A stretch of DNA of 58,825 nt from Rothia nasimurium (GTDB lineage: Bacteria; Actinomycetota; Actinomycetes; Actinomycetales; Micrococcaceae), in NCBI RefSeq assembly GCF_004569295.1, contig NZ_SPQC01000012.1:1-58825 (forward strand), in the 5' to 3' direction. The notes under the pieces were generated by a model. The model was not told the DNA's origin and ran no database searches. It saw only the letters and a list, made by a program, of their open reading frames with translations. How positions within the stretch are numbered: position 1 is the stretch's first letter; every line of letters starts with the position of its first letter. Below are positions 1-58,825 of this stretch, one piece after another. The position numbers were made by a program, and so were the translations under genes.

Positions 1-95
1 GGCGGGTTTAGCGCTGTGGGCGAAAGGACGTGCGGGGCGGCCCGGTCGGTGGTTGTATGGAGGGTGGGGAAGAAAGCTTTTGAAAGGAGCCTATC

Positions 96-293
96 GTGAG
101 TGCAACTCTTGAGACCCGCCGCGAACTGACTGCTGCTGACCGTTGCGATGCCTGCGGCGCCCAGGCCTATGTGCGTGTGGTGATGGAGTCAGGTCTCGAC
201 CTGCTCTTCTGCGGCCACCATGCTCGTGCCAAGGAAGAGGCCCTGCGTGCTGTAGCGGCCGAGTGGGACGACCAGACTGACCGCCTGAGCTAA
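96..293 (+). CDS. Small Cys/His-containing actinobacterial protein (DUF7455-like)
   Basis: This 65-residue protein starts at a GTG preceded by a clear GAAAGGAG ribosome binding site. Residues 17-42 contain DRCDACGAQAYVRV followed by FCGHHAR, giving a CxxC and a CxxHH, which suggests one small zinc site. Short proteins of this kind are conserved in Actinobacteria, and I recall them near the primary sigma-factor gene. No enzymatic motif is visible and the function is unknown. It is the only gene at the left edge of the window and ends just before a strong bidirectional terminator. The family name is from memory. Confidence 0.7.
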   Translation: MSATLETRRELTAADRCDACGAQAYVRVVMESGLDLLFCGHHARAKEEALRAVAAEWDDQTDRLS

Positions 294-335
294 CGTCCGC
301 TCCCCCTGCCCCATCCCACCGGGTAGGTACCATCT

Positions 336-377
336 ACATCAGAAAAACCCACCAACTAGGTGGGTTTTTCTGATGTA
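336..377. terminator. Bidirectional intrinsic terminator
   Basis: A near-perfect 18-19 bp inverted repeat (336-353 with 359-377, loop AACTA) carries a run of T on the right arm and of A on the left arm. It can therefore stop transcription from both convergent neighbours, the gene ending at 293 and the methyltransferase gene ending at 399. Confidence 0.85.
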
Positions 378-398
378 GGTGGTCTTTTCTGGGAACCG

Positions 399-1859
399 CT
401 AGGCCCCGTACCGGCTAAACACCGCCACCGCTTCCACATGGTGGGTGTTGGGGTACATGTCGAAGGCTTCAACGCGTACAAGTCGCCAGCCCGCTGCGCG
501 CAGGTAGCCGGTATCGCGCCCCAGGGCTGCCGGGTCGCAGGCAACATAGACCAGGGTGGAGGGGTTCAGTTCAGAAATCTGCTCCATCACAACCCGGCCT
601 GCACCCTCACGAGACGGGTCGCACATCACCACGTCCGGGGCGGCGTAGCGCCCCTCGGCTACCTCACCGCTGATCTTCTCAAGTACCAGGGCGACATCCC
701 CGCGTTCTACGCGCACGCGCGTCCGCTCAGACCTGTGGGTACGTGACGGGCCTTCGTCGCCAAAGTTCTCGGACGCGTTACCGCTGCTCACTGGGGATCC
801 CTCAACCGATAACACCGTGCCCCTGTCCCCCACCGCATCAGCGGCCAGGGCGGTGAAGAAGCCAGCACCTGCGTAGAGGTCGTAAACCGTCATCCCCTTT
901 TTCAGGCGGGCAGCCTCAAGCACGGCGTTGCCCAGTACCTCGGGGGCAGCCCGGTGAATCTGCCAGAAGCCGCTAGCGGCCACGTTCCAGTAGAAGTCCT
1001 GGGCGTAGACGGTAGCGGTCTCCAGCAGGTTAGGGTTGGCGGCACCGGCGATGACGTCAGCGGGTTTGGTGCCGCGGCGGCGTCCGCCCTTTTTCTCGGG
1101 GGTAAAGACCAGGGTAATCATGCGCTCTTCCAGCGACCCCCACAGGGCCCGGGCCTGCTCTTCGATGCCTTCTGCAACCTCGGCGGGCGTAGTCCGCGCT
1201 GACACGGTAAAGACCACCGCCAGCATATCGGTGGCGGCTACAGTCACATCAACCCGGGTGATACCGGCCAGCTTGAGCCGGTGCAGTTCGAGAGCCTCAA
1301 TGCGCTCATCGGCCAGGGGAAATCCGGTGACGGGAACGGGGGTTGAGCTAGAGTGCGGGAACATGGCAATCTGCTGGCTTTCGCGCTCCACCGCAAAATG
1401 CACGCGGGTGCGCCAGTGCAGCCCCCGGTCATCGCCGGGCAGGGCGTGAATGGGCAGTGAAGCCAGCAGGGGGTGATTTTCAGGTACCCCACCCAGGCGC
1501 ACCAATTGTTCCTTTACGATCTGCTGTTTGTAGGCCCGCTGGGTCGCCAGGTCCAGGTGTCCGTATTCCATGCCGCCGAGGGGGTGAGCGGACGCGAGTG
1601 CGTCCGCCGGTGCCCAGGGGTGGGGGCGGCGCTCCGGTGCGGGGGCCTCTACGGATACGACGTCTGCGAAGAAGAAGCGGCCTTTGGGACCGCGGCCGGT
1701 GATGCGGGCGGTGGCGGTCTCCCCCACGACTCCGTGGCGGACAAAGATGACGCGGTCGCCCGCTCTAGCGACGAGGGCGCCGCCGTGGGCCGGACGCTCG
1801 GGGGTGAGTTCTAGGAGGTCACCGGTAGCGGGTTCGGGTGTGGTGGGGGTGGTAGACAT
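399..1859 (-). CDS. TRAM-domain class I SAM-dependent RNA methyltransferase (RumA/TrmA family)
   Basis: The 486-residue protein probably makes 5-methyluridine in rRNA or tRNA using SAM. A TRAM/OB-like RNA-binding region occupies roughly residues 15-75. The SAM site VYDLYAGAGFF lies near 323-333. The family motif appears as DPSREGAG near 413 (usually DPPRxG). The catalytic-cysteine motif is VACDPAALGRD near 440, with the Cys that attacks uracil C6. The iron-sulfur cysteines of E. coli RumA are not evident, which is common in actinobacterial members. It sits downstream of the KimA-like permease on the same strand, an order I recall as conserved in Actinobacteria. The rRNA versus tRNA target cannot be told from sequence. 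Confidence 0.85.
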   Translation of the reverse strand: MSTTPTTPEPATGDLLELTPERPAHGGALVARAGDRVIFVRHGVVGETATARITGRGPKGRFFFADVVSVEAPAPERRPHPWAPADALASAHPLGGMEYGHLDLATQRAYKQQIVKEQLVRLGGVPENHPLLASLPIHALPGDDRGLHWRTRVHFAVERESQQIAMFPHSSSTPVPVTGFPLADERIEALELHRLKLAGITRVDVTVAATDMLAVVFTVSARTTPAEVAEGIEEQARALWGSLEERMITLVFTPEKKGGRRRGTKPADVIAGAANPNLLETATVYAQDFYWNVAASGFWQIHRAAPEVLGNAVLEAARLKKGMTVYDLYAGAGFFTALAADAVGDRGTVLSVEGSPVSSGNASENFGDEGPSRTHRSERTRVRVERGDVALVLEKISGEVAEGRYAAPDVVMCDPSREGAGRVVMEQISELNPSTLVYVACDPAALGRDTGYLRAAGWRLVRVEAFDMYPNTHHVEAVAVFSRYGA

Positions 1860-1898
1860 GTGTTTCTCGCTTTGAGGGTGGCTCGGTGGGATTTTATT

Positions 1899-3902
1899 TT
1901 ATCGTTCGATCTGCCAGGGCACGGAGGCTACAACGACGCCCGGTTCGTGGCGCAGGCGGGCTTTGAGTTTGTGCACGGTGCGGCGGTGGAAGATGCCCTG
2001 CCACCAGTGGGAGACCACGTATTCGGGCAGGTAGACCACGAGCACGTCGCGGGGGGATTTTTGGCGCATCTGCTGTACGTATTCGAGTACGCTGGCGGCG
2101 GGGTTGCGGTAGGGCGAGTCCAGCACGGTCAGGTCGACGGGTAGTTCGAGGGCTTCCCAGGTGTCGATGTTTTCGCGGGTGCGGGCTTCGTCCACGTTCA
2201 CCACGAGAGCTTCGATGGACGAGGGGCGGGAGGCCCGTGCGTAGGCGAGGGCCCGGAGTACGGGTTTACGCACCCGCTCAACGTAGATGAGGGCGTGGAC
2301 GCGGGAGGGCAGCGCCCGGTCTGCGGCCAGTTGTTCGGGGTCGGCTGATAGGGCTAGCTGCCGGTCAATACTGCTGTAGTGTTTGTTGGTTTTGATCATG
2401 AGCCAGGTCAGAAGAAGAATGAGTAGCACGGTGACCCAGGCACCGTGGGTGAACTTGGTAAGAATGATGACCACGAGTACGGTAACCGAGGCACCGGTAC
2501 CAATGGCGCTGATGCCGATGTCGTGCCAGAGGGTGCGGCGTTTTTTGGTATCGAGGGTGATGCGCTGGGCCCGCCAGCGGTTGCGGAGCACCGCGTACTG
2601 GGTGAGGGTCATGGCGGTAAAGACACCCACGATGTACATCTGCACCAGGGCGTGCACGTTGGGGCCGACGATAGCGACCAGCAGCATAGAGCTGGATCCC
2701 AGGGCCAGCACGCCGTTGGCGTAGAGCGCGGTGGAGCTGCGCGCTGAGAGGTGCACCGGCAGGTACTGTTTCGCGGCGATGGTGGTCGCTAGCATGGGGA
2801 AGCCGGTGAAGGCCGTCATGGCCGCCACGATGAGCACGCCGATGGTGGCTGCGCCCAGCAGGACGCTGGTCAGGGGGATGCCGAAGATAGCGTCGGTGAT
2901 TTGGAGTAGAGCGGGTATCTGGTGGAAGTCTTCGCCCGCGGGCTGCCCGTTAATCAGTAGCCCCTGAGCCGAGTCGAGGACGCTGACCACCCCGGTTTGC
3001 CGGGCCAGGTAGAGGACTCCCAGCAGGGAGAGGGCAGACAGGCCGCCAATCACCATCAGACTGGTGGCAGCGTTGCGCTGACGCGGCGGGGCAAAGGCCT
3101 TCACGGCGTTACTGACGGTATTGACCCCGGTCAGCGCCACAGAACCGGAAGCAAAAGCCCTCACCAACAGCAGGCCAACACCGAGCTGGGTGGTCAGTAC
3201 CTCGGCAGCACCGTCTGGTACCACCACCGTGTACTCAGCCGACACCGCGCGCCCGAGCTGCCCGGTGGCGTCCGCAATGAGACCGCAAGCAACGGTCACC
3301 GCAAGCAGCATCAAAAAGACATAGGAGGGAAGGTGTGACACCCGCAGCATCACCTTGAGGCCGCGCAGGCAGATAAAGGTCACCAGAGCAATGAGGGAAC
3401 AGGCAATCAGCCGCTGATGCCCCAGCAGCACCGGGGTAATCGATTCAAGGTACTGGGCGGCAGAAGACAGCGACACCGCAACCGTGAGCATAAAGTCAAC
3501 CATCAGGGCCGCACCTAGCACGATAGCGGCGGTTATCCCCAGATTCTGGTGCACCAGGGCGAAGTCGCCGCGCTCCCCCACATGCTGGATGTTATAGCGG
3601 TAGGCACCCACCACAACCAGCAGAATCAGGGCAATGCCCAGTCCCACCAGGGGCGAGTAGGCTAAGGCCCCGTGGCCGGCCAGGAGCAGGGTCAGCAGAA
3701 TTTCGTCGGGGGCATAGGCAACCGACGAGAACCCGTCCGCCCCGAAGAGGAGTAGGGCACGGCGTTTGGGCAGGTTGCCTTTCTTGGCGTGCCTGCTGGT
3801 GACGGGGGCACCAAAAATCAGGCGGGTGGCCGCGCTCCTAATATTTCTCACAGGCTCTAACCGTAGTCGGTAGAGCGGGGAAAACACAGCTATACACACC
3901 AC
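1899..3902 (-). CDS. KimA-like APC-family potassium permease
   Basis: A membrane protein of up to 667 residues. After a basic N-terminus it has about twelve hydrophobic segments (roughly residues 60-490) and a soluble C-terminal domain (500-667). The segment RRALLLFGADGFSSVAYAPD and the DFMLTVAVSLSSA helix match the KimA/YdaO type of APC permease, a high-affinity K+/H+ symporter in Firmicutes often controlled by c-di-AMP. Two TrkA-type K+ regulators lie divergently just upstream, supporting a role in K+ uptake. The GTG at 3902 is the longest start; a GTG at 3851, just before NIRSAATRLIFGAP, fits the family N-terminus better, so the true start is open. Confidence 0.75.
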   Translation of the reverse strand: MVCIAVFSPLYRLRLEPVRNIRSAATRLIFGAPVTSRHAKKGNLPKRRALLLFGADGFSSVAYAPDEILLTLLLAGHGALAYSPLVGLGIALILLVVVGAYRYNIQHVGERGDFALVHQNLGITAAIVLGAALMVDFMLTVAVSLSSAAQYLESITPVLLGHQRLIACSLIALVTFICLRGLKVMLRVSHLPSYVFLMLLAVTVACGLIADATGQLGRAVSAEYTVVVPDGAAEVLTTQLGVGLLLVRAFASGSVALTGVNTVSNAVKAFAPPRQRNAATSLMVIGGLSALSLLGVLYLARQTGVVSVLDSAQGLLINGQPAGEDFHQIPALLQITDAIFGIPLTSVLLGAATIGVLIVAAMTAFTGFPMLATTIAAKQYLPVHLSARSSTALYANGVLALGSSSMLLVAIVGPNVHALVQMYIVGVFTAMTLTQYAVLRNRWRAQRITLDTKKRRTLWHDIGISAIGTGASVTVLVVIILTKFTHGAWVTVLLILLLTWLMIKTNKHYSSIDRQLALSADPEQLAADRALPSRVHALIYVERVRKPVLRALAYARASRPSSIEALVVNVDEARTRENIDTWEALELPVDLTVLDSPYRNPAASVLEYVQQMRQKSPRDVLVVYLPEYVVSHWWQGIFHRRTVHKLKARLRHEPGVVVASVPWQIER

Positions 3903-4042
3903 ATTTTGCTCGTAGGTAAGGACGCCCCCCCCGCGCGGCTATGGCGCGCCGGTTGGGTGGTGGGGCCGCCGGGCGTAGACTAGAGGCAACCCTGCTGTGC
4001 GGGGTTTATGTTTGTTTCCGTCGTGGTTTCGTGAGGTGCTAA

Positions 4043-4735
4043 GTGCCCCATTTTGTGATTATGGGTGCCGGTCGTGTGGGCGTTATGCTGGCCCATACCC
4101 TAGAAGATGCGGGTCATTCGGTTGCTGTGATCGATCAGGATGACCGGTCTTTCCGCAGGTTGCGCAAAGATTTTGCGGGTAAGAAGGTGACCGGTGTGGG
4201 CTTTGACCGCGAGACCCTCAAGCGGGCCGGTATTGAGCACGCCTACGCTTTTGCTGCGGTGTCTTCTGGCGATAACTCCAACATTATTGCCTCCCGTGTG
4301 GCCCGTGAGACCTTTGGGGTGCAGCACGTGGTGGCCCGTATCTACGACCCCAACCGGGCTGAGTTCTACCAGCGTCTGGGTATTCCTACGGTGGCTGCGG
4401 TGCGCTGGTCGACCGACCAGGTGTTGCGTCGTATTTTGCCGGAGCAGGCTATGGCCGGTGATTTCCGCGAGGCTTCGGGCCGCCTGATGCTCGGTGAGCT
4501 GCAGTTGCACGAGGACTGGGCTGGGCACGCGCTGACGGAGATTGAGCGAGCTGCCGGTGTACGCGTGGCCTACCTGACCCGGTTTGGGGAGGGTATGCTC
4601 CCCACCAAGGAGACCTCCTACCAGCAGGGCGATACAGTGCACGCCATGATGCGCACCGAAGACATCAACGACATTGCCAGGGTGCTGGGTGCTCCCCCGG
4701 CACGCAACGCTGAGGGGGATCTGGAATGGAAGTAA
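4043..4735 (+). CDS. TrkA-family potassium uptake regulator, first of pair (CeoB-like)
   Basis: This 230-residue cytoplasmic protein has a Rossmann RCK_N domain. GAGRVG at residues 8-13 is the dinucleotide-binding loop and VIDQDD near 34-39 ends the second strand. A C-terminal RCK_C domain spans about 145-220. Such proteins gate K+ transporters in response to NAD(H), ATP/ADP or c-di-AMP. Its last 10 nt overlap the start of a second TrkA gene, so the two are probably translationally coupled and may hetero-oligomerise. The start is a GTG after GTGAGGTG. The divergent KimA-like permease is the likely partner. This matches the ceoB-ceoC arrangement I recall in mycobacteria. Confidence 0.85.
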   Translation: MPHFVIMGAGRVGVMLAHTLEDAGHSVAVIDQDDRSFRRLRKDFAGKKVTGVGFDRETLKRAGIEHAYAFAAVSSGDNSNIIASRVARETFGVQHVVARIYDPNRAEFYQRLGIPTVAAVRWSTDQVLRRILPEQAMAGDFREASGRLMLGELQLHEDWAGHALTEIERAAGVRVAYLTRFGEGMLPTKETSYQQGDTVHAMMRTEDINDIARVLGAPPARNAEGDLEWK

Positions 4736-5379
4736 TCGTTATCGGCGCTGGCTCGGTGGGCTCATCAAGCGCCCGCGAGCTGCTTTCGCACGGCCACACG
4801 GTCACCATTATCGACATCAAGCCCGAGGCCATTTCCCGCAGCGACATTCAGCATGCCCACTGGGTGATTGGGGACGCCTGCGAGCTGTCCGTCCTGCGCC
4901 AGGCCAAGCCCGAGAACGCGGACGTCATTGTTGCCGCCTCTGGTGACGATAAAACCAACCTGGTGGTATCGCTGCTAGCCCGCAGTGAATTTGGGGTACC
5001 CCGCACCGTGGCTCGCGTGAACAATCCCAAAAATGAGTGGCTCTTCGATGACTCCTGGGGCGTAGATGTTGCGGTTTCTACCCCGCGCCTCATGACCGCG
5101 CTGGTGGAAGAGGCCGTTGAGGTGGGCGATGTGGTGCGCCTGCTGACCCTCAAAACTGGCAGCGCCACCCTGGTCGAGTACACCGTGCCCACCGACCACC
5201 CGATTATTGGCCACACCGTCGATAACGTGCAGTGGCCCTACGAGACCACCCTCACCGCCATCCTGCGCGACGGGGTACCGATTACCCCCAGCGGCGACGA
5301 TGTGATTGAGGGTGGCGACGAGCTCTTCTTTATCACCACCCCCACCGGTGAGGACGACATCCGCGCCCTCTTCAGCTAG
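4726..5379 (+). CDS. TrkA-family potassium uptake regulator, second of pair (CeoC-like)
   Basis: This 217-residue protein has the same two-domain plan as its neighbour. The Rossmann loop GAGSVG lies at residues 7-12, with TIIDIKPE closing strand two, then an RCK_C domain near 130-215. The ATG lies inside the last codons of the upstream trkA, a 10-nt overlap typical of coupled pairs. Together the pair probably senses nucleotides or c-di-AMP and regulates the adjacent K+ permease. It ends before a long hairpin that separates it from the convergent OB-fold gene. Confidence 0.85.
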   Translation: MEVIVIGAGSVGSSSARELLSHGHTVTIIDIKPEAISRSDIQHAHWVIGDACELSVLRQAKPENADVIVAASGDDKTNLVVSLLARSEFGVPRTVARVNNPKNEWLFDDSWGVDVAVSTPRLMTALVEEAVEVGDVVRLLTLKTGSATLVEYTVPTDHPIIGHTVDNVQWPYETTLTAILRDGVPITPSGDDVIEGGDELFFITTPTGEDDIRALFS

Positions 5380-5402
5380 CCCCCTTCGTGCTTATCAGTA
5401 AA

Positions 5403-5450
5403 AAGGACGCCGGCCCCACCTTCGGCAAAGAAGGTAGGGCCGACGTCCTT
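5403..5450. terminator. Terminator between convergent genes
   Basis: AAGGACG at 5403-5409 pairs with CGTCCTT at 5444-5450, and inside it CGGCCC and ACCTTC pair with GGGCCG and GAAGGT. The long hairpin lies between the trkA pair and the convergent OB-fold gene and can serve both strands. Confidence 0.75.
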
Positions 5451-5460
5451 GCGCTTGCTA

Positions 5461-5997
5461 CTAGAGGGCCGGAACGATCTCGTAGCGCGGGTTGTACATG
5501 AGGGGCTTCTCTCGGGTGCTCAGCATGCCCGAGACCCGAAGATAGCCGCCTGCCTCTATTCCCGGCACCTGACGCTGACCCTGCCAAATCAGGGTCAGCA
5601 CCGTACCTGAGCTCAGGGGCGGGAACTCCGGGTAGAGCACCCGGGGAGCCGCCCTGTTGACGCTAAACCGGGTGGTGAAGCCAGTCTCCTCATCCAGCAC
5701 AGAAATCTGGCCGGTTGAGGTGTCTTCAGTGGTGCTCACATCGGTGGTGTCATCAAGATCTTCACCGGTCTCTGCAATGGGCATACCCGTCATGGGGTGG
5801 GTCTTAGCCGGGGGCAGGGGCTTAGACTTATCAACCAGCAGGGTCACCTCAAACCGGGGGTTAGCCCCCACATGCGACATGTGCACGCGGGTTACCCGCC
5901 CGGCGGCCCTGGCGCGAAACCGCTCGGGGTACTCTTCCAGGCGGGTGACCGGCCCAGCAGCCCGCTGCTGGGTAAAGGGAGACTCAGTCTCAGGCAT
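5461..5997 (-). CDS. OB-fold nucleic-acid-binding domain protein
   Basis: A 178-residue protein with an N-terminal segment RVTRVHMSHVGANPRFEVTLLVD followed by a linker rich in Asp and Thr (about 75-110) and a second half ending SGMLSTREKPLMYNPRYEI. The combination of short strands and RVSGM near the end fits the OB-fold proteins that sit beside DUF3710 and dut in many Actinobacteria. RNA or DNA binding is inferred from the fold only. The gene lies 5 nt downstream of DUF3710 on the same strand. In mycobacteria a DUF3159 membrane protein usually lies next to it; none is present here. Confidence 0.6.
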   Translation of the reverse strand: MPETESPFTQQRAAGPVTRLEEYPERFRARAAGRVTRVHMSHVGANPRFEVTLLVDKSKPLPPAKTHPMTGMPIAETGEDLDDTTDVSTTEDTSTGQISVLDEETGFTTRFSVNRAAPRVLYPEFPPLSSGTVLTLIWQGQRQVPGIEAGGYLRVSGMLSTREKPLMYNPRYEIVPAL

Positions 5998-6002
5998 GGG
6001 CG

Positions 6003-6833
6003 CTAGCCAATTTCAGTGATTTCGGGGCCGCGGCGGGGCACCTCAACGGTGGGCTTCTTCTCAGCCTGGGCAGCCGCTGCGGCAGCGGCCTGGGCGGCTG
6101 CGGCATCCTGAATGGTCTGGGGTACGCGCATGGGCAGCAGGTCGCGCGGGGGCATGGGGTCAGAGCCACGGTTGACCACGATGGTGCGGAAGACCTCTTC
6201 AAGGGCGGTAGCGCTCTCACCGGGCAGCACGGCCTTGCCCGAGAATACACCGCGGACGAACCAGCGGGGGCCGTCCACACCCACAAAGCGGGAAATACGG
6301 AAGCCCTTGCGTCCGTCGGGAAGTTCAGCGGGTACGCGGGAGATCAGCTGACGCCCGAAGGGACCGTCGTTGATATCAACCTGGCCACCCTGGCGGCGCA
6401 CGCTCTCAGACAGTTCCTTACGGATCTCATCCCAGATACCGCGGCTCTTAGGAGCCGCAAAAGCCTGCACCTGCAGGGTGCCCTCGCCCAGCTGCAGGGT
6501 CACCGCGATAACCTGCTGGGTCTTCTGGTCAGCCTCAAGACGCAGGTTCAGCCCGGGGTTGCTCTTGACCAGCAGGCCACCCAGGTCGATGTAGCTAGAG
6601 CCGGTGCGCTGCTCGGTGATGTCAAAGGGGCCATTCTCACGGGTAAATTCCACGAAGGACGCCGCAAGCTCCTCCTGCACGGCAGGCTGCTGGGTGCCGC
6701 CCTGGGGCACCTCAGCAGGTGCCTCTTCAGCGGCGGTTTCTTTCTCGTCGCTCTCTACAGCGGCAGCTGCTGCACCCTGCTCACGCTCAGTCGCGGCGTC
6801 CGCGTCATTCTTTTTCTTACCAAAACCAAACAT
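6003..6833 (-). CDS. DUF3710 domain protein
   Basis: The 276-residue protein begins MFGFGKKK, then an acidic Ala/Glu-rich region (about 10-55) that is probably disordered. The globular DUF3710 part spans about 60-235 and includes YIDLGGLLVKSNPGLNLRLE and FRISRFVGVDGPRWFVRGVFSG. The end is Ala-rich. The family is widespread in Actinobacteria and its function is unknown to me. It lies between dut and the OB-fold gene in a conserved cluster. The ATG is followed by the typical family start, and an AGGAGG-like site lies upstream. Confidence 0.85.
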   Translation of the reverse strand: MFGFGKKKNDADAATEREQGAAAAAVESDEKETAAEEAPAEVPQGGTQQPAVQEELAASFVEFTRENGPFDITEQRTGSSYIDLGGLLVKSNPGLNLRLEADQKTQQVIAVTLQLGEGTLQVQAFAAPKSRGIWDEIRKELSESVRRQGGQVDINDGPFGRQLISRVPAELPDGRKGFRISRFVGVDGPRWFVRGVFSGKAVLPGESATALEEVFRTIVVNRGSDPMPPRDLLPMRVPQTIQDAAAAQAAAAAAAQAEKKPTVEVPRRGPEITEIG

Positions 6834-6867
6834 AGTGCCTCCTTCGGCCCTCGCCTATCTACTGCTC

Positions 6868-7314
6868 TTACTGTACGCCCGTTGAACCGAACCCGGCAGT
6901 TCCACGCTCAGTTTCGCTCAAACTCTCCACCACATTAAAAGTAGCCGACTCAAACCGCTGAATAACCAGCTGGGCAATGCGGTCACCGCGCTGAATCTCA
7001 AAAGCCTGCTCCCGGTCGGTATTGAGCAGGCAGACCATGAGCTCACCCCGATACCCGGAATCAACGGTGCCCGGTGCGTTCACAATCGTAATGCCGTGCT
7101 TAGCAGCCAGACCCGAACGGGGGTGCACCAGACCCACATAGCCATCAGGCAGGGCAATAGCCACGCCGGTCGGCACCAGGGCCCGCTCACCCGGTTGCAG
7201 GGTGAGGTCCACGCGCGAGCGCAAATCAGCGCCGGCGTCCCCGGGCTGGGCGTAGGCGGGGGGCTCGATTCCCTCATCGAGCATCTTGATATCAATCTTA
7301 AGCTGGTTCATCAC
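6868..7314 (-). CDS. dut: Deoxyuridine 5'-triphosphate nucleotidohydrolase (dUTPase)
   Basis: The enzyme hydrolyses dUTP to dUMP and pyrophosphate, keeping uracil out of DNA and feeding dTMP synthesis. All five motifs of the trimeric family are present in 148 residues: PGDAGADLRS (24-33), HPRSGLAAK (64-72), PGTVDSGYRG (81-90, catalytic Asp85), GDRIAQLVIQ (110-119) and RGTAGFGSTG (137-146), the last closing over the active site. The first ATG is used here; the next Met directly follows it. It lies head to tail with DUF3710 and divergent from DUF3093, the usual actinobacterial order. Confidence 0.97.
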   Translation of the reverse strand: MMNQLKIDIKMLDEGIEPPAYAQPGDAGADLRSRVDLTLQPGERALVPTGVAIALPDGYVGLVHPRSGLAAKHGITIVNAPGTVDSGYRGELMVCLLNTDREQAFEIQRGDRIAQLVIQRFESATFNVVESLSETERGTAGFGSTGVQ

Positions 7315-7445
7315 CCTCTTTACTGTACCGGCTTATGCGCTCCGGTGCCGCCCACATCAGGTGCCAAAACCCCTTAGACTAGAACCTGTGCACCGGGTTT
7401 GCCCCGGCTCACTACTTCACAAATTGTCCCTCGTCGAAGGAAGCT

Positions 7446-7913
7446 ATGCCTGCTACCGCCCCCACCGTGCTGTACCGTGAACGACTGGCCCCCGGAATCG
7501 GCCTGTGGATAGGCTGCCTGGGCGTTGGCCTAGCCTCTTTCCTAGTCGGCGCACCGATTAATATCACCGCTGGCATCGTTGCCGGAATCGTGATGTTCCT
7601 GCTGGTCGGCGGAATACTCTACGGCAGCTCCCCCACCATCGAAATTACCGAAACCACCGTACGCTTCGGTAGGGCCCGTATCGAACGTGACTATGTTGGT
7701 CGAGCCTACGCCTTCCGAGGTGAAGATGCCCGCCTCGCCACCGGCCCGGCACTCGATGGCCGCGCCTACATGTGTTTCCGCGGGTGGATTACCTCGGTGA
7801 TTCGTGTTCAGATTACTGACCCGGCAGATCCCACTCCCTACTGGATTGCGTCCTCCCGTCACCCCGAAAAAATTGCCGCCGTCCTGAATGAGGGGCTACC
7901 CGAAGAAGACTAA
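7446..7913 (+). CDS. DUF3093 membrane protein
   Basis: A 155-residue protein with two N-terminal membrane segments (about 17-35 and 38-58) separated by a very short turn, followed by a soluble domain with RFGRARIERDYVGRAYAF and YWIASSRHPEKIAAVL. This layout is typical of DUF3093, an actinobacterial family found next to dut. The function is unknown. The ATG follows GAAGGAAG. The gene ends before a 44-bp perfect palindrome shared with the convergent DUF4193 gene. Confidence 0.8.
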   Translation: MPATAPTVLYRERLAPGIGLWIGCLGVGLASFLVGAPINITAGIVAGIVMFLLVGGILYGSSPTIEITETTVRFGRARIERDYVGRAYAFRGEDARLATGPALDGRAYMCFRGWITSVIRVQITDPADPTPYWIASSRHPEKIAAVLNEGLPEED

Positions 7914-7961
7914 GACGTCCAAAGGCTGCCAAGCACCTGGCAGACCTAAATCTCTAGGCAA

Positions 7962-8005
7962 TACGAGGGCGGGCCCGCGTTATATAACGCGGGCCCGCCC
8001 TCGTA
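7962..8005. terminator. 44-bp perfect palindrome, bidirectional terminator
   Basis: The two arms are exact reverse complements with no spacer; the centre is GTTATATAAC and the arms contain GCGGGCCCGC. It lies between convergent DUF3093 and DUF4193 genes, and TTTT follows on the right. A bidirectional terminator is the simplest reading. A palindrome this long without a loop can also form a cruciform. Confidence 0.8.
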
Positions 8006-8025
8006 CTTTTGAAGTTTCTTAGTCT

Positions 8026-8325
8026 TTAGCTCTCGCACTCGATGCAGAACTTGAGATCGCCCTCTTCGCGGGCAATCTGGGAGCGATGACGCACTAGGAA
8101 GCAAGAAGCACAGGTGAACTCGTCGTCCTGTGCAGGGAGCACCACAACGTTCAGCTCTTCATTGGAGAGGTCAGCACCGGGCAGCTCAAAACTTTCGGCC
8201 GCTGCGTTTTCGTCCTCATCCACTGCACCTGACTGCATTTCTGAGGGGCGTGAACGCAGCTCCTCAAAGGACTGGCCCTTGCTCTCTTCGTCCTGCTTGC
8301 GAGGTGCATCGTAATCGGTTGCCAT
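8026..8325 (-). CDS. DUF4193 zinc-ribbon protein
   Basis: A 99-residue protein starting MATDYDAPRK, with GGAGAA upstream of the ATG at 8325. The first 60 residues are acidic. The C-terminus has two cysteine pairs, CASC (Cys72, Cys75) and CIEC (Cys94, Cys97), that should bind one zinc. DUF4193 is a conserved actinobacterial family of unknown role, near dut and DUF3093. The reading frame stays open for about 400 nt upstream of this ATG, but that part has no family resemblance and no better start. Confidence 0.85.
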   Translation of the reverse strand: MATDYDAPRKQDEESKGQSFEELRSRPSEMQSGAVDEDENAAAESFELPGADLSNEELNVVVLPAQDDEFTCASCFLVRHRSQIAREEGDLKFCIECES

Positions 8326-8749
8326 GGTTTTCTCCGTATTAAGTGTGCGAAGGGTAGATACCCCCTCTGCCTGGTCTGGGGTACCTGCACCTCGGTCTTG
8401 GTGTCGACCAACTCTGCGCTCGTCAGGGTCTACGACTGTGTTGAGGTGACGGGTAGAATTGTTCACTATTGCCCCCGATAATGCAAGTGGAAACTTCATG
8501 TTCTCTCTCAGCGAGTCACAAAGGCCTGACCAGGGCTGCCTCGGGGTAAGAAAAATATTTAAAGCTCTTGCTGAACTTGAGCGAAAACCCCTTGAAAAAC
8601 CGGGTTTTTTCAAAACTTCACCCCTGCCCCCAGCTACTTTAGCTTTCAAGCACAGCTTGAGCCGGTAGTCTTTCAAGTAAGTGTAAAGATTGAAGTGAGC
8701 ACCCCTCTCTGCTGAGGTGGTGCCCGGCCCCATCTAAGGAGACCGAGCA
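8326..8749. other. Divergent intergenic region between DUF4193 and sepH
   Basis: I see no convincing gene in these 424 nt. They must contain divergent promoters for DUF4193 and sepH. A hairpin of TTGAAAAACC with GGTTTTTTCAA (8592-8613) is terminator-like on either strand. The AAGGAGA at 8736-8742 is the sepH ribosome binding site. A 69-codon open frame at 8459-8668 has no family features. Confidence 0.5.
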
Positions 8750-10087
8750 GTGCGAGAACTGCGACTTGCTGGCATTCACGACGACGGTGAAAACCTCGTC
8801 CTCGAATCATCTGACGGCGCAACCTATCTCTTGCCCATCGACCAGAACCTACGGCAGAGCATTGCCCGCGCCCGCCGCATCAGCCCCCTGCGCGGCGGCA
8901 GCGCTAGCGGAGCCTTTGGCCCCCGTGACATCCAGACCCGCTTCCGCCAGGGCGCAACGGTTGAAGAGATTGCCGCAGAGTCAGGGTGGGAACCGGAGCG
9001 CGTGCGCCGCTACGAGTGGCCCATCGTCGCTGAACGCGCCAACGTCATCCAGACAGCCCGCACCGTGGTTATCTCCCCCGCCCCCGGCCAGGGTGGAGCA
9101 GCACAAAGCCTCAACCAGCACATCGAAGCTGTATCTGAACGCTTCGACTTCGCCCAAGCCCCGATGGAGTGGAGCACCTGGCAGCAGGAATCAGGCCAGT
9201 GGACCGTGTCTGTTGATGTAGAGCTGGGTGAGGACGCCCAGGCTAACCTGCCGCGCGGCGTCATGTTCCCCGCCCGGTGGAACTTCAACCCTGCCAACCA
9301 GAGCATCTACGCTTCAAACGAAGCCGCCTACTTCCTCATGGGCCGCGATCACTCCCACGATGCCCCCATTCCAGGCCCGGCCAAGCAGGCAGCAGCTCCC
9401 CAGGAGGAGGCTGCAAGCGACGTTCCCGAGCAGGCTGATTCCGCCACCGTTGGTGTTCAGGTTGCCGAGCCCCGCATCACCCGCGTGAGCATCCCCGAGC
9501 AGAAGGAACAGAACGAGCTGCTCGATGAGCTGACCGCCCGCCGCGGCGTCCGCTCCTTTGACCCTGCCAGTGAACGCAAGCTAGCTGACCTGCTCGAACG
9601 TGCCCGCCGCAGCTCCCGCCCTGCCCCCGTAGCCGAGGTGCAGGCCGAACCTGCCCCTGAAACCGAAGAACCTGCTGCGCCAGTAGCCGAAGAAGCAGCC
9701 CAGCAGCAGACTGCCGCTAGCGAAAATACCTCTAGTGAAAATACCGCAGAGCAGCGGGCGCCTGAGGAGGCTACCGAGAATAGCGCCGAAGCTCCGGCAG
9801 GTCTTGAGGAAGCTCCCCTGACCGCCGAGACTTCAATTGCACAGGGTTCCCTGCCTGATGAGCAGAGCCAGGGCACTGATAGCTCGCCCGTCGCTGTGGA
9901 GCCCCAGCGCGAAGCTGATTCCCAGGATGCTGAGACTCCCCTCGCCGAGGCTGCAGAAGATGCCCCTGAGGCGTATGCCGAGCAGGTAGAAGAAGAGCCT
10001 AAGGCCCAGCAGCCCAAGGCCAGCCGGGCCAAGCGCACCAGCGTACCGAGCTGGGACGACATCATCTTCGGCAACCAGCGCCGCTAA
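8750..10087 (+). CDS. sepH: SepH cell-division protein (DUF3071)
   Basis: SepH is an actinobacterial FtsZ-binding protein that promotes Z-ring assembly at division septa. The DUF3071 domain occupies residues 1-165 and contains a helix-turn-helix-like stretch: FGPRDIQTRFRQGATVEEIA followed by ESGWEPERVRRYEWPI (about 63-99). A long Glu/Ala/Pro-rich linker (about 200-425) follows. The C-terminus ends in RTSVPSWDDIIFG, the short conserved motif of the family. The start is a GTG eight bases after AAGGAGA. A terminator follows at 10113. Length is within the normal range. Confidence 0.9.
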   Translation: MRELRLAGIHDDGENLVLESSDGATYLLPIDQNLRQSIARARRISPLRGGSASGAFGPRDIQTRFRQGATVEEIAAESGWEPERVRRYEWPIVAERANVIQTARTVVISPAPGQGGAAQSLNQHIEAVSERFDFAQAPMEWSTWQQESGQWTVSVDVELGEDAQANLPRGVMFPARWNFNPANQSIYASNEAAYFLMGRDHSHDAPIPGPAKQAAAPQEEAASDVPEQADSATVGVQVAEPRITRVSIPEQKEQNELLDELTARRGVRSFDPASERKLADLLERARRSSRPAPVAEVQAEPAPETEEPAAPVAEEAAQQQTAASENTSSENTAEQRAPEEATENSAEAPAGLEEAPLTAETSIAQGSLPDEQSQGTDSSPVAVEPQREADSQDAETPLAEAAEDAPEAYAEQVEEEPKAQQPKASRAKRTSVPSWDDIIFGNQRR

Positions 10088-10112
10088 ACCCGCCGCTAGC
10101 AGTGCCTGCCCA

Positions 10113-10150
10113 AGCCCCGCGTCCGCCCTTTTGGGGAAGGATGCGGGGCT
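10113..10150 (+). terminator. Terminator of sepH
   Basis: AGCCCCGC (10113-10120) pairs with GCGGGGCT (10143-10150), with inner TCC/GGA pairs, followed by TTGCTCTT. Confidence 0.75.
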
Positions 10151-10348
10151 TTGCTCTTACTGGGATGAAGGCCAAGGGAAGTCGCCGATTTCAAGGGTGT
10201 TTTCGTTAGAGGCACCACAGCACCAGTAAGCTTTCAGCGCGTACACTAGATTTAGATATAGTAATCTCTCTTATTTTCACCGCACCAGCCCACGTCGCAA
10301 CCGTTTCGCACACGGGTAAAGGGCTTAGAAACACTTGATAAGGAAAAC

Positions 10349-11356
10349 GTGCCCCTTCGTTCCCACCAGTCACCCAATTCTGACGATCAGAAGCCCACTG
10401 CCGATGACGCCACCGAGGCGCTACCCGCTCCTGAGCCCGAGGGCGTTGCCGACGATGCGACCGAAGCCCTCCCCCTGGCAAACGGCTACGAGTACGTGAC
10501 TGCCGATAGCGGGAGCACTCGCGCCGTGATTGACGCGGACGACGATTCCTTAGCCTTCGGCCTCATGCGCAACGGGGACGTGGTTGAAAAGCTCACCCGC
10601 GAAGAGCGACGGGCTGACCGCGCCGCTGAAAAAGCTGCGGCGAAAGAGGCCGAACGGGCAGAAGAAGCCCGAAGGCAGGCAGCACTGGCCGCCGCTGCGG
10701 CCGCAGCAGCTGAACGTGACCACCTAGCACCTCCGAATGCAGCAGATGAGCCGGAAGACCGCAAGACCGGCTCAAAGGTCTTCTTTGCGGGTTCCGCGGT
10801 ACTCACCGCCGCAGCTATCGCCCTGGTTGCTGCTTTCTTGCTCCCTCTGAACGACGATGCCTCTCGCCAAACCACGGTGGAGGTAACCCCCAGTCCTACG
10901 GTGGCAGAGGCCAGCTCGTCGGCAGTAGAAAGCTCAGCAGCGGCGCCGGTACCCAGCTTTAACACCAAGGCTCCCACCGTTACGGAGCAGGACGGCGGCA
11001 CCGAAGAACCCGTGGCCCCCGGCAGTGTGCTCTACGCCCCTACCCAAGAGGCCCCCGCAGTCGAAGCAACCCTGGAGCCTACTCCGCTTGAATCAGCGGT
11101 AGAAACCGTCCAGCCCGAGCCCACTCTTGAAGAGACCCCGGCAGCGGAAGAAACCCTCACGTTTGAGCCCACACCGGTAGCTACAACTCCGGCCGAGGTG
11201 GTAGCTCCCACCGATGCGGCTCCTATTGACGAGCCCAGCCGCCCCGTTGAGACCGGCTCTGCCGCCGAGACCGCCAGCGCGGCCAGCCTCCCCACCGCTC
11301 CGGCCGCTGACGGTAGTAGCCTAGCTCCCACCCTAGCGGCAACTACCGGTCCCTAG
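10349..11356 (+). CDS. Single-pass membrane protein with long low-complexity tail, unknown
   Basis: I do not recognise a family. The 335-residue protein has an acidic N-terminus (about 1-80) and a charged Ala/Arg/Glu/Lys helix (about 85-130) that looks like a coiled coil. One membrane segment follows, VFFAGSAVLTAAAIALVAAFLLPL (about 143-167, preceded by KTGSK). The rest is a Thr/Pro/Glu/Ser-rich tail of about 170 residues. The basic side precedes the membrane segment, so the tail is probably outside the cell and may span the wall. The start is a GTG after AAGGAAA. It shares the sepH neighbourhood, but a link to division is only a guess. Confidence 0.6.
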   Translation: MPLRSHQSPNSDDQKPTADDATEALPAPEPEGVADDATEALPLANGYEYVTADSGSTRAVIDADDDSLAFGLMRNGDVVEKLTREERRADRAAEKAAAKEAERAEEARRQAALAAAAAAAAERDHLAPPNAADEPEDRKTGSKVFFAGSAVLTAAAIALVAAFLLPLNDDASRQTTVEVTPSPTVAEASSSAVESSAAAPVPSFNTKAPTVTEQDGGTEEPVAPGSVLYAPTQEAPAVEATLEPTPLESAVETVQPEPTLEETPAAEETLTFEPTPVATTPAEVVAPTDAAPIDEPSRPVETGSAAETASAASLPTAPAADGSSLAPTLAATTGP

Positions 11357-11389
11357 GCGCACGCGGCGAGTCGGGCATCCGCACCGGTT

Positions 11390-12622
11390 CTAGCCGGTGG
11401 GTAGCATCAGCAGGGGCACCTGCGTTTCCTCAAGTGTGAGAGACCCGTGCTGGCCCACCATCTGCAGGGCGTGGGGCTTGTAACGCCGCATGTCGTAGAG
11501 GGCGATAGGTTCGCGAGCAGCCACGATAATATCGCCGATACGGCGGCGGGCCTCGTCAGTTACCGGCTGACCAAAATAACCAGCCTCAAAGAGTTCTTCT
11601 GAGTCAAAGACCCAGGCCTGCTCTCCCCAGGCCTCAGCCCACCGACCCAGGGCGTCCTGGCGGGCAGAAGCGCTGGTGTCCTTCAGGTAGAACTGCACCA
11701 TGCGGGGTTCACCCGCGGTCAGCTCAATGTTATCCAGCAGAGCTGTATCGCCCGAGTAGTCAATGCGATTTTCAGGGGCGATATCAACTATGCCGTGATC
11801 TGCTGTCATCAGCAATAGCACATGCGGGGGCAGCCTACGAGCCAGCGATTTCAGCGCGAGGTTGAGCTCTTCAAGCTGCTCAAGCCACTGGTCAGACCGG
11901 GTACCGAACTTGTGCCCGGCCTGGTCAATTTCCCCCCAGTAGAGGTAGACCAGGGACGGCTTACGGGAGTTCAACAGGCTAGCGGCCAAGGTGGTTCGGG
12001 CGGCATACCCGGCTGCGTGCACGAAGCGTCCGCCCCGCAGTCCAGCCTCGCTCAGGCCGGTGCCGGCATACTTGCTCAGCGACACGGTAGCCACATCCAG
12101 GTGGTTCTGGTAGCGCTCAAAGACCGTGGGGTGGGGCTGCCACTGGTGGGGGTCGACGGTCTTGTCCCAGCCCGAGAGCTGGTTCATCACGGCCCCGGTA
12201 GCCGGGTTTTTCACCTCGTACCCGGCCATGCCGTGGTAGCCCGGCGGGGTTGCTGTTCCCAGGCTACTGAGTGAAGCTACCGTGGTTGAGGGGACGGCCG
12301 AGTGAATCGGGCCGAGCTGGGTGGCTTTCTTTAAGAAGGGGGCATAGGAGCCGTAGGCATTCAGCAGGCTCTGCCCCAGCCCATCGACCATAACCAGGCA
12401 GACGCTGCGGTAGCGGGTAGGGTCAACCCCGGCGGCACGCAGGCGGTCTGCCAGGCCGAGCAGGTCGTGACGTCCTGCCCCGTGCAGGGGGTGCGGGTCG
12501 GGGGTGATAGACCCCTGGGCGACCAGGGTGCCGCAGGATTCGAAGAGGTCAGCTAGGTTGTTGCCGCCGTAGCCGGGTTCGGTGGGTAGGGCGTTACCGC
12601 AGTAATCGGTCAGGACGCTCAT
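11390..12622 (-). CDS. Nucleotide pyrophosphatase/phosphodiesterase-like protein (alkaline phosphatase superfamily)
   Basis: This 410-residue protein has the type I phosphodiesterase/NPP fold of PF01663. Metal and nucleophile positions are visible: LVMVDGLG (Asp80), HSAVPSTTVAS (Thr113/114, nucleophile region), YWGEIDQAGHKFG (Asp and His), MTADHGIVD (Asp-His) and GQHGS near the C-terminus. It probably hydrolyses a phosphodiester or nucleotide with two zinc ions; the substrate is unknown. There is no signal peptide, so it is probably cytoplasmic. Its ATG is 1 nt downstream of the DUF5998 stop, so the two form an operon. I recall this pair next to sepH in other Micrococcales. Confidence 0.85.
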   Translation of the reverse strand: MSVLTDYCGNALPTEPGYGGNNLADLFESCGTLVAQGSITPDPHPLHGAGRHDLLGLADRLRAAGVDPTRYRSVCLVMVDGLGQSLLNAYGSYAPFLKKATQLGPIHSAVPSTTVASLSSLGTATPPGYHGMAGYEVKNPATGAVMNQLSGWDKTVDPHQWQPHPTVFERYQNHLDVATVSLSKYAGTGLSEAGLRGGRFVHAAGYAARTTLAASLLNSRKPSLVYLYWGEIDQAGHKFGTRSDQWLEQLEELNLALKSLARRLPPHVLLLMTADHGIVDIAPENRIDYSGDTALLDNIELTAGEPRMVQFYLKDTSASARQDALGRWAEAWGEQAWVFDSEELFEAGYFGQPVTDEARRRIGDIIVAAREPIALYDMRRYKPHALQMVGQHGSLTLEETQVPLLMLPTG

Positions 12623-12623
12623 C

Positions 12624-13247
12624 TTAGGCCCCTGCCTGCACGGAGCCGCCTGCCGGGGCGGCTACCTGGTTCATTGCTGCCATGTGGGCAGAGCGCAGTG
12701 CGCGGGCGAAGCTCCGGGCCTGGGCGGTAGCCTCTTCCCCATCGGCCGGGGCACTCACGCGCAGGAGCATGTCTTCCCGCGGGCCCATGCCGGTGTAGCC
12801 ATGGTCGGCGTCGCAGGCGGGGTCGGGGCAGTCTGCCGGTTGTACGTCAAGGCGCTGGGAGCCCGTCCAGGCGATCAGCATCGATACTTCTGAGACGGGG
12901 CTACCGGCCCGGTAGTGCTGGGGCTGCGGGTAGGTGTAGCTGATGGTCAGGGTTCGAATACGGCTCACGTGCAGGGTCTCAACCGACACGTGGGCGAGCA
13001 CCTGCTGACCACTTTCGTCGAGGTTCTGATCATCCAGGTGGGCGACCAGGAGCATCTGACCGGCCAGCACCAGCACCGTAATGTGGCGGTGCACCTCGTT
13101 CTGGTCAAAGTGGGTCTCTACCTGAACCAGGTGAGAGGTAGGCACCAGCCCCGCCAGGGCTTCATCGACCGTGTCGAGGACGAGCTCGGGGTAAAAGCCT
13201 GCCTGCTGAATATCCCTGGTGAGGGCTTCGGCTGCGCTGAGGTTCAT
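12624..13247 (-). CDS. DUF5998 family protein
   Basis: The 207-residue protein has an N-terminal helix (MNLSAAEALTRDIQQAGFYP), an RHITVLVLAGQMLLVAHLDD-like mixed fold, and a PADCPDPACDADHGYTG loop with two Cys (about 137-155). The length and arrangement fit DUF5998, a cytoplasmic actinobacterial family that accompanies the sepH/alkaline phosphatase cluster. The function is unknown. It is translated immediately before the phosphodiesterase gene. Confidence 0.7.
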   Translation of the reverse strand: MNLSAAEALTRDIQQAGFYPELVLDTVDEALAGLVPTSHLVQVETHFDQNEVHRHITVLVLAGQMLLVAHLDDQNLDESGQQVLAHVSVETLHVSRIRTLTISYTYPQPQHYRAGSPVSEVSMLIAWTGSQRLDVQPADCPDPACDADHGYTGMGPREDMLLRVSAPADGEEATAQARSFARALRSAHMAAMNQVAAPAGGSVQAGA

Positions 13248-13319
13248 CGTCTCGTCTCTTTCTAGGGTGAATCTGGCCAGTAGGTCTACCCTCCATCTTA
13301 GGTCATGGCTAGGTCACAC

Positions 13320-16148
13320 TTAGCTGCTCATGGTTCGGCGGGCAGAATCGGTGCGCTGCTGGGGGTTGCCCAGGCGCATCTTGGCGCCCACCACCGTGAG
13401 GGTCTCCTGTGAGAGCAGGACGGGGTTGAGTTCAAGGTAAGCAATCTCGGGGTGGTTGTCTTTCATCAGGGCTACCCGGGCGCAGAGATCTTCGAGCAGG
13501 TCAACCCGCACCTGAGGCAGGTCGCCGTCGGCAAAGAGCTTGGCTGCTGCCTTAGGCGAGTGTACCATCTTGTAGACATCCCGTTCGGTCAGCGGTGGGA
13601 TGCGGTGGGCCCAGTCTTCCAGCAGGCTGGTGGCGTCCCCGGCCATGCCGAAAGAGACCACGGGTCCGATCAGGGGGTCTTCGATGCCGGTGAGCACCGC
13701 TGTTTGACCGGCCGGGGCCTGTTTCTGCACGGTGAGGTCGAACCTACCGTAGGGTTCGAGCACGCGGTGCATTTGGGCTATTTCGCTAATGAGTTCGGCG
13801 TCGCTTTCAATGCCCAGGCGCACACCACCCAAATCTATGCGGTGGCGCAGGAAATCGTCAGTGGTTTTCAGGACAACCGGGTAGCCGCCTGCCCGGGCAG
13901 CGGCCTCAACGGCTTCTTCTGCGGTGTCAAAGCCGTATTCGGGCAGCAGGCTAATGCCGTAGTGGGCAAGGAGTTCTTCGGTGGCAGAAGCTGGTACATC
14001 GAGCAGGTTCTCACCGCTCACCTGGGTCAGGTGCTGGGCAATGTCAGCGGCCGCAGCCTTGGGGCTGACGTTCTCGGGAGTAGCCAGACCCCCGGTTTCT
14101 TTCTCCCGCCACTCCACATAGTCCATGACGCTTGCCAAAGCCAATATAGAAGCCCCCGGGGACTCAAAGCAGGGCAGCCCTTCTTGCAGGGTGGAGGTGC
14201 TCTCCCCCGCGGTCTCCCCCTCTGCCGGGGCGGGCGTCCGCTCATCCGGGTCTTCCCAGATTCCGCGAAGGGCTGCGTCAAAGCTGAGCGTGCCGGGGAA
14301 GGCAGCAACCACGGGTTTTCCGGTGCGCTTGCCTGCGCGGTAAAGGACGCGGGCAACGGCCTTGGAGTCGATAGAGTCGCCGGTGAGGAAGACGCCAATG
14401 GCCGCATCAATATCTGATGCTTCGAGGGCGCTGGTTGCCACGTCTTCAAGCACCTCTAGCCCGTTGATACCGTCATCTGTAAGCCTCAGCATGGACTCGG
14501 TCACCCGCACATCGATGTTCAGGGCCTCGGATTTGTCGGCGATAATCTGCCCCAGGGCTGAAGCGTTGGAGAGGATAGCCACGCGCCGCCCATTGGGAAG
14601 GGGCTGGGAGACCAGCACCTGGGCCACGTCGAGCACCTGGTCGAAGGTTTCGGCGCTGATGACCCCAGCCTGCTTGAACATGGCGTCCAGGGCTTCGGTG
14701 GGGGCAATGGAGGTTCGCCCCGAATGCCCGGGAGGGAGCTGCTGGCCGGTCACAGCGTTCTTGGCCACGAGCACAGGTTTGACGCGGGAGAGCCTGCGCG
14801 CGATACGGGAGAACTTTCGGGGGTTGCCGATAGATTCAAGGTAGAGGGCGCAGACGCGGGTTGCTTCATCGTCTTCCCAGTACTGCATGATGTCGTTACC
14901 CGACACATCGGCGCGGTTGCCCGCTGAGACCAGGGACGATACACCGATATTGCGTTTGACGGCGGTGTTAGAGAACATGGCGCCGATAGCTGAGGACTGG
15001 CTAAAGAGGCCCAGGGCACCGGGTTTGGGGTCCTGGGCGCTGATCGTGGCATCAAGGCGAACGTCCGGGTTATTGTTCAGCAGGCCGAAGGAGGCAGGGC
15101 CGATCACGCGCATACCGTGGCTACGGGCCGATTTCACCAGGGCTTTTTGACGGGCGCGGCCGCGGGCCCCGTCGTCCGCGTAGCCGGAGGTGTAGATGAG
15201 GACGCCGCGGACGCCTGCCTCGCCGCAGGCTTCTACGGCTGCGGCTACCTCGGCGATGGGGACGGCAATAATAGCTAAATCTACACGGGCCGGCACTTCA
15301 CCGATGCTGGGGTAAATGGGCACCTCACCGGCAGGTAGCTGATCCTCGTTAACGCCGTAGAGGGCGCCGGTGAATCCGCCTACCACCAGGGTTTTAATAA
15401 CCTTGTGGCCGTTGGCTTCCCAGCGGGGTGCTGTACCAATCACGGCAACGGTGTCGGGGGCAAGGAGCTCGGCGATAGATTTGGCTTCAGCGCGGTGCTC
15501 GCGGGCTTCCGTCACACCGCGGGAGCGGTCGGTGGGGTCGATGTTGAAGTAGACCATGACCAGGCCGTCTTCAAATTCGCGGGAAATCTCGTAGCCCGCG
15601 TCGGTGAAGACATTGAGCATTTTGCGGTTCTGGGGCAGAACTTCGGCGCTGAACTTGTCGATACCGCGCTCGTTAGCAGCTGCCGCGAGGTGTTCTAGCA
15701 GGATTGACCCGATGCCGCGCCCCTGGTGAGCGTCGGAAATCATGAAGGCCACTTCAGCCTCCGTGGGGTTGTGAGTGCGGTCGTAGCGGCCGATGCCAAT
15801 CATTTCATCGCCCAGCATGATGACGAAGGCAACCCGGTTATTGTGGTCCACCGTGGTGAACCGGGTCAGTTCTTTGTCGCTCAGGGTGGGTTTGTGGGTG
15901 AAGAAACGCAAATAGATGGTGCGCTCTGACTGGCCCGCGTACATTTTTTCGAGGGCTACCCGGTCGGTGGGGACGACGGGGCGCAGGTTGGCGGTGGCTC
16001 CGTCGCGCAGGACGACATCCGCCTCCCAGTGGGCCGGGTAGATAAAGGGGATTTCGTCGGTTGTGGGGTGGGCTGGGTCAGCCGGCGTGAAACGCGGGGC
16101 CTGGTCGTCCTGCTCGTAGCGGCCTGCGGGTGCTTCTGATTCGGTCAC
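13320..16148 (-). CDS. GNAT acyltransferase fused to NDP-forming acyl-CoA ligase domains
   Basis: A 942-residue multidomain protein. An N-terminal GNAT domain (about 40-205) has the acetyl-CoA loop HQGRGIGSILLEHL. A CoA-binding domain follows (about 230-330: AVIGTAPRWEANGHKVIKTL). Next is a succinyl-CoA-ligase-like region (about 370-660: LFSQSSAIGAMFS, LSNASALGQI). A C-terminal ATP-grasp lies at about 700-925 (GGYPVVLKTTDDFLRHR, YLELNPVLL). It resembles Pat/PatZ-type lysine acetyltransferases that silence acetyl-CoA synthetase, but here GNAT comes first, whereas it is C-terminal in E. coli PatZ. Whether the ligase half is active cannot be settled from sequence. The start is a GTG. Confidence 0.85.
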   Translation of the reverse strand: MTESEAPAGRYEQDDQAPRFTPADPAHPTTDEIPFIYPAHWEADVVLRDGATANLRPVVPTDRVALEKMYAGQSERTIYLRFFTHKPTLSDKELTRFTTVDHNNRVAFVIMLGDEMIGIGRYDRTHNPTEAEVAFMISDAHQGRGIGSILLEHLAAAANERGIDKFSAEVLPQNRKMLNVFTDAGYEISREFEDGLVMVYFNIDPTDRSRGVTEAREHRAEAKSIAELLAPDTVAVIGTAPRWEANGHKVIKTLVVGGFTGALYGVNEDQLPAGEVPIYPSIGEVPARVDLAIIAVPIAEVAAAVEACGEAGVRGVLIYTSGYADDGARGRARQKALVKSARSHGMRVIGPASFGLLNNNPDVRLDATISAQDPKPGALGLFSQSSAIGAMFSNTAVKRNIGVSSLVSAGNRADVSGNDIMQYWEDDEATRVCALYLESIGNPRKFSRIARRLSRVKPVLVAKNAVTGQQLPPGHSGRTSIAPTEALDAMFKQAGVISAETFDQVLDVAQVLVSQPLPNGRRVAILSNASALGQIIADKSEALNIDVRVTESMLRLTDDGINGLEVLEDVATSALEASDIDAAIGVFLTGDSIDSKAVARVLYRAGKRTGKPVVAAFPGTLSFDAALRGIWEDPDERTPAPAEGETAGESTSTLQEGLPCFESPGASILALASVMDYVEWREKETGGLATPENVSPKAAAADIAQHLTQVSGENLLDVPASATEELLAHYGISLLPEYGFDTAEEAVEAAARAGGYPVVLKTTDDFLRHRIDLGGVRLGIESDAELISEIAQMHRVLEPYGRFDLTVQKQAPAGQTAVLTGIEDPLIGPVVSFGMAGDATSLLEDWAHRIPPLTERDVYKMVHSPKAAAKLFADGDLPQVRVDLLEDLCARVALMKDNHPEIAYLELNPVLLSQETLTVVGAKMRLGNPQQRTDSARRTMSS

Positions 16149-16286
16149 GGGGTGCTCCTGGGCGTGCTGGGGGCGCTTTCCCCTATCATAACGCGATTGA
16201 GGTGGAGCTCACAGCCCTATGGTCGCGATGGGCCCTCTCAATGATTAGGGGAAGAATAAGAGCTGCTACAGACCCCCCACTCATTT

Positions 16287-16808
16287 TTAGTAGCTGGTGT
16301 TGCTCTCGATACAGCGGGTGATCGCCTCTTCGTCCCCGGCGTGGGTAATCTCGCAGTTTGCGGTTTCAGCCCCGTTCAGGAACCAGCTCGCCATGAAGTA
16401 GAAGAAGACCGCCACCGGGATGCAGAGAATGCCCAGGGCAATGCCGCCCCAGGCCATACCGGCTGTCTGCCCGTAAAAGCGGGTGCGCGGGTTACGCTTG
16501 CGAGCGCGTAAGGCTTTGATACCCAGCACGATAGCCGCCACCGCAGGAATGAGAGCCAGCAGGGCAAAAACGCCCGCCATGAGCACTACAAGCCAGCTCA
16601 CAATACCCACCGATAGAGCCATGACCGCCTGGTAATAGCCACGGCCTCGCTTGTCACGCACCATTTCTCCATAGGGGCGGCGGTGGGCATCAGGTACCCG
16701 GTACTGGGTAGGTTCGCCGGGGGTTTCGTAGTCCAGCGCAGGGGGCAAAAGGACGCCAGTGCCCGCGGGTGCTTGTGACTGGGGGTAAGCGGGGGGCTGG
16801 GTGCTCAC
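16287..16808 (-). CDS. DUF4190-like membrane protein
   Basis: This 173-residue protein has a Pro/Tyr/Gln-rich cytoplasmic N-terminus (1-60) and then hydrophobic segments: SVGIVSWLVVLMAGVFALLA, IPAVAAIVLGIKAL (about 67-105) and MAWGGIALGILCIPVAVFFYFMASW (about 120-145). A short end carries two Cys (NCEITHAGDEEAITRCIES). The layout fits DUF4190 and the protein at 19882. Those two look like distant paralogues. The function is unknown. Confidence 0.7.
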   Translation of the reverse strand: MSTQPPAYPQSQAPAGTGVLLPPALDYETPGEPTQYRVPDAHRRPYGEMVRDKRGRGYYQAVMALSVGIVSWLVVLMAGVFALLALIPAVAAIVLGIKALRARKRNPRTRFYGQTAGMAWGGIALGILCIPVAVFFYFMASWFLNGAETANCEITHAGDEEAITRCIESNTSY

Positions 16809-16899
16809 GGCGTCCTCTTTCTTCCTAAAACCGTTGGCCCGCTACTGGGCCTTATCTTATGGTCAGCTTACCAGCACCGTCCCCCGCAATCTAGGCAAC

Positions 16900-16942
16900 A
16901 GCCCCGCTTCTACTCACCGCACAGAGGCGAAGAAACGGGGCT
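16900..16942 (-). terminator. Hairpin downstream of the membrane gene at 16966
   Basis: AGCCCCG (16900-16906) pairs with CGGGGCT (16936-16942), with TTC/GAA pairs inside. It sits at the end of the minus-strand membrane gene and upstream of the next minus-strand start. Confidence 0.55.
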
Positions 16943-16965
16943 GGGGCTCGCTACTATTCAGAGGA

Positions 16966-17457
16966 CTAGGCGGTAACCGCTACCTTTTTCAGAGCAATTT
17001 TGATCAGGGCGGCACCGATAAGACCAAGCACGACCCCTAATCCCATGACCAGGACTGATACGCCAAAGGAAACAACCGAGGTGAAGAGAGAAACGCGCAA
17101 GAAAGAAGCATCCATCACCAGGTTGCGACGGGTCTGAAGTTCTTCTGCCAGTGCTTCATCGCCAGCGTCTTGAGCTTCGCGCACCATAGTACCCAGCTCG
17201 GCATAGGTTTTTCCTTCATAAACGGTACCCTCAGCACTCGCAGTGGCATGCTGACGGATAGTTTCTGCCTGAGCGTAAGCAGTCAGGGGGCCTTTAACAT
17301 CCTTACCGGCAAAGGCGCCGCCCATAAATTCAGAATCGGCGGGTACACTAATGCGCTCTTCCGCGAGCTGGTTACTAACTGTAACCCACACGGTGGCACC
17401 CCCAATCAGCATGACGATGGCGGCAAGAATCGATACAAGCCCGGCAAGGCGTGGCAT
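16966..17457 (-). CDS. Two-pass membrane protein, unknown
   Basis: I do not recognise the family. From the ATG at 17457 (MPRLAGLV, with GAAAGGG upstream) the protein has 163 residues. It has an N-terminal membrane segment (about 4-26), a soluble loop of about 85 residues (EERISVPADSEFMGGAF, ETIRQHATASAEGTVYEGKT), then two C-terminal hydrophobic helices (about 112-155). The loop should be extracytoplasmic. The frame stays open upstream to 17493, but that extension would overlap the regulator fragment and lacks a ribosome binding site. Confidence 0.65.
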   Translation of the reverse strand: MPRLAGLVSILAAIVMLIGGATVWVTVSNQLAEERISVPADSEFMGGAFAGKDVKGPLTAYAQAETIRQHATASAEGTVYEGKTYAELGTMVREAQDAGDEALAEELQTRRNLVMDASFLRVSLFTSVVSFGVSVLVMGLGVVLGLIGAALIKIALKKVAVTA

Positions 17458-17479
17458 GGTAGCCCTTTCAAGAAATGCT

Positions 17480-18652
17480 TTAGACTGAATCACCTACACC
17501 AAGAGCACCTTTTAGGGCCATATCGTGCCGCAACCACATTAGTTCGATACAAGTATCAATATCATTCAGCCTACGACCGGTGATTTGCTCAAATTTTGCA
17601 ACCTTATTACGCAAAGTATTCTCGTGTATATAGAGAGCTTGGGCTGCGTCTCGATAACTACGACCATGCCCCAAAAACGCCCACACATACATCAGCAGGG
17701 CTTCACTACCTCAGCGATTCTCCCGCAGAGGCGCCAATAACCCCTGTTCTATGACATCCCCTAGCCAGGGGGTGCACGCAACCGCTAGGCGCCAGCCCCG
17801 ACTTCGTACATCAAAGCAACCTGCGCTACCCGGTTCTAACGAAACTAAGACGGTGCGTGCTTCTTCCAGTGATTCTGCCAAGTTTCCAATGCGCACGGGG
17901 CATCCAAGAGCCAGAACTCCACCCCGAAGTTCCTGCCGTTCACCCACTCGGGAGATGGCAGCGTCCACCCCCTCATGGGCTGGAAGCACCCCCACCAAGC
18001 ACCCCTCAACCGCACCAGCCAAAGCAGGGGCAAGAGTGCCCGAGAAAGCATCCTCAATTTCAGCAACCCAGGCAATCGGGGAAATCTCCCGACCCAGAAC
18101 TACCTGATATTCCAGCCCCCTAGGCAACACCAAATGACCAGCCAGACGCTCTTCATCCGCCGCCTCCAAAGTTCCCTGCACAAGACGAGTTAGAAAGTCC
18201 CGTTTTTCGACTTTTCTCCGCTCGGCGTCAGCCAACAGGGCAGGTTCATAGTCGCGCGCTACCTGAACCATGAACCACTCACCCACTTCCCACATAACCC
18301 CCATGACCTCCAGGCGCTTTTCAAAAGGTAAGCCAGAGCGCTCAGCCATCTGCACAAATCTTCGCTGGGTAACAGACAGAGCAAGGCGGTGCGCCCTCAA
18401 CACAGAGACTAGAGAAACCCCCTGCACCTTTCGGCGAGGAGCCACCCCATAGACAGCCTCACGCCCACCACCCAACACCTCGTCTACAGGAGCAGAACTT
18501 TCTAGGCACATTATCGCCGCATCAAAAACCCCTGCCACACTATCGACCAACTCCTCACGCGGTACTGCGCGATACTCCGGAAGTTCATCAACAACAGCTC
18601 TTACAGCACCCACCACCAGGGCATCCTTTTCCACAACCAGAGTTCGCAGCAA
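17480..18652 (-). pseudogene. PucR-type transcriptional regulator, interrupted by an in-frame TGA
   Basis: The product would be about 390 residues. An N-terminal sensor region resembles RsbRD_N (LVVEKDALVVGAVRAVVDEL). A GGDEF-like middle follows, then the PucR C-terminal helix-turn-helix: SYRDAAQALYIHENTLRNKV followed by AKFEQITGRRL. A TGA at 17711-17713 falls between LLAPLRENR and GSEALLMYVWAF. The frame is identical on both sides (start 18652 and Met 17692 differ by a multiple of three), so this is a single nonsense change just before the DNA-binding domain. Released protein would lack the HTH. Regulators of this family usually activate adjacent uptake genes; the divergent permease gene is itself broken. 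Confidence 0.85.
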
Positions 18653-18828
18653 ACACCCAAGCTAATGTAAGGTATCTCACGCATATCACCATTGCAGAAA
18701 ATTACACACCAGAACAACATGTAATGAAAAACCTACATTGCCATGATGTAAATCGCATCATTACTGTTAGTGCAACGCCTACCGCACCGGGGGGGGCGTC
18801 CGCACAAACAACACCAAGGGAACCCAAG

Positions 18829-19293
18829 GTGACAGAAGCAATCTTCAAAGCAGAAAAGGTGATGCAGCCAATACGTATCACAAAGCAAAAGCGCAAAGCC
18901 TTTATCGAGGCCGTCGCCGGGCACCTCATCGAATGGTACGACTACGGCGGGCCCGAACGTCGCGGCCTAGCTACCTCGATTCTCATGACTATCGCCGTGT
19001 CAGGCCTTATTCTGGGATCCATCGTAGCCAATGGTCTTGCCTCGATTCTGGGCGATGCAGCCATGCAGGAATACGGCTGGCGCATCCCCTTCATTATTGC
19101 CGGCCCGCTCGGCCTCATCGCGGCCTTCATCCGTTCCCGCCTCGAAGACACCGCTCAGTTTGAGGCTATTTCAGAATCCGGTCACCAGGAGAAGCGCCCC
19201 ATCCGCGCCACCTTCCAGTGGAAACTCAACATCACCCTGGTCACAGGCTCCGTGGCAACCTCATCTATCCCCACGGTAAAGCCTAAGAAGTAA
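18829..19293 (+). pseudogene. MHS-type major facilitator permease, internally deleted remnant
   Basis: The frame is open but encodes only about 154 residues, where MHS symporters (ProP/KgtP/ShiA type) have about 430. The N-terminus ITKQKRKAFIEAVAGHLIEW and YDYG are normal. They run directly into GPERRGLATSILMTIAVSGL, so roughly TM1-TM4 are missing. After IPFIIAGPLGLIAAFIRSRL the protein soon ends, losing the C-terminal half. It cannot be a working transporter. A GTG at 18829 after AAGGGAACC is the best start; the frame is open to an ATG at 18724. It is divergent from the broken PucR gene. TACAT/ATGTA at 18734-18750 is a possible operator. Confidence 0.85.
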
Positions 19294-19317
19294 TACCCCT
19301 TTAGAAGATACAGAAAA

Positions 19318-19350
19318 GGCCCTCCGCCCGAATAAACCGGGTGGAGGACC
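19318..19350 (-). terminator. Terminator of tmRNA
   Basis: On the minus strand a 13-pair stem (one mismatch, one G-U) with loop TTTATT is followed by TTTTCTG, 10 nt after the tmRNA 3' end. Confidence 0.85.
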
Positions 19351-19359
19351 TCAATACTG

Positions 19360-19731
19360 TGGAGATGCGGGGAATCGAACCCCGGTCCGATGTGGCGTCA
19401 ACGGGTCTTCTCCGTGCGCAGTTTGTGAAAGCGGTATTTTCGGCTACCTTGCTTGCGCAAACACTTACAAGGCCTAACCTAGCCGTATAAAAGTCCCACC
19501 CGGCCCTACGACAAGGACGGGCAGCAGTGGCCTTTTAAACTGATGGTAGGGGCTGAGCCAAAGGCAAGCTCAGGCTACCAGACTGCATCGCTGGGATTAT
19601 TAGGCAGCGAGTGCGAAGTCAGTGCGCTTAGATTCTGCACTTATTTTTTGCAGAGGGCGTTAACGAGATAACCCTGCGTCCTCGGCACGCTTCATCCATC
19701 TCAACTCACATCGTCGAAACCGATCATCCCC
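19360..19731 (-). ncRNA. ssrA: Transfer-messenger RNA
   Basis: tmRNA rescues stalled ribosomes with SmpB and tags nascent chains for proteolysis. The 5' end GGGGATGATCGGTTTCGAC and the 3' T-arm plus acceptor GGGGTTCGATTCCCCGCATC match the family, and 5' GGGGATG pairs with CATCTCC. The tag reads AESKRTDFALAA followed by TAA TAA, close to other Micrococcaceae. The 3' CCA is not encoded (CACAGT follows). Length is about 372 nt. The smpB gene lies about 0.8 kb upstream on the same strand. Confidence 0.95.
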
Positions 19732-19881
19732 ATATTCTTTTATCAAAGAACGCCAAGCTAAGCATTTTCCAGTGCTCTTTCGAGCCGCAACTCATCCGTG
19801 AAAGGCACCGGCCCAATTAGCTCGGATGTGCCAGTCTACCAGCTAGCTCTCCATACTGTAAAGAGCCAGCTGGCAAGTGGA

Positions 19882-20550
19882 TTAGACGTTACTGTTTGAT
19901 TCTGTGGCGTCAAGGCCCACCTGCTGGTTGATGCACTGTTCCATGAGAACCTCGTTCTCAGCGTAGGCCATGCATTCACCGAAAGCTGAGAAAATCCAGC
20001 CGAAGAACACCAGCATTGCCAGGGAAATAAGGATGCCCAGGGAGCTAAATACAATGCCGGTGATAGCCAGGCCCTTGCCGCCACCGCCGGTCTTGGTCTT
20101 GCGCAGGGCCACAATGCCCAGCACCAGGCCAACGATGCCCAGAATGCCGCCCAGAATGACCCAGCCACCCAGGAAAGACAGGATACCCAGAATCAGCGAT
20201 GTAATGGCCAGGCCCTTAGGTGCTGAGGTTACCTGCTGGCTATACGCGTCATACCCGTAGGAGGGGTAGCTGGCAGGCTGCTGGCTGTAATCCGCCTGGC
20301 CGTAGTTAGGCTGTGAGGAAGCGCTGTTCGCCTGCTGGCTGTAGTCCCCATACCCCTGCTGCGAGCCGTTATAGCCCGGAGTATTCTCACTGGCGTAGGG
20401 GTTGGTCTGGGGCGCCTGTCCCGCAGCGCCCTGCCCATAGCTCGATGAGCTGGGAGCGGCGTCCTGTTGGCCCTGTGCTGAAGCACCTGAGCTGTACTGC
20501 CCGGGCACGTAGTCGCCGTAAGGGTTTTCCTTGTTGTTTCCGGTGGTCAT
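19882..20550 (-). CDS. DUF4190 domain membrane protein
   Basis: A 222-residue protein. The first 105 residues are rich in Tyr, Gln, Ser, Gly and Asn with YSQQ and YGDY repeats, and are probably disordered and cytoplasmic. Then come two hydrophobic hairpins: LAITSLILGILSFLGGWVIL and GIVGLVLGIVAL (about 115-150), and a second unit LAITGIVFSSLGILISLAML near 162-190. LAIxSxIxGxxS is the DUF4190 signature. The function is unknown; such proteins are common in Actinobacteria. It lies between smpB and tmRNA with its own ATG and GGAGAGAAATG start. Confidence 0.8.
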   Translation of the reverse strand: MTTGNNKENPYGDYVPGQYSSGASAQGQQDAAPSSSSYGQGAAGQAPQTNPYASENTPGYNGSQQGYGDYSQQANSASSQPNYGQADYSQQPASYPSYGYDAYSQQVTSAPKGLAITSLILGILSFLGGWVILGGILGIVGLVLGIVALRKTKTGGGGKGLAITGIVFSSLGILISLAMLVFFGWIFSAFGECMAYAENEVLMEQCINQQVGLDATESNSNV

Positions 20551-20571
20551 TTCTCTCCTTCGAGTAGGTTG

Positions 20572-21060
20572 TTAGCCCAGGTTCTTATAGCGCATAGCAC
20601 GCTGGGCTTCGAGGTTGTCCTGGCGCTCGCGCAGGGCCTGACGTTTGTCGTAGTCGCGCTTACCTGTAGCCAGGGCAATTTCTACCTTGGCTCGCCCCTT
20701 GCTGAAATAAAGTTTGAGGGGCACAACGGTGTAGCCACTTTCCTTGAGCTTCTGAGCAATCTTGTTAATTTCGCTGCGGTGCATGAGCAGTTTACGGCGG
20801 CGGCGAGCTGCGTGGTTAGTCCAGGAGCCGCGCCCGTATTCAGCGATATGGATGCCCTCTAGCCACAGCTCGTTGCCGTACATCTGGCAGAAGCCATCGG
20901 TGATTGAGGCTCCCCCATCGCGCAGGGATTTAACCTCGGTACCCATGAGCACCAGCCCGGCCTCCCAGGTTTCTACAATGTTGTAGTTATGGCGGGCGCG
21001 GCGGTTGGACGCTATGGTGTGGTTATTCGGGTCTTCTTTCGTTACTTTTTTCTTAGCCAC
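20572..21060 (-). CDS. smpB: SsrA-binding protein SmpB
   Basis: SmpB binds tmRNA and mimics an anticodon arm in trans-translation. The core is typical: NRRARHNYNIVETWEAGLVL followed by MGTEVKSLRDG and WLEGIHIAEY. The basic C-terminal tail contains KRDYDKRQALRERQ. I take the GTG at 21060, giving VAKKKVTKED and 162 residues; it is 2 nt after the prfB stop. The frame is open to 21105, but that would overlap prfB and extends beyond the family. In most Actinobacteria ftsE and ftsX lie between prfB and smpB; here they do not. Confidence 0.95.
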   Translation of the reverse strand: MAKKKVTKEDPNNHTIASNRRARHNYNIVETWEAGLVLMGTEVKSLRDGGASITDGFCQMYGNELWLEGIHIAEYGRGSWTNHAARRRRKLLMHRSEINKIAQKLKESGYTVVPLKLYFSKGRAKVEIALATGKRDYDKRQALRERQDNLEAQRAMRYKNLG

Positions 21061-21062
21061 GA

Positions 21063-22187
21063 TTATTCTTCGTTCTTTCTTTTCTGTCGTTCTGCCGCGC
21101 GCCACCGCACGCCGGCATCGATGAAACCGTCGAGCGCACCGTCGAATACGGCGCTGGGGTTTCCCTCTTCGTAGTTGGTTCGTAGGTCTTTGACCATCTG
21201 GTAGGGGTTGAGCACGTAGGATCGCATCTGGTCACCCCAAGATGCCTTGACGTCGCCGGCAAGTTCCTTCTTTTTGGCGTCCTCTTGCTCTTTGCGGAGC
21301 AGGAGGAGGCGGGATTGCAGGACGCGAAGTGCTGCAGCTCGGTTTTGCAGCTGAGACTTTTCGTTCTGCATGGAGACCACAATGCCAGTGGGGATGTGGG
21401 TCATACGGACGGCGGAGTCTGTGGTGTTCACAGACTGGCCGCCGGGTCCTGACGAGCGGAAGACATCAATCTTGAGTTCGGACTCGGGGATTTCGATGTG
21501 GTCGGTCTGCTCGATGAGGGGGATAACTTCCACCGCGGCGAAGGACGTCATACGTTTGCCCTGGCTATTGAAGGGAGAGATGCGCACCAGGCGGTGGGTT
21601 CCCGCTTCGATAGATAGACGCCCGAAGGCGTAGGGGGCTTTGACCTCAAAGGTTGCTGATTTGAGACCGGCTTCTTCGGCATAGGAGGTATCCATCACCG
21701 TAGTATCGAAGCCGTTTTTCTCTGCCCAGCGCAGGTACATGCGCAGAAGCATCTCGGCAAAGTCGGCGGCATCCACGCCACCGGCTCCCGCCCGGATGGT
21801 GACGACGGCGTCGCGCTGATCGTACTCACCCGAGAGCAGGGTGATTACTTCGAGCTCTGCTAGACGTTTTTCGATAGCCTGCAGTTCGGTTTCTGCTTCG
21901 GCAAGGGTATCGGCGTCGCCCTCTTCGTTGGCGAGTTCTACCATGACCTCAAGGTCGTCGATGGCCTGGCTTAGTTTGACGAGCTTATCGAGTTCGGCCT
22001 GTTTGTGGGAGAGCTGCGAGGTGACCTTTTGGGCGGCGTCGGGGTCGTCCCAGAGGTCGGGGGCGCCGGCTGCTTCAGAGAGTTCTGCGATGGTAGCGCG
22101 CAGCTGCTCAACGTCGCTGACCTCTTCGATGGAGGCGTAGGTTGAGCGCAGGGTTTTAATCTGGGCAGAAAAATCTAAAGTAGCCAT
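21063..22187 (-). CDS. prfB: Peptide chain release factor 2
   Basis: RF2 terminates translation at UGA and UAA. The 374-residue protein carries the GGQ loop ([17 protein letters not shown]) that triggers peptidyl-tRNA hydrolysis. It also has the SPF codon-recognition tripeptide in [15 protein letters not shown]. The N-terminal domain and [20 protein letters not shown] are normal. The whole gene is in one frame, so the autoregulatory +1 frameshift of E. coli prfB is absent. It is directly followed by smpB, suggesting co-expression of termination and rescue factors. Confidence 0.96.
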
Positions 22188-22268
22188 GACTATTAACCCT
22201 AGCTGAAAACGATGGTAAGCGCCCGGTTTTGCCCCTGTTTTGCGCTGACGGGGCAGAGCTCTTCTGTT

Positions 22269-22760
22269 CTAGTCTTGGGTGGTGATGACGCGCGCCCGTC
22301 CGGTAACGGTGATATCAACGCCGTCAGGTAGCACAACGGATAGTAAGGGCGGGTGGGCCCTGGCAGAAAGGACAATAACCGCAGTGTTGTTTCCCGACGC
22401 CCCGGTTGCGGAGTTTAAGGTCAGGTGGGAGAAGTCGGTGCCGGCGCCGCTTTCTTGCAGAAAGGTGTGAGCGGACGCCTGCACCCCGGCGCTACTGAGA
22501 GTCGCCTGGGCCTGGGTCTCCCCTACCGCTGCGATGCCCTCGATGCGTTGCGCGGCGGACGTTGCCGCTTGGTCAGCTAGAGCCTGAAGGCGCTGTCTTT
22601 CGAGATAGACGGAACTTACTCCAACGACGGTGGAGGCTACCAGAAGAAGTACCAGGCACAGTCCCAAGATGAAAGGAAGGACGCTGCCCCGCTCAGACTC
22701 GCTCACGGTTGCCTCAGGGCACGGTTCCTGCTGAAGCTGAGCCTGTCTGGTCTGTGTCAC
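22269..22760 (-). CDS. TadG-like pilus assembly / pseudopilin protein
   Basis: A 163-residue protein with a short N-terminus ending ERGSVLPFILGLCLVLLLVA. A Gly-Ser then a long hydrophobic helix preceded by Glu is the mark of Tad-type pseudopilins. The helix is followed by YLERQRLQALADQAATSAAQ, the classic start of the TadG/TadE periplasmic part. It overlaps the upstream TadE-like gene by 4 nt. It is probably anchored in the membrane and helps assemble a Flp/Tad pilus. Confidence 0.75.
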   Translation of the reverse strand: MTQTRQAQLQQEPCPEATVSESERGSVLPFILGLCLVLLLVASTVVGVSSVYLERQRLQALADQAATSAAQRIEGIAAVGETQAQATLSSAGVQASAHTFLQESGAGTDFSHLTLNSATGASGNNTAVIVLSARAHPPLLSVVLPDGVDITVTGRARVITTQD

Positions 22761-23215
22761 GAGTAGTCTCCTCCCCAGCTCACAGCCTGAGAGGTCATGG
22801 TGGCGAGAGTCGGTGCCCCTGGCCAGGGTACCAGGGGCAGCCCGACCTCGACGGTAACATCTACAGTTATTCGCTCGCCCTGGGCACAGACGTCCTCGCA
22901 GCTCAGCGTGGCAGTAATGGTTTCGACGTCTAAACCGAAGTCGCTAGCCGTCAAAGCGGCAACCGCTTGCACAGCAGTTGAGGTGCGCTGCTCCGGTGGC
23001 AAAAACTGAATCACCTGTAGCGCATGGGCGCTAGCGTTAGAAGCCGCAAAAGCAGCCGACTGCATCGAGAAGACTGATAACAGAAAATAGACCGTGGGCA
23101 CCATCAACAGGGCACCCAGTCCAATAAACTCAACAAGAGCGCTACCCTGCTCAGGGTCGAAAGTCTCTCGCATACCTACAGCTTTATCACCGCATTTATC
23201 TCTGAACCACAGCAT
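22757..23215 (-). CDS. TadE-like pilus assembly protein
   Basis: A 152-residue protein with EQGSALVEFIGLGALLMVPTVY, the TadE N-terminal motif (Gly, Glu and a long hydrophobic helix). A soluble part with one Cys pair (CEDVC) follows. The ATG at 23215 follows GGGAGGTGAG and overlaps the upstream gene by 20 nt. An internal Met at 23173 is closer to the motif but has a weaker ribosome binding site. It probably acts as a minor pseudopilin in the membrane. Confidence 0.8.
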   Translation of the reverse strand: MLWFRDKCGDKAVGMRETFDPEQGSALVEFIGLGALLMVPTVYFLLSVFSMQSAAFAASNASAHALQVIQFLPPEQRTSTAVQAVAALTASDFGLDVETITATLSCEDVCAQGERITVDVTVEVGLPLVPWPGAPTLATMTSQAVSWGGDYS

Positions 23216-23582
23216 GACCGCTCACCTCCCACTGGGCAGCTACCCCAAAGGGCCCAAGAAGGGGAACCGGGGCAACCACGGTGACCTGCACGGTGTCCGC
23301 CCCCTGCCACTGGGTAACAGAACTGCTAATCGTTGCCGAGTAGTGGGAGGGCAGCACCGAATACAGCAACTCGCGGGTGCGTTCTTCCCCATCAGCCGGT
23401 GTTTTATCGAGCATGGCCCCATAGCGGGCCCCCTGAGACGCAGCGTCCTGCAGCACGTTACGGGTGAATAGTGCGAAAGCAACCTGCAAAACACCTAGAA
23501 AAAGTAAGACAACTAAGGCAGATACCATCACGAACTCCGCCGTTGCATTACCTCTCTCCTTCTCAGGGGGCACAGCTCTCAT
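23196..23582 (-). CDS. TadE-like pilus assembly protein
   Basis: A 128-residue protein with ERGNATAEFVMVSALVVLLF, a good TadE motif (AEF after small residues and then a hydrophobic helix). ALFTRNVLQDAASQGARYGA follows, typical of TadE just after the helix. It is a second minor pseudopilin in tandem with the gene at 22757. The start lies 9 nt after the stop of the tiny upstream ORF. No tadA, tadB or tadC is seen upstream; the prophage is there instead. Confidence 0.8.
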   Translation of the reverse strand: MRAVPPEKERGNATAEFVMVSALVVLLFLGVLQVAFALFTRNVLQDAASQGARYGAMLDKTPADGEERTRELLYSVLPSHYSATISSSVTQWQGADTVQVTVVAPVPLLGPFGVAAQWEVSGHAVVQR

Positions 23583-23591
23583 GCGGCTCTC

Positions 23592-23732
23592 CTAGCGGTT
23601 AATCATTGCCATTGCGTTATTGAACATGTTGACGAGGGCGTCCTGGGCAACCACCAAGATAGCGGCCACGAGTATCGCAGACATCATGGTAGTGACTAAT
23701 AATTCCCGGAAATAAAGCCCAAAACACCCCAC
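23592..23732 (-). CDS. Tiny Flp-pilin-like ORF
   Basis: This gene is shorter than usual gene-finder cut-offs. From the GTG at 23732 the product has 46 residues: MGCFGLYFRELLVTTMMSAI and a hydrophobic run ending VVAQDALVNMFNNAMAMINR. The G-LYFRE segment fits the class III prepilin rule (cleavage after Gly, Glu at +5, then a hydrophobic helix). A shorter product from the ATG at 23687 (31 residues) would lose that motif. The stop is 9 nt before the TadE gene, so it fits as the first gene of the remaining tad operon. Neither start has a strong ribosome binding site, so the call is tentative. Confidence 0.4.
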   Translation of the reverse strand: MGCFGLYFRELLVTTMMSAILVAAILVVAQDALVNMFNNAMAMINR

Positions 23733-23784
23733 AACCCCGCCAATTCACCACTAACTCACCACTTTGAAAACCAGCCGAAGGCAC

Positions 23785-23819
23785 AAAAAAGACCCTCCCT
23801 GCTAAAAGCAGAGAGGGTC
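23785..23819 (-). terminator. Strong minus-strand intrinsic terminator at the phage/host junction
   Basis: GACCCTCCCTGCT (23791-23803) pairs with 23807-23819 with a single mismatch and a 3-nt loop. On the minus strand it is followed by TTTTTT (23785-23790). It would end transcripts that run leftward from the hairpin array or from the phage late operon, just before the tad genes. Confidence 0.85.
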
Positions 23820-23820
23820 G

Positions 23821-24040
23821 ATACCCCCGCAAACGCGGGGAAAAATTAGCCTTGTATAACTACTAAGGCTCACCCCCAGAAACCTGGGGAACAATTCAGC
23901 CCTACACATCTACTAGGGCTCACCCCCGCTGACGCGAGGAAGAAAGCTGACAATACAAATGTATTGAAATACCCCCGCAACTGCGGGGAAAATAAGCGAC
24001 TAACCAAATACTGGGAAGTACCCTCACTTCTGTGAGGAAC
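23821..24040 (-). repeat. Array of five CRISPR-like hairpins spaced 49-50 nt, with interleaved hairpins
   Basis: Five units share a 6-bp stem with a 4-nt loop. Stems lie at 23825-23840, 23874-23889, 23924-23939, 23973-23988 and 24022-24037. On the minus strand they read like TTCCCCGCGTTTGCGGGGGT, which resembles type I-E CRISPR repeats. Stem sequences differ but pairing is kept: CCCCGC/GCGGGG, CCCCAG/CTGGGG, CCTCAC/GTGAGG; the third unit has one mismatch. Between units lie other hairpins: AGCCTT/AAGGCT (23848-23870), AGCCCT/AGGGCT (23898-23920), both with 11-nt loops, and CAATAC/GTATTG (23951-23966). A normal I-E array has about 61-nt spacing and identical repeats, so this is not a standard CRISPR. 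A structured RNA ending at the 23785 terminator is possible. Confidence 0.75.
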
Positions 24041-24069
24041 GCTTACAGTGACAACTATAGCAGAATGCC

Positions 24070-24091
24070 CCCGGCCCATTGCAGGGCCGGG
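24070..24091. terminator. GC-rich hairpin after the lysis genes
   Basis: CCCGGCCC (24070-24077) pairs with GGGCCGGG (24084-24091), loop ATTGCA. No T-run follows on the minus strand, so it may only stabilise the late mRNA 3' region and allow read-through into the hairpin array. Confidence 0.55.
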
Positions 24092-24102
24092 AGATGTCTC
24101 TC

Positions 24103-24405
24103 TTATTCAGGTGGGGTTTTCAGTAGGGCCAGTAGACCCTGGGAGCCGCCGAGAAAGACCCAGACGGCGGTGGCGATGGTCAGCCAGACCGGGTGCGAAA
24201 AGCCACCAGCTGAATAGCCGACCTGGATAGCTCCGAGGATTACCGAGCCGAGGGCGTAGAGGGCATAGACCCAGCGGCGCGCCCTGGCGGTAATCAGCTC
24301 GGCTACCGCGTCATTAGCCTCAACTACTGGGGCCGGGGCTTGCGGGGTCCGTTCGTCCACGCTCACCACCGGCTTTACATCGCGGGAAAAAGTCGGGCCC
24401 GCCAT
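24103..24405 (-). CDS. Small two-pass membrane protein, probable holin
   Basis: A 100-residue protein. After a 40-residue N-terminus it has two membrane segments: RRWVYALYALGSVILGAIQV (about 43-63) and HPVWLTIATAVWVFLGGSQG (about 71-90), with a short C-terminus. Its ATG overlaps the endolysin stop (TAATG). Two-helix proteins in this place are usually holins that release the endolysin. The identity is by position and topology, not by a family motif. Two other membrane genes upstream are alternative holin candidates. Confidence 0.6.
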   Translation of the reverse strand: MAGPTFSRDVKPVVSVDERTPQAPAPVVEANDAVAELITARARRWVYALYALGSVILGAIQVGYSAGGFSHPVWLTIATAVWVFLGGSQGLLALLKTPPE

Positions 24406-25370
24406 TAGCGTTCACCTTCTCCCCAAATCTCCAGCGCGGTTCCCGGGGTGAGAGACTTGCCCGGGTTGCGGTCCTTGACCGCCTGCACACTGTAGCCGTA
24501 GTAGGTGGCAATCTTCTCCCAAGAGTCGCCAGCCTCCACAGTCCAGACCAGTGGGCCGGGGATAAAGACGCGCTGGCCCACGGCCAGGCGGTTGGCGTCC
24601 TTGATGCTGTTGTAGTCGGTCAGCTTCTTGATATCGGCTGCAGATGCGTTGCCGAAGTAGTAGCGGGCAATCTTAGCCAGAGTGTCCCCAGCCCGCACAG
24701 TCCAGTGCGGGGCATTGAGATTGTTACCCACGGCGGTACGCTGGTCTGGCGCAGGCGCAGCGTTCTGCGCTGCGGGAGCTACATGCGTGGTCCCACCATA
24801 GAGCAAATCATTGATAGCCAGTCGCAGGGCATCCATGTCGATATAGGTCGGGTCAATCTTGCCCTGGTCGGAGTATTCCTTATGGCCAATCTGGATGAAG
24901 TCCTTACCCTTCCCGTAGCCACGTTCTAGGGCGGCGCCCAGGTGGGGCATGACGCGACGCTGAGCCTCAGTCCAATCATCACGCACGCCGGATGATTCCA
25001 TCTCGATGCCGATGAAATACGAATTTCCCACATTGCGGTAGGCCCCGGAGGCACTGCCGGTACCAGCGTGATTACACAGGCCAGCAGCTACGACGTACAC
25101 GGTTCCGTCACGGCCCAGGGCCAGCTGAGAAAGCGGGCCAGGCAGGAAAGAATGACCGTTGATAAGGATATTCAGGGTCGGCGCGTTCGAGCGAGCATAG
25201 GCCGCCTCGGCAGTGGCGGTATGGTGCCAGAGGACGCCTTCGACGCCCTCCATGCCCTGCCCAGCGTAGCCACGGGTCTTCCACCCGGCAGTCTCGACCA
25301 CAGTGAGTTTGGAGCCGTCCGGCGCGGTATAGGCACGGAGCTTATCGGCTAGATCGATGATAAAAGGCAT
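24405..25370 (-). CDS. Endolysin: N-acetylmuramoyl-L-alanine amidase with two LysM domains
   Basis: The enzyme cuts the bond between muramic acid and the stem peptide. The amidase_2/PGRP domain spans about 20-185. Likely zinc and catalytic residues are in VLWHHT (His49/50), GIEMES (Glu123), IGHKEYSDQGKIDP (His163, Asp173). A Pro/Ala linker (about 195-220) leads to two LysM modules, HWTVRAGDTLAKIARYYFG (from 222) and VWTVEAGDSWEKIATYYGY (from 275), which bind cell-wall glycan. There is no signal peptide, so release needs a holin. The ATG follows GAAAGGAAAGG. Confidence 0.92.
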   Translation of the reverse strand: MPFIIDLADKLRAYTAPDGSKLTVVETAGWKTRGYAGQGMEGVEGVLWHHTATAEAAYARSNAPTLNILINGHSFLPGPLSQLALGRDGTVYVVAAGLCNHAGTGSASGAYRNVGNSYFIGIEMESSGVRDDWTEAQRRVMPHLGAALERGYGKGKDFIQIGHKEYSDQGKIDPTYIDMDALRLAINDLLYGGTTHVAPAAQNAAPAPDQRTAVGNNLNAPHWTVRAGDTLAKIARYYFGNASAADIKKLTDYNSIKDANRLAVGQRVFIPGPLVWTVEAGDSWEKIATYYGYSVQAVKDRNPGKSLTPGTALEIWGEGER

Positions 25371-25454
25371 TGGCCTTTCCTTTCATTAAATGAGCGCGCC
25401 CCCGAACCACGGCGGGTGCGGGGGCACTGTTTTTGGGTAAAGAAAAGACCCCGG

Positions 25455-25760
25455 TTAGGGGGCCTGGGGCTTCGGCGGTTCAAAGCAGGTCTGGAGCACC
25501 GGGTGCGGGGGCGGGTCAATACCGTTCTCCCGCATGATACGGCGCAGCTCAGCGGCGTACTCGACCATCGCACGCCGGTTGTGAGCCTCGCACTCAGCCC
25601 GGTACTCAGCCTGACGGGCTACGCGCAGGGCTGCGCGGTTTTCTTCCTTCTCAGCAGCGACCTTGCCAGAGCGCCAATCGAGAAAGCTTTTCACCAGCAT
25701 GGTTCCTGCGCCACCGGCACCGAAGAAGGCTAAGAGGAAGGGCAAAAAATCATTGGGCAC
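25455..25760 (-). CDS. Small membrane-anchored coiled-coil protein, possible holin-like
   Basis: From the GTG at 25760 (after AAGGTGAGGG, 13 nt past the upstream stop) the protein has 101 residues. It has one hydrophobic N-terminal helix (FLPFLLAFFGAGGAGTMLVK) and a long charged helix with Arg/Glu/Ala (about 27-75), ending in a Pro-rich tail. The frame is open to 25826, but that start would overlap the upstream gene. It lies in the lysis module. One-helix proteins with a charged tail can be holins or spanin-like helpers; no motif decides. A GC-rich hairpin lies downstream at 25398-25425. Confidence 0.55.
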   Translation of the reverse strand: MPNDFLPFLLAFFGAGGAGTMLVKSFLDWRSGKVAAEKEENRAALRVARQAEYRAECEAHNRRAMVEYAAELRRIMRENGIDPPPHPVLQTCFEPPKPQAP

Positions 25761-25773
25761 ATCCCTCACCTTC

Positions 25774-26181
25774 TTACTTGCCAGGGTCGGCGCGTGCCCA
25801 CCGAATCGTGTAATAGCGCGCACCAAGAAAGAGCAGGATAGTGACAGAGCGCCACAGGCTCACCCAGCGCACGCCAGGGTCGGGATCAAAGACAGTCCAG
25901 AAGAGCTGCACCGCAGAAGCCGCCATCACAAAGAGGATGGCGGCTCTCTCGAACTGCCACAGCCCCCGCGGAGTCGAAGCCACCCCCACTAGGCCACCAG
26001 CAACCAAAGACCCATTGACCAGCAGGCGCGTCCAGGTCTGGACCTGCTCGTCGTGTGGGTGAGGGGGCACCAGCAGCCCCTGTACACCCTGGATAAGGAA
26101 TACAGTGTAGATGGTTAGGAAGAAGGCGGTGACGACGCGGGGTTCAGAGAGCATGTGCCAGAGGCGGTTAAAAGTAATCAT
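25774..26181 (-). CDS. Phage membrane protein with three to four helices
   Basis: I do not recognise the family. The 135-residue protein has hydrophobic segments near 16-37 (VVTAFFLTIYTVFLIQGVQG), 53-68, 79-96 (ERAAILFVMAASAVQLFWTV) and 108-122, with a basic end. It lies in the lysis/tail-tip module just after the collagen-like tail protein. Similar multi-pass proteins often sit between tail and lysin genes of actinobacterial siphoviruses. A holin or antiholin role is possible but unproven. Confidence 0.6.
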   Translation of the reverse strand: MITFNRLWHMLSEPRVVTAFFLTIYTVFLIQGVQGLLVPPHPHDEQVQTWTRLLVNGSLVAGGLVGVASTPRGLWQFERAAILFVMAASAVQLFWTVFDPDPGVRWVSLWRSVTILLFLGARYYTIRWARADPGK

Positions 26182-26196
26182 GTCAGTTTCTCCTTC

Positions 26197-27138
26197 TTAT
26201 GCCGCGGTGCCAGGCAGGGTCTCCGGCCAGGGGTCAGATGTCGGCCACACCCCACAAGCGTGAGCAAAATAAGCCTTATCAATGCCCTGCCCAGTCCACA
26301 GGACTCTCCCGCTTGGGCTGATACCGATATGCCCATTAGTAGCATCACGACCTTGGATTGTGACAGCTCCTCCCCAGGTAGGACGGAACCCTATTGGCAT
26401 ATTTCCCCCGAATATCCCCCATGAGGCAGCTTGAATGCCAGCTGATGCAGATTCAGGGATAGCTACCTGGAAAAATACCAGGTCATCACGGCGTTTTATG
26501 GTGAAGATAGCTTCGGGTGGGAATTGGGTGGGCGGTTTGAGCTCGGCATTGATATTGCGCCAGCCGGTATCTTGAATGACCGCGTCTTTGCCGGTGTCCC
26601 CCTTGGGGCCGGGTGGGCCTGCTGGGCCTTGAGGGCCGACAGGACCCATAGGCCCCGGCTCCCCCGGCACGCCCTGGGGCACAGGGAGCCGGGTCTCGGA
26701 GCCATCGGTGAGGGTGAAAACCAGCTCGCCGTCCTCGGTGGTGATGGCGGCCAGGCCGACACCGTCAGCGCCTGCCTCGCCCCGGGTCATATACTCCCCG
26801 GTCATGGGGTCAGGCACCGGGAGCACCTCAGCCAGATTTACCGGGTGCCCGGCCACCAGCTCGAAGCTAAAAGGCTCCAGCCCCACAGACCCACCAGCGT
26901 GACGCAACCGGGGGCAAGCCTTCCATGTCCAGGTGGTCGGCTGGGTAGACTTGTCGGGCACCTGCAAGGACGCGCTGAGACGCCCCTCAGCGTCCAGCTG
27001 TACTGTGACCGGCGCAGGCAGCGTCACCGCCTCATCATTGCGGGCAAAAGAAAAGGCCGGGGTAAAAACCACCGACCCAGAAAGAGGGGCACCGTCCGGG
27101 GCAAGAAAACGCCCCGACACCTGCTCAAAAACAGCCAT
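26197..27138 (-). CDS. Collagen-like tail fibre / tail-tip protein
   Basis: A 313-residue protein. The N-terminal domain (about 1-115) begins VFEQVSGRFLAPDGAPLSGS and is beta-rich. The middle (about 155-185) is collagen-like, with GEPGPMGPVGPQGPAGPPGP and more Gly-x-y triplets. The C-terminal domain (about 200-313) is beta-rich and starts TGWRNI. Gly-x-y stretches in phage tail fibres form trimeric stalks. By analogy the C-terminal part is the receptor-binding head. It is the most downstream tail gene before the lysis module. Confidence 0.75.
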   Translation of the reverse strand: MAVFEQVSGRFLAPDGAPLSGSVVFTPAFSFARNDEAVTLPAPVTVQLDAEGRLSASLQVPDKSTQPTTWTWKACPRLRHAGGSVGLEPFSFELVAGHPVNLAEVLPVPDPMTGEYMTRGEAGADGVGLAAITTEDGELVFTLTDGSETRLPVPQGVPGEPGPMGPVGPQGPAGPPGPKGDTGKDAVIQDTGWRNINAELKPPTQFPPEAIFTIKRRDDLVFFQVAIPESASAGIQAASWGIFGGNMPIGFRPTWGGAVTIQGRDATNGHIGISPSGRVLWTGQGIDKAYFAHACGVWPTSDPWPETLPGTAA

Positions 27139-27149
27139 ACTTCACCCCT

Positions 27150-27830
27150 TTACGCAATCTTGAAAAGACGCTTAGCATCAGCCACCGCCGCCGAAACCTC
27201 AATATCAGACAGGGCGCGCTGCCATACTTTCAGTAGGCCGTAATCTTCGCGCACCGTTGATGAATACACATTCGTGCCTAGGCCGTAGAACACGCCGCTA
27301 CCAGGCTGAAGCGAAAGGGGCGCACCTGCGCTAGTGCCATTGACCCAGGCTTCCACACTGCCTGCCTGAAGGCGCAGCGCGTAGACCGCAAGCTCAGCAG
27401 GTGGGCTCACCGAAAAAGTGGCCGTGGTCGCACCGGCGACGGTCAGGCGGAAGGTGCCACCACCGCCGATAGTCCACCCCGGCACGCGCACCTGCGCGGA
27501 TTTGTTGGCTACCAGGGAGGCGACGATGAGGACGGTGCAGGCCCCGGGCGGGGTCGGACCGCTAGCCGTCATGGCGGCACTACCCTGGGGGATAGACACC
27601 ACAGGGGCAGCCCCATCGGTGAAGCTGTTCCCGGCGCCTGCGGTGGCCAGGTTGCGGCCACCAATCATATCCGGCAGGGTTTTCACATCAGTGGTAGCTC
27701 CACCGCGTAGGGTGTGGGCAAGCCAGAGGCTAGCCCCATCATGGGGCCCGATAACCGGGGGTGTCCAGAGAGCCGAAGCGTCAAGAACCGGGGCACCTGT
27801 ACTAATACCCTTAGCAGGGACCATGCTCAT
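27150..27830 (-). CDS. Tail-tip protein with lectin-like beta-sandwich
   Basis: From the ATG at 27830, 2 nt after the upstream stop and after AGATAGGAAAAT, the product has 226 residues. Features include DGASLWLAHTLRGG near 30, a central beta-rich region, and YGLLKVWQRALSDIEVSAAV near the end. The last segment is typical of concanavalin-A-like (LamG) domains in tail proteins (VWxRALSxxE). It may bind cell-wall sugars. The frame is open to 27860, but that would overlap the upstream gene. Confidence 0.6.
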   Translation of the reverse strand: MSMVPAKGISTGAPVLDASALWTPPVIGPHDGASLWLAHTLRGGATTDVKTLPDMIGGRNLATAGAGNSFTDGAAPVVSIPQGSAAMTASGPTPPGACTVLIVASLVANKSAQVRVPGWTIGGGGTFRLTVAGATTATFSVSPPAELAVYALRLQAGSVEAWVNGTSAGAPLSLQPGSGVFYGLGTNVYSSTVREDYGLLKVWQRALSDIEVSAAVADAKRLFKIA

Positions 27831-27832
27831 AA

Positions 27833-29173
27833 TTATTTTCCTATCTCTGTAAAATGCCAACGGGTCATGGTGACCACTTCTATTTCGCCTGAATCGCGGC
27901 GGGTCTTGAGGCGGTCAAGGAAGCCCTCGATGCCGGCGCGTGTCATACGCTGGGCAGCGCCGCCGCCCTCGATGTAGCAGGCGTGCAAGCCCAGGATGAC
28001 CCCGCCCCCGTTAGCGACGGCTTTATCAATGAGTTTTTCGCCGATACCGGCGGGCTTCACCCCAGCATCCTGCGGAAAATCTAGCCATTGACGGCCTGCA
28101 TTCATGCGCGGCGCCCCGTCCAGGGGGTGCACGAAGTCGTTCAAGACCGGGTTGTTCATGGTGCCCGTGGCCCAGGCGTGCCCGTAATTGACCCACCGGT
28201 CATAGGCGGTGCCTACTAGGGCGAGCTCGCCCTTAGTGCCAATCAGGGGGGCGGTTTTGTACTGGACGCCCTCGGGGAAGTCGCACCCGGGCGGGATGAA
28301 GCCCAGCACGTCTTGCCCGGTCTCAGCTCGCAGGCGGTCGCGGGAGCCAATAATTTCAGCTTTCATCTGCGCCACACTGGTCACGTCGGCATGTGTGGCC
28401 CCGTGATTGCAGATTTCCACCCCATCAGCAGCGGCCATAGCTTTCACATCGGCCCAGCTCTTACCCACGCTAAACCCCGCGTAGGAGTAGCCTGCGTCAA
28501 AAGTGTTTCCGTTCAGTGCCCAACTCCAGGGCAGAGCGCGGGCCTTCATCATGGGCGCGAAAATATCCAAGGTGGCCGCCGGGTAGTCATCTGCCACGAT
28601 GGCTACCACGGCCTTAGCGGTGGTACGCCGGGGCGCTGCCACAGTGCGGCGGGCACGGTCGCGCAAAAGGTCACGCTGGGCTACATCAGGCAGCGCATCC
28701 ACTTGGCTCTCGACATACTCCGAGCTGACGCCGCCACCTACCGGGCGGCCCTTGTAGTTGGTGCCCACCTCATAGGTGCCAGAAGAAGGGGCCTCGATAC
28801 TCATAAGCAGGCGGGAATCCCCATCAGAGGGCACGCCTAGCGCTGCCAAAGACTCAGCGCCAGAAAGCAAAAGGCGGCCACGAAAATTCGTGCCCACCTC
28901 ATAGGAGCCGCCGGTTTTGGCCTCAATGGGCACCAGCGAATTTTCTTTCACCGCCTCGATAGACTCCCCGACCTCACCGGTCAGGGCGTCCATCTGGGTC
29001 TGCATCTGCTCGCTAGCTTGCTGGATTTTCTCGGAAGTCGAAGCCTCAGCCGTGGCGGCCACGGTCGAGAGTGCAGCCTCAATCGTCACCGCCTGCTTTT
29101 GGTCTTGGGTACGGCCCAAAGCCAGCATAGAAGGGTCATCATAGTAGATGCCGTAAGTGGGGGTCGTACCCAT
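27833..29173 (-). CDS. Tail protein with NodB-like polysaccharide deacetylase domain
   Basis: This 446-residue protein has a tail-specific N-terminus (about 1-160) with a helical region (STSEKIQQASEQMQTQMDAL) and two SYEVGTNFRGR/TYEVGTNYKGR repeats. The C-terminal half (about 185-446) looks like a carbohydrate esterase 4 deacetylase: AIVADDYPA (motif 1, Asp-Asp), CNHGATHAD (motif 2, HxxxH), FIPPGCDFPEG (motif 3 region) and ILGLHACYIEGGG near the end (motif 5-like). Such a domain could deacetylate host peptidoglycan or surface glycan during adsorption. Activity is inferred from motifs only. Confidence 0.75.
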   Translation of the reverse strand: MGTTPTYGIYYDDPSMLALGRTQDQKQAVTIEAALSTVAATAEASTSEKIQQASEQMQTQMDALTGEVGESIEAVKENSLVPIEAKTGGSYEVGTNFRGRLLLSGAESLAALGVPSDGDSRLLMSIEAPSSGTYEVGTNYKGRPVGGGVSSEYVESQVDALPDVAQRDLLRDRARRTVAAPRRTTAKAVVAIVADDYPAATLDIFAPMMKARALPWSWALNGNTFDAGYSYAGFSVGKSWADVKAMAAADGVEICNHGATHADVTSVAQMKAEIIGSRDRLRAETGQDVLGFIPPGCDFPEGVQYKTAPLIGTKGELALVGTAYDRWVNYGHAWATGTMNNPVLNDFVHPLDGAPRMNAGRQWLDFPQDAGVKPAGIGEKLIDKAVANGGGVILGLHACYIEGGGAAQRMTRAGIEGFLDRLKTRRDSGEIEVVTMTRWHFTEIGK

Positions 29174-29174
29174 C

Positions 29175-31433
29175 TTATCCTCCGTGGTAAATATCAGGGG
29201 CCGCCTCAGCGGTAGCCCAGGTTGTCTTATCGGCAGTGCGGGTGGCCTCCAGCTGCGCCCAGGTCATGCCCTGGGCTCTCACAGCAGCCTCCACCTGCGC
29301 CCAGTTCCGGGAGCGGAATTCTTCGGCCACGGTGCGGATATCCAGGGTGGTGGTGCCGCTATCTGGGTCATGGGTTACGCCCTCGACCGAGCCGCGGATA
29401 ATAGCGCCGAAGAGATTGCCTGACCCGTCCCGCTGTACGCCGAATAGCCTAATCATGGCGTGCATGGTAATGGTCGGGTCATAGCGGACGGTCACCTGGC
29501 GCATGCACGGGGGTGGGGCCGTGACCTTCCCCGCCAGATACTGCGCCATCTCCGTAGCGACCTTCGCGTCGGTCACCCAGCGGGTAGCGTCAATCGCCAG
29601 CACACCCGCAAAGGGGGAAGAATCAGCGGCCACCGCAACGGTGGCCTCGGTGCGCTCCACCTTCCCACGCCCGCGCATAATCGGGGTCTGCGCCCCGTGT
29701 AGCATGCGCGAAATCTGGGGGTGCTCGAACACTTCCCGGTTGGCGTCCTCACTAAACTTTTCGGTGATAACCCACTTCCAAGGCACCACCTCACGCACGG
29801 TCATGGCATACCCGCCCACCCAGCGGGTCGGGCTATCTTGGGTGGGCCCGGGCTTAGCGCAGCCGAACCAGGACCCATTCATGGAGTTGAACCCGCTCGG
29901 GTTGGCGTTGAGGTTCGAGAAGGTGGCGTCGGGGTCTACCCAGTCAGTGGCCTCGTCATATTCGATAAATCCCTCCGTATTATCCCCGGCCTTAGCCGTC
30001 CCACCCTTGCTCCACAGCTCGACGTTGTACCCGGTGGTATAGGTCGAAGCTACTTCCGAGTAGGTGACCTCCACTGCCGAGCGGCGAAGGGCAAGCTCAC
30101 TCACGATTTGGTAATCGGCGATATGCTCGGCGGCGGTCAGCTCATGGGCCACAGGCTTACCCAGCAGATACTCAGCAGATTCAAAATGCGCGATACCCTC
30201 ACCGTCCACCCACCAGGCGGCGCAGGTGGCCGCGGCGATTTCATCGAGCACGGAGCCCGCCGACTGGTCGCGGATAGAGGGTGAAGCGGCCAGCCCCGTA
30301 GCCCACCTACCGGGCTGAATCTGCGCAGTCTGCCGATGTGCCAGGGCAGGGTGCGCTACCCCGGTATTGGGGTCAGAGACCTGCACGCCAGCTACCCTAG
30401 CCAGAGGGTCAGCTGTGACACTGAGGTACTGGAAAGGGGCCTTGAAGCTCGTGGCAAAAGAAGCCCTGTAATCCCCCACAGCGACCTCGGTCATCTCACC
30501 GACCGTACGCAGGGAGATGACACGCTCACTAGCCCAAGTACTGGCGTCGATGGTATGTACCACCTCCGTGGTGCCCCCAACGTATCCGCGCACTACCTGA
30601 AGCTGCCGGGCGGCGGTGATATGGAAGCCAACCAACCAGTTATCGGAAGCTACCGCATACACCTGGGCTTCCCCTGCGTGGGATAGGCCAATCATGGCAG
30701 AAAGGCGGATACGACCAGCAGGGATAGGCCGACCGGTGTTGTTGTGGACGGCGACTTTGCCTGCGTCCATCCAGAGCATGCCTTCTTCATGGCGCAGGCG
30801 TGGGGAGAAGGCGCCACCGGCAGGGTTTTTGTGGGCTTGGGAGCGAATCAAGTAGCCGTTCTTCTTCCACTCGTTGGAGAAGAAAGCCCCCTGCATGGTG
30901 GCCTCAGCCCACAAACCAGCAGGCGGCGGCGGAGTCAGGTGATACCCAGCCGCCCTGAAAGCCTCAGCCACAGCCCACAGAGGCGTGGGGTAGCAGTGAC
31001 GGTAGCCGTCCGCGTCCGAAGACCAGGCAATATCAAAAGTATTTTTCGGCATGACGCGCATAACCGGGGGCAGGCGGACCTTACGAGAGAAAGAATCTAG
31101 GGGGATAGTCATTTCAAGGCTGGCACTATCGATACTGTGACGAGCGGTGCTGACCGTGGGCCGGAAGGTGGCCACCAGCTTCTGCCCCTGCCAGACCTTA
31201 ATCACCACAGTATCCCCTGCCAGGGGGTAGGTCTGGGTGAACGGCGAGGGGCCACCCTCAACCGTTTCTTTCGGGGGGACGATATCGCATTTAGCGTGCC
31301 AGGCCCCATTCCCGGCAGTGATACCGATACTCTCCGGCAGGGAAGAGCTAGCGGCCTGCCCCCAGGTGAGATTCTTGATACGGTACACGGTCCCCTTATA
31401 TTCCAGGGTTTCACGGATAGACACGGCCACCAT
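29175..31433 (-). CDS. Minor tail protein, probable tail-tip hub
   Basis: A 752-residue protein downstream of the distal-tail gene, in the place of the tail-associated hub of actinobacterial siphoviruses. It has beta-rich blocks (DTVVIKVWQGQKLVATFRPT) and a middle part (about 240-340) that resembles a carbohydrate-binding module. Near the C-terminus short repeats occur: NWAQVEAAV, TWAQLEATR and TWATAEAAP (about 712-746). No peptidase motif is visible. Starts with MVAVSIRETLEYKGT, 1 nt after the stop of the 31435 gene. Confidence 0.65.
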   Translation of the reverse strand: MVAVSIRETLEYKGTVYRIKNLTWGQAASSSLPESIGITAGNGAWHAKCDIVPPKETVEGGPSPFTQTYPLAGDTVVIKVWQGQKLVATFRPTVSTARHSIDSASLEMTIPLDSFSRKVRLPPVMRVMPKNTFDIAWSSDADGYRHCYPTPLWAVAEAFRAAGYHLTPPPPAGLWAEATMQGAFFSNEWKKNGYLIRSQAHKNPAGGAFSPRLRHEEGMLWMDAGKVAVHNNTGRPIPAGRIRLSAMIGLSHAGEAQVYAVASDNWLVGFHITAARQLQVVRGYVGGTTEVVHTIDASTWASERVISLRTVGEMTEVAVGDYRASFATSFKAPFQYLSVTADPLARVAGVQVSDPNTGVAHPALAHRQTAQIQPGRWATGLAASPSIRDQSAGSVLDEIAAATCAAWWVDGEGIAHFESAEYLLGKPVAHELTAAEHIADYQIVSELALRRSAVEVTYSEVASTYTTGYNVELWSKGGTAKAGDNTEGFIEYDEATDWVDPDATFSNLNANPSGFNSMNGSWFGCAKPGPTQDSPTRWVGGYAMTVREVVPWKWVITEKFSEDANREVFEHPQISRMLHGAQTPIMRGRGKVERTEATVAVAADSSPFAGVLAIDATRWVTDAKVATEMAQYLAGKVTAPPPCMRQVTVRYDPTITMHAMIRLFGVQRDGSGNLFGAIIRGSVEGVTHDPDSGTTTLDIRTVAEEFRSRNWAQVEAAVRAQGMTWAQLEATRTADKTTWATAEAAPDIYHGG

Positions 31434-31434
31434 G

Positions 31435-32220
31435 TTAGTTCACCTCCGTGAGCGTCAAAGAGTAAGAAACCGGGGAATGCGGATACGCCAAGCTGCCGTG
31501 CGAGTATTGGATGTCGTCGATGGTGACCCAGGCGCAATGCCCCACGGGGGCCGCCCCCAGCTTGGTCGCGTCATGGCCCGTGCGTAGGGCAGGGGCCGCG
31601 AAAACAGTGAGCGCACCAGCGGCCACAATTTTAGCTTCCACAGCTCCGGCCGGGGCGGTAGACTCAACCTGTACCCACCCAGGCGCGGTAGTGGCAGTAG
31701 CTCTAGCAGTGTAGTGGCGCATGAGGACCCCGGCAGCGTCGCGGTACTCGATGGACAGGATACCCCCGCCCTGGTAGGCAGAACCTACCAGGGTCATACC
31801 TTCGCGCACGGGGGCAGAGGTAGAGGCGATATACCCGCCAGCCCGTGATAGCCCGTAGGCCTGCACGGGTAGGCCGTCCACGGCTCTACTGCCCAGGGGT
31901 AGGACATTGCCGGTAACTGTCTCAGAGGGGAGCATGTTCACATGCCTGCCCATGAGCGACAGCCAATACAGGCGGCGCCCACCAGAGCGGGCCAGGGCTG
32001 TGACCCGGTTAGCCCACTCCCACGGAGCCTGAACATCAACCTGCCAAGAACGCGGAGTCACACCACGGAAGAAAGCAGACCGCAGCCCAAGCGCAGACAC
32101 AAACGGCGCGATAAGAGGCCCACCGCCAGAGACACTCACCGAGCCGCGATCAGCAACCGGCACCCAATGGTGGTCCTCAGTCACCAGCCAGCCCACACAA
32201 TCATTCAACCCAATGCTCAT
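31435..32220 (-). CDS. Minor tail protein (distal-tail-like)
   Basis: A 261-residue protein. The N-terminal half includes LRSAFFRGVTPRSWQVDVQA and WEWANRVTALARSGGRRLYW. This resembles tail proteins that follow the tape measure and organise the tip. The C-terminal half (about 125-215) looks like a carbohydrate-binding beta-sandwich (GGYIASTSAPVREGMTLVGS). The stop is just before the hub gene. Its ATG overlaps the end of the 32217 gene by 4 nt. No enzymatic motif is visible. Confidence 0.6.
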   Translation of the reverse strand: MSIGLNDCVGWLVTEDHHWVPVADRGSVSVSGGGPLIAPFVSALGLRSAFFRGVTPRSWQVDVQAPWEWANRVTALARSGGRRLYWLSLMGRHVNMLPSETVTGNVLPLGSRAVDGLPVQAYGLSRAGGYIASTSAPVREGMTLVGSAYQGGGILSIEYRDAAGVLMRHYTARATATTAPGWVQVESTAPAGAVEAKIVAAGALTVFAAPALRTGHDATKLGAAPVGHCAWVTIDDIQYSHGSLAYPHSPVSYSLTLTEVN

Positions 32221-32753
32221 GTTCCCTCTGCCCCCTCTAAAAATAAGAACTTGCCGTACCGTGATTCATCAGGCGGTAACACGAGCCCCGACAACATAAT
32301 CTGGGTAGGCTCCCCCACCGCAAGGTTGATCCCTGACTCTGTCAGTAAGCCAGCACGCCTAAAATAGATACCCGATAAGTTCCCCTTATCATGCACTACG
32401 ACCTGAACCGACCGAGAGCTAGGAGCGCCATCGTGTACCGCGTATCCACCCAGTTGGCTATCGTAACGTCCCCCAGGAAAAGCCAACTCCCAAGAGGCAC
32501 GATTAAAGTCAAGCAAAGGAATAGTAAATTTCCAGTACTTAGGTTCACTGCACACTGACGGGTACAGCTCATATTGCGCAAGTTCAGCATCAGAGGGCGA
32601 CACCCGCATCAGCTCAAACGGCGCTTCTCTTCCCGTATGCCCTAGGTTAGCCCAGCTGTCCGGGGCTGGCCTACTCATATCAAAAGGCTCCGCAGCTGGC
32701 CCCTTAGAAACGTAGAAATATGCTTTCTCTAGAACAAGCATTGCATCACGCAT
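32217..32753 (-). CDS. Tail-tube-protein paralogue downstream of the tape measure
   Basis: This 178-residue protein resembles the major tail protein at 39700. Shared features in the same order are DSWANLGHTG against GFANLGHTS, WELAFPGG against LKLAFGGN, and SSRSVQVVVHDKGNLSGIYF against VSRGSWVAVFEDGNEKLFFY, followed by a LVLPPDESRYGKFLF end. It is probably a second tube-like ring protein at the tail tip, as in phages whose distal tail rings share the tube fold. Both length and order agree, which makes duplication likely. Confidence 0.65.
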   Translation of the reverse strand: MRDAMLVLEKAYFYVSKGPAAEPFDMSRPAPDSWANLGHTGREAPFELMRVSPSDAELAQYELYPSVCSEPKYWKFTIPLLDFNRASWELAFPGGRYDSQLGGYAVHDGAPSSRSVQVVVHDKGNLSGIYFRRAGLLTESGINLAVGEPTQIMLSGLVLPPDESRYGKFLFLEGAEGT

Positions 32754-32767
32754 AGAGGTGCCTCCTT

Positions 32768-35700
32768 TCAGAATTTAGCCCCGTATTTCAGGTTCAACAT
32801 TTGAAGCTCCGAATGCACGGCGCGCCCGTCCAAATTAAGAACTAATTGGACAGGGACATTCATTGCCTCAATAGAGGACAGAGCAGGTTCTATAGCCAAA
32901 GCTACGGCCCTCCCCAAGGCCTCGCTGTCAATGCCAGTAACACCCCCACCAGCAGGCGTGACCCCGCCGTCCCGGTACTGGTTGATGGTGTACCCAAACC
33001 GGTGAGCCACCTCAGAGAGAATACGAGTAGACCGCTCCCGCTTAGAAGCAGCCAAAGGGATATAAGCCTCCCCGCCAGTCTCAGGCTCAGCCCACACTCT
33101 AAAGGGGTAAGAAGGGCGGGCAATCATAGCCTGATGATTCTCGCTGAATCCACCACTGGCGAAGGTCTGCACCCCGGCCCCATTCACCATGCCGCCATCA
33201 GCAAACCCTAGCTTTGAGGCCACCGCTCTAAACGTTGCTGTGAACGTGCCACTAAACCCACGAGCCGCATTCACCAAAGAACTAATGGTTCCGCTGGCGT
33301 TATCGCGGGCGTTAAGCGTAGCGGTGTAGGTTGAGCGGTTCCAGCCTTCACCGCCCTGTTGAGCTTGTCCCACTGCACGGGCCGCCGGGCCATTATTACC
33401 GGATAAGGTGGCTGTAAAGGTCGAGGAGTTAAACACCCCACCGAGAATATCCATAGCCCCCTTGGCCAGCGAGAAGGGCCCACTATTACCAGCCAGTACA
33501 GCAGTGAAGGTCGAGGAGTTAAACAGCCCACCGATACCATCAGCAGACCCCTTAGCCCCGATAAACGGCGCCTCGTTGCCTGCCAGCGTGGCAGTGTAGG
33601 TTGCAGCGTTATGTTTCTGTCCCTCAGCTTCAGCCGCGGCTTTCTTCTCCTGGAAAGGGGTATTGTCCCCGTCAAGGGTTGCTGTCCCGCGAGCCTCAAC
33701 CGAGAACTGAGCCAGCGACGAACCGACCTGAGCCATCTTCTCAGCAACCGGATCAGAGTTGGCGTTAAAGATAACAGGGTTCTGCTCAACCTGAGTTTTT
33801 TTGTCCTCCCAGTTGCCGGGCAACGCATTGACAATGGTGTTCCACTCTTCAGAATCCAATCGCAGAGCCTGTCGTATCTCTTCACCGTTCATGCCCTGGC
33901 GGAGCATGTCATAGGCGGCAAGGACCGCTGCCTCAGTAGCGGCGTTCGACACAACAGTAACTTCTGATACCGTGCCGTTCATGGCCGTCAAAGACTCCAG
34001 TAGCTTGCTCTGAGACTCCCGCACCTCGTCCACATTAGACGAGACGTGAGCTACCCAGTCCTGACCTGTTAGTCCCTGGAGGTTAGCCTCGGCAGCATAG
34101 AACTTCTCAGCAAACCCCGGGTTCTCCAAATCCATGCGAGCTACCCAAGTCTTAGACCCGAGCACCTCACCATCACGAAGAACCTTATCCGAGATTTTGT
34201 ACCATTCCTCAGCGTCAAGGCCGACCTTGGCGCGCCAGGCGGCATTATCAAACTCAGCCCCCTGGACCTTCGCGGCAACAACCGCATCCAGGAAAGCAGA
34301 ATTATCACCGCCAAGAACAGCTACCCGTTCTTCATCGGTAAAGTCACGGCCCCGCTCAATCACCTCATTGAGTACCGCTTGAGCGTCCGTACCATCAGCC
34401 AACAGTGACGCCTCAAAGACTGATGAAGACCAGTTATACCCAGCCTTCACCATGCCCTCAATAGCAGAAGAAGCAACATCAGGATTAGCCTTCAAGAACG
34501 CGGTGAACGCCTTACCGTCAAAGACTCGGCCTTGTTTCTCTACAGCGGCTTGGGCCTTCATGTAGTCTTCGGCGCGGCCCATAAAGGTGACCTCAACAGT
34601 CCAGGGCTCACCAGCTATATCACGCAGGTAGCTCTCAGCCTGTTGTGCATCCGCACCCATCTGCTGTAGCTGTTCTGAGGCACTAGAACGCCATAACGCC
34701 ATGACCTCATTCGCCGCAGCCGCCGCTTCTGTGGTGTTCTTATCATGTGCCTTAGCGTTATCGTAAACCGCCTGCGCATGGCTGAGAGCCGTGTCATAGG
34801 ACTGAGATAGGGCTGAATCAAGTTGGGCTAGTTCAGAAACCGTAGTATCAAGACGCCACGATGTCTTTCCCAGAGCATTCTCGTACTCCTGAAAAGCACC
34901 AACCCCACCCTTACCAGCCTCAGCAACCGCGCTAAAGGCCGACCCCAGACTACCGAGAGCCTGCTCATGAGTATTCAGACTCCCCAGGAAAGAGCGAGTT
35001 GAACCATTGATCAGGTCAAGGACTTCCTTAGCCGCAGCTGCCTTCTGCACGGTAGAAGAATACTCGTTATTAAGAACCTCCTGCTGCTTCTTTAAAGCGG
35101 CTGCTTCACGGGTCGTTGTACCCATAGAACGAGCATATTCCTCATGCTTACGCTTAGCCTCTTTGAGTGCATCATTATGGCGGTCCCATTCAGAACGCAA
35201 ATCGCGGAACATGGCATCGGTAATCTTAGCCGCCTCAGCGGAGCCAAAGAGACTTATTGCCTGTTCCTCGGTGAGTGCCCCGTTCTCGTCAATAATACGG
35301 TTCGCTTCTTCTAGAGCACCACGGTAATCTGACCAGTTCCCGCCGGAAGCTGCAACGTCCGCACCCAAGTCAGCCATAGTCTTGCCGGTAGCCTTGACAG
35401 CTCCCTCAAAGGTCCATATCTGCTCGGTTCCGGGTAAAAGGTTCATAGTCCATTCATTGGCCTTATCAAACCAGTTGCCCACAGCGGTACCGTAGTTCTC
35501 AAAGCCCCGTGTCAGCTGCTCTGCTGTTTGCATTGTGACGTTGCCTGCCTCATCGAGAGAACCTTGCAGCGCTTGAGTGTGCTGTTTAGCCTCAGCAACC
35601 TCAGCAGCCCATATACCAACGGCAGCTCCTGCAACAGCAAACGCAACGCCCCAGGGGCCGCCCAAGAAGTTGGTGAGCCCGCCCAGCGCCCCGCGTAGCC

Positions 35701-38674
35701 CTGAGACCCCCACATTTTTGACGCCCGTCAAGGCAGTGGAGAAACGCCCGGCGGCCCCGGCTGCCCCATCATAGTTGGTGCCGTTCATAGCCCCGCGTAT
35801 CTGGGCAAGGCCCAAGGCTGCCTGGCCTGCGTTGCGCCCGATAGGTCCGAACTCTCTGTTCATTAAGTGCAGGTGCCCGGTTGCAGTTTCAAAGGACGCA
35901 CCGTTACGCACTAGGCCAGACATGTGTTTCCAGCCATCGCCAAAAGCCCGAACCTTACCACTTGCCAGCCCGGCAGCTGACCCTAGGAGTGGGAACTGTG
36001 CACCCAGCCCAGCAATCACTGACCCGCCGCCAGCAGACCTGAGCTTACCCAGAGCAAAGGCCGTAGCGCCGATGGCTAGAGCGGTACCCTGCACCGGCCC
36101 GGGTAGTTCAGCGAACCACTTTAGGCCCTGGCCTAACCCCTCAGCGAGAATACCGGTGAAGACATGGGCAATGTCAAGGGCCTCAACTGCAAAATCAGCA
36201 AGAACTGGGATAGCGGCATTCATGCCGTCAGTGAGAGTTCCCATGTCTCCCCAAGCACGGAAGAAGGCATCAGCTATTTTCTGCCCGGCAAGAGCCAGCT
36301 GCCCGGCAGTGCTAGCGGCCTGCCCATAGGCATTGCCCATGTTCACAAACAGTGGCCCAGATTCTCGGGCGGCCTGGTTGATGTCGTGCATGAACTGGCC
36401 TGTACCTTCAAGGGCACTAGAACCAGTCAGCAGCTTACCCATGTGCCCTAGGATGATGCCTACAGTATCGCCGGTGGTACGCCCATAGTCTTCCCAGTAG
36501 CCGCTGGTGCGGATAATGGAGTCCATGAGTATGCCGAACCCATCGGCTGAGGACTTCGCCCCGTCTTTAGCGCCGCGGAAAATATCAGCCATACCACCTT
36601 GCCACAGGTCACTGTGCATGGTGGTGTCGATACGCTCCGCCCCTAGCGCGAAGGCCTCAAGGCCCCCGTACCCAGCGGTCTCAGCGGCCTGACCCACAGC
36701 AGAGAAAATACCCCAGGTGTGCTTGAGCGCCCCACCCAGGTAGGTTGCTTCCTCCCCGGCGCGGCGCAACCAAGCATCCAGGTTGCCGTTCTCTTTAGAA
36801 ACCCTAATGAAGTTTGCCCACTTGTTAGCCAAAATAGTGAGCTGGCCCCCTAGGTAGGGCAGGTGAGTTGAACCAACTGCCGCAATATCAAGCAGGGACT
36901 GGGTGAAAGGCTGGGCTGCGCCGGTAGCATTCTCAAGGCCCAGGCGGGCGTTCTCCAAGGAGAGCGACATATCCCCACTGTCATGCCAGGCGTTCAGCCC
37001 AGCAAGAGCACCAGAGAAAAAACGGCCCTGCGCTTCATAGGCATCCTCCCAGTAATCAGCGATAGGAGCTGTGGTCTCAGACATACGCGCCAGCTCACCC
37101 TGCACCTGAGTGAAGAACCGTTGCTTACCCGAGCGGTCCGCGGCCTTGAACATCTCCGCCAAGGCTTCCGCGGTATCAGCTGCTAGAGCGTTAATCTCAC
37201 GCAGAGCCTCAGTGTCCCCCGTAAGGGCACCGGTAAACTCCTTGACACCACGGGTAGAGACAGCCGCAGCCGTACCCACCGCCCCCAGGGCCGCCGGAAG
37301 AATCAGCACACCCTTACCCAAAGCCACCACATCACGGGTCATAGCTGCCAGCCCACCAGCACCAGCGGTAAGGGCTCCCACACCGGCGGTCAGAACGGTC
37401 AGCAACTTTCCACTACCAGTAGCTAACTTGTCCATGTTCTGGGCTGATAAACTCATGGCATCAGTAAATCGGCCTATGAACCCGAGTGCCCCCATAGAAC
37501 GGGCACCAAGAACAAACATATCCCGGTATTTGCTAGAGATATGGTCAATATCCTTATCCAGGGCCCCACCAGACTGTAGAAGGGACTGGACCCTGGTGAG
37601 GGAGTGGTCAAGGCGGGCGAAGATACGCACCGTACGAGTACGCTCTAAGGCAATGAGCTGTGATTCAGCTAGAGCCGTATCAGCCTCCACCCGCAGGCGT
37701 GCTACCTTATCCCGTGCAAAATCTTCTGCCGCCCACTGGCGCAACCCAGCGTACTGCGCATTATCTAGCTCTTTGGCCTGCCGAAGAATACGGTCAAGGG
37801 TCTGGGAGATAGATTCTTGCTCTCGACGCTGAGAAACCAGCAAGCCCCTCACCTGCTCAGCGCTGCCCACGTTAATAGTGTGCATGGCCTGAGCAAGCTC
37901 GAACTGTTCTTCCAGAATCTTAGTCTTACGAGCATAGACGCGTTCAGCGCTAGCAAGAGAATGTTGCTCCTGCTCAACGAGGGCTCCCATGTTCCGTTGA
38001 AGATTTTCCTGAGCCCTAGCACTTTTACGCACCTGGGCATGGTGCTGTTCGTGTGCAGCTTTCAGTTCTTCAACGGCTTTGGCCTGTTCCTGCACTGCGG
38101 CGGTTGCCCGCTTAAGGGCTCGCTCGTTTTTCTTTGAGTTATTCTCTGAGTAAGCAGCGGTTGCGGCGCTCAGCTTCTCTTGAGCCTCTAGAAGTTTCTG
38201 ACTCTGTTCTGCCAGGCTCTTCTGGGAGCGCTCTAGAGCGTTTTGGGCGCGGGTCAGGTCAGAGAGCTTTACCCGCCCCAGATTGTTGTACTTTCGAGTC
38301 AGCTCGTCCACACGGTCGCGGTGGGCGTTAATGGCCGCGTCTGCCTGCTCCGTATCAGCCCCGAGCTTCACTACAGTGTTCTGGAAGCGGTCAATCTCCC
38401 GCGCAACCCGGGACAAATCACGGCGCACCTGCGCATCGCTCAAACGAAGCCGCATATCAACAGTGGTCTCAGCAGAACGAGCAATACCCTGCACCTGGGC
38501 GCGCACCTTACCCTGTGAACCCCGAGCAACCTCAGGGGTTACAGGCACCTGCCCCTCTACACCACGTAGTTCTTGCATAACTTTACGGCGCGTTTCGGAA
38601 CGGAAACCGTCAGCGTCAGGGCGCACCTTTACCGCCACAGCACCGACCAGATTCAGATTAGCCAATAGGCCCAC
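32768..38674 (-). CDS. Tape measure protein
   Basis: The 1968-residue protein sets tail length and probably helps DNA ejection. At about 1.5 Angstrom per residue it predicts a tail near 0.3 micrometre. The N-terminus (about 80-360) is long coiled coil. Hydrophobic stretches near 455-490 and later (LGQGLKWFAELPGPVQGTAL, WGVAFAVAGAAVGIWAAEVA) could insert in membrane. Residues about 1354-1806 are tandem 30-residue repeats. The end has GFADGGMVNGAGVQTFASGG and YIPLAASKRERS, typical of siphovirus tape measures. It directly follows the frameshifted chaperone genes. Confidence 0.92.
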   Translation of the reverse strand: MGLLANLNLVGAVAVKVRPDADGFRSETRRKVMQELRGVEGQVPVTPEVARGSQGKVRAQVQGIARSAETTVDMRLRLSDAQVRRDLSRVAREIDRFQNTVVKLGADTEQADAAINAHRDRVDELTRKYNNLGRVKLSDLTRAQNALERSQKSLAEQSQKLLEAQEKLSAATAAYSENNSKKNERALKRATAAVQEQAKAVEELKAAHEQHHAQVRKSARAQENLQRNMGALVEQEQHSLASAERVYARKTKILEEQFELAQAMHTINVGSAEQVRGLLVSQRREQESISQTLDRILRQAKELDNAQYAGLRQWAAEDFARDKVARLRVEADTALAESQLIALERTRTVRIFARLDHSLTRVQSLLQSGGALDKDIDHISSKYRDMFVLGARSMGALGFIGRFTDAMSLSAQNMDKLATGSGKLLTVLTAGVGALTAGAGGLAAMTRDVVALGKGVLILPAALGAVGTAAAVSTRGVKEFTGALTGDTEALREINALAADTAEALAEMFKAADRSGKQRFFTQVQGELARMSETTAPIADYWEDAYEAQGRFFSGALAGLNAWHDSGDMSLSLENARLGLENATGAAQPFTQSLLDIAAVGSTHLPYLGGQLTILANKWANFIRVSKENGNLDAWLRRAGEEATYLGGALKHTWGIFSAVGQAAETAGYGGLEAFALGAERIDTTMHSDLWQGGMADIFRGAKDGAKSSADGFGILMDSIIRTSGYWEDYGRTTGDTVGIILGHMGKLLTGSSALEGTGQFMHDINQAARESGPLFVNMGNAYGQAASTAGQLALAGQKIADAFFRAWGDMGTLTDGMNAAIPVLADFAVEALDIAHVFTGILAEGLGQGLKWFAELPGPVQGTALAIGATAFALGKLRSAGGGSVIAGLGAQFPLLGSAAGLASGKVRAFGDGWKHMSGLVRNGASFETATGHLHLMNREFGPIGRNAGQAALGLAQIRGAMNGTNYDGAAGAAGRFSTALTGVKNVGVSGLRGALGGLTNFLGGPWGVAFAVAGAAVGIWAAEVAEAKQHTQALQGSLDEAGNVTMQTAEQLTRGFENYGTAVGNWFDKANEWTMNLLPGTEQIWTFEGAVKATGKTMADLGADVAASGGNWSDYRGALEEANRIIDENGALTEEQAISLFGSAEAAKITDAMFRDLRSEWDRHNDALKEAKRKHEEYARSMGTTTREAAALKKQQEVLNNEYSSTVQKAAAAKEVLDLINGSTRSFLGSLNTHEQALGSLGSAFSAVAEAGKGGVGAFQEYENALGKTSWRLDTTVSELAQLDSALSQSYDTALSHAQAVYDNAKAHDKNTTEAAAAANEVMALWRSSASEQLQQMGADAQQAESYLRDIAGEPWTVEVTFMGRAEDYMKAQAAVEKQGRVFDGKAFTAFLKANPDVASSAIEGMVKAGYNWSSSVFEASLLADGTDAQAVLNEVIERGRDFTDEERVAVLGGDNSAFLDAVVAAKVQGAEFDNAAWRAKVGLDAEEWYKISDKVLRDGEVLGSKTWVARMDLENPGFAEKFYAAEANLQGLTGQDWVAHVSSNVDEVRESQSKLLESLTAMNGTVSEVTVVSNAATEAAVLAAYDMLRQGMNGEEIRQALRLDSEEWNTIVNALPGNWEDKKTQVEQNPVIFNANSDPVAEKMAQVGSSLAQFSVEARGTATLDGDNTPFQEKKAAAEAEGQKHNAATYTATLAGNEAPFIGAKGSADGIGGLFNSSTFTAVLAGNSGPFSLAKGAMDILGGVFNSSTFTATLSGNNGPAARAVGQAQQGGEGWNRSTYTATLNARDNASGTISSLVNAARGFSGTFTATFRAVASKLGFADGGMVNGAGVQTFASGGFSENHQAMIARPSYPFRVWAEPETGGEAYIPLAASKRERSTRILSEVAHRFGYTINQYRDGGVTPAGGGVTGIDSEALGRAVALAIEPALSSIEAMNVPVQLVLNLDGRAVHSELQMLNLKYGAKF
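33257..34615 (-). repeat. Thirteen to fourteen 30-residue tandem repeats inside the tape measure gene
   Basis: Each unit has an aromatic residue near position 1, another at 6, then xAxL or xAxV: for example FDGKAFTAFL, WSSSVFEASL, FDNAAWRAKV, LGSKTWVARM, LTGQDWVAHV, HNAATYTATL, FNSSTFTAVL, FNSSTFTATL, WNRSTYTATL. Spacing is exactly 30 residues across almost the whole block; one unit is 33. Two units are also near-identical in DNA (33419-33446 and 33509-33536, 90 nt apart), which suggests recent duplication. Confidence 0.85.
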
Positions 38675-38701
38675 CCCTCCCAGGGAGTACGTAGAAAATG
38701 T

Positions 38702-39582
38702 TTAGGTATAAGCTCCCATCAGGAAGCTCTTCAAGTCAGAGAGCGAAGAAAAGGTATTTGATTCCTTCTCAGGCTCCAGCGCCCCTGTTATCGCGGTGGG
38801 GCCGATAGGCTTGTAGTCCTCAGCTGGTGCCTGCGAGACTGTCCCGCGTAGGGCTGTACCTAGATTCACCGCATTCGCTATCTGAGCCAGGAGCATGTTG
38901 GTATGCCCCCACAGGTAGGAGTCATCAACGAGAGCGTCGAATTCTTTTTCATCAGCGGTGCGGGTATCTTCTACCTCGTCTGCACCCTGGGCCTGCTTCA
39001 AGGTTGCGTGCCAGTGCGCCATGAACATGCAGTCCTCAGGCAGGCCAGAAAGCAGGGTCAGCACGTGTGAGGGAGTAGCCGGTATATCCCCTCGCAACCA
39101 AGCGGTTAGGTCAAACCCGTAGACCCTCAGCAGGTCTGCATAGGCGTGACCGTCTCGCCCTTCTAAGAGTTCTGCGAGGGCGTAGCTTCCCCCGAGGACA
39201 GGTCATAGTGCTCGTGGTAGGTGTTCAGAACCTTCTGCCACAGCGCGAAGTCCAGGCCAACGCTCTTGCGGAAAGCGTCAAAGTCTTTAGTGCTCTCGCT
39301 CAACTGACGCATGACCGTAACGATACGTTCACTCACATAGTCGTATACATCTTGGGTGGACTCAGCGATACGGTTCTCTTCTTCGGCGCTAATACGACCG
39401 GAATAGAGGCGGGAGAGGAAGAGAGCAAGGTCGCTATAAGCAGCGCGGGTCTTCTTATCTGCCCGTAACCAATACTTGAACTTCAGTTCTTTGGGGTCGG
39501 CGCTGTCGCCCCAGGTGATAGACCAGCTTCCAAAGGTCTTATTGAGGTCTTCTTGCAGGATATTAATATTCAGGTGAGCCAT
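38702..39582 (-). CDS. Tail assembly chaperone gpGT, made by -1 frameshifting
   Basis: Ribosomes that slip at GGGGGAA (39187-39193) continue in the -1 frame through ...SSGGSYALAELLEGRDGHAYADLL and on to the stop at 38702, giving about 293 residues. The downstream frame has no good start of its own: the nearest is a TTG inside TAWLRGDIP. YALAELLEGRDGHAYA and DLLRVYGFDL match the T-part seen in actinobacterial siphoviruses. The fusion should bind the tape measure and recruit tail-tube subunits, as in phage lambda. The T-part contains ADEKEFDALVDDSYLWGH. Confidence 0.88.
39163..39582 (-). CDS. Tail assembly chaperone gpG
   Basis: The 139-residue product read without frameshifting. It begins MAHLNINILQEDLNKTFGSW and is mostly helical, ending LSSGEATPSQNS. 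It lies between the tail-tube gene and the tape measure, the fixed place of gpG. It should be made in large excess over gpGT. The slippery heptamer lies eight codons before its stop, the expected geometry. Confidence 0.88.
   Translation of the reverse strand: MAHLNINILQEDLNKTFGSWSITWGDSADPKELKFKYWLRADKKTRAAYSDLALFLSRLYSGRISAEEENRIAESTQDVYDYVSERIVTVMRQLSESTKDFDAFRKSVGLDFALWQKVLNTYHEHYDLSSGEATPSQNS
39187..39193 (-). other. Programmed -1 frameshift site GGGGGAA
   Basis: In the gpG frame the codons are TCG GGG GAA. Slippage by -1 re-pairs them as GGG GGA and continues AGC TAC GCC CTC GCA GAA. The heptamer GGGGGAA is a known slippery sequence of tail chaperone genes in actinobacteriophages. Confidence 0.88.
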
Positions 39583-39631
39583 AAACGCTTCTCTTCCTCA
39601 TTCGTACTTGCGTGCTGTTCGTTAAATAGAT

Positions 39632-39673
39632 TGGTGCCAGAGCGAAACAGTGGAATGCTTCACTCTGGCACCA
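39632..39673 (-). terminator. Hairpin downstream of the major tail protein gene
   Basis: TGGTGCCAGAG (39632-39642) pairs perfectly with CTCTGGCACCA (39663-39673). No long T-run follows on the minus strand. It probably attenuates or protects the abundant tail-tube mRNA before gpG. Confidence 0.65.
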
Positions 39674-39699
39674 TCATGTATGTATGCGGTGTCCCCTGG

Positions 39700-40239
39700 T
39701 TAGGATCCGACCACCATAATGTGCTCTTCACCTTCTGGCTTCTGCGGGGTAAAGACCACAGGCAGTTCAGTCAAGGAGGTGGTGTTAGTGATACCGGGAG
39801 CAGTCTCACCAATAGCAGAGCAACGCTTAGCGTAGAAGAACAGCTTCTCATTGCCGTCCTCAAACACGGCCACCCAAGACCCACGGGATACGTGGGAGGT
39901 TTCGGGGATGAATACCTTGCCTTCTTCGACCTTGGCGTTACCACCGAAAGCTAGCTTGAGGATAACGTCATCCCACTGGTGGAACTTCACGGTATAGGAA
40001 TAGGACTTAGCGGCAACATCAACACGTAGGTTCTTGTCCTGGAGAGAACCTAGGGTGGAGCGTTCACCGCCTTCAGTGTTACCGACCATGATATCTTCAA
40101 GAGAGGTGTGGCCTAAGTTGGCAAACCCGGCGTCTTCTAGTGCCTTGCGGGTGACGGTGGCAGGGAGTTCTTTGGTCCCAGTTTCGTCCCAGAAGAAATA
40201 GCCGGTTGAAATTTTACGGACTTTAGTGCTATCAAGCAT
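39700..40239 (-). CDS. Major tail protein (tail tube)
   Basis: A 179-residue protein placed just upstream of the gpG/gpGT genes, as in nearly all siphoviruses. It begins MLDSTKVRKISTGYFFWDET, contains GFANLGHTSLEDI, YSYTVKFHQWDDVILKLAFG and VSRGSWVAVFEDGNEKLFFY, and ends QKPEGEEHIMVVGS. The fold is expected to be a beta-barrel that stacks as hexameric rings. A second related gene lies downstream of the tape measure. A strong hairpin follows the stop. Confidence 0.85.
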   Translation of the reverse strand: MLDSTKVRKISTGYFFWDETGTKELPATVTRKALEDAGFANLGHTSLEDIMVGNTEGGERSTLGSLQDKNLRVDVAAKSYSYTVKFHQWDDVILKLAFGGNAKVEEGKVFIPETSHVSRGSWVAVFEDGNEKLFFYAKRCSAIGETAPGITNTTSLTELPVVFTPQKPEGEEHIMVVGS

Positions 40240-40259
40240 GAATCAATGCTCCTTTTATA

Positions 40260-40859
40260 CTATGGGCCGGGTATAAGATACGGGTTTTTCGTATCCTTAT
40301 CCGGCCGTATCAGTAATGAAAAATTCTGTTCATACCGCACCGCTTCCTTAGGTAGGGATGGGTACTGAACAATGTTGGTTGCTGTTTGAAAATCAGAGAC
40401 CCGCACCGGATCAACAAAGGCCCGCACCCCCGCTATGTGCCCGCACCCAGGGACAACGACCTGGTCCTGCCAGGCCCCCAAGATGACGTGCTGGGCAGCT
40501 TCGATAAGATACGCAGCCTGCTTCTCTGCCTCCAGACCAATAGCGATAGCTGAGACGCTAACCTTAACCGAACGGATAAACCTGTTATCATCCGGATAAA
40601 TACCGTTGGTCGCGTTGGCCCTAGTGGAGCGAGCAATAATCAACGGCAACCCCAGGCCCTCGTAGTGTTCGGTATGAACATTCACGCCCTGCGGCTCAAA
40701 GGCCGGCTTAAGAAGACCCATGAGTAGCTCTTCCACAGGAGCGAACACCGGGTAGATGGTAGGGACCGGCGCTGAGGTTGCGTCAGGGATGAGGTCATCA
40801 TCGTATAGCTCTTCAGGATCAACCACCGGGGGTTGTTCCCGTTTATAGTGATAGACCAT
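40260..40859 (-). CDS. Tail terminator-like protein
   Basis: A 199-residue protein between the connector genes and the tail-tube gene, the usual place of the tail terminator. It includes PTIYPVFAPVEELLMGLLKP, a middle part with SVKVSVSAIAIGLEAEKQAA, and a C-terminus RYEQNFSLLIRPDKDTKNPY. The alternating helix/strand order fits the terminator fold, but there is no motif that proves it. It starts with MVYHYKREQPPV. Confidence 0.6.
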   Translation of the reverse strand: MVYHYKREQPPVVDPEELYDDDLIPDATSAPVPTIYPVFAPVEELLMGLLKPAFEPQGVNVHTEHYEGLGLPLIIARSTRANATNGIYPDDNRFIRSVKVSVSAIAIGLEAEKQAAYLIEAAQHVILGAWQDQVVVPGCGHIAGVRAFVDPVRVSDFQTATNIVQYPSLPKEAVRYEQNFSLLIRPDKDTKNPYLIPGP

Positions 40860-40868
40860 TGCCTCCTC

Positions 40869-41213
40869 CTACCGTCTAAATCGTTGAGCTAGGGCATCAT
40901 GTAGAACCCTGTGCCGCATTTCGATACCTGCCGCTGCGGCCTTACGTTCTTCGGGGGAAGCCCCAGGAGTGTTATCTTGAAGCACGACGTACTGGTCTAG
41001 CTCACCTTGAGTGACATACACGTCCGAGGTGCCTGTCCTCTGCTGTGGGCGTGTATCAAGGAGCAAGTCGGCTATCGTCCCAATCTTTTGCGCCTCAGTG
41101 CGTACTGCCGCGCGTACACCAGGTAGGTGCGAGACAATATCTCCTACTGATCCGGCCCCGTAGTGGGGGCGCGGTGCACCGGAGTTATCAATAAATCCGA
41201 GCCACTTAGCCAC
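40869..41213 (-). CDS. Tail-completion / HK97 gp10-like protein (DUF5403-like)
   Basis: A 114-residue protein, HLPGVRAAVRTEAQKIGTIA followed by DVYVTQGELDQYVVLQDN. This resembles the DUF5403 proteins of actinobacteriophages, which sit in the connector cluster and are thought to be gp10-like neck or tail-completion proteins. The family assignment is from memory. The ATG overlaps the upstream stop by 8 nt. It is rich in Ala and Arg. Confidence 0.55.
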   Translation of the reverse strand: MAKWLGFIDNSGAPRPHYGAGSVGDIVSHLPGVRAAVRTEAQKIGTIADLLLDTRPQQRTGTSDVYVTQGELDQYVVLQDNTPGASPEERKAAAAGIEMRHRVLHDALAQRFRR

Positions 41214-41571
41214 CTTGGGGCTCCTCCCCTAGACGGTTGCGTGACCTGATTTTGAACTCCCAGTGGCGAATAGCACGTGAACCTCCGGTAGAAAGATGGG
41301 GCGGGGTAACAATATCCCACTCTTCGCCGCGGAAAACGACCCGGGCGTACGCGCCACCGCGCATATGCCGGGTTGAGAGCCGTAGGTTGTGAATAGAGAC
41401 CTGTCCTATCAAGTCGCTAGCGACCATACGCTCTTCCGTGACCGTCACTCGGATAACCTCAGGTGTTTTGCCCGGGCGTAAGGAGAAACTACCCTGACGA
41501 TTACGTACTCGCACCTCGGGGTAAATCTCGCAGATTTCTTCTCCCCGGTCTAATAGCTTTGTTCTAGGCAT
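41206..41571 (-). CDS. Head-tail joining protein (stopper-like)
   Basis: A 121-residue protein with many short beta-strands: CEIYPEVRVRNRQGSFSL, PEVIRVTVTEERMVASD, ARVVFRGEEWDIVTPPHLS and TRHMRGGAYA. This pattern and place fit head-closure (stopper) proteins. It lies 9 nt downstream of the connector gene and overlaps the next gene by 8 nt. No motif proves the assignment. Confidence 0.55.
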   Translation of the reverse strand: MPRTKLLDRGEEICEIYPEVRVRNRQGSFSLRPGKTPEVIRVTVTEERMVASDLIGQVSIHNLRLSTRHMRGGAYARVVFRGEEWDIVTPPHLSTGGSRAIRHWEFKIRSRNRLGEEPQGG

Positions 41572-41580
41572 CCGGCACCG

Positions 41581-42117
41581 TCACTTCCCGCGCCCCTGAT
41601 ATGGAACCAGGCCCCGGTATTCATCACCTGGGGCATACGGTATCGGATAAGGGTAACCAATAGGCACAGAGCCATCGTGTTGTCCCCATGCCCCGGAGAA
41701 TCTTTCACGAGAGCGTGGGATAGGCATGTCCGGGTTTGAGATAGGAACTGAGCGGAGCGCCCCGCGCATGAGCTTCTTGCCGGCGGCGTCCTCCAGTCGG
41801 TCAATCTCAGCAGGGGTCAAATAAGCGCCCTGTGCAAAAGCTTTATCTCGCTCCAGCGAAGCGGCATCAGCGCGCTCTGACACGAACCCGCCTAGGTTCA
41901 TGTATAGGCGGGCGGATGCCTCAATGAGAACCTGGTGAGCAACCGGGGGCATATTGTCTATACCCCACATTGGTGAGCCATGGTACTGCACCAGAACAAG
42001 GACGGAAGCCAGGGCCTGCCGGGCTTCTGCTACATCCTGGTCAGTTACGATAGGTTCACCAGCGCGGGCAGCTAGCTGTTGCAGATATGTTTCAGGGAAA
42101 ATGCTAGGATCAACCAC
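41581..42117 (-). CDS. Head-tail connector / adaptor protein
   Basis: This 178-residue protein directly follows the major capsid gene. The first 100 residues are mostly helical (ETYLQQLAARAGEPIVTDQD, VAEARQALASVLVLV, AHQVLIEASARLYMN), as in gp6/gp15-type adaptors that bind the portal. The C-terminal part is Pro- and Tyr-rich. It probably forms the first ring under the portal. Confidence 0.65.
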   Translation of the reverse strand: MVDPSIFPETYLQQLAARAGEPIVTDQDVAEARQALASVLVLVQYHGSPMWGIDNMPPVAHQVLIEASARLYMNLGGFVSERADAASLERDKAFAQGAYLTPAEIDRLEDAAGKKLMRGALRSVPISNPDMPIPRSRERFSGAWGQHDGSVPIGYPYPIPYAPGDEYRGLVPYQGRGK

Positions 42118-42159
42118 TACTATCTACTCCTTCTTTGCTCTCTTACCAGTGCGGTACTC

Positions 42160-43401
42160 TTAGCCGCCCTGGGGAGCCGAATCGTCCGTTGCCTTCTTGC
42201 GGCCACGCGCCGGTACACTGCGGATACCATCCTCGATACCCAGCTCAGCGACAGCGTTTTCTTTAACCTTGCCGGTGGCAACATTCTGGTAAGTCTGGTC
42301 AAGGAAGACAGTGGTAGAGGTCGCCTCAATACGCTCATTCTTGAAGAGCTTAGCGAGGTAAGAGTCAGCCTCAGCTCCCTTGCCAGTACCAGTGCCAGAG
42401 CCGGGGGTTACATCGGTACCCTTGCCCAGAATAAGCTTGGCACCGCGGATAAAGTAGGTTTCTTCGGAGATGTGCAGCTGGTTTTCGGTATCACGTACAC
42501 CGGCAAAGTCCTGCGCGTAGTTGAACGCGGTGTAAGAGTTCAGAATAGAACGGCCCTGGAGGTACCCAGGGTCATAATCCAGGATATGAGTCATCGCCAG
42601 GTTGCCCACAGTCGTCTGATAGGCGTTGACCAGACCAGGCATGATGCCAGGGGCAGCAGACCACTGGAGGAAAGCGTCCTTGGTGTACAGGTAAAGTTCA
42701 TCCGGGTTGATGGTCAAGTCTTCGACGATAGTGACACCGGCGTAGGTGCCGATGGTCATCTGGCTAAAGGCGTCTTCATCACCGGTGCCAGTGTGTAGGG
42801 CAAGCTTCTGGTTCTTGCGCAGTTCAGTAGCCCAGTTGGAGCCTGCAACAGCATAGATGGAGGTGCCGGTCAGAGGTGAGCCCATGCGCGCCAGGGCGTT
42901 CTTAGCATCCACAATCTCGTTGGCAATCAAGTCACGGCCTAGAGCAATCTGTTCTTTGATTTTGGTGGGGGTGATGTCTACGTACTTCACGTACTCATAA
43001 GGTGCGTTCTGCACGAGCTGGCCTGCGCGCAGTTCGAAGGCTTCGGCCATGGCCTTGCCCTGGTCGACGAGTAGTTCACCCCAAGAACCTTCAAGGTCGA
43101 AGTCGAAGACTTCCTGGCGCAAGCTGGTGGCCTGGTACATGCGGTTGGTGTCAACCTTTAGCTGTACAACGGTTTCGCTCACGTGGTCAGCCTTGATGGG
43201 CTGGGCACGGTCGTTGTACAGGGCATACTCTCGAACGTGCAGGGGTGAGCGTACGCGCATGTTGACCACGTCTCCATGTCGACCGGTGAACTTATCATCG
43301 GCCATGCGGGTGAATGTATTTGAGACTACTAGCGCCTGGTGGGTTGCGGCCTGTGCCAGTGCTAGGGAGCGGTTGTCAATAATCTGGTTGTCGTAAGTCA
43401 T
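42160..43401 (-). CDS. Major capsid protein (P22 coat-like)
   Basis: The 413-residue protein from the ATG at 43401 (MTYDNQIIDN, with GAAAGGG upstream) has the P22 gp5-type pattern. It has LALAQAATHQALVVSNTFTR, GDVVNMRVRSPLHVREY and PIKADHVSETVVQLKVDTNR in the first 90 residues. ALARMGSPLTGTSIYAVAGS and the GTYAGVTIVEDL region follow. A separate scaffold gene lies just upstream, as expected for coat proteins of this type that lack an N-terminal delta domain. A GTG two codons upstream is possible but less likely. Confidence 0.85.
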   Translation of the reverse strand: MTYDNQIIDNRSLALAQAATHQALVVSNTFTRMADDKFTGRHGDVVNMRVRSPLHVREYALYNDRAQPIKADHVSETVVQLKVDTNRMYQATSLRQEVFDFDLEGSWGELLVDQGKAMAEAFELRAGQLVQNAPYEYVKYVDITPTKIKEQIALGRDLIANEIVDAKNALARMGSPLTGTSIYAVAGSNWATELRKNQKLALHTGTGDEDAFSQMTIGTYAGVTIVEDLTINPDELYLYTKDAFLQWSAAPGIMPGLVNAYQTTVGNLAMTHILDYDPGYLQGRSILNSYTAFNYAQDFAGVRDTENQLHISEETYFIRGAKLILGKGTDVTPGSGTGTGKGAEADSYLAKLFKNERIEATSTTVFLDQTYQNVATGKVKENAVAELGIEDGIRSVPARGRKKATDDSAPQGG

Positions 43402-43440
43402 CGACACACCCTTTCAAAAATGTAATGGTGATATAAAAAT

Positions 43441-43469
43441 GCCAAGAAGCAAGAGACTTACTTCTTGGC
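43441..43469 (-). terminator. Terminator-like hairpin at the end of the scaffold gene
   Basis: GCCAAGAAG (43441-43449) pairs with CTTCTTGGC (43461-43469), and on the minus strand ATTTTTAT follows. It overlaps the scaffold stop codon and lies before the capsid gene, so it might attenuate or stabilise mRNA to set their ratio. Confidence 0.6.
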
Positions 43470-43964
43470 AAGACGACGCGCTAATTCGGCTGCGTCAAAT
43501 GATTCAGCGCTTTTGCGGGGCTCCAGGCCCCCGTATGCTTCGGAGACAGGGCGGGGCTTAGGCTTACCGCCTGCCGCCTGAACGCCCCCAAGGTGGGAAG
43601 CCAGTGTCTTAGCTCGCTGAGCTAAAGAATCCAGGTCGTCTCCGAGGAAATCAATGAGAGAGGCAGGAAGCTGATACTCCGCGGCAACTTCTACGCGCTT
43701 AGCCTGAACCTGCCGCTCGGTTTCTTTCTGCTCTAGAGCAGCTAGACGCTCTAACAGCTCGCTGTTCTCCGCCTTCGTCTCATTGGCGGTTACCCGGCGA
43801 CCTGCGTTCTCTTTGCGTAGCTGGTTAATCTCCTTGACGTAGCGCTCATTATCAGTGCGCGCCTGGGCAAGTTCTTCTTTCAGCTTCTCCACATCGATAT
43901 TTCCTTCGGCCTTAGTATCTTCGACCTGGCTATCAGTAGGTTCTACCTGCTGGTTATCTGACAT
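43458..43964 (-). CDS. Capsid scaffolding protein
   Basis: The 168-residue protein starts at the ATG after a perfect AGGAGGT at 43964 (MSDNQQVEPTDSQVEDTK). The middle (about 25-105) is a coiled coil: VEKLKEELAQARTDNERYVK, ELLERLAALEQKETERQVQA. The C-terminus LDSLAQRAKTLASHL...AELARRLAKK is basic and helical, as in scaffolds that touch the coat. The frame stays open upstream to 44078, but only within the MuF gene. It is acidic at its N-terminus and lies just before the capsid gene. Confidence 0.85.
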   Translation of the reverse strand: MSDNQQVEPTDSQVEDTKAEGNIDVEKLKEELAQARTDNERYVKEINQLRKENAGRRVTANETKAENSELLERLAALEQKETERQVQAKRVEVAAEYQLPASLIDFLGDDLDSLAQRAKTLASHLGGVQAAGGKPKPRPVSEAYGGLEPRKSAESFDAAELARRLAKK

Positions 43965-43992
43965 GGGTTTACCTCCTGGGTAATAGTTATTC

Positions 43993-45042
43993 TTATAAGG
44001 TGTAGACGCTGGTGTCATTCGTGTTGATGACGCCAGCGTTCCGTTCTTTATGGGTGGTAATCCACCGTCTGTAAGCACGGCGCATCGCGCGGGATGCCGA
44101 GACTGCGTCAGTACCCTGTATGCCGTCGGTTACTTTGTGCCACATCTGCCGATAGAAGACATTGCGTTCAGGTAAGTCTTCTTCACCGCCGACGTGGCGG
44201 AAGATGGGGTAGCACTTACAATTCGGGTGTGCTGACCTGATATAGGTGAGCACATCATCAAAGGCTCCCGGCAGGGTGCGGGCGTCAGTATGTTCAACAA
44301 CCCACTGCCTGCTGTATTGGTTAGGCTTCCGAAATGAGTTAGCTGCCAGCATGGCACAGAAGGCGCATGGGGTTGCCGAGGTGCCCCGTGCCCAAAGCAG
44401 AACACTGGGGTCAAATGAGGCGGCATACATGCCAACATCACGCCCACCCCCAAGGACTGCCTTATCAGCAAGCCCCGTCGCGTGTGCCTGTGGTGAGGGC
44501 TTATTCTTCACAACGTTGGTCAGTAGGGCCGCCACCTGCCCGGGCACTTGAGGAGAGGGACGGGGCCAGTCAAAAGGATTAACACGAACCGGGGCGTCCG
44601 ACATATCGCGCACCGACAACTTACCAACAGCCTCAGCCAGAGATTCTAAAGAGAGCCCAGATGCCGACTCTTCGTTGCGCATCAGAACAGAACGCACATC
44701 AGCGCCCAAGTCGCTATGTGACTGGGGTAAGGCCGCAACAGCTTCGACAGAACGCACAAGTTCTGCCCCCATCTGGCGGGCAGTCCTCACACCACCGACA
44801 GGCTCCCCCCATGAACTTCCAGTCTGAAAGACGCGCCCTAGCTGGTAAGCAGAAACAGCTAGGTGCACTGATAGTTCCCTCAGCTCCGCAACCTGCGCCG
44901 ACACCAGCCGCGCCCATCCTTGAACACCGGTCCCGCTCACCGGATCAACGCCCATAAACTGGGAAGCGGCAAGAGCACCGCCTATGAGCCCCAGCTGGGC
45001 TTGGGCGCTACGGTGAATCTGCTCCACTTGTTCCAGGTTCAT
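43993..45042 (-). CDS. Minor head protein (MuF-like)
   Basis: From MNLEQVEQIHRSAQAQ at 45042 (after GGGGGTGAGC, overlapping the portal gene by 35 nt) the product has 349 residues. The C-terminal domain has WARGTSATPCAFCAMLAANS, HPNCKCYPIFR and the basic end RAMRRAYRRWITTHKERN. CxxC followed by HxNCxC is the MuF-type zinc-binding pattern. MuF proteins are packaged in capsids beside the portal. The longer frame to 45249 lies entirely inside the portal gene and is not likely to be used. Confidence 0.8.
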   Translation of the reverse strand: MNLEQVEQIHRSAQAQLGLIGGALAASQFMGVDPVSGTGVQGWARLVSAQVAELRELSVHLAVSAYQLGRVFQTGSSWGEPVGGVRTARQMGAELVRSVEAVAALPQSHSDLGADVRSVLMRNEESASGLSLESLAEAVGKLSVRDMSDAPVRVNPFDWPRPSPQVPGQVAALLTNVVKNKPSPQAHATGLADKAVLGGGRDVGMYAASFDPSVLLWARGTSATPCAFCAMLAANSFRKPNQYSRQWVVEHTDARTLPGAFDDVLTYIRSAHPNCKCYPIFRHVGGEEDLPERNVFYRQMWHKVTDGIQGTDAVSASRAMRRAYRRWITTHKERNAGVINTNDTSVYTL

Positions 45043-46471
45043 GCTCACCCCCGAACAAATCAAGGGTGATACGTTCCCGACCAGCAGACACCACCGTGCC
45101 TGTGCCATCGAGATTCTCTGCCAGCTTCTCGTCCTGGGCCATGTTGTCCCACTTGATAATATCTGCATCTGTAGTCCCCGGAATACGAGACCACAAGCCA
45201 CGCCCGGGAACCCCCAAAGAAGCAGAAGCCTTACCCAGCGCGTCCACAATCTGCGCCATAGACTGGTCGTTCATATCGGCCCACCGCACCTGATACTGTG
45301 CATCCTGCGGTTCTGGGAACCCATAACAGCGACGCACCAGGCCCATGAGCTGAGTCACCGATTCACCCCATGATACTTTGAGCATATGGGTAAAGCGCTT
45401 GGTCTGCCCCATAGCAGCTTCGATAGTCTCACCCGATAGGTTATTCATTGAACCCAGCAGGGAGTGCGGCGGGATATTAGCCATCACCGCGAAGGTGCGG
45501 ATAGCGTTATCTAAGGCGGTAACGAAACCATCAACAGGTGTCCCAGCAAGGGTGCCAAACTTGGCATCTGGCGCCTCAGTAACCAGCATACGAGCCTGAG
45601 ATAATTCGATGGGTTTAGAGATGATAAACCCGTTCGCGTCCTTGATTGGCTCGCCAGTCTTCTCATTGATGACCGGCTCACCGATCATACCGGAGGCCCA
45701 CCGTACTGCAAACGACCCGTACCCTTGAGTGACCAACAGGTCGAAGGCTGACTGATTCACCCTATCCTGGGCGGGAATAAGAGGCTCCACCACGCCCATG
45801 GCGTTCCCCTCGTCGTCCAGGTGGCAGGGGAAGGAAACGACCGGGCACTGCCCCAGCTGGTGTTCCTGTACTAGAACATCTGGGGAGTCTAACCATTCTG
45901 GGCTGAACACGTTACCCATGGTGTTATCTGTGGGGACAGTGATAATCCGTTCATCGTCCATGAACACTAGTTCGCATTTGCCTGTGGGGTAAGTGCGTGT
46001 AGTGACTGCAAACATGGGGACGCGGTCATTTACTGGGTCGCGGAAGAACGCTACAGTGTCCATGGTTGTCAGCAGGCGCAAGACCCCATCGACGGGGTCA
46101 ACCATCACATAGGCCCGCCCATAGGTGAGAGAGGTCTTAAATACGGTGACCTGCTGGGCACGGAACCCGGACTGGGCCCAGATTCCCCACTCTGGCGGGT
46201 TCAGGTCAACCCCACCGTTAACGGGGTCGACCTGCCAGAAACCCTCCACAAAAGCCATGCGAGCGGGAATATCAACAGCCAGGCGCATCAGGTTAGTAGT
46301 TGAGCGGCGCACCAAATCGTGCATCTGCGGGTCTACATTCAAGGGCACTTTAGGTTTTAGCTGAGTCCCTCCCAGGTAGTCACGCAAACGTGATAGTTTC
46401 TGCTTGTCGTCTTGCGCTTTGCTCCAGGCTGTTTGTAGTGCTTCGCGCACTTCATCATCAGATAAAGCCAT
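45008..46471 (-). CDS. Portal protein
   Basis: The 487-residue protein belongs to the SPP1 gp6-like portal family. It has KLSRLRDYLGGTQLKPKVPL, an RSTTNLMRLAVDIPARMAFV helix near 55-75, and a long beta-rich wing. After NVFSPEWLDSPDVLVQEHQ come HSLLGSMNNLSGETIEAAMG and the stem/crown helices near 370-440. The dodecameric ring is the DNA entry/exit gate. It lies between the large terminase and MuF genes and overlaps the latter. Confidence 0.88.
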   Translation of the reverse strand: MALSDDEVREALQTAWSKAQDDKQKLSRLRDYLGGTQLKPKVPLNVDPQMHDLVRRSTTNLMRLAVDIPARMAFVEGFWQVDPVNGGVDLNPPEWGIWAQSGFRAQQVTVFKTSLTYGRAYVMVDPVDGVLRLLTTMDTVAFFRDPVNDRVPMFAVTTRTYPTGKCELVFMDDERIITVPTDNTMGNVFSPEWLDSPDVLVQEHQLGQCPVVSFPCHLDDEGNAMGVVEPLIPAQDRVNQSAFDLLVTQGYGSFAVRWASGMIGEPVINEKTGEPIKDANGFIISKPIELSQARMLVTEAPDAKFGTLAGTPVDGFVTALDNAIRTFAVMANIPPHSLLGSMNNLSGETIEAAMGQTKRFTHMLKVSWGESVTQLMGLVRRCYGFPEPQDAQYQVRWADMNDQSMAQIVDALGKASASLGVPGRGLWSRIPGTTDADIIKWDNMAQDEKLAENLDGTGTVVSAGRERITLDLFGGEHEPGTSGADSP

Positions 46472-46478
46472 ACGTTTC

Positions 46479-48161
46479 TTACCCCTGTATCAGTCGTCGG
46501 TGGTAGCGTCGTTTCTCAGCTCCACGCTCTGCTAAATCTCGGGCGGCCATATAAGCCAACGTCCCGGCGATAAGGACGTCAATTTTGTGTTTAGATTCGC
46601 GGCCACCACGCTTACCAAATTTCACGCCGTGCCGGTCATACCGCGCTTCAGCGTTCAGCATGTGCGCCCGCAGATACGGGTCGCCATTCAAAAAGACCTT
46701 GCCCTCACGTACATCAGAAATGAATGCCTCATTGTTTTTAGCGATACGAGCACTATTACCGCGCATATCAAAACCAACAGCAGAATCAGGTGTTGCCCGA
46801 ATGCGCAGGGTATTACGGTATTGTTCAGACCAGGCGTTCACATAGGACGTCATAGGATACACGTCGGCGTAGAAAGCCCGCACCTCATACCGGCCCATAG
46901 CAAAATGGACAACCGAATCAACACGGTCATTATCCACTTTCCAATGCTCCACCCCATCGGGGCGTTCCCACACCGCAATGGGCACCAGCAGCCTATCGCG
47001 CATCCTAAAGGCAACAAGCGCTGTAGAGTCATCCGAATAACCGCCATCGAATCCCAACGTGATTTCGTCTCCAGGGGCCAAATCGCTAATAGCCCCATCG
47101 GTGTCTTCTCTGGTGCACCGGTCAATATCACGCACGTCAAAAAGCGCTTCGTCGTCTGTCCAGACCTGGTTGTACCACATGCGCCGCTTCTGCGATAAAG
47201 GCAGGTCTCCTCGTAGAATCTCAGCTTTATTGTTCTCCCAGGATAGCCAGGTGGCGTCCCCGCGCACCTGCTCAAGAATCAAAGGTGCCCAGGCAGCATT
47301 CATCGGCGCGTTAGGGTGAGCTTCCAAAGAATCGTAGAGAATCCCAGTGGGCTCGGCTAGCCCGTCCCATACCTTCTGCTCGGCTTCACGGGTACGTTCT
47401 GCCTGTGAGCCGTGCCCTGGGACATAGGCGTTAGTAATACACAGCATGCGCCCCTGACGCGGGTAAGGCACCTTAGCAAGGTTGCCGGTAATGGTGTTGT
47501 AGAACTCAATACCATCATTCGATTTATCCCAGTGGTGTGTCTCGTTAGCAATGAAAAAGGTAAGACGCACACCTTCCATGCTTTTAGGTGATGTGCCGTA
47601 GGTACTCAGCCGTTGCCCATGCCCGGCGTAGATATTCTCTTTCTGGATTTCCATTCCGTACTTCTGACGGGTACGCATGGGAACAATAGACTGGAAGAAG
47701 GCGCGGGTATTAGCGGTCTGCTCTTTCGAGGTAGCCCCTAGCCCGACCCAGGCGTTCGGGTTGGGCTTACCCAGCACATGACCGCGAACATCTTTCCAAT
47801 AGGTACAAGGGCCCACCAACTCGACGATGCACAACACCGCAGCTAGCGGGTCTTTGCCCCAGCCCTTACAGCGCTGCAACACGGCGGTCTGGTATGCGAA
47901 GCGGTTCTGGGAATCTAGGGCGTAGAACCAAAGAATGAACCGCTCCTGCTCAGGGGTAGGAGTGAACGGCCCATCGCCTTCAAAGTTAGTTAGGTGCTCG
48001 GCAATCCAGCCCAGCACATGCCAGCCGAGAGTACGTTCAGGCAGAACGTATTCACCGTCTTCATCTTTATCCCAGGTAGGGCCGATAATCTGCGCGGGAA
48101 AATAGGTCTCGAGGTTCTCAGGTGAGGGTTCTAGTAGGGCGATATCATCAGATGACAGCAC
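46479..48161 (-). CDS. Terminase large subunit
   Basis: The motor that cuts and packages DNA, 560 residues. The ATPase half has a Walker A-like RCKGWGKDP (97-105) and a Walker B region LTFFIANETHHW (199-211, catalytic Glu207). The nuclease half begins ITLGFDGGYSDDSTALVAFR with Asp373, and continues through RAFYADVYPMTSYVNAWSEQ. It is preceded by the small subunit and followed by the portal. Length is in the normal range. Confidence 0.9.
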   Translation of the reverse strand: MLSSDDIALLEPSPENLETYFPAQIIGPTWDKDEDGEYVLPERTLGWHVLGWIAEHLTNFEGDGPFTPTPEQERFILWFYALDSQNRFAYQTAVLQRCKGWGKDPLAAVLCIVELVGPCTYWKDVRGHVLGKPNPNAWVGLGATSKEQTANTRAFFQSIVPMRTRQKYGMEIQKENIYAGHGQRLSTYGTSPKSMEGVRLTFFIANETHHWDKSNDGIEFYNTITGNLAKVPYPRQGRMLCITNAYVPGHGSQAERTREAEQKVWDGLAEPTGILYDSLEAHPNAPMNAAWAPLILEQVRGDATWLSWENNKAEILRGDLPLSQKRRMWYNQVWTDDEALFDVRDIDRCTREDTDGAISDLAPGDEITLGFDGGYSDDSTALVAFRMRDRLLVPIAVWERPDGVEHWKVDNDRVDSVVHFAMGRYEVRAFYADVYPMTSYVNAWSEQYRNTLRIRATPDSAVGFDMRGNSARIAKNNEAFISDVREGKVFLNGDPYLRAHMLNAEARYDRHGVKFGKRGGRESKHKIDVLIAGTLAYMAARDLAERGAEKRRYHRRLIQG

Positions 48162-48172
48162 TGTTTCCCCCT

Positions 48173-48589
48173 TTATGATGTTTTACGCGCCCTATAGTTA
48201 TCGATGTAGGCCAGTTCCGTTTCTTCTTGTGTCTGGGCGCCGGAGAGGTTTTCAAGTTCAATACGCATACGACGGCGTTCAGCTTCAGAACCGCCCAGGG
48301 ACTTCAATTGCCCCATCACAAATTCGAATTGATTAGCACTCGAGCATCCCTTGTCGTACCATGCCTGCAAACCTTCGCACGCGATCCAGACCAGCTCAAC
48401 GTCAGTCTGCTCAAAGAACGCGGCAATACCAGATTGCTCAAAAGACCGATACATGCGCTTTACCGCAGGCACCCACCCGACCGACGGTTCAGGCCATTCC
48501 TGGATGCCCAGGGCTTGGCCGCGTTTAGTTTCTACTTCTTCTTTGTTACGTCGTGTGCGTTGGGAGTCTCGTTTGCGTTGCGCTGGCAT
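48173..48589 (-). CDS. Terminase small subunit
   Basis: A 138-residue protein with a very basic N-terminus (MPAQRKRDSQRTRRNKEEVE) and helices WVPAVKRMYRSFEQSGIAAF, VWIACEGLQAWYDKG, then ERRRMRIELENLSG. The size, basic tail and place just upstream of the large subunit support the call. It should recognise the pac or cos site. No decisive motif. Confidence 0.75.
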   Translation of the reverse strand: MPAQRKRDSQRTRRNKEEVETKRGQALGIQEWPEPSVGWVPAVKRMYRSFEQSGIAAFFEQTDVELVWIACEGLQAWYDKGCSSANQFEFVMGQLKSLGGSEAERRRMRIELENLSGAQTQEETELAYIDNYRARKTS

Positions 48590-48610
48590 CTAGCCGCCTC
48601 CTCATGGTGT

Positions 48611-48958
48611 TCAGTAGCCTCGTCGCCTGGACGGAGCTACCGGGGTAATTCGTTTTGATGGGTCTTCTTCTGCGCGTCTAACTATGGCTTTTGCTCTTGC
48701 AATATTCTGCTTTTTGGCTTCTGCGCCTTCTTGTGCGGATTTGCGGTAGTGGTGTTTTTCGCACAGTGCCCGCAGGTTATCGATGGAGTCAGAGCCCTTG
48801 CGGTCGATATGGTCGCACTGGTTAGCTGGTGCTGAGCAGCGTCCGCCGTTAGGATAGAGCCATTGGCATTTCCATTGGTCGCGTTCCATGACGGCTAGCC
48901 GTCTGGCTGCCCAGTCTTTGGGTAGCCGTTCACGTCGATTAGATGTGTGCCAGGCCAT
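48611..48958 (-). CDS. HNH endonuclease
   Basis: This 115-residue protein has the classical HNH layout: RDQWKCQWL (Cys31), CSAPANQCDHIDRKGSDSID (Asp49-His50), NLRALCEKHH (Asn61, Cys66, His70) and a basic tail. HNH enzymes next to terminase genes work with the terminase in specific cos cleavage in HK97-like phages. That suggests a cos-type phage. It is the first gene of the late operon. Confidence 0.88.
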   Translation of the reverse strand: MAWHTSNRRERLPKDWAARRLAVMERDQWKCQWLYPNGGRCSAPANQCDHIDRKGSDSIDNLRALCEKHHYRKSAQEGAEAKKQNIARAKAIVRRAEEDPSKRITPVAPSRRRGY

Positions 48959-49160
48959 ATTTTTATCCGTTTCGTAAACCCTGAACCGTACATTTTGTCG
49001 ATTGCTATGACAAGCGGTATTGCCCTTATGCGGCCTGTGGGGGTACCCCCCACCCCTTAGCGGGGTCGGGGTGGTGTCCCTGTACCCCTGGCGGTGCCAG
49101 GCGCCCAGAAGGCCGCGCAGGGCTTTTGGCCGGCGCGGCGGTGGGAGTAAGCAAGAGAGA
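48959..49160. promoter_or_regulatory. Probable late promoter / cos region between divergent operons
   Basis: These 200 nt separate the minus-strand late operon from the plus-strand island and hold no clear gene. On the minus strand TTGTCA and TACGGT are 17 nt apart (about 48990-49018), a possible late promoter. A GGGGGTACCCCCC palindrome is at about 49033-49045, followed by GC-rich dyads. Proximity to the HNH gene and terminase makes this the best place for a cos site, but no cos core can be read. Confidence 0.35.
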
Positions 49161-49412
49161 GTGAGTGCAAGCGTGAGCGAGAGCAGCAGGGAGCAGGGAG
49201 CAGGGAAGGCTATCTATGCAGAGCGCATAGGTGGCGCTGAGTGGGTGAGCACCGGCGGGCTGGCTAAGCTGGCCGGTGTAAGCAGCGCGTATATCCGGCA
49301 GCTGAGGGCGGCGGGCAAGCTGCCGGAGCCTGAAAGCCTCATGGACGATGGGAGCCGCACCCTCCCCCTGTGGAGCGCGGCCAGCGCTGAGGCCTGGGCT
49401 AAGAGCCGCTAG
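49161..49412 (+). CDS. Helix-turn-helix DNA-binding protein (MerR/excisionase-like)
   Basis: The conserved part is the C-terminus: WVSTGGLAKLAGVSSAYIRQ and LRAAGKLPEPESLMDDGSRT, then LPLWSAASAEAWAKSR. This is the winged helix-turn-helix layout of MerR/AlpA/Xis-type proteins. The start is unclear: GTG at 49161 (83 residues) or 49173. The longer open frame upstream to 49020 is Pro/Arg/Gly-rich and looks non-coding. It is the first gene of the plus-strand island and has a terminator at 49435. It could be a directionality factor or local regulator. Confidence 0.65.
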   Translation: MSASVSESSREQGAGKAIYAERIGGAEWVSTGGLAKLAGVSSAYIRQLRAAGKLPEPESLMDDGSRTLPLWSAASAEAWAKSR

Positions 49413-49434
49413 CCCCCCTACCCCCTGCCAAATA

Positions 49435-49467
49435 GCCCTGCGCCTTATATAGGCGCGGGGCTTTTTT
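49435..49467 (+). terminator. Intrinsic terminator of the HTH gene
   Basis: GCCCTGCGCC (49435-49444) pairs with GGCGCGGGGC (49452-49461), then TTTTTT (49462-49467). Confidence 0.9.
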
Positions 49468-49479
49468 ACACCCCCAGAG

Positions 49480-49495
49480 TCGAACATGCATTCGA
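49480..49495. promoter_or_regulatory. SOS-box-like sequence TCGAACATGCATTCGA
   Basis: It matches the actinobacterial LexA box TCGAAC-N4-GTTCGA at 11 of 12 fixed positions (A instead of G at the first base of the right half). It lies upstream of the gene at 49734. The surrounding CCCCCA...TGGGGG arms followed by CATTTTT also make a hairpin, so a second terminator is an alternative. Confidence 0.5.
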
Positions 49496-49733
49496 TTTTG
49501 GGGGCATTTTTCGTGTCCTGAAAACTTTTTTGAATTTTTTTAGATTTTTCTTTTGCCTAGTCATCTGCTATTTTTGCGGCAGTGTTCGAGTCATTTTCGA
49601 TGTTTTATGCGAAGTCAAGGCTTGCGTCCATACCTACGCGGCGCGTAAGCTGGTATCACCGGCAAGGCGAAAGCCAAAAGCCCCCGCCGCATGGCAGGCA
49701 AAAGCAACCCCCCCCTAGAGAAAGAGAAAGCAA
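49496..49733. other. Gene-free upstream region of the plus-strand island
   Basis: AT-rich near 49520-49560 and without a convincing gene. It probably contains the promoter for 49734 onwards. GAGAAAGAGAAAGCAA just before the ATG is the ribosome binding region. Two TTCGA half-sites occur near 49583-49600. Confidence 0.4.
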
Positions 49734-50120
49734 ATGCGTATCAGCATCACCCACACCCCCAAAGTACAGGCCGCGCTAGATGAAGCGCAGGCAGGTGCAC
49801 GGGCACGCACCTACGATGCGGAAAGCCTAGCCGAAGGCATCGCCGCCTTAGATAAAAAGCTCTCAGCCCTCCCCGCGAAGTACCACAAGGGTGTGAAGGC
49901 GTACCTCGCTGGCTGGGATGCCGGTAGCAAGCGCCACCCGAACCAAGGCACTGTAATCACCGTGGAGCGCGGGGCGAGCTCCTGGTTTATCACCGGTATC
50001 AAGCGCTACTACAAGCCCGCCACTTCTCCCCGCATACTCTCACGGGGTGACGACTTCGACCATGTGGCCCGTCACCTGGGTTTCATTATCGAGAATGAAT
50101 ATTCTCTAGCCCGCGTCTAG
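49734..50120 (+). CDS. Phage protein of unknown function
   Basis: I do not recognise it. The 128-residue product starts MRISITHTPKVQAALDEAQA. It has a helical part (LAEGIAALDKKLSALPAKYH) and a beta-rich middle (NQGTVITVERGASSWFITGI) that ends VARHLGFIIENEYSLARV. It is soluble with no Cys or metal motif. It opens the part of the island after the SOS-box-like site, so DNA damage or induction control is a possibility. Confidence 0.6.
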   Translation: MRISITHTPKVQAALDEAQAGARARTYDAESLAEGIAALDKKLSALPAKYHKGVKAYLAGWDAGSKRHPNQGTVITVERGASSWFITGIKRYYKPATSPRILSRGDDFDHVARHLGFIIENEYSLARV

Positions 50121-50240
50121 CGGGTAGCCCGCACCGTTTGGGGTGTCCCCTGGTTCGATACCGGGGGCGGGCACTCACACCCCCACGGGGGTAAGCAATC
50201 ACCCGGCATGCCTATGCCTCACCCAGATTATGGAGAAACC

Positions 50241-51071
50241 GTGTTCACCGTGAAAGACATCATCCGCCCCGACCACAACGCCATGACCGCAGGCGAGTTA
50301 GCCGCCGCTGTCACCTCACATGATTACGCTACCGGCGCGCTAACCATTGCCCCCGGCGTCGTTATCGCCTATAACGGCTACGATTACGCACTGTACTACT
50401 ACAAGCATGCCACCCGGGAGCTTATCAGCTGGGTGAGTGAGAAAAGCCCCGGGCGTTCAAGCACGGCCCCCGGCATGCTGGGAACCCACGCCTTAGCACT
50501 CGTAAAGACTGCCCGCAAGCTCTCCAAGGGGCAGGGCATCACGAAGGGCCAGCCAGTGGCGACCATTGAGGCACCTAAGCGCACCCCAAAATTTGCCCGC
50601 ACCACCACTACTCCCACTGTTATCAAGGAAGAAGTAAAGCCCGTGAAGAATGTAAGTAAGCCTGTGAATGAAGCTATTGAGGTTCCTACTGATGGGGCGG
50701 TCATCCGCACCGTCGACACCGGCGAGGGCCTGAGTATGAAGGAGCGTGCCGCCCGTCTGGCCCCGGCCATTATCGAAACCCTCAACGCCTGCGACCTCCC
50801 CGCCTACCTGCGCCTATCGCACTACGACGCAAGCAATCAGGTTTACCTTTCGGTGAGCGTGAATGAGCTGGTGCCGGTAGTGATTGATGGATCCGGGGTC
50901 GTGTACCAGATTAAGGGGGTGGAGCCGGTGAAGCTACGCCCGGGCAAGCTCTCGATTGATGCTAGGTATGCGCTGGAGCGTATGCGCCCTGCTAAGAAGA
51001 TGGTTAACCGCAAGGTTGCGGTGCTGGAGCCGGTGGGCATGATTGAGGTGTCCGCCCTGGCTGTTGCCTAA
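50241..51071 (+). CDS. Phage protein of unknown function
   Basis: I do not recognise the family. From the GTG at 50241 (GGAGAAACC upstream) the product has 276 residues; the frame is open to 50208 without a better start. The N-terminal part has DIIRPDHNAMTAGELAAAVT and VVIAYNGYDYALYYYKHATR. A Lys/Thr/Pro-rich linker (about 105-160) follows. The C-terminal part is ERAARLAPAIIETLNACDLP...VYLSVSVNELVPVVIDGSGV. Soluble. Confidence 0.6.
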   Translation: MFTVKDIIRPDHNAMTAGELAAAVTSHDYATGALTIAPGVVIAYNGYDYALYYYKHATRELISWVSEKSPGRSSTAPGMLGTHALALVKTARKLSKGQGITKGQPVATIEAPKRTPKFARTTTTPTVIKEEVKPVKNVSKPVNEAIEVPTDGAVIRTVDTGEGLSMKERAARLAPAIIETLNACDLPAYLRLSHYDASNQVYLSVSVNELVPVVIDGSGVVYQIKGVEPVKLRPGKLSIDARYALERMRPAKKMVNRKVAVLEPVGMIEVSALAVA

Positions 51072-51090
51072 GTAAATGTTTGCAAGAGGT

Positions 51091-51189
51091 GCGAGGGGCT
51101 AAACAGTTCAATCAAAGGCCCCTCGCCCCCTAACACTAGCCCCGCGTACCCCGTGCGGTAAGGGGAAGGCTACAGGCCCCTTACCGCAC
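51091..51189. terminator. Two strong hairpins between 51071 and 51228
   Basis: GCGAGGGGC (51091-51099) pairs with GCCCCTCGC (51118-51126). GTGCGGTAAGGGG (51153-51165) pairs with CCCCTTACCGCAC (51177-51189), a perfect 13-bp stem. Neither has a T-run, so they are weak terminators or RNA stability elements. Confidence 0.6.
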
Positions 51190-51227
51190 CAAGGGCGCGG
51201 GAAGAATCAAGAAAAAGGAGGGTAGGC

Positions 51228-51473
51228 ATGACCACCTACTACGCACCAGCAGAAGGGCCCGCCACACTGAAACGGCATCTACCAGCCCTAAGCAAGCCAG
51301 AGCACAGCACCCGGTTCTATCAGGCGGTAGACGCCATCTCGGACGCGTTAGAAGAGCAGTACCCGAAGTTCCTAGACCGGCTCCTGTTCGATACCCCCGG
51401 CGAAGCGTTCATACCAACTTTGAGGTTCTACGCGATAACAGGCACCGCAAAAATTATCACCCCGAAAGGATAA
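51228..51473 (+). CDS. Small phage protein, unknown
   Basis: An 81-residue product after a strong AAAGGAGGGTAGGC site, MTTYYAPAEGPATLKRHLPA followed by RFYQAVDAISDALEEQYPKF, and a C-terminus RFYAITGTAKIITPKG. No family recognised. A 17-codon ORF starting at ATG 51480 follows immediately and might be a leader for the next genes. Confidence 0.55.
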   Translation: MTTYYAPAEGPATLKRHLPALSKPEHSTRFYQAVDAISDALEEQYPKFLDRLLFDTPGEAFIPTLRFYAITGTAKIITPKG

Positions 51474-51534
51474 CCACCATGCTCACCATTGACGCACTAG
51501 AACCGGTAGGTTCAAAGGTCATCGGGATGTAGCT

Positions 51535-51693
51535 GTGAGTCACCTGATTGAGGTACACGCCGCAACGTGCGGGCACGAAAGAACCGACACGCTCATAAGC
51601 GCACTAGGCGGGAACGCCACCGCCCTAGAATGGGCACTAAGACAAGACTTGGAGAACGCTAATGAAAAACGAAAACACCATAGCCACCGCTGA
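51535..51693 (+). CDS. Small overlapping ORF
   Basis: GTG start and 52 residues, MSHLIEVHAATCGHERTDTL followed by ISALGGNATALEWAL and a basic end. It overlaps the 51662 gene by 32 nt in another frame. A weak GGGAT lies upstream. It fills the only gap in an otherwise tightly packed run, which is the main argument for it. Confidence 0.4.
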   Translation: MSHLIEVHAATCGHERTDTLISALGGNATALEWALRQDLENANEKRKHHSHR

Positions 51694-51943
51694 ATATATG
51701 GCCCGTTTCAACGGTGAAGAGCCAAATCATGAATGGTGGGTGAGATACGCCCGTGAAGCAGTAGAAGCAGAAGCCCACAACCTAGCTGACGACCTACTAA
51801 ACGAAGACAACGAGTTTGACGTTAGAGCCGGGGCAGACCGAATTATGACTATCGCCCGCCTGTACCATGCCACCAGTGAGCACCCCCAGCAGGTAGTGAA
51901 AGACCTGGAAGCCAATAACCTGAAAGCCTACATCCCAGAATAG
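51662..51943 (+). CDS. Small phage protein, unknown
   Basis: A 93-residue acidic product, MKNENTIATAEYMARFNGEE then AHNLADDLLNEDNEFDVRAG and ADRIMTIARLYHATSE. Mostly helical. GGAG lies 8 nt before the ATG. No family recognised. It is part of an operon of small acidic proteins (51.2-53.4 kb). Confidence 0.6.
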   Translation: MKNENTIATAEYMARFNGEEPNHEWWVRYAREAVEAEAHNLADDLLNEDNEFDVRAGADRIMTIARLYHATSEHPQQVVKDLEANNLKAYIPE

Positions 51944-51954
51944 GAGAATCTGAT

Positions 51955-52296
51955 ATGTATACCCTCACCGCAGACCACGCAGCGCACCCCGCAACCCTCA
52001 GAGCAGACACCCTAGAAGACCTGCTGCCCCTCATTGAGGAATACGCTGGCCCCCACACCCCGGAATTTTCTTACCAGACCGGGCAAGGGTACATCTGGTG
52101 GGACGACCAGGAAACAGGTTTCACCGATAACGGCGGCGAGGACGCCGTAAACGTAGGTGGTGACCCCGAAGATGGAGAGTCCCCGGAATGGGTACACACC
52201 GAACCGAAGCCCGCCACCATTGACGCAGTGCGAGCATACGCCGCGTATGTGCTAGACGCCGCGCCCCGCAATATCGTTATCGAAGGTCAGGAGTAA
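51955..52296 (+). CDS. Small acidic phage protein, unknown
   Basis: A 113-residue product with MYTLTADHAAHPATLRADTL, a Trp/Tyr/Asp-rich centre (YQTGQGYIWWDDQETGFTDN) and a C-terminal helix DAVRAYAAYVLDAAPRNIVI. The start has AGGAGAATCTGAT upstream. Very acidic; such small acidic phage proteins sometimes mimic DNA, but nothing here proves it. Confidence 0.6.
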   Translation: MYTLTADHAAHPATLRADTLEDLLPLIEEYAGPHTPEFSYQTGQGYIWWDDQETGFTDNGGEDAVNVGGDPEDGESPEWVHTEPKPATIDAVRAYAAYVLDAAPRNIVIEGQE

Positions 52297-52299
52297 AAA

Positions 52300-52722
52300 A
52301 TGCGCACCATTGACGTATCAGACCAGGGAAAGCTATCCCACTCGCAGGTGTACCAGGAGTTCACCCGGCACATCAACGGGCAGGACGACCTAACCATCAT
52401 CACCCGCACCGTCCACACCACACGAGACGAACACCCCGAACCATTGAGGACTGACCGCTACGGGCTGAACTTCACGAAGATTGAAGGACAGGACGCATAC
52501 AAGGTGGCTGCCGTATGGGAACGTGACAACATGGACGGCACCGGCACCCCGTGGCAGAGCATCACAGAATGGGAGGCCCAGCACTTTGGGCGCGGCCCAG
52601 AGCCGTCACCCTCAACAATTGAGGTTCACGAATACCCCGGCGCTACCGCCTACCATTGGGCAGAGCAGTTGAAGCCACACCTTGACCTCATTGAGGCACG
52701 AGCAGGAAAGGACATGTACTAG
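52300..52722 (+). CDS. Small phage protein, unknown
   Basis: A 140-residue product that starts MRTIDVSDQGKLSHSQVYQE, has YGLNFTKIEGQDAYKVAAVW and ends QLKPHLDLIEARAGKDMY. AGGAG lies upstream. Soluble, no known motif. It is spaced 3 nt from the previous stop and 2 nt from the next start, so it is clearly part of the same operon. Confidence 0.6.
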   Translation: MRTIDVSDQGKLSHSQVYQEFTRHINGQDDLTIITRTVHTTRDEHPEPLRTDRYGLNFTKIEGQDAYKVAAVWERDNMDGTGTPWQSITEWEAQHFGRGPEPSPSTIEVHEYPGATAYHWAEQLKPHLDLIEARAGKDMY

Positions 52723-52724
52723 AC

Positions 52725-53366
52725 ATGGCACATCTCAGGCACCATAAAACTGGTGAACCAGTCAGCGCGGAATGGCTAGAAGAGTCCTTCTACCAGGGTG
52801 AAACACAGGACTACGAGGACGCCCAAGATACCCTGTTCAAGCACTACATTCTCACAGAGATGAAGCAGCACGTTGAGCGTCAAGACTACAGTAAAGAGCA
52901 CCGGGGTAAGCATGTGGCGGGCGCTATCCCAGATGTGTTCTGCGAGGACTACCCCGCGCCGCAAATACCCGGTCGTAACAACACCCCCAGCATCAGCCGT
53001 AGCCTGTGGGTGTACGGGCAAAGGTTCTTCCCCATCCACGAGGGCAGAAGATGGGCGATGTACGAGCAGGACGTCATCAGCCGTGCCGCACAAGCCATTG
53101 AGGTTTACCCCGCTTGTGAGAGCACCCAGTTTGACGGGCGGCGGGTACGCATCAGCTTTGACGCATGGGAGCAGGACGGCGAACCCCGGTTTGAGGTGGT
53201 TGTCGCAGGAAAAACAGCGACACCCTATGAGGGGCTGATGAAAGACCGTTCCGTTTCCCGCGAGCTACCCGCCGAGTTTGATGCACAGGCGGTGCTATCC
53301 CAGCTTGTTGAGCAGGTAGCGCGTGAAGCGTACAGGCTGGAACGTAGCCTACTGGCAAGTAACTAG
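52725..53366 (+). CDS. Phage protein of unknown function, last of the plus-strand operon
   Basis: The 213-residue product begins MAHLRHHKTGEPVSAEWLEE and contains SRSLWVYGQRFFPIHEGRRW, VRISFDAWEQDGEPRFEVVV and a C-terminal helix VLSQLVEQVAREAYRLERSL. No family recognised. A strong terminator follows. It has one conserved-looking Cys pair (Cys near 72 and 126). Confidence 0.6.
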   Translation: MAHLRHHKTGEPVSAEWLEESFYQGETQDYEDAQDTLFKHYILTEMKQHVERQDYSKEHRGKHVAGAIPDVFCEDYPAPQIPGRNNTPSISRSLWVYGQRFFPIHEGRRWAMYEQDVISRAAQAIEVYPACESTQFDGRRVRISFDAWEQDGEPRFEVVVAGKTATPYEGLMKDRSVSRELPAEFDAQAVLSQLVEQVAREAYRLERSLLASN

Positions 53367-53367
53367 G

Positions 53368-53404
53368 AATACCCCCACATCTCTTATTGAGGTGTGGGGG
53401 TATT
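53368..53404 (+). terminator. Terminator of the plus-strand operon
   Basis: AATACCCCCACA pairs with TGTGGGGGTATT, with inner CT/AG pairs and loop CTTATTG, then TTT. It can also work on the minus strand because of the A-rich left arm. Confidence 0.88.
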
Positions 53405-53496
53405 TTTGTTGCCCGTAGCCTGGAACCAAACCCACCCCCAGCCTGCTGAAGCAAGGGGGCAGTAAAAAACAGGCCACGGAGCAAACCAACTTTTGA

Positions 53497-53568
53497 GCCG
53501 GTGGCGGGAGTCGAACCCGCAACCAACGCTTTACAAGAGCGTTGCTCTACCATTTGAGCTACACCGGC
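53497..53568 (-). tRNA. tRNA-Thr, anticodon UGU
   Basis: A full cloverleaf of 72 nt: acceptor GCCGGTG/CACCGGC, D arm GCTC-AAATGGTA-GAGC, anticodon arm ACGCT-CTTGTAA-AGCGT with TGT at the centre, and T arm GCGGG-TTCGACT-CCCGC. CCA is not encoded. It lies between the early operon and the plus-strand island. UGU reads ACA, a codon that GC-rich hosts use little, so it may help phage translation. Confidence 0.95.
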
Positions 53569-53572
53569 AAGG

Positions 53573-53657
53573 GCGCCCACCTCCGCGCGCAGTGGGCGCA
53601 ACCCACCACTTGGTGGCGGGTCAACAATAGGCCCCTCACACACCTAGAAGAGGGGCC
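53573..53657. repeat. Three consecutive hairpins beside the tRNA
   Basis: GCGCCCAC/GTGGGCGC (53573-53599), CCACCA/TGGTGG (53603-53616) and GGCCCCTC/GAGGGGCC (53630-53657) are three perfect stems in 85 nt on the 5' side of the tRNA. They may process or terminate the leftward transcript that includes the tRNA. Confidence 0.65.
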
Positions 53658-53761
53658 ACCAATGAAACGCTGCACCCTACAACAAATGCGTGCAGCCTAA
53701 GCACCAGAGGTAAGCCCGGTGCCGGGAATGCGGTCAAAGTACCCCCGGTCAGGGGGGAAGT

Positions 53762-53866
53762 CTAAAAAGCGCCGGTGATTCTGCCGCACGTCACGCATTG
53801 ACGTGCCAGCGGGTACGGCGTCGCACCCCAGCGGTGAAAGCCCAGGGCGCACAGTAGCCTACCCAT
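53762..53866 (-). CDS. Tiny Cys-rich phage protein
   Basis: A 34-residue product, MGRLLCALGFHRWG followed by PLARQCVTCGRITGAF. The LLCxLGFHRW...CVTCGR pattern occurs in many small actinobacteriophage proteins and looks like a single zinc finger (Cys6/His11, CxxC). Its ATG lies inside the end of the preceding ORF (8-nt overlap). Shorter than usual gene-finder cut-offs. Confidence 0.55.
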   Translation of the reverse strand: MGRLLCALGFHRWGATPYPLARQCVTCGRITGAF

Positions 53867-53945
53867 GGGGAACCTGCACGGGCGGGTAGGCAGTGTAGAA
53901 CCCGTCATCTTCGATAATGTAACCGTCCTCGGTTATCTCTACCAT
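53859..53945 (-). CDS. Tiny acidic phage ORF
   Basis: The 28-residue product is MVEITEDGYIIEDDGFYTAY followed by PPVQVPHG. GGGAGGGTATCTACC before the ATG is a strong ribosome binding site. It overlaps the next tiny ORF, which supports both being translated. The function is unknown. Confidence 0.5.
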   Translation of the reverse strand: MVEITEDGYIIEDDGFYTAYPPVQVPHG

Positions 53946-53978
53946 GGTAGATACCCTCCCTTTGAGGTTTCACAGTAG

Positions 53979-54014
53979 CCCCACCCCTCGCACCCGCAGG
54001 CGCAAGGGGTGGGG
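53979..54014. terminator. GC-rich hairpin between 54068 and the tiny ORFs
   Basis: CCCCACCCCT (53979-53988) pairs perfectly with AGGGGTGGGG (54005-54014). It separates the tiny ORFs from the gene ending at 54068. Confidence 0.65.
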
Positions 54015-54067
54015 TGTACCGTGCGTTCGAGCAATCCGGCATAGCCGAAGAGCCGCAACCTTTGATT

Positions 54068-54256
54068 TTACTTCCCGGTTTCGGCAGTGAAGGAAGATTC
54101 TAAGGGGGTACTGAGTGCGTCCCAGTTGATTGACGCTTTAGGGCGTCTTTCCTTGTCTGCGCGTCGCACAGCTGTGCTTGCGGTATGGTCAGTGTACGTT
54201 GCTAGCGCATGGCGACGCTCAGCGACTTCTGGTGTCATAAATTGCTTTGGGAGCAT
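54068..54256 (-). CDS. Small phage protein, unknown
   Basis: From the ATG at 54256 the product has 62 residues: MLPKQFMTPEVAERRHALAT followed by STAVRRADKERRPKASINWD. AGAAAG lies upstream. The second Met (54238) is also possible. The open frame reaches 54364, but that part covers a terminator and a non-coding stretch. Basic and soluble; no family. Confidence 0.5.
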   Translation of the reverse strand: MLPKQFMTPEVAERRHALATYTDHTASTAVRRADKERRPKASINWDALSTPLESSFTAETGK

Positions 54257-54355
54257 TTTGTTCTTTCTGTGCAAGTAAGGCGGGGCCGGTGGAGTTTTAC
54301 CCAGCCCCGCCCCGTCGGCAAGAGAAAGTGAGAGCCTACGCAGGGTTAAACAAGA

Positions 54356-54382
54356 AAAGCCCAAACCAGACCGGTTTAGGCT
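54356..54382 (-). terminator. Terminator after the zinc-ribbon/HTH gene
   Basis: AAGCC and AAACC (54356-54366) pair with GGTTT and GGCTT (54372-54382); on the minus strand TTTTCTT follows. Confidence 0.8.
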
Positions 54383-54436
54383 TAGCTATTCACCCACGGG
54401 TAACAGCTATATCACAATCATTGCATGCAAACGGTT

Positions 54437-55162
54437 TTATGTCAAGGTTTTAATACGAGGGTTATCTTTGCACAACGCCAACACTTCATCGAGCATGGTA
54501 CAACCGTCGCTATCGCGTTTTAGCTTGCCGCGCCGCACCCATGATTGAATGGTCCTATCCGCAACCTCGTAACCACAGACAGCCAGTGCAGCGACCATCT
54601 GTGCATCTTTCAGGGGCCGTCTGCGCGCCTGCGCAAGGGCATTGTTGCGCCTATTCTCAACCAACACCGGCACCGGAGTTCTCACCCCGCACTGGGCGCA
54701 TCGAGCGCTCTGTGCAGACACGCGCCCGCGTACACTGCACCCACACGCGCACAGGCCCAGCGAGATAACTTCTTCTTTGGCGTCCACGAAGCTATAGCAC
54801 TTCTTCACCGCTTCTTCTAGGCTGGTGAAATCTTCCCACAGCCGTTCAACATCACGTGGGCGCTCTTGCACCTGGTGAAGCAACCGGACAGCTTCCGCCG
54901 GGCTATCGGCACCTATTTGCCGATACAGTGCGTACATGGATTCGTGTAAGGCCATGCGGGCCATCAGTGCACCTAAAGCAACCGCTTCGGTCTTCTCTCC
55001 GCCCCCGCCTCCTGGCTTAGCTTTGACTGATAAGCGGGCCACTTCGTCCATAATGAGCGGGTTCACCCCTGCGGCAATGGTGATGAGGTCACGCCATGCC
55101 TCAACGCATCGCCCGCACACATACACGCTCGTGCTCTCACCACAAATACGGCAATATGTCAT
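54437..55162 (-). CDS. Phage zinc-ribbon and helix-turn-helix protein
   Basis: The 241-residue protein begins with a zinc-ribbon, YCRICGESTSVYVCGRCVEA (Cys4/7/15/18), then a helical middle with DSPAEAVRLLHQVQERPRDV. A second Cys cluster follows, LCACGCSVRGRVSAQSARCA then QCG (about 138-160). A C-terminal helix-turn-helix is VAALAVCGYEVADRTIQSWV. It is likely a DNA-binding regulator of the phage and is the last gene of the long early operon, with a terminator 55 nt downstream. Confidence 0.7.
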   Translation of the reverse strand: MTYCRICGESTSVYVCGRCVEAWRDLITIAAGVNPLIMDEVARLSVKAKPGGGGGEKTEAVALGALMARMALHESMYALYRQIGADSPAEAVRLLHQVQERPRDVERLWEDFTSLEEAVKKCYSFVDAKEEVISLGLCACGCSVRGRVSAQSARCAQCGVRTPVPVLVENRRNNALAQARRRPLKDAQMVAALAVCGYEVADRTIQSWVRRGKLKRDSDGCTMLDEVLALCKDNPRIKTLT

Positions 55163-55175
55163 AGCGTCTTCTTTC

Positions 55176-55496
55176 CTATTCTTCGCCTAGCCCGTCAGGG
55201 AACCTGACATCAAACCAGTCCTTAAGCACAGGCAGCATCTCGCTAGCTTCATCAGCGCGGTACGTCTTTACCCACCGCTGCTCACCGTTGCGGAACTTCG
55301 CGGTGATCGTGACAACGGTTTTCCCCTCAGTGTTGCCAGGGGTGGTGTTTGAGATAAATCCTTTAGAGTCCCAGACTGCGCCTTCTGCTTTCTCTAGCAA
55401 CGGGTTTTCTGCTAGTAGCGCGGCGAACAGCTGGTCACCTTTGCTGGGTTCAACGCGTGATTTTAGGTTCTGCTCATTATCGGGCTGCTTGCTCAT
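55176..55496 (-). CDS. Early phage protein of unknown function
   Basis: Start at MSKQPDNEQN (55496), giving 106 residues; the frame is open to 55541 inside the preceding gene. GDQLFAALLAENPLLEKAEG, a TVVTITAKFRNGEQRWVKTY strand pair and a DWFDVRFPDG end are visible. Overlaps the preceding gene by 20 nt. No family recognised. Confidence 0.6.
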   Translation of the reverse strand: MSKQPDNEQNLKSRVEPSKGDQLFAALLAENPLLEKAEGAVWDSKGFISNTTPGNTEGKTVVTITAKFRNGEQRWVKTYRADEASEMLPVLKDWFDVRFPDGLGEE

Positions 55497-55629
55497 GTGC
55501 CTGCGCTTTCTTTTGTGCTTTCTCACGGCTAGGGGCTGCAATTTCCCAGCGGGCGCAGGTGCAGCGCGCCCACCAGAATGGGTGGTTTCTGTCGTCCCAG
55601 TGTCGGGTGATGGTGGTTTGGTGGATCAT
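55477..55629 (-). CDS. Small phage protein with two Cys, unknown
   Basis: A 50-residue product: MIHQTTITRHWDDRNHPFWW followed by ARCTCARWEIAAPSREKAQK. The start overlaps the stop of the 55626 gene as ATGA. GGTGAAAGGCGAAGA is upstream. The WxxARCTCxRWE motif is common in short actinobacteriophage proteins. Too short for many gene finders. Confidence 0.6.
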   Translation of the reverse strand: MIHQTTITRHWDDRNHPFWWARCTCARWEIAAPSREKAQKKAQAHEQAAR

Positions 55630-55856
55630 TCTTCGCCTTTCACCTTCTCGCCTATAAGCATCCTGGCGATAGTAAGCATGCCGATAATGGAGGTTGCTGA
55701 TAGCCCCTTCGTGGTCGTATACCCGACCTGCTCTTCGTCGCTGTCTTTCATGCTCACCGTTTCGAAGCAGAGCACGACACTTGATACAAGTTCGCCTTCT
55801 TTAAGGTCGATGTCATCCAGCTCGATTTCTTGCCCGTTGTTCAGGGTTAGCTTCAT
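55626..55856 (-). CDS. Small phage protein, unknown
   Basis: A 76-residue product, MKLTLNNGQEIELDDIDLKE, a beta-rich middle (VSSVVLCFETVSMKDSDEEQ) and a C-terminal helix SIIGMLTIARMLIGEKVKGE that might touch a membrane. ATGA overlap with both neighbours. No family. Confidence 0.6.
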   Translation of the reverse strand: MKLTLNNGQEIELDDIDLKEGELVSSVVLCFETVSMKDSDEEQVGYTTTKGLSATSIIGMLTIARMLIGEKVKGEE

Positions 55857-56263
55857 TGGGTTTCCTCTCGTATGGTGATGAAAACCCCCGGCCTATATCC
55901 GGGGGCTTCATATACTTTCCAGGCGGTGATGGTGGTTACGCGGGAGTCGTCGTCCCACACTTTCGCGTCACCTATTCCGTCGTTGACGGCGCGAATGAGC
56001 TTGTCCAAGTCAGGCTTCACCCAGGGGAGCCACCGGCGCACGCTCTTTGGTTTGGTGAGGTGGAATCGGTAGGTGACATGCAGAGGGCGCTCCCCTGTGT
56101 ATGCCCCGGCATGTTTGCGGGCGCGTAGGGTGACGGCTTGCCGCCAGGCTTTTAGCCGGGGGTTGTCACTGGTCAGGTGTGCACGCTTGCCCCTGACGAA
56201 GGCTTTCATGGAGCCTTGGGGTATGGGCTCACCGAGGACTTCGATGTTCAGTGGGCCAGTCAT
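55853..56263 (-). CDS. RusA-like Holliday junction resolvase
   Basis: The 136-residue protein from the ATG at 56263 (GAGAGGAAACC upstream) matches RusA endonucleases. GEPIPQGSMKAF is the N-terminal motif. KPDLDKLIRAVNDGI (Asp85, Asp87, Asp95) and VWDDDSRVTTITAWKVY (Asp104-106) are the metal-binding motifs. RusA cuts four-way junctions and may help resolve replication intermediates or debranch DNA before packaging. The longer open frame to 56461 lies within neighbouring genes. Confidence 0.9.
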   Translation of the reverse strand: MTGPLNIEVLGEPIPQGSMKAFVRGKRAHLTSDNPRLKAWRQAVTLRARKHAGAYTGERPLHVTYRFHLTKPKSVRRWLPWVKPDLDKLIRAVNDGIGDAKVWDDDSRVTTITAWKVYEAPGYRPGVFITIREETQ

Positions 56264-56445
56264 GGTTTCCTCTCGAAGTAGCCGAGCCAGGCGGCTAGTG
56301 CCTTGGCTCGGCGGGATAGGTGGATACAGGTGGCCTTGTAGGCGACGGTGGCGTGGAGGGGCAGAAACGCCGCCCCGGCCATCAGGCAGGTGATGGCAAG
56401 GGCGGCGGCGGTGAGGGTTGCCCAGACGAGCACGGCGAGGGTCAC
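56260..56445 (-). CDS. Small phage membrane protein
   Basis: A 61-residue product with two hydrophobic segments, MTLAVLVWATLTAAALAITC and LMAGAAFLPLHATVAY, and a basic C-terminus HLSRRAKALAAWLGYFERKP. ATGA overlaps both neighbours. The function is unknown; it forms a membrane-protein block with the next two genes. Confidence 0.65.
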   Translation of the reverse strand: MTLAVLVWATLTAAALAITCLMAGAAFLPLHATVAYKATCIHLSRRAKALAAWLGYFERKP

Positions 56446-56642
56446 GATAGGACGTCCTCATAGACGTACCAGACGGTGAGACCGGCAGGGACGAGCCCTA
56501 CAGGGAGCATGAGCATGTAGAGGGCGCCGACGTTGCCCCAGCCGTAGAGCCAGACCCCGAGGGCTTCGAGGGCGATGGCACAGGCGAGGAGGGTGGCGTA
56601 GACGCAGATACCGGCGAGGATTGCGAGGACTAGCTCTTTCAT
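56442..56642 (-). CDS. Small two-pass phage membrane protein
   Basis: A 66-residue product. LVLAILAGICVYATLLACAI and VGALYMLMLPVGLVPAGLTV are membrane helices, and the end VYEDVLS is acidic. ATGA overlap with both neighbours. Unknown function. Confidence 0.65.
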   Translation of the reverse strand: MKELVLAILAGICVYATLLACAIALEALGVWLYGWGNVGALYMLMLPVGLVPAGLTVWYVYEDVLS

Positions 56643-57055
56643 TCGTAAATTCCTGTTTCTGGGTTGTAGTAGGTGAGGTCGCCTTGCTGGACGCGTTGGG
56701 AGCCGTCTGGGAGTACCCAGACGATTCTGGTGACGGTGGCGGTTGAGCTAATCAGCAGGGCGTCTGTGGCGGTTCCGTGTGCGTACCAGGTGCCCTCGGT
56801 GCTGGTGGGGCCGGTTGACCACCCGGCCCTCTCTGCCCGGGGTGTGCCATTCGTGGTGATGTAGGCACCAATGACCGGTTCGCGGGAGGTGTAGTGGAAC
56901 TTCGGGGCGGGTTTTGGTTTGGGGGTTGCCCCCACCACAGGGGCAGGGGCGGGCTCGGTGGCGTCGGGTGCGGACGCCGGGGCAGTACCCGCACACCCAC
57001 CCAGTAGGAGCAGGGCGGGTAGGAGCACCCACCCGGCAGCAGGGCGTCGGGTCAT
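56639..57055 (-). CDS. Phage-encoded lipoprotein
   Basis: The 138-residue protein has a textbook lipoprotein signal: RR near the start, hydrophobic WVLLPALLLL and the lipobox LLGGC (Cys21). A Pro/Ala/Thr-rich linker follows (about 24-52). The mature domain (about 53-138) has EPVIGAYITTNGTPRAERAG and ATVTRIVWVLPDGSQRVQQG. It should be anchored outside the cell membrane. Prophage lipoproteins often block superinfection or modify surface properties; this role is a guess here. Confidence 0.75.
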   Translation of the reverse strand: MTRRPAAGWVLLPALLLLGGCAGTAPASAPDATEPAPAPVVGATPKPKPAPKFHYTSREPVIGAYITTNGTPRAERAGWSTGPTSTEGTWYAHGTATDALLISSTATVTRIVWVLPDGSQRVQQGDLTYYNPETGIYE

Positions 57056-57330
57056 GGGTGGGTTTCCTTTCGTAGGCGGTGGTTGAGCTCGATGATGTTG
57101 CGGGCTACATCGGGGGTGAAGAAATCACGGTGCCCGCACTCAGGGCAGCAGGCCGTCCAGCCCTGCCTGGTGGTGGGTGTGGGCTGGGCGTAAAGCGAGT
57201 CACAGACATCGCAGTACGACTTATCGCAGATTTGGCAGATTTTCAGCGCCGAGCCCTCATAGCCGGGAGCCACTACGCTGTTGTCGCATTCGATACCGCA
57301 CTGGGCGCATGTGAACCAAGACCTGCTCAT
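57052..57330 (-). CDS. Small phage zinc-ribbon protein
   Basis: A 92-residue product with three or four CxxC pairs: FTCAQCGIECDN, ICQICDKSYCDVCDS and ACCPECGHRDF. The spacing suggests two zinc sites. The ATG overlaps the upstream stop as ATGA and its own stop overlaps the lipoprotein start. A nucleic-acid role is possible but unproven. Confidence 0.7.
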   Translation of the reverse strand: MSRSWFTCAQCGIECDNSVVAPGYEGSALKICQICDKSYCDVCDSLYAQPTPTTRQGWTACCPECGHRDFFTPDVARNIIELNHRLRKETHP

Positions 57331-57986
57331 GCGTCCTCCTTGGGGGTCTGGAAGGTGCCGGTGCCGTAGACCTCGACCACTTCAATCTCGGTAGGGTCGC
57401 ATGACTCGCCCCATGTCATGTGATAAGCGTTTTTCTCGCCCTCGTGGTCAATGAATACAAAGTAAGTGGCGATTCTTGACGCGTACATACCCTTGAAGCA
57501 GGTTCCGGGTTCTAGCTGGTCGGCTGTTTGCTTGCGTAGGGGCAGGTCACCCTTGACCCAGAGGGCCCAGCCAGCGGTGTTCTGCCAGGCCAGTTCAAAG
57601 GCCCATTCCCAGACGATAGATTCTCGGGTGTTCCAGCCGTGGAGCGTATTGGCAGGTTCCGGCTGGTCACGCTTCATCGTGTAGGTGAGGGTGCCGATCT
57701 CGGGGTGGAAGCACTTGGCTTCTACGCCGTCGAGGGCGTCCCAGTCGATACGCTCCCCTGCCTTGATAGCCTCGGTGAGGTTAGAGAAGCCGGTGAGGTT
57801 GTCTTTGTGGTGTTTTCCGCGCTCAAAGCCTGCGTCGTAGGCTTTGTCGAGGTCTTGGCAAGTGGTACCGGAGCGGAGTGTGCCAAGGGTGTAGGCTTTT
57901 TCGACCATGCGGCGTTTTTTGGGTGAGGTGATGGTTGCGCCGGTTTCGGTTGTGTAGATTTCTTCGGGGTAGGAATTGCGGGTCAT
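57327..57986 (-). CDS. Early phage protein of unknown function
   Basis: From the ATG at 57986 (MTRNSYPEEIYTTETGATIT) the product has 219 residues; a GTG at 58004 is also possible. It contains AYDAGFERGKHHKDNL, RIDWDALDGVEAKCFHPEIG, and near the C-terminus ATYFVFIDHEGEKNAYHMTW. Soluble. No family recognised. The early operon continues from it without gaps. Confidence 0.6.
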   Translation of the reverse strand: MTRNSYPEEIYTTETGATITSPKKRRMVEKAYTLGTLRSGTTCQDLDKAYDAGFERGKHHKDNLTGFSNLTEAIKAGERIDWDALDGVEAKCFHPEIGTLTYTMKRDQPEPANTLHGWNTRESIVWEWAFELAWQNTAGWALWVKGDLPLRKQTADQLEPGTCFKGMYASRIATYFVFIDHEGEKNAYHMTWGESCDPTEIEVVEVYGTGTFQTPKEDA

Positions 57987-58016
57987 CGGGGTTTCTTCTT
58001 TCACTTGGGTGTAATG

Positions 58017-58045
58017 AGGCCCCGGCGTGGTGTGCGCCGGGGCCT
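58017..58045. terminator. Perfect 11-bp hairpin between early genes
   Basis: AGGCCCCGGCG (58017-58027) pairs with CGCCGGGGCCT (58035-58045). No T-run. It separates the membrane gene at 58070 from the coupled operon below. Confidence 0.65.
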
Positions 58046-58069
58046 GGGGAATGGTGGGTTAGAGCAGCG

Positions 58070-58297
58070 CTATATCTTGCGATTCTTCGTAAACGGGGCG
58101 GCAAAAATCTTCACCAGCGAAACCAGCGTGACGTACACAATCACCACCGGCCACACCAGACAAGCGCAGCCAAACGAGTTGGCTAACTTCGCGTCCCGGG
58201 CCGCCCCTTTCTTTCTCAGCGCCTCATAAGCAAGGGCAAACGCGATGAACCATACGAGTGCTACCGCGAAGTACGCGATGATAAGCCACAGATACAT
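58070..58297 (-). CDS. Small two-pass phage membrane protein
   Basis: A 75-residue product with two membrane helices, YLWLIIAYFAVALVWFIAFA and CLVWPVVIVYVTLVSLVKIF, joined by a basic loop (EALRKKGAARDAKLANSFGC). The C-terminus is basic (FTKNRKI). No family; it lies between ssb and the coupled early operon. Confidence 0.65.
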   Translation of the reverse strand: MYLWLIIAYFAVALVWFIAFALAYEALRKKGAARDAKLANSFGCACLVWPVVIVYVTLVSLVKIFAAPFTKNRKI

Positions 58298-58311
58298 GAG
58301 GGTTCACCTTC

Positions 58312-58825
58312 CTAAAAGGGTGGGTTTTCATCGCCTGTGCCCTGTCCCCAGCCTTGGTTGCCCTGGGCTGGTTGTGCCCATGGGTCGGCTTGGGGTGCGC
58401 CACCCTGGGGGGCTTGTCCTTGGGGTTGTGTGTTCCCTTGGGGTGTCCCGAAGCCGCCTGCGTAGGCGTTGTGGGCGGGTGGGGTGGTGGTGTTGGTTTG
58501 TCCGTTGGTGGGTATGATGGCGATTTTTGCGCCTGTGATGGTGGGGTTGGTGTAGGTTTTGCCGTTGTGTTCGCGGGTTTCTAGTTGTGGGTGCCCGGTG
58601 ATGAGTACGCGGGTGCCTTTGGTCAGGTGGGGGGCGGTGTTGTCGGCGGCGGTTCCCCAGAGGGTGATTTTCCACCAGGTGGTTGGGCCGTTGTCTTCCC
58701 ATTTTTGGGTTTGTTGGTTGTATTTTTGGGGTGTTTCGGGGACGGTGATGTTGAGGGTGGGGGTTCCGTTTGGGGTGTAGCGGGTTTCGGGTGGGGTGGC
58801 GATGAAGCCTTCTAGGGTGATGGTT
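58312..58825 (-). CDS. ssb: Single-stranded DNA-binding protein, 5' end outside the window
   Basis: Read through the right edge, this frame is open for 170 codons and lacks only its start. It reads TLEGFIATPPETRYTPNGTP, then TWWKITLWGTAADNTAPHLT and KGTRVLITGHPQL, the SSB OB-fold with GxRVxVxG. A Gln/Gly/Pro-rich linker leads to the tip TGDENPPF, close to the usual acidic DDDIPF that binds partner proteins. Third codon positions are almost all C or A. Phage SSBs protect replicating DNA. Confidence 0.88.
   Translation of the reverse strand, partial: TITLEGFIATPPETRYTPNGTPTLNITVPETPQKYNQQTQKWEDNGPTTWWKITLWGTAADNTAPHLTKGTRVLITGHPQLETREHNGKTYTNPTITGAKIAIIPTNGQTNTTTPPAHNAYAGGFGTPQGNTQPQGQAPQGGAPQADPWAQPAQGNQGWGQGTGDENPPF

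Follow-up and report, generated by a model that had tools for sequence, protein, structure and literature searches.

The DNA analyzed, which we call the window, is a stretch of 58,825 nucleotides of Rothia nasimurium in which host sequence passes into a prophage. The genome of the window's own host is denoted G000 and the contig of the window C31; other G and L numbers denote other genomes and loci. The stretch from 22700 to 24100 is matched by 20 of 35 Rothia genomes. The own genome aside, 17 of these lose homology at 23690 or 23691. The end at 23690 was found again at all six loci that were re-read. In G214 (75% identity) the homology reaches 23765, still short of the array of hairpins described below, and G324 matches only a short internal piece of the stretch. 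Because host homology stops before the array, the array must be phage DNA, lying ~0.1 kb from attL. A first-pass annotation of the window had placed it at the prophage/host junction, and this is correct, the array being on the phage side. CATGGTA, the putative attL core, is found a second time on contig C57 (L207), at the opposite half-site, where the other half of the interrupted gene also lies. That gene appears by eye to encode the Flp pilin of a Tad-type locus (window 23617-23691). The features of the junction and the lysis genes are as follows.

23685..23691, no strand assigned: attL core CATGGTA
24068..24093, minus strand: GC-rich hairpin ~10 nt past the holin-like gene
24103..24405, minus strand: small holin-like gene, without Pfam or PHROG match and named by position
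24405..25370, minus strand: endolysin, amidase_2 and LysM

No relative was found with the holin-like gene as probe. The hairpin that follows it is like the terminator after the holin-like gene in two relatives, but without the U-tract. A second endolysin of the family (83% identical) is present in the own genome on a 4.2-kb contig, G000:C101 (L060), with its own holin-like gene. This second lysis cassette is without an array.

The array consists of five stem-loops on the minus strand, each having a 6-bp stem and a 4-nt loop, and begins 63 nt past the stop of the holin-like gene. The stems of U1 to U5 lie at 24022-24037, 23973-23988, 23924-23939, 23874-23889 and 23825-23840. All five of the hairpins that had been reported at intervals of 49-50 nt were thus located, with spacings of 49, 49, 50 and 49 nt, and the poly-U terminator that had been described is a strong one on the minus strand (23819-23791). 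The elements are, from 5' to 3' of the putative RNA:

24054..24062, minus strand: candidate extended -10 element TGCTATAGT shortly before U1, picked out by eye
24014..24039, minus strand: U1 stem-loop (CCTCAC/GTGAGG) and 8-nt handle GTACTTCC
23991..24013, minus strand: guide g1 (CAGTATTTGG...)
23965..23990, minus strand: U2 stem-loop and handle GTATTTCA, lineage-2 type; 23/29 to the G313 repeat
23942..23964, minus strand: guide g2 (ATACATTTGTATTGTC...)
23916..23941, minus strand: U3 stem-loop and handle GTGAGCCC, host-lineage type; 23/29 to the G000 repeat
23892..23915, minus strand: guide g3 (TAGTAGATGTG...)
23866..23891, minus strand: U4 stem-loop and handle GTGAGCCT
23843..23865, minus strand: guide g4 (TAGTAGTTATACAA...; also given as TAGTAgTTATAcAA)
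23817..23842, minus strand: U5 terminal repeat-like stem-loop, the 3' repeat of the last crRNA-like unit
23791..23819, minus strand: strong intrinsic terminator GACCCTCTCTGC/GCAGGGAGGGTC and T6

The candidate -10 element has no -35 box, and a promoter scan did not report this site.

The stems are conserved as structures. When three related units are added to the five, 97.9% of 48 cells are paired, a value reached by none of 500 shuffles, and in slid registers only 50-65% are paired. Three of the six stem pairs are altered on both sides (as many in 14/500 shuffles), and the covariation score was reached in 0/500; the number of extra pair types is unremarkable (151/500). The paired stem changes that had been noted are thereby upheld. 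A decayed CRISPR, which had been offered as one explanation, is not supported, since compensatory changes have kept the stems. The 311-nt minus strand folds with z = -9.4, and none of 100 shuffles folds as well.

Could the array be something more familiar? At gathering thresholds Rfam reported only one tmRNA and one tRNA in the window, and an Rfam family or a tRNA-like element was rejected. The end of a regular CRISPR array was also rejected. The units are not near-identical, three of them being 71-92% like U5 over 24 nt and U1 falling under the 67% limit, and their period is 49-50 nt compared with ~61 nt for a type I-E array and 61 nt for the host's true array. A search for two such hairpins at 38-58 nt spacing gave matches in 2 of 395 family genomes: this array (as four overlapping pairs) and one place in a true CRISPR array of G313. 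As the pattern occurs at just these two places, the array is not a chance arrangement. Two findings had been named in advance as counting against a phage RNA, the same array in related hosts that lack the phage and an array that is just the end of a regular one. Neither occurred: the array DNA matches 3 of 295 family genomes, the two besides the own being true CRISPR arrays of 61-nt period, and the array proved not to be where a regular one ends.

When the 58.8-kb window was probed with 11 I-E repeats of Rothia, U2 and U3 scored highest (23/29), in agreement with the earlier view that the minus-strand units look like type I-E repeats, and U4 and U5 came next (21/29). An unrelated site at 7204 ties with U4 and U5, the reversed-repeat control gave up to 20/29, and two related prophage regions also have chance sites at 20-21 of 29. 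U1 is weak, with ≤19/29 to any Rothia repeat (best G313). The units thus mimic the host's CRISPR subtype, though below the 90% identity required by the published Racr finder. Most I-E repeats of Rothia belong to one of two lineages, whose handles are ATGAGCCC/G and GTATTTCC, and G224 (GTGTTCCC) is a third form. The U1 handle GTACTTCC is one base off GTATTTCC, the handle of the lineage-2 repeats. U2 has GTATTTCA with a lineage-2 guide, and U3 and U4 have GTGAGCC with lineage-1 guides, so that handle type tracks the guide. Each spacer lies between repeat-like hairpins of the cognate subtype, which is the layout of a crRNA-like unit.

The hairpins AGCCTT/AAGGCT and AGCCCT/AGGGCT that had been seen in the spaces are present, but the covariation claimed for them is weak, because AGCC belongs to the crRNA 5' handle and the handles of ordinary crRNAs also pair often. 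We considered that such hairpins might hide the 5' handle. The final five bases of the handle are paired at ≥0.98 in the five units with an AGCC handle, and eight units taken together show stronger handle pairing than 237 natural crRNAs (Mann-Whitney p = 0.003). Among ordinary crRNAs with the same handle from three control arrays, 38-50% reach a pairing of 0.7, against 4% in a fourth control array whose handle is different. When the middle segment was shuffled, the observed pairing was reached in 32-66 of 300 trials per unit in the five units tried. Since ordinary crRNAs and shuffles so often pair the handle as well, this idea was dropped as a main claim.

A search of the same genome for cas genes and I-E repeats had been proposed, and it revealed a complete I-E operon (cas3, cse1, cse2, cas7, cas5, cas6e, cas1 and cas2) on contig C43. 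All eight genes score above the cut-offs of the respective NCBIfam models, subtype-specific or core. The one CRISPR array, of 69 repeats and 68 spacers, is directed in part against the prophage: 3 of the 68 spacers match it perfectly, 5 at ≤1 mismatch and 6 at ≤3. None matches the 23.7-kb host flank in the window at up to 7 mismatches, and ten shuffled spacer sets gave no match to the prophage. The protospacers are:

28882..28914, minus strand: s23, perfect, PAM AAC, self-targeting
30841..30873, minus strand: s36, perfect, PAM AAC
29730..29762, plus strand: s60, perfect, PAM AAC
29192..29224, plus strand: s56, 1 mismatch, PAM AAT
58436..58468, minus strand: s30, 1 mismatch, PAM AAC
31429..31461, plus strand: s26, 3 mismatches, PAM CCA

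The PAM is AAC at four of these six, and at 8 of 11 matches (≤3 mismatches) over all prophage sequences examined. Self-targeting is normally lethal unless CRISPR is inhibited.

We searched 20 Rothia cas loci for matches to the segments that follow the 8-nt handles. In the cas promoter of the host itself (G000:C43), g4 matches the site TAGTAATTATAAAA, preceded by the PAM AAC, at 12 of 14 positions, with mismatches at 6 and 12, and this site adjoins a TTGACA box. The first 15 nt of g2 match the G242 cas promoter (GAC followed by ATACAATTGTAATGT) at 13 positions, again with mismatches at 6 and 12; the PAM here is GAC, not AAC. g3 matches the G132 cas promoter (AAC followed by TAGTATATGTG) at 10 of 11 positions, with a mismatch at 6. 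A related prophage in G273, described below, carries a guide with 16 of 17 positions matched in the cas promoter of its own host, a site that three sister genomes share. Position 6 is mismatched in all four guides, and position 12 also in g2, g3 and g4. Cascade flips out guide positions such as 6 and 12 and does not read them. For g1 a comparison with the 20 Rothia cas loci, also shifted by ±1 base and without PAM, gave nothing above chance (4264/5000 shuffles equal). The matched sites precede the first gene of the cas operon, cas3 in G000 and G132 and cse1 in G273. In G242 the first gene has no NCBIfam match and is followed by a Cse2-like gene and cas7.

The significance of these matches was assessed at nine Rothia cas loci, within promoter windows of 300 nt, ignoring positions 6, 12 and 18 and with a PAM of NAC or AAG. 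The run is 12 nt for g4 in its own host, 13 nt for g2 in G242 and 16 nt for the G273 phage guide in its own host, each reached by 0/20000 shuffles, and 10 nt for g3 in G132 (16/20000). The 68 true CRISPR spacers gave runs of ≤8 in the same windows. These counts are somewhat favorable, since the windows were centered on sites first found with these guides or with the CreR scan described below. Over whole cas loci (573 kb, both strands, with PAM) the corresponding counts are 0/5000 for the G273 guide, 7/5000 for g2, a modest 20/5000 for g4 and a weak 178/5000 for g3. The case for g3 thus rests on the location of its site and on its identity with a host element. The seed matches of the window array are short, at 10-13 nt. 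A seed match beside a PAM in a cognate cas promoter was accordingly found for g4 in the own host and for g2 and g3 in other Rothia, and not for g1.

The host element in question resembles CreR, a host-encoded crRNA-like RNA that regulates cas in type I-B, I-E and V-A loci, according to reviews (PMC12737573, PMC13131331, PMC12948488). Upstream of cas3 in G000 there is a degenerate repeat, a guide TAGTAGTTATAA, a second degenerate repeat and a terminator. Over its first 12 nt this guide fits the promoter site of g4 except at position 6. The first 11 nt of g4 are identical to its start, those of g3 are identical to the start of the G132 guide, and the CreR-like unit of G242 has the same seed as g2. 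The lengths also agree: from the start of the guide to the next stem there are 25 nt in g2 and in G242, 26 nt in g3 and in G132, and 25 nt in g4 and in G000, compared with 37 nt in a normal crRNA of this host. In G273 the lengths differ (36 nt in the phage guide, 39 nt in the host element).

By script, CreR-like units were found at 8 of 20 Rothia cas loci, the eight rows being picked by eye as preceding a cas operon from a scan that also listed chance rows (runs of 9-10, often CRISPR spacers or repeat-to-repeat matches). Position 6 is mismatched in all eight, which the script did not require. Further units were found in G242 (by the g2 search and a relaxed scan that returned mostly chance rows) and in G273 (by eye). 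All ten are mismatched at position 6, and the G273 host guide has promoter mismatches at 6, 9 and 12. The gene beside the CreR-like site is cse1 or cas3 in G059, G033, G101, G337 and G224, and G002 looks like G101. The units placed before cas operons include:

L011 (G000:C43), 14955-15065: CreR-like unit
L209, ~4990-5080: CreR-like unit
L151, ~14220-14300: CreR-like unit
L219, ~12470-12560, minus strand: CreR-like unit

It seems from these sequences that Rothia hosts already repress their own cas genes via CreR-like elements, and because the host units are aimed at these promoter sites the phage guides would be aimed there too. In E. coli K-12 a repeat-like hairpin TTCCCTACTTAAGTAGGGATAAACCG lies between cas3 and casA, upstream of casA (L223 ~8485-8510), and is perhaps CreR-like.

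We therefore consider it likely, judging from the sequences, that the array encodes a phage mimic of the host's CreR autorepressor, equipped with several guides, that would turn Cascade on the cas promoters, so that the phage probably makes the host CRISPR machinery switch itself off. A single RNA would contain five mimics of the type I-E repeat, separated by four short guides that measure 25-26 nt as far as the next stem. Host Cas6e would cut at the hairpins to release up to four crRNA-like RNAs, the predicted pieces of ~49 nt beginning at GUACUUCC, GUAUUUCA, GUGAGCCC and GUGAGCCU, and these would load into the host's own Cascade. The guides would pair with the cas promoters by the seed only, and Cascade would then bind and block transcription; since only the seed region is matched, repression is expected rather than cleavage by Cas3. 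At least three guides appear to copy CreR-like seeds, g4 for the present host, g3 for a G132-type and g2 for a G242-type host. Since the guides fit promoters of different Rothia, the array has the look of a kit for several hosts. The phage would thus over-drive the natural autorepression of cas, and competition with real crRNAs for Cas6e and Cas7 would add the effect of a Racr-like sponge. The prophage may thereby survive in a cell with six spacers against it. Each of these steps (transcription, Cas6e processing, Cascade loading, repression and the sparing of the prophage) is inferred from sequence. An undetected protein anti-CRISPR, or a defect in cas expression, could also lie behind the survival of the lysogen.

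The array shares with CreR the arrangement of two degenerate repeats around a short spacer and a seed-limited match to a cas promoter beside a PAM, and with the Rothia CreR-like elements the same seeds and guide lengths. It differs from CreR in being phage-encoded at the end of a lysis operon, and in having four tandem guides, three of which fit the cas promoters of three lineages. A CreR is a host element that lies within or next to the cas locus, which this array is not; with the array in the prophage on C31 and the cas operon on C43, we call it a CreR mimic and not a CreR. Liu et al. (2023) is reportedly the primary CreR paper. In the autorepression of Cas9 another natural RNA, tracr-L, directs a CRISPR effector to the effector's own promoter; this system is type II and host-encoded. 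CreA of CreTA is also similar, being a crRNA-like RNA that uses partial complementarity to make Cascade a transcriptional repressor, but there it silences a host toxin (PMC9458426).

The alternative that survives best is that the array is a tandem set of Racrs acting as a passive decoy, in which the mimics bind Cas6e and seed useless Cas7 filaments and the segments between are linkers. Racrs (RacrIF1, RacrIE1/2; Camara-Wilpert 2023, PMC10651486) are phage mimics of the host repeat, expected to occupy Cas6 and Cas7 as this array would, and their action against type I-E is proven. Their published finder drops full repeat matches clustered within 100 bp, so that tandem ones may have been missed. 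The prophage contig of G301 has one unit without a guide that runs into a terminator, the classic Racr layout, and a plain Racr fits that locus better. In the window, however, the units are not solitary, with five in 0.22 kb, and linkers would not be expected to have cas-promoter seeds with PAMs, the right handle type and exactly the guide length of the CreR-like elements. We regard a passive decoy as unlikely. The first-pass annotation had suggested a structured phage RNA that occupies Cas6e or Cascade. Its elements stand, as there is a phage RNA sequence that mimics I-E repeats and a matching Cas6e and Cascade, but mere occupancy overlooked the guide seeds; since the inter-hairpin segments carry seeds for cas promoters, the RNA looks like more than a passive occupant. 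Unlike a Racr, the array has guides and is expected also to repress cas transcription. We class it as a CreR mimic and a guided relative of Racr, two kinds of RNA that were already known, and as belonging to neither as defined.

Virus-borne mini-CRISPR arrays have repeat-spacer units that borrow the host Cascade (PMC6858448), and such arrays are known in competition between viruses (PMC6858448, PMC11656645). If this were one, its crRNAs would cleave rival phages or plasmids. The guides here are shorter, with 25-26 nt to the next stem as opposed to 37, the repeats differ among themselves and from those of the host, and the targets are cas promoters and not viruses. Full-length anti-virus spacers were not found within the available sequences; against the available Rothia prophage sequences the best non-self match of any guide has ≥5 mismatches in 21-23 nt. 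This explanation is most improbable. Slimmer still is the chance that the array is captured or decaying host DNA, a functionless CreR copy or array end acquired by imprecise excision. It would fit the starts of g3 and g4, which are exactly those of host CreR-like guides, and the degenerate look of U1 and g1, but not the compensatory changes that keep the stems, nor guides for three host lineages with two handle types in one array; moreover the G273 phage guide matches the promoter better (16/17) than its host's own CreR-like guide. Least probable of all is an ordinary multi-hairpin 3' end of the lysis operon that is CRISPR-like by convergence of GC-rich hairpins, which agrees with the position between the holin-like gene and a terminator and with lone six-pair hairpins elsewhere in Rothia (6 of 46 non-array matches, 16 genomes), but leaves the handles, seeds, PAMs, guide lengths and period unaccounted for, as well as a two-hairpin pattern confined in 395 genomes to this place and one true CRISPR array.

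The CreR mimic that we favor would have consequences for the host's defense. CreR autorepression is thought to protect hosts, in that an anti-CRISPR that ties up Cascade derepresses cas (reviewed in PMC12737573). If our reading is right, CreR-like guides supplied by the phage would close this derepression loophole, with Cascade keeping cas off, and RNA-guided transcriptional silencing would join the known anti-CRISPR strategies. It would also account for the divergent repeats and short spacers of phage arrays set aside by the Racr finder, and the guides would point to the host lineages that a phage meets. In a limited search of the literature we found no paper on a phage-encoded CreR mimic with several guides.

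Related prophages were sought with the endolysin in 395 family genomes, the own included; 26 matched, and the DNA past the lysis gene was read in seven loci. Two other prophages have close endolysins (88-89%). That of G273 (R. nasimurium 64QC2CO), whose genome has Cas6e, carries the element, with two units at a spacing of 60, a leader and a terminator, and its unit 2 copies the odd 16-nt stem-loop CCCCGCGTAGACGGGG of the CRISPR repeat of G273 itself. G273 also targets itself: 1 of 36 spacers is perfectly matched at a site preceded by CAG, ~14 kb from its endolysin gene, in a stretch presumed to belong to the same prophage. G160 (15QC2CO) has no array after the lysis gene, and Cas6e was not found in its genome. 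The latter does hold eleven I-E-type repeats (G160:C2:147902-148532), ten of them with the stem-loop of the window's host, an orphan array. The G301 genome, with its single unit, has Cas6e and an array. This counts against the CreR mimic, as does the L060 lysis cassette without an array; the element being present in G273 and missing from G160 speaks for it.

In a collection of viral contigs two I-E-like hairpins at 38-58 nt occur in 21 stretches of 19 contigs, and the spacing is 49-50 nt in seven of these (L187, L190, L197, L201, L204, L205 and L206). By eye, L187, L197, L204 and L206 have two to five units and then a terminator-like hairpin. No such hairpin follows the five units of L190 (2449-2670, plus strand). 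The units of L201, at least seven in number, are fairly regular and may form a true CRISPR with short spacers, and L205 is doubtful. Three viral-contig patterns gave 0, 0 and 1 matches, the single match having no repeat-like hairpin around it, and a lineage-2-like pattern found four lone hairpins, three of them sharing flanks. We think it somewhat more probable than otherwise that phages carry a general class of multi-guide 'anti-cas' arrays, made of tandem crRNA mimics with short spacers and a 49-50 nt period, hijacking CreR autorepression with one guide per cas-promoter allele, and that it extends to the phages of other bacteria (contigs L187, L190, L197, L204 and L206, perhaps L201).

The nearest named relative of L190 is Pectobacterium phage ZF40, which has no such hairpins in the 13.1 kb examined. 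The guides of L190 gave no match to the E. coli K-12 cas locus, which may not be that of its host; as far as it goes, this too counts against the CreR mimic. The L190 array adjoins a spanin gene in an enterobacterial phage, and its stem-loops look E. coli-like and Klebsiella-like. Among named phages and plasmids the window array has only weak single-unit matches (Enterobacter plasmid, E = 0.9). Aeromonas phage phiA8-29 (L179 801-825) has a lone intergenic hairpin nearly identical to the U2 stem-loop (E = 1), which is perhaps a terminator.
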